A stretch of 9,349 bases of DNA from Treponema sp. GTDB taxonomy: Bacteria; Spirochaetota; Spirochaetia; Treponematales; Treponemataceae. The notes beneath the pieces were generated by a model. That model had not been told where the DNA came from. It did not search any database and saw only the letters and a program-made list of their open reading frames with translations. Location of the stretch: assembly GCA_017613485.1 (NCBI GenBank), contig JAGADS010000263.1, positions 1-9,349 on the forward strand, given 5' to 3'. Below, in pieces: positions 1-9,349 of this stretch (position 1 is the first letter of the stretch; the number at the start of each line of letters is the position of its first letter). A program made the position numbers and the translations under genes.

Positions 1-912
1 ATAAACCAGATCAGGAAAATGGGCTTTGACAATAAATCCTTCTATACATGCTATGTTACCAAGGATAAAAAGCTCCTTGGCCGTCTTTCGGTAAAGGACC
101 TGCTCCTTGCAAAAAGCGATGACATTCTGATTGATTCCCTTATGAAAGAGAATGTGATTACCGTGCATACCCATGATGACAAGGAGAAAGTCTCCCAGAT
201 GCTCTCCAAGTACAATTTCTATGCCCTGCCTGTTGTTGACGGAGAGAACCGCATGGTCGGTATCATTGCCTTTGACGACGCTCTTGAGGTTATGGAAGAT
301 GAGGCCACCGAGGATATCGAGATCATGGGTGGTATGTCACCTTCAGAGAAGACATACCTGCGTTCAACCCCGTTTGATCTTTTCAAGCACAGGGTTATAT
401 GGCTTTTGCTTCTGATGGTCAGTGCGACATTTACAGGAATGATTATCACCGGCTTTGAGAATGCCCTTGCAGCCCAGGTTGTCCTTACTGCATTTATTCC
501 CATGCTGATGGATACCGGAGGAAATTCCGGCTCACAGTCGTCCGTTACGATAATACGTGCGATTTCCCTTGGCGAAGTTGAATTCAGGGATCTGCCCCTT
601 GTAATCTGGAAGGAAGTAAGGACCGCCTTCTTATGTGCCCTTGCACTGTGCTCCGTGTGTTTCCTCAAGCTGATGGTTGTTGACAGGATTCTTCTTCACA
701 ACACCGAGGTAACTCTTTTTGTGGCTCTTGTCGTCTGCATAGCGATGGCGGTCACGGTTCTTGTGGCAAAAATAATCGGATGCACGCTTCCCCTTGTGGC
801 AAGAAAACTCAAGCTGGACCCCGCGGTCATGGCAAGCCCTTTCATCACGACCATAGTTGATGCAATAAGCCTTCTGGTATACTTCCAGATAGCAAGGCTT
901 GTGCTGTTTTAG
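1..912 (+). CDS. mgtE: Magnesium transporter MgtE, 5'-truncated by the window edge
   Basis: MgtE is an inner-membrane homodimeric Mg2+ channel whose cytoplasmic N and CBS domains close the pore when Mg2+ is plentiful. The frame is open from base 1, upstream of the ATG at 19, so the real start lies outside the window. About 303 of the usual roughly 450 residues are visible. Bases 1-300 encode the CBS pair, with typical CBS signatures such as YALPVVDGENRMVGII. Five hydrophobic segments follow, at about 395-450, 460-560, 620-690, 710-790 and 835-910, matching the five-helix MgtE membrane domain. The conserved stretches PMLMDTGGNSGSQSS (TM2) and DPAVMASPFITTIVDA (TM5) are present. The latter carries the Asp that I match to the pore Asp of the Thermus protein. 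The N-terminal MgtE_N helical domain is presumably just upstream. I see nothing unusual in the visible part. Confidence 0.95.
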   Translation: MNQIRKMGFDNKSFYTCYVTKDKKLLGRLSVKDLLLAKSDDILIDSLMKENVITVHTHDDKEKVSQMLSKYNFYALPVVDGENRMVGIIAFDDALEVMEDEATEDIEIMGGMSPSEKTYLRSTPFDLFKHRVIWLLLLMVSATFTGMIITGFENALAAQVVLTAFIPMLMDTGGNSGSQSSVTIIRAISLGEVEFRDLPLVIWKEVRTAFLCALALCSVCFLKLMVVDRILLHNTEVTLFVALVVCIAMAVTVLVAKIIGCTLPLVARKLKLDPAVMASPFITTIVDAISLLVYFQIARLVLF

Positions 913-925
913 GGATAGTGTAAGA

Positions 926-941
926 GCAATCGTAAGATTGC
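926..941. repeat. Small perfect inverted repeat downstream of mgtE
   Basis: GCAATC (926-931) and GATTGC (936-941) form a perfect 6-bp stem with a 4-nt GTAA loop, 14 bp after the mgtE stop. No T-run follows, so it is not a convincing intrinsic terminator. It could weakly stabilise the mgtE mRNA 3' end or act as an operator, since it lies just upstream of the candidate promoter of the next gene. The role is unknown. Confidence 0.35.
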
Positions 942-952
942 GACTGTAACTC

Positions 953-981
953 TTGACAAAAAACCGTAATATATGCAAAAT
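953..981 (+). promoter_or_regulatory. Candidate sigma-70-type promoter for the HTH-EIIA gene
   Basis: A perfect TTGACA (953-958) is followed after 17 bp by CAAAAT (976-981), which matches the TATAAT consensus at 4 of 6 positions. Transcription would start around 988, giving a leader of about 23 nt that includes the G-rich ribosome-binding site at 1001-1005. The -35 box is strong and the -10 box weak. This is inference from consensus only. Confidence 0.45.
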
Positions 982-1010
982 ATTCTTATAAAAATGAGCC
1001 GGGGGCTATT

Positions 1011-1655
1011 GTGGAAGACGATATTCTTACCATTGAGGAAGTTGCAAAATATTTACGTGTCAGCGAGCGTACTGTCTATGACTGGGCTCAGAAGGGTGAA
1101 ATTCCAAGCGGAAAAATAGGAACTGTATGGAGATTTAAGAAAGGGGACATTGAGCGCTGGGTAAACGAAAGGCTTTCTGCCTCAAAACCAGCTCCTCTCG
1201 ACATTTCCGTCCTTGTCAAGAACATTCTTTCCCCGGAACGCATTGTTTTCATGAATCATCAGACAAGGCACGATGCTCTTGTTCAGCTTGCGGGCACACT
1301 TGCAACAGCCCCGCAGGTAAAGGATGCCACCGAGCTTGAGAACGAGATCCTTAAGCGTGAGGAACTCATGTCCACTGCAATCGGACGTGGAATCGCAATT
1401 CCTCATGTACGTCTTTCCAGCGTTACAGATCTTGTGATGGCAGTCGGTATCTCCAAGGTTGACATAATCGATTTCCAGCCCATAGATGACGAGCCTGTAA
1501 AGCTCCTCTTCATGATTGCGGCGGCACATAATCAGCACAGCTATTACCTGCAGACCCTCTCATTCTTCAGCTCAAAGCTCAAGAACCAGGAGTTGCGTGA
1601 CTCACTGCTTAATTCATCTGATGCAATGGAAGCCTACAGTCATCTTGTAAAATAA
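1011..1655 (+). CDS. ptsN: HTH (excisionase/MerR-type) fused to PTS EIIA(Ntr) domain
   Basis: This 214-residue protein joins a DNA-binding domain to a phosphoacceptor domain. Residues 5-55 form an excisionase-family winged HTH, with the hallmark run LTIEEVAKYLRVSERTVYDW followed by the basic WRFKKGDIERW segment. Residues about 65-212 form a fructose/nitrogen-type EIIA domain, and His132 in IAIPHVR is the expected phosphorylation site. The start is GTG at 1011, with GGGGG at 1001-1005 as ribosome-binding site. The ATG at 994 is in another frame. EIIA(Ntr) proteins accept phosphate from a PTS phosphorelay and usually regulate rather than import sugar. The fused HTH suggests phosphorylation-dependent DNA binding, which is inference. 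The symbol ptsN applies to the IIA part only. The gene has its own candidate promoter and ends convergently with the next gene. Confidence 0.9.
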   Translation: MEDDILTIEEVAKYLRVSERTVYDWAQKGEIPSGKIGTVWRFKKGDIERWVNERLSASKPAPLDISVLVKNILSPERIVFMNHQTRHDALVQLAGTLATAPQVKDATELENEILKREELMSTAIGRGIAIPHVRLSSVTDLVMAVGISKVDIIDFQPIDDEPVKLLFMIAAAHNQHSYYLQTLSFFSSKLKNQELRDSLLNSSDAMEAYSHLVK

Positions 1656-1665
1656 GTAGTTATAG

Positions 1666-1688
1666 ATTGCCGGATCGAGTCCGGCAAT
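1666..1688. repeat. Perfect 9-bp inverted repeat (dispersed-repeat-like hairpin)
   Basis: ATTGCCGGA (1666-1674) and TCCGGCAAT (1680-1688) form a perfect 9-bp stem around a 5-nt TCGAG loop. It lies between two convergent genes. No T-run directly follows on either strand, although T5 occurs at 1701-1705, 12 nt past the stem. From memory, similar ATTGCCGG...CCGGCAAT palindromes are scattered between genes in many bacterial genomes, so this may be a copy of a dispersed extragenic repeat that also serves as a two-way terminator or mRNA-end stabiliser. Confidence 0.6.
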
Positions 1689-1741
1689 GACAAGACCAGC
1701 TTTTTGGGACAGCCCCATGACAAATCTTGCTTTTTAGGCAG
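1687..1741. repeat. Imperfect tandem duplication with 30-bp period
   Basis: The unit at 1687-1712 begins ATGACAAG, then has GCTTTTTGGGACAG. The unit at 1717-1741 begins ATGACAAA, then has GCTTTTTAGGCAG. They share ATGACAA, GCTTTTT, GG and CAG in register, and differ in the 5-base middle, one substitution and one indel. The first unit abuts the palindrome at 1666-1688. This looks like a decayed, partly duplicated intergenic repeat element. No coding potential is seen. Confidence 0.5.
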
Positions 1742-1751
1742 TCACTTCCTA

Positions 1752-2912
1752 TCAGGGAAAGGGCAGAAATATCCATTTTGTCTGATCATCCTGTGTTGCA
1801 TCAATTTTGCCCCATGTTAGACCTGTAGCCGTTGTTTCTCCCATCAGCCACTGTTCTCCGTCAAATTCATAGCTGTGTCCCGGATGGTCGCTTACAAAAA
1901 GTGCCATTGCATGACTGTACTGGGCACTCACCATCATCGCTGCATTCTGGTTCATTGCGGTAAGAAGGACCGTAAGCAGCATTGAACGGCTGTCGCAGTC
2001 GGATCCTCCTCCCAGCATCATTGACGGTATCGAGGCAAAGTCGCTTGTGTTTTTCTCACGCTCATACTTGAATCCCTGGGTCCATGTCAAAAGCTTCTGT
2101 GCAAGTGCCGTGTCGTCAGAGCATGACGGTGCAAGCTCGTTGTAAATGTCAAAGGAAACCTGCCAGAGCCTCATGTAAGTGTCGCGGAAAATCATGCGGT
2201 AATACCTCTGCCATGCGTCCTTCCACAGGTTGTTGCTTGCATAGAGGGTAAGAACGTCATATTCACGCTCAATCAGGTATTCGGATGCCTCTTTGTCGTT
2301 GGAGCGAAGCCTGCTCTTTATGTCCTTGCCGTCGATCTTAAGGTTCACGTCAACAAATTCATTGCTTTTGGGGTAAAGGTATGCGGTGATGGGACCTGCC
2401 TCGTAATAGCATCCTAGGTCTATGTTCAGGGCATCTAGGAAACTGAGCATGTAATTCTGGCTTCTCTCAAGGAACTGAGGTGCGCACCATGTCAAAAGGA
2501 CTATTGTTCCCTTGTTTTCGGGAATTGAACAGGAAAGGGCATATCCCGCCACATTCTCACGTCCCATGACGGCTGTAAATGATGCGATGGAGCTTGTCTG
2601 GTTCCTCCATTCAAACTGCTCTGCCTCATATTTTGCGTTCAGGGTGTTGAGCGTTCCCTTAAGGGCATTCTCGGCACTGTCATAGCGATTTGAGTCATAT
2701 ATGCGTATCACCGCTGTAACTGCTGACAGAGGAACAAGGCTCTGGAGCTGATATGCCGTTCCATCTGAATTTGCATCCACAAGATTAAAGCCAAGTGGAA
2801 AATCAATGGACACTTCGCTATTGTCGCCTAAAAGTCCGATTCTCTGGGAAAATCCAGGTACAGCCAGAGTCAGGAGAAGAGTAATGAAAAATATCTTAAC
2901 AAGTCTTGTCAT
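1752..2912 (-). CDS. Exported transglutaminase-like protein of unknown function
   Basis: The 386-residue product begins with a classic signal peptide: basic MTRLVK, a hydrophobic core to about residue 19, then a likely signal peptidase I site near residue 23. No lipobox Cys is present. The protein is therefore probably periplasmic or outer-membrane associated. Residues 24-220 are mixed alpha/beta with no family I recognise. The C-terminal part resembles the transglutaminase/papain-like core: Cys306 in GGGSDCDSRSMLL at a helix start, His334 in QYSHAMALF, and a third position in WLMGETTA where families normally have Asp but Glu359 stands here. Substrate and reaction are unknown; protease, amidase or an inactive binding fold are all possible. 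AAAAGG at 2927-2922 is the ribosome-binding site, 9 nt before the ATG. The gene is divergent from the pseudouridine synthase and convergent with the EIIA fusion. Confidence 0.8.
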   Translation of the reverse strand: MTRLVKIFFITLLLTLAVPGFSQRIGLLGDNSEVSIDFPLGFNLVDANSDGTAYQLQSLVPLSAVTAVIRIYDSNRYDSAENALKGTLNTLNAKYEAEQFEWRNQTSSIASFTAVMGRENVAGYALSCSIPENKGTIVLLTWCAPQFLERSQNYMLSFLDALNIDLGCYYEAGPITAYLYPKSNEFVDVNLKIDGKDIKSRLRSNDKEASEYLIEREYDVLTLYASNNLWKDAWQRYYRMIFRDTYMRLWQVSFDIYNELAPSCSDDTALAQKLLTWTQGFKYEREKNTSDFASIPSMMLGGGSDCDSRSMLLTVLLTAMNQNAAMMVSAQYSHAMALFVSDHPGHSYEFDGEQWLMGETTATGLTWGKIDATQDDQTKWIFLPFP

Positions 2913-2934
2913 TTTCTGCCGCCTTTTGTAGTAT
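2906..2934 (+). promoter_or_regulatory. Candidate promoter for the pseudouridine synthase, overlapping the divergent start codon
   Basis: TTGTCA (2906-2911) matches the -35 consensus at 5 of 6 positions. It is followed by 17 bp and TAGTAT (2929-2934), which matches the -10 consensus at 4 of 6. The predicted start of transcription, near 2941, is almost at the ATG at 2943, which would make the mRNA leaderless. The -35 box covers the start codon of the minus-strand gene. This rests on consensus matching only. Confidence 0.4.
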
Positions 2935-2942
2935 ATCGGTTG

Positions 2943-3623
2943 ATGACACCATTTTCCATATTATTTGAAAACAGCGAGATTCTACTAGTAAACAAACCAA
3001 ACGGCGTTTCGGTACAGGGTGGACAGGGAATTTTTCATCCGCTTGACCAGGAGCTCTCAAAACAGCTGGGTTACCGCATTCATCTTGTTCACAGGCTGGA
3101 CAAGGACACCGCCGGAATCCTTATTGTGGCAAAAAATGCCTCCGCTGCATCAAAATGGACAAAGCTTATCGGCTCAAAAGAGGTTATAAAGGAATACCAA
3201 GCCATCTGTATAGGACTCCCGAAGATAAACGGCATTGAAAAGAAAGAGGGAAAACTCAGGGATAAGATAAACGCCCACGGAAAAATCCAGGATGCAGAGC
3301 TTGACTATTCAGTTGAGGAGATTTTTGAAATTCCAATTAACAACGATACGGCAGGAACCGTAGAGAAAATTCAGCTCAGCCGGATTCACATTGTCATAAA
3401 GACAGGACGGATGCATCAGATCCGCATTCAGATGGCAAAGGCAAATGCACCGGTTGCAGGCGATGAACTTCACGGAGACTTCAAGCTGAACAAGAAACTA
3501 CGCAAGGCAGGAATAAAAAAGCTGTGTCTTGCCTCCACAAGCCTTACAATACCACTTGACGGCAAGCACAGGACATTTACGATTCCTCTTCCTGAGCACA
3601 TGATTCTCCCTCATCAGGCATGA
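2943..3623 (+). CDS. RluA-family RNA pseudouridine synthase
   Basis: This 226-residue enzyme should isomerise uridine to pseudouridine in rRNA or tRNA. The family signature HRLDKDTAGILIVAK is present, with catalytic Asp53. The later motif TGRMHQIR (154-161) followed by an APVAGDELHGD run matches the TGRTHQIR...GHPVxGDxxYG block of the family. No N-terminal S4 domain is present, so it is closer in size to RluA or TruC than to RluC/RluD. The exact target base cannot be read from sequence. I chose ATG at 2943 over TTG at 2940. No Shine-Dalgarno sequence is visible before either, which fits the leaderless arrangement suggested by the promoter at 2906-2934. The gene ends 56 bp before the glycan operon and has no strong terminator. 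Confidence 0.93.
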   Translation: MTPFSILFENSEILLVNKPNGVSVQGGQGIFHPLDQELSKQLGYRIHLVHRLDKDTAGILIVAKNASAASKWTKLIGSKEVIKEYQAICIGLPKINGIEKKEGKLRDKINAHGKIQDAELDYSVEEIFEIPINNDTAGTVEKIQLSRIHIVIKTGRMHQIRIQMAKANAPVAGDELHGDFKLNKKLRKAGIKKLCLASTSLTIPLDGKHRTFTIPLPEHMILPHQA

Positions 3624-3655
3624 TTCCCATGCAATCAAAAAACTAAAAACTCAAG

Positions 3656-3676
3656 TTCAATTAACCGATAATTGAA
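3656..3676. promoter_or_regulatory. Perfect 8-bp inverted repeat in front of the glycan operon
   Basis: TTCAATTA (3656-3663) and TAATTGAA (3669-3676) are perfect inverted copies separated by ACCGA. The right arm ends 3 nt before the ATG at 3680 and overlaps a -10-like GATAAT (3667-3672). It could be a repressor operator over the promoter, or an AT-rich RNA hairpin covering the translation start. No good -35 box is visible 16-18 bp upstream of GATAAT, and no strong Shine-Dalgarno sequence is present, so initiation control here is unusual or the promoter lies further upstream. Confidence 0.5.
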
Positions 3677-3679
3677 AAG

Positions 3680-5335
3680 ATGAAGTCTATAGTTTTTTTG
3701 TATGCAGGTTTTTCTACATCATTTGCATTTGATTCAGTTTTTTCCTCAAGATCAGCCTTTGAGCGCTCTTTGGTATGGGCATCAGGAATTAAGGATGCCC
3801 TGGGAATTTTTGTTGCAGTCACACCGTTTACCGAGTCGCAGGTAAAGGCTCAGTTGAATGAACTTGAATTAAAGGCCGACATCATAAAAAAAGAAAGCTG
3901 GAATATGAAGGAACTCATTCAGGAGATGGCTAGGGCAGCGGGTCAGTCCGGAGCAGGCGAGGTAATCTACTCATTTGCAGACCGTCCTTTTCTTGACAGT
4001 GCCCTTACAGTTCAGCTTTTACAGGAGCATGAAAAATATTCAGCTGAATATACTTTTGCAGACGGATACCCGGAAGGATTTGCGCCTGAGATAATACACT
4101 CAGGAACTCTGGCGATTCTTTCTTCCCTGATTTCGGGCAATGCGTCGTCTGAAGGGGCAAAAAAAGTTACTCCGCAGGGCATTTTCGCAGTAATGAAGAC
4201 CGACATCAATTCCTTTGAGATAGAGACCGTCCTCTCACAGAAAGACTACAGGATGCTCCGTCTTGACTTCTCATGCTCATCGCTTGCGGGAAAAACTGCA
4301 TGTACAAGGCTTTACGAGCTTTCCCTGGACAACAAGGTTCCTTTTGCGGCCGAATCCCTTTCTGAGTTTGCGGAAAAAACTCCTTCAATTCAGAGGACTG
4401 TACCTGCCTTCTATAACATCCAGCTGTGCAGGAACTACACTGTTTCCTCCGTTTACAATCCATACTTTGTACTTCCACATCTGAGGGATAAGATATCTCT
4501 CTCTGCAAAGCCAGTTTCTGTCATGAGTCTTGAGCAGTTCAAGGCGCTTGTAAGCCAGATAGCATCTTTTTCTGGCAGTGCCGTGATAGGCTTGAGTGCA
4601 TGCTGCGATCCTGTCGTTATTCCAAACCTTAGTGAGTACGTAAAGGCTGTTCTTGAATATCCCTCACTCTCTGTACTGATAGAAAGCGACGGAATTTATA
4701 TGTCAGAATCCCTTGCTTCTTTTATTGCGGCTGTTTCTGCACAGAGTTCTCCGCGTACAAACGGAATGGATGCCGTTACATGGATTATAAGCGTGGATGC
4801 ATTCAGATCTGGCATGTATTCAAAAATTCACGGTGAGTATTGTTCTGGATCTGATAAAGTTGAGCCGACAGGAGACGGTTCATTCTGCTTTGAAAAGGCA
4901 AGGCAGGCTGTCTCACTTTTGAGCGGCCTGTTTCCGGGTGCTGTATATCCGCAGTTCCTCAGGATGAATGTAAATGAGAATGAGCTTGAGCCCTTTTACC
5001 GCTACTATCATGACAAGGCATCTCCTTCTGGCGGAAAACTGATAATACAGAAATATGACCATTATTGCAGGACAATGCCGGATGAAAAAAGCGCCGATCT
5101 TTCCCCGCTTCTCCGTAATCCGTGCTGGCACATAAAGCGTGACATGATGATTATGAATGACGGTTCTGTTCCGTTCTGCCGTGAGTGCCTTGAAAAAATC
5201 ATAGTGGGAAATGTTTTCCGCGATGGAATAAAGGCTGTATGGGAAAAGATGACTCCAATGGCCGAGAAAGAAATGTCGGGGATACATGAACAGATTTGCG
5301 AGGATTGTGATGAATACTATACCTTTAATTTTTAA
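3680..5335 (+). CDS. SPASM-domain protein without radical-SAM motif (spiro-SPASM-like)
   Basis: 551 residues. The C-terminus carries an exact SPASM-type signature: Cys482-x12-Gly495-x4-Cys500, then Cys503, a GNVFRDGIKAVWE stretch typical of the domain, and Cys540-x2-Cys543. SPASM domains hold auxiliary Fe-S clusters in radical-SAM enzymes. However, no CX3CX2C motif occurs anywhere in the protein. The position where it would be expected, near NIQLCRNYTVSS, keeps only Cys250, with Thr254 and Ser257 at the other two sites. Residues 1-200 resemble an SpsF/CMP-sugar cytidylyltransferase: ADRPFLD at 100-106 and YPEGFAPEIIHSGTLAIL at 130-147 parallel ADNPFLF and LPHGSGVEVFKADSLL in the downstream gene, but the nucleotide-binding RLPxK motif is missing. 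I remember an NCBI family called spiro-SPASM that fits; this is unchecked. It is probably a non-classical or scaffold protein in glycan synthesis. It overlaps the next gene. Confidence 0.85.
   Translation: MKSIVFLYAGFSTSFAFDSVFSSRSAFERSLVWASGIKDALGIFVAVTPFTESQVKAQLNELELKADIIKKESWNMKELIQEMARAAGQSGAGEVIYSFADRPFLDSALTVQLLQEHEKYSAEYTFADGYPEGFAPEIIHSGTLAILSSLISGNASSEGAKKVTPQGIFAVMKTDINSFEIETVLSQKDYRMLRLDFSCSSLAGKTACTRLYELSLDNKVPFAAESLSEFAEKTPSIQRTVPAFYNIQLCRNYTVSSVYNPYFVLPHLRDKISLSAKPVSVMSLEQFKALVSQIASFSGSAVIGLSACCDPVVIPNLSEYVKAVLEYPSLSVLIESDGIYMSESLASFIAAVSAQSSPRTNGMDAVTWIISVDAFRSGMYSKIHGEYCSGSDKVEPTGDGSFCFEKARQAVSLLSGLFPGAVYPQFLRMNVNENELEPFYRYYHDKASPSGGKLIIQKYDHYCRTMPDEKSADLSPLLRNPCWHIKRDMMIMNDGSVPFCRECLEKIIVGNVFRDGIKAVWEKMTPMAEKEMSGIHEQICEDCDEYYTFNF
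5300..5304 (+). promoter_or_regulatory. Ribosome-binding site deciding the start of the glycosyltransferase
   Basis: GAGGA lies 5 nt before the ATG at 5310 and inside the 3' end of the upstream gene. The longer in-frame ATG at 5286 has no comparable site, so 5310 is preferred. The arrangement suggests translational coupling. Confidence 0.65.
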
Positions 5336-6272
5336 CCAGAGGGCAATCAGTCGCACAGTCCTTGGCGGAACAGAAAACGAGAGCCATGTATTGATGCCTG
5401 TCTCATGCATAATCCTGAACCGCAGCGGTAACCAGTATCGGAACATGGTTTTTGATTCTCTGGAAGGTCATGGATTTGAAAAGATTATATGCATTGAGTC
5501 GAATGATTCAAATAAAAGCATGGATGAGCTTTCACTTCAGTTTCCTACAGTAAAATTTGTGATTCCACACGAGGAAGTGACGCCCGGAGACATGCTTAAT
5601 CTCGGTATTGCAGAATGTCCTTCTCCGTATGCGCTTGTCGTTCAGGATGATCTGTGTACGCAGGATTTTCAGTTTACAGTCAACCTTGCACAAAAACTTG
5701 TTGAAAAAAACAGTTTCTGTGTCTGTCCCAGGCTTTTTTCATCAACACTTCAGGTTCTTCCGGTTAATTTCATACCCAATGTAAAGAAATCAGAGTTTAC
5801 GGTGGATTCATCATTGTCCATGGCGACTGGAACCAAGACTTTCTATGCATCTGACTGGGCAGGTTTTTATAATAAAGAGAAATTCATGGAGCTTGGCGGT
5901 GCGGACTACACGATTACTTCCTCATACTGGCAGAAACTGGATCTTTTCTTCCGTTCATGGCTTTGGGGTGAGAACACGTGCATAGATACGGCGTTTTCTC
6001 TGACGTATTCAGATTCGCTTCCTGAGGAAAACCAGACTATCGACCGCTCATACCTGAGGTTCTACATGAAAAACATACTGCCGGTGTTTAGGACTGATCA
6101 TGCCGAAATACCTGCATCCTCCTTTTTTGCCTTCAAGTCAAGAAGCTCATGTTCGCTCAGGGATGCAATCTCGCTTTTCGGTGATGCCAGAAACTGGACT
6201 TCTAAAAACATGTACCGTTTTAAGATGGATGCCGTTCAGCTCATTCAGGATTGGGAAAAACTGGGGGATTAG
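5310..6272 (+). CDS. GT2-like (GT-A fold) glycosyltransferase
   Basis: The 320-residue product has the layout of an inverting family 2 glycosyltransferase, which moves a sugar from a nucleotide donor to an acceptor in the cytoplasm. VSCIILNRSGNQYRNMVFDSL (residues 31-51) is the first beta strand and helix. LNLGIAECPSPYALVVQDDL (96-115) matches the conserved N.G...YALxxDDD block, with Asp113-Asp114 as the likely metal/nucleotide-binding acidic pair in place of a textbook DXD. A later SYWQKLDLFFRSWLWGE (205-221) resembles the ED..D...R...G catalytic-base region, although the usual ED is replaced by WQ. No membrane segment is seen. Donor and acceptor are unknown. Given the CMP-sugar and PseG-like domains next door, it may transfer a nonulosonic-acid-type sugar or build on one. 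It overlaps the upstream gene by 26 nt and ends 5 nt before the next ATG, so the genes are co-transcribed. Confidence 0.75.
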   Translation: MNTIPLIFNQRAISRTVLGGTENESHVLMPVSCIILNRSGNQYRNMVFDSLEGHGFEKIICIESNDSNKSMDELSLQFPTVKFVIPHEEVTPGDMLNLGIAECPSPYALVVQDDLCTQDFQFTVNLAQKLVEKNSFCVCPRLFSSTLQVLPVNFIPNVKKSEFTVDSSLSMATGTKTFYASDWAGFYNKEKFMELGGADYTITSSYWQKLDLFFRSWLWGENTCIDTAFSLTYSDSLPEENQTIDRSYLRFYMKNILPVFRTDHAEIPASSFFAFKSRSSCSLRDAISLFGDARNWTSKNMYRFKMDAVQLIQDWEKLGD

Positions 6273-6277
6273 AAGAG

Positions 6278-8791
6278 ATGAAATTGTTCAGTTTTTTTGG
6301 TGGAAATAAAAAACGTACTGCGGTTATTGTTCAATGCAGGCTATCCTCAACAAGGCTTCCCAGAAAGGCACTTCTTCCCCTTGGAGGTAAGACTGTTCTG
6401 GAATGGACACTAACGGCGATGAAAAATGTAAAGGCAGATGAGTATTATCTTGCCACAGATACAGACAGCGAGGCAGAGCTTGCACCGATTGCAAAGAAAT
6501 GCAAGTGGGAGCTTTTTGCAGGTTCAAGAGATGATGTACTTGACCGCTTTTGCCGTGTCATAGAAAAATCAAAGGCACAGTATATTCTCCGTGCCACAGC
6601 AGACAATCCGTTTTTGTTCTACGAGGCGGCACAGGAACTTCTGGATGATTTTGCAGCCAGAGCCCAGACTTCTGGATTAGACTACATGACATATACAGGC
6701 CTTCCTCATGGAAGCGGAGTAGAGGTGTTCAAGGCGGATTCTCTGCTTCGTGCGGCAAAGCTTACAGAGAGCGATTACGACCATGAGCATGTGGGACCTG
6801 CCATTTACAATCATACAGACAGGTTCAAGAGCCTTTTTGTTCCTGCACCAGAAAAATACTCCTCCCCACAGATGCGTACGACAATCGACACCTTGTTTGA
6901 CTACAACAGAAGCCTTACAGTGGTAAAGAACGTGTCCGGGGATTCAACCGTAAAAAAGAGCTATTCATATCAGACAATAATCGATGCAATGAATCAGGAC
7001 AGCATAAAATATCCTGTTCTCTATGTGCCAAGCGTGGAAAAGGGGCATGGTACGGGGCATCTTCACCGTTGCCTGGATCTTGTCCTTAAGACAGGGGGCG
7101 ACATTTACATTCCAGAGGATGCAAGTCTTGAGCAGTGTTCTGTCCTTGTGCAGGAAGCAATTGACGGCGGACTTGACAGGTGGCATGTAACTTCAACACT
7201 TGATTATGCGAAACAATACAGGCTCTGTGTCGTTGACATGTTCCAGTCTTCCCCATCCCTCCTTAAAAAACTGTCTGAGTCTTGCTGTGTGGTGGCACTT
7301 GATGAGGGAGGAGATTCCACAGACTGTGTTGACTATCTTCTTGACATTATTCCCGCTGTTGGAATCAGCCGTGAGGCAAATTCAGTTGATCCTGCCTTTA
7401 TCTCTCTTCCTGAGCGGAGGCATGGAGCTGAGTCTATCGATGCAAAAATCCATACTGCAGTTGTTGTCCTTGGTGGAGAGGATCCAAGCGGACTTTCAGT
7501 TCCCACTGCAAATGCCCTTGCTGAGAATTCAATCTATGTAACTCTTGTCTGTCCTTCAGCACTGTCTGTTCAGGAAGTTCAGGGCAGAATCAGCGAGAAG
7601 AATTCCCAGTACATAAAGGTTGTTCCACCAGTTCAGAACCTAAAGGAAAGGCTTTACGAATTTGATCTTGTCGTCACGCATTACGGTTTTACTGCATTTG
7701 AGGCAAGTGCGGCAGGATGTGCAGTCATTCTTCTTGGAACTACCATACTCCATATTGAGCTTGCAAGAAAATACGGTTTTGCATGTCTTGAGTCAAATCA
7801 GATTTCATCCGAGGGCTTCAGGAATCTGCTTGAAAATCCGTCAGCAATAAGAAAGCAGGACAGTTTTGGAGAGCAGAAATCACTTCCCGACTACATCTCT
7901 GTTCTTGCCAAGGGAATGAAGCTGCCATGTCCAGTGTGCAGGTCAGAATTCCATGAGCAGGATAACCTTGTATCAAGGACACCGGAGAGGACGTTCAGAA
8001 GATGCCGTAACTGCGGAATGCTCTATCAGTCATGGACGGTTCAGTCAAAGCAGACAGAATACAATTACGATTACTTTTTCGCAGATTACCAGAAACAGTA
8101 CGGTAAGACATATCTTGATGATTTTTCTACAATCAAGGCACAGGGGGTTCGCCGTACAGGTATAATCGACATGCTCTACCGCAGAAAACATTCATCCGTG
8201 ACACCGACCATTCTTGACATAGGCTGTGCGATGGGACCCTTCCTTGATGCCGCCAATGACGCGGGATGGCAGGTTTTTGGAACAGATGTTGCATCTGATG
8301 CAGTTGACTATGTTCAGAATACCCTTCATTTCCCTGCGATAAAGGCATCTTTCCCCGATATAGACGTGACAAAGGAATTCGGAGTGGAGGCATTTGATGC
8401 CGTGACAATGTGGTTTGTAATCGAGCATTTCCAGGATCTGGATAAAGTCCTTAGGGCAGTATCAGGAATTGTACGCAAGGGCGGAATTTTTGCATTCAGC
8501 ACACCGTCTGCCGCAGGGGTAAGTGCGAAATACAACACAAAGGAATTTTTCAGGACAAGCCCGTCTGACCATTACAGCCTGTGGGAGCCGAAAAAAGCTG
8601 ATTCAATTCTTCGACGATATGGATTCAAAGTGTGCCGTATTGTGCCTACAGGAATCCATCCTGAGCGTTTCCCATGTGCGCGTAAAAAGAACCTTCAGTC
8701 TTCATCGCTCAAATTCAAGGCTCTTGGAACCATAAGCCGAATCTGTAAGCTGGGTGACACCTTTGAGGTATACTGCAGGAAGGAGAAATGA
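6278..8791 (+). CDS. spsF: Fusion: SpsF cytidylyltransferase + PseG/SpsG-like domain + zinc ribbon + SAM methyltransferase
   Basis: 837 residues with at least three enzymatic modules. Residues 12-245 are an SpsF/CMP-KDO-synthetase-like cytidylyltransferase: VQCRLSSTRLPRKAL (18-32) is the nucleotide-binding loop, and ADNPF (108-112) and LPHGSGVEVF (142-151) are family blocks. Residues 246-510 are a GT-B-like domain related to PseG/SpsG: GHGTGHLHRC (256-265) matches the GxGHxxRC motif holding the PseG catalytic His. LGGEDPSG (398-405) and THYGFTAFEASAAGC (467-481) match the GG and G-x-x-E nucleotide-binding parts. Cys551, Cys554, Cys576 and Cys579 form a zinc ribbon. Residues 640-760 are a class I methyltransferase with ILDIGCAMGPF (645-655) and FDAVTMWFVIEHF (706-718). 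I chose ATG 6278 over TTG 6251, which lies inside the upstream gene. It should yield or alter a CMP-activated, methylated sugar; the substrate is unknown. The symbol covers the first domain only. Confidence 0.88.
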   Translation: MKLFSFFGGNKKRTAVIVQCRLSSTRLPRKALLPLGGKTVLEWTLTAMKNVKADEYYLATDTDSEAELAPIAKKCKWELFAGSRDDVLDRFCRVIEKSKAQYILRATADNPFLFYEAAQELLDDFAARAQTSGLDYMTYTGLPHGSGVEVFKADSLLRAAKLTESDYDHEHVGPAIYNHTDRFKSLFVPAPEKYSSPQMRTTIDTLFDYNRSLTVVKNVSGDSTVKKSYSYQTIIDAMNQDSIKYPVLYVPSVEKGHGTGHLHRCLDLVLKTGGDIYIPEDASLEQCSVLVQEAIDGGLDRWHVTSTLDYAKQYRLCVVDMFQSSPSLLKKLSESCCVVALDEGGDSTDCVDYLLDIIPAVGISREANSVDPAFISLPERRHGAESIDAKIHTAVVVLGGEDPSGLSVPTANALAENSIYVTLVCPSALSVQEVQGRISEKNSQYIKVVPPVQNLKERLYEFDLVVTHYGFTAFEASAAGCAVILLGTTILHIELARKYGFACLESNQISSEGFRNLLENPSAIRKQDSFGEQKSLPDYISVLAKGMKLPCPVCRSEFHEQDNLVSRTPERTFRRCRNCGMLYQSWTVQSKQTEYNYDYFFADYQKQYGKTYLDDFSTIKAQGVRRTGIIDMLYRRKHSSVTPTILDIGCAMGPFLDAANDAGWQVFGTDVASDAVDYVQNTLHFPAIKASFPDIDVTKEFGVEAFDAVTMWFVIEHFQDLDKVLRAVSGIVRKGGIFAFSTPSAAGVSAKYNTKEFFRTSPSDHYSLWEPKKADSILRRYGFKVCRIVPTGIHPERFPCARKKNLQSSSLKFKALGTISRICKLGDTFEVYCRKEK
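8781..8786 (+). promoter_or_regulatory. Ribosome-binding site for the ATP-grasp gene
   Basis: AGGAGA lies at the end of the preceding gene, 8 nt before the ATG at 8795. Another ATG at 8788 is nearer the site but reaches a stop after five codons (8788-8805), so 8795 is the true start. Confidence 0.7.
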
Positions 8792-8794
8792 ACC

Positions 8795-9349
8795 ATGGAA
8801 GATAAGTATGTTTTGATTTTGGGTGCCGGATTGATGCAGAGACCTGCAATAGAAGCTGCCCGTGAGCTAGGATATAAAACTGTTGTCGCCGATGCCAATC
8901 CCCATGCCTTGTGCGTGCCGTTTGCAGACCGTTTAGAGAACATCGACCTAAAGGATAAGGAAGGACTTGCAAAGCTTGCTCTTTCCATGGGTGAAAGCCT
9001 TGAGGGTGTTTTTACCGCCGGAACTGATTTTTCTGCCTCGGTCTCCTATGTTGCCCAGAAATGCAAATTTCATGCACATTCATATCAGGCATCATGCAAC
9101 GCAAGCAATAAAGTCCTCATGCGGGAATGCTTTGACAAGTACAATGTACCGTCTCCTAAATTCAAGCAGATTCACAGAACTCAGATAGCCATGTACATAA
9201 AGCCGTCTGTCCTGAGTGAAATACAGTTTCCGATGGTTGTAAAGCCTGTGGACAATATGGGTGCAAGGGGATGCCGTCTTGTAAGGAATCAGGATGAATT
9301 CCTTCCGTGCATAGAGGATGCAGTGCGTAACTCAAGGAGCGGAAACTCA
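8795..9349 (+). CDS. ATP-grasp family ligase, 3'-truncated by the window edge
   Basis: 185 residues are visible and the frame is open to the last base. ATP-grasp enzymes join a carboxylate to an amine, thiol or similar group through an acyl-phosphate. Residues 4-35 form the Rossmann-like pre-ATP-grasp domain, with VLILGAGLMQRPAIEAARELG as in PurK/CarB-type proteins. SNKVLMRECFDKYNVPSPKF (104-123) is the usual linker, with Lys106 as the first ATP-binding lysine. FPMVVKPVDNMGARGCRLV (145-163) has the second lysine, Lys150, and the glycine-rich loop. The catalytic C-terminal part is outside the window, so substrate class cannot be judged. The gene starts 3 nt after the fusion gene's stop, so it belongs to the same operon. 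A role in attaching an amino-acid or acyl group to the glycan or its precursor is inference. Confidence 0.88.
   Translation, partial: MEDKYVLILGAGLMQRPAIEAARELGYKTVVADANPHALCVPFADRLENIDLKDKEGLAKLALSMGESLEGVFTAGTDFSASVSYVAQKCKFHAHSYQASCNASNKVLMRECFDKYNVPSPKFKQIHRTQIAMYIKPSVLSEIQFPMVVKPVDNMGARGCRLVRNQDEFLPCIEDAVRNSRSGNS

Follow-up and report, generated by a model that had tools for sequence, protein, structure and literature searches.

The window, by which we mean the whole 9,349-nucleotide stretch of Treponema sp. DNA analyzed here, carries a cassette in which a spiro-SPASM gene, a gene for a protein of about 320 aa, a long fusion gene and an ATP-grasp gene follow one another (Table 1). The second gene is separated from the fusion by 5 bases, and the fusion from the ATP-grasp gene by 3 bases. 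The frame of the second gene opens at 5286 (328 aa); a start at 5310 gives an overlap of 26 bases with the spiro-SPASM gene. The full ATP-grasp protein, taken from one of the homologous loci described below (L001, 536 aa), matches ATP-grasp_3, ATP-grasp_4 and LAL_C2 (the L-amino-acid-ligase C-terminal domain), as expected for a carboxylate-amine ligase.

Table 1. Genes of the cassette and modules of the fusion protein, with positions in the window.
Feature	Coordinates	Strand	Remarks
Spiro-SPASM protein (TIGR04321), first cassette gene	3680..5335	+	511.7 bits, cut-off 250
Second cassette gene, about 320 aa	5310..6272	+	no Pfam or NCBIfam match
Fusion gene, 837 aa	6278..8791	+	order: cytidylyltransferase, PseG-like domain, Cys4 ribbon, SAM methyltransferase
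Cytidylyltransferase (PseF/SpsF/KdsB-like) module	6311..6982	+	residues 12-235
PseG-like GT-B module	7010..7897	+	residues 245-540
Cys4 ribbon	7916..8026	+	residues 547-583; C551, C554, C576, C579
SAM methyltransferase module	8066..8788	+	residues 597-837
ATP-grasp ligase gene, start	8795..9349	+	truncated by window end

Architecture of the fusion protein

The fusion gene is an intact open reading frame with an ATG at 6278 and a TGA ending at 8791; the longest frame starts further 5', with a TTG at 6251. A sequence-only reading of the window had proposed that four modules are combined in this single chain and that their key residues are intact, and both proposals are borne out. In Pfam the N-terminal module passes the gathering cut-off for CTP_transf_3 (PF02348; residues 15-205, 105 bits, cut-off 22.6), and at the other end Methyltransf_23 matches residues 642-785 (65.6 bits, cut-off 27), with class I methyltransferase models covering about the same stretch. 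Between them, the PseG-like part has no Pfam match in a search of the fusion protein, and the Cys4 part, with all four cysteines present, has a weak ribbon match below cut-off. The motifs RLSSTRLPRK, GHGTGHLHRC and LDIGCAMG are located at residues 21-30, 256-265 and 646-653, and the key residues are conserved across the aligned rows. An AlphaFold2 model built with 30 sequences has a mean pLDDT of 90.1 and a pTM of 0.87. The dN/dS values relative to locus L002 are 0.045, 0.109 and 0.049 for the three modules, which indicates that all of them are under purifying selection.

In the cytidylyltransferase module, R21, S24, K30, D109 and D204 (the nucleotide loop and two acidic positions, the latter presumably with a metal role) are kept in all 25 fused rows. 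Ranked by E-value, the first NCBIfam model for a cytidylyltransferase is that of a Kdo-type subfamily, and no PseF equivalog model appears in the list of 22 NCBIfam families that the fusion matches at E ≤ 0.1, so the module is not classed as PseF. The cytidylyltransferase of Leptospira borgpetersenii (6oew) is a 250-residue chain that consists of this module alone, whereas the fusion carries further modules.

The PseG-like module scores 30.2 bits with the NCBIfam PseG model TIGR03590 when searched alone and 26.3 bits within the whole fusion, both far under the cut-off of 153.55, and because the score falls below this curated cut-off we do not file the module as a member of PseG. When homologous domains are searched alone, all 20 reach E ≤ 0.01 with TIGR03590 (best 9.9e-16), which is the one family that every domain hits, and no MurG model in NCBIfam is matched by any of them. 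A profile of the domain has a single PDB match below E 0.1, the PseG of C. jejuni (3hbm, E 4.6e-6). H261 of the fusion aligns with residue 17 of 3hbm, which we take to be the catalytic histidine, the loop GTGHLHR fits the pattern GxGHxxR, and none of the 46 rows, fused or split, lacks H261 or R264. Fold comparisons with the whole-protein model listed MurG alone for this part; when the domain was folded alone PseG appeared, but tied with many GT-B chains, such that the fold does not separate PseG from MurG-type enzymes.

The module may function like PseG. The sequence-only reading had allowed for a PseG-like part that is GT-only; the matches to 3hbm and TIGR03590 make this less likely by sequence, and the fold is neutral. 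A MurG-type glycosyltransferase or a dead domain, in a protein that activates and methylates a sugar without removing UDP, is quite improbable given that PseG and not MurG is matched by the homologous domains, that PseG is the sole PDB chain found with the domain profile, and that the histidine and arginine of the GxGHxxR loop are kept throughout. The genomes also speak against it: in the 26 searched (below), most of which have a synthase, there is no other PseG above the cut-off.

Distribution across the Spirochaetota

A protein search with the fusion gave 966 homologues at E ≤ 0.001; among those listed, 119 of 120 cover at least 98% of the fusion protein, and the organism names given are all Treponema. 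Together with the low dN/dS, the number of homologues and their near-full coverage indicate that the fusion is a conserved spirochete gene and not a chance one. A genome scan found 36 loci, all in Treponema or other spirochetes. The modules are in a single frame in 25 of these (two of which end at a contig edge), including T. putidum (L022) and T. vincentii; the cytidylyltransferase is a separate adjacent gene in eight (L026, L028, L029, L030, L031, L032, L035 and L036); and three are cut or broken (L027, L033 and L034). The split form is a pair of adjoining genes, one for the cytidylyltransferase and one for a PseG-ribbon-methyltransferase protein. With the latter protein as query there are 874 matches; almost every one of the 120 listed has a length of about 530-690 aa, and where an organism is given, in a few cases, it is a spirochete or a metagenome source. 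Homologues of the fusion are labelled SpsF or spore coat polysaccharide glycosyltransferase by some sources.

The cassette is largely maintained, with homologues of the spiro-SPASM gene and the second gene adjoining the fusion in 33 of the 36 loci and an ATP-grasp homologue in 32, counts in which three loci (L016, L027 and L034) begin inside the fusion and one (L013) ends inside it. L020, L022 and L023 have no ATP-grasp gene next to the fusion; for L020 and L022 (T. putidum) the gene lies unlinked elsewhere in the genome.

In a sample of Spirochaetota, 318 of 392 genomes match the fusion at E ≤ 0.001, many of them weakly. By hand count among the matches listed, at least 60 of the 392 have a stop-free match spanning both ends of the fusion, and at least 45 have a match to the PseG-methyltransferase part alone. 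Genome G190 has the fusion, NeuB and the ATP-grasp ligase, and G082 has an 862-aa fused frame adjoined by the first two cassette genes, with NeuB present and the ligase elsewhere. The gene appears to be kept throughout Treponema and, in its split form, in deeper branches of the Spirochaetota. It is scarcely credible that the long frame arose by accident in sequencing or assembly: L033 is broken into several frames, and a stop is reported in 16 of 76 spanning matches (hand count, among the matches listed), one of which, G029 (L096), turned out to be split, but the frame is uninterrupted across both ends or to the contig end in 25 of the 36 loci and dN/dS is low in every module, conservation that already refutes an accident.

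A tree of 46 PseG-methyltransferase regions, 25 fused and 21 split, requires two changes between the split and fused states; these are forced by well-supported branches, and none of 500 label shuffles gave a count as low. The main fused clade has 21 rows (support 100/99) and includes the gene of the window, and a second fused set (L092, L095, L097 and L098; support 100/100) is placed apart, beside split rows. Two independent fusions are the simplest reading, although a gain plus a loss would also count two. If there were two separate fusions, nearness of the parts would seem to be useful.

Companion genes and a predicted pathway

Whole-genome searches covered 26 genomes (20 fused and 6 split), which carry 26 of the 36 loci, leaving out L004, L008, L013, L016, L023, L027, L029, L032, L033 and L034. 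The phylum-sample search for NeuB covered 37 genomes with the gene (27 with the fusion and 10 split) and 20 taken from the 74 that have no match; counts out of 63 for NeuB and for the ligase are the sums of the 26-genome and 37-genome sets, split forms included. A strong NeuB/PseI-type synthase is present in 60 of 63 genomes with the fusion or the gene pair compared with 1 of 20 without: at E ≤ 2e-52 in 23 of the 26 (with weak matches only, about 1e-8, in G003, G015 and G026) and at E ≤ 1e-48 in all 37 of the phylum sample. The single exception among genomes without the gene is G249, which also lacks flagellin. The synthase gene is separate and lies outside the cassette, and its product scores higher with NeuB_NnaB than with PseI. 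The earlier observation that the PseG-like and CMP-transfer modules are in one chain stands, with the synthase as a regular companion.

PF02348 is found in all 26 genomes and is the sole match in 20, where it lies inside the cassette; in G023 the extra match falls in the spiro-SPASM gene. PF01973, which we take to be Maf-type, is also present in all 26. A PseB-like protein is found at E ≤ 2e-48 in 23 of the 26 genomes and a PseC-like protein at E ≤ 4e-95 in 25, none above the curated cut-offs; the two genes are adjacent in four of five regions fetched (L068, L069, L070 and L075), whereas about 3.4 kb separate them in T. putidum (L067) and they lie far from each other in T. vincentii (G017). 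The dehydratase, a long protein with PF02719, is compatible with more than one stereochemistry. TIGR03590 is matched in 19 of the 26 genomes and above its cut-off in none; of its six best matches, five fall within fusion or split frames, and the others are mostly frames of about 380-440 aa that match the C-terminal half of the model only and are taken, from their length, for MurG. PseH is found above cut-off in 0 of the 26 genomes (best E 2.2e-20). The ATP-grasp ligase is matched in 63 of 63 (26/26 and 37/37), including genomes in which it is unlinked from the cassette; it is broken by stops in G360 and spread across contigs in G064.

In the phylum sample all 20 genomes searched that have the gene also have flagellin, as do 37 of 60 without it, and thus flagella alone do not demand the gene. 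Since most genomes that lack it are small, the comparison of absences is confounded by descent and genome reduction.

Because of the accompanying synthase, the sole PF02348 match and the pattern of PseH and ligase, the fusion likely represents the PseG and PseF steps of a flagellin nonulosonic acid pathway. With a probability of roughly 0.6, we propose that it supplies UDP removal, CMP activation and methylation for the pseudaminic-acid-like sugar predicted on Treponema flagellins; we infer every catalytic step, the methyl acceptor and the target from what is shown, namely the arrangement of domains, their conservation, the cassette and the co-occurring genes. A UDP-4-amino sugar would be made by two enzymes, a dehydratase like PseB and an aminotransferase like PseC. 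The cassette's ATP-grasp ligase, replacing PseH, would join a polyhydroxy acid to the 4-amine, and the methyltransferase module would O-methylate that polyhydroxy acyl group, ligase and methyltransferase acting in this presumed order. The PseG-like module would take off UDP, the separate NeuB/PseI synthase would add pyruvate, the cytidylyltransferase module would form the CMP-sugar, and Maf-type enzymes would transfer its sugar to flagellin serines.

The sequence-only reading had also suggested channelling between the PseG and PseF modules. This is not supported, as the intervening synthase is encoded by its own gene away from the cassette and the cytidylyltransferase is separate in 8 of the 36 loci, and we reject such channelling as the sole reason for the fusion; with the synthase step between them the two modules are non-consecutive, unless the synthase docks between. 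A direct handover from the methyltransferase to the PseG-like module is plausible, because these two would act in succession and are one protein even in the split genomes.

We consider it unlikely that the product is some other CMP-keto-sugar, legionaminic- or sialic-like, or is bound for a surface polymer and not for flagellin. Such a product would be in keeping with the better fit of the synthase to NeuB_NnaB, with the Kdo-type model that tops the cytidylyltransferase matches, and with a dehydratase that allows other stereochemistry, but the partner in the fusion is a PseG-like module and not a hydrolysing 2-epimerase. This reading is further disfavored by the flagellin found in every tested genome with the gene, and by T. 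denticola, where PseI (TDE0960) is reported to be critical for flagellin (PMC9862357).

Flagellin glycans and known relatives

The closest folds to the methyltransferase part are MtmC, TcaB9 and KijD1 (identity 13-19%), of which the TcaB9 and KijD1 structures are titled C3-methyltransferases of dTDP-sugars. The ribbon and the Rossmann methyltransferase core are common to these and the fusion, but their C-terminal third domain is missing from the fusion, with the match stopping at residue 266-267 of their 394-419; unlike them, the fusion joins the methyltransferase to PseG-like and cytidylyltransferase modules.

A 2017 study of T. denticola is reported to have described the flagellin glycan as a monoacetylated pseudaminic-type acid with a 2-methoxy-4,5,6-trihydroxyhexanoyl group on N7. 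This structure sums to a computed residue mass of 450.185, or 436.169 without the methyl. N7 of a pseudaminic-type sugar comes from the 4-amine of the UDP-sugar, and therefore the acyl group would enter at the PseH step; the lack of a PseH above cut-off, the conserved ligase and the methyltransferase fused to the next enzyme fit the structure. The three FlaB proteins of T. denticola are reported to bear a novel 450.2-Da glycan that is essential for filament assembly and motility (PMC9481697), O-linked near the D1 domain at the motifs VEVSQL and DRIAS (PMC7431986).

The methyltransferase of the fusion probably adds the methoxy group of this glycan, a step that could equally occur on the UDP-sugar or on its acyl group; the methylated CMP-sugar product suggested in the sequence-only reading is thus one candidate among others. 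A different acceptor in place of the N7 acyl group, such as a carbon or a hydroxyl of the sugar in its UDP- or CMP-bound form, is a serious alternative at somewhat less than even odds; the titles of the nearest folds, TcaB9 and KijD1, point to it, and the lack of their C-terminal part in the fusion and the methyl placed on the acyl group in the T. denticola structure, with its fitting mass, point away from it. The resemblance to the T. denticola glycan put forward in the sequence-only reading is strengthened by the fusion in T. putidum, with the activity and the methyl acceptor still predictions.

The flagellin sites were compared with one flagellin per genome, from 16 of the 20 genomes with the gene (omitting G387, G349, G267 and G374) and 13 of the 37 flagellated genomes without. 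Both motif serines are kept in all 16 flagellins from genomes with the gene, as VEVS or IEVS and as RIAS, and in four of the flagellins the surrounding residues differ slightly. The Borrelia-like flagellins from genomes without the gene, 11 of 11, have Glu and Asp at the two sites (IEIEQL or IEVEQL, and RIAD or RVAD); ten of these sequences are on contigs of 0.90-0.96 Mb and one is on a contig of 0.22 Mb. The remaining two of the 13, L142 (G246) and L143 (G189), keep both serines, which runs counter to a simple account of the flagellin sites; they are from fragmented genomes, and G189 may be incomplete, as it has a short NeuB fragment. Substitution of both serines in B. burgdorferi FlaB has already been noted (PMC7431986); the acidic nature of the replacement, set against the loss of the pathway, is an observation of this analysis. 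The 11 Borrelia-like rows are probably one lineage and hence count as a single evolutionary event, not eleven. We offer only tentatively, and would sooner doubt than accept, the full chain of events in which the fusion supplies PseG, PseF and an O-methyltransferase, the ligase replaces PseH for the N7 acyl group, and after loss of the pathway in the Borrelia-like lineage Glu and Asp in flagellin carry the negative charge of the sugar.

If these proposals are correct, a single gene is assigned to two steps and to a candidate methylation of a glycan that is reported to be essential for T. denticola filaments, an ATP-grasp ligase is predicted in place of the usual acetyltransferase and would explain the unusual acyl group, the glycan structure is turned into a testable list of some seven genes, and a specific flagellin change is tied to loss of the pathway. 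Both the protein families and the outline of the pathway are established; in the open-access literature searched we found neither a single PseF-like/PseG-like/ribbon/methyltransferase chain, nor the PseH-less ligase variant, nor its place in the Spirochaetota.

Parts of this arrangement are reminiscent of known systems. In Bacillus subtilis SpsF and SpsG are paired, but as separate proteins without a methyltransferase, whereas here a single chain includes one. The sps genes serve as a PseF/PseG reference in a description of Clostridium Pse clusters, which have a PtmH orthologue and a second methyltransferase adjoining pseF and for which the authors propose a methylated Pse (PMC13317340). These clusters resemble the fusion, by description only, in that a methyltransferase gene is tied to the CMP-Pse genes; they differ in that the genes are separate, and the words 'fused' and 'bifunctional' do not occur in the text of that paper (PMC13317340).

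The Pse pathway of C. jejuni and H. pylori, with the step order PseB-PseC-PseH-PseG-PseI-PseF (PMC7591256), has its PseG-like and CMP-transfer domains and PseB-like, PseC-like and NeuB/PseI-type proteins represented in most genomes with the fusion. In the spirochetes, however, the PseF- and PseG-like parts are in a single chain with a ribbon and a methyltransferase, the PseG, PseB and PseC matches are below the curated cut-offs, and an ATP-grasp ligase (63 of 63 genomes) is present where PseH is not found above cut-off in the 26 genomes searched. As PseH exceeds its cut-off in none of these 26, the Treponema system would be best described as a variant of Pse-type flagellin glycosylation.

The first cassette gene and a neighbour in the window

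The first gene of the cassette encodes the spiro-SPASM protein. Pfam matches only SPASM in the window protein and additionally the radical SAM domain in the homologue beside the second fused clade (locus L092); the radical SAM function of this gene may have been lost in Treponema. The 386-aa window protein recurs with 89–90% identity in three cassette loci (L001–L003), and tblastn did not find it in the other 33 as fetched.

Coordinates of the features discussed
Feature	Location	Strand	Pfam
386-aa protein	window 1752-2912	-	no match
Spiro-SPASM protein	window 3680-5335	+	SPASM only
Spiro-SPASM homologue	L092:2365-3819		radical SAM domain (PF04055) also matched
Second NeuB synthase, T. vincentii	G017 C1:2449020-2450401
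CheA-like and CheW-like frames and NeuB near split cassette	L074:10143-15992
1064-aa fusion frame	L018:9124-12318
Fusion in several separate frames	L033:9998-12441
Interrupted ATP-grasp ligase match	G360 C1:2556714-2558499

Aberrant fusion and ligase frames

The fusion frame is enlarged in L018, with the additional sequence falling inside the methyltransferase match, and is broken in L033, through either decay or an assembly error. Several stops cut through the ligase match in genome G360, which retains both the fusion and NeuB.

Associated pathway genes and flagellin serines

In T. vincentii, a second NeuB adjoins a second cytidylyltransferase domain distant from the cassette, which suggests an additional nonulosonic acid pathway. 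Immediately upstream of the PseB-like dehydratase gene in L067, L069 and L070 is a NusG/KOW-type gene (Pfam matches in L067 and L070, recognised by eye in L069), perhaps a dedicated antiterminator. CheA-like and CheW-like frames, identified by eye, lie, as does the NeuB synthase, within approximately 10 kb of the split cassette in L074, a physical hint at a motility role.

Both serines of the reported glycosylation motifs are present in the flagellins of all 16 cassette-bearing genomes examined (regions among L115–L143); in the Borrelia-like flagellins from the same set of regions, from genomes without the cassette, Glu and Asp replace the two serines (11/11).
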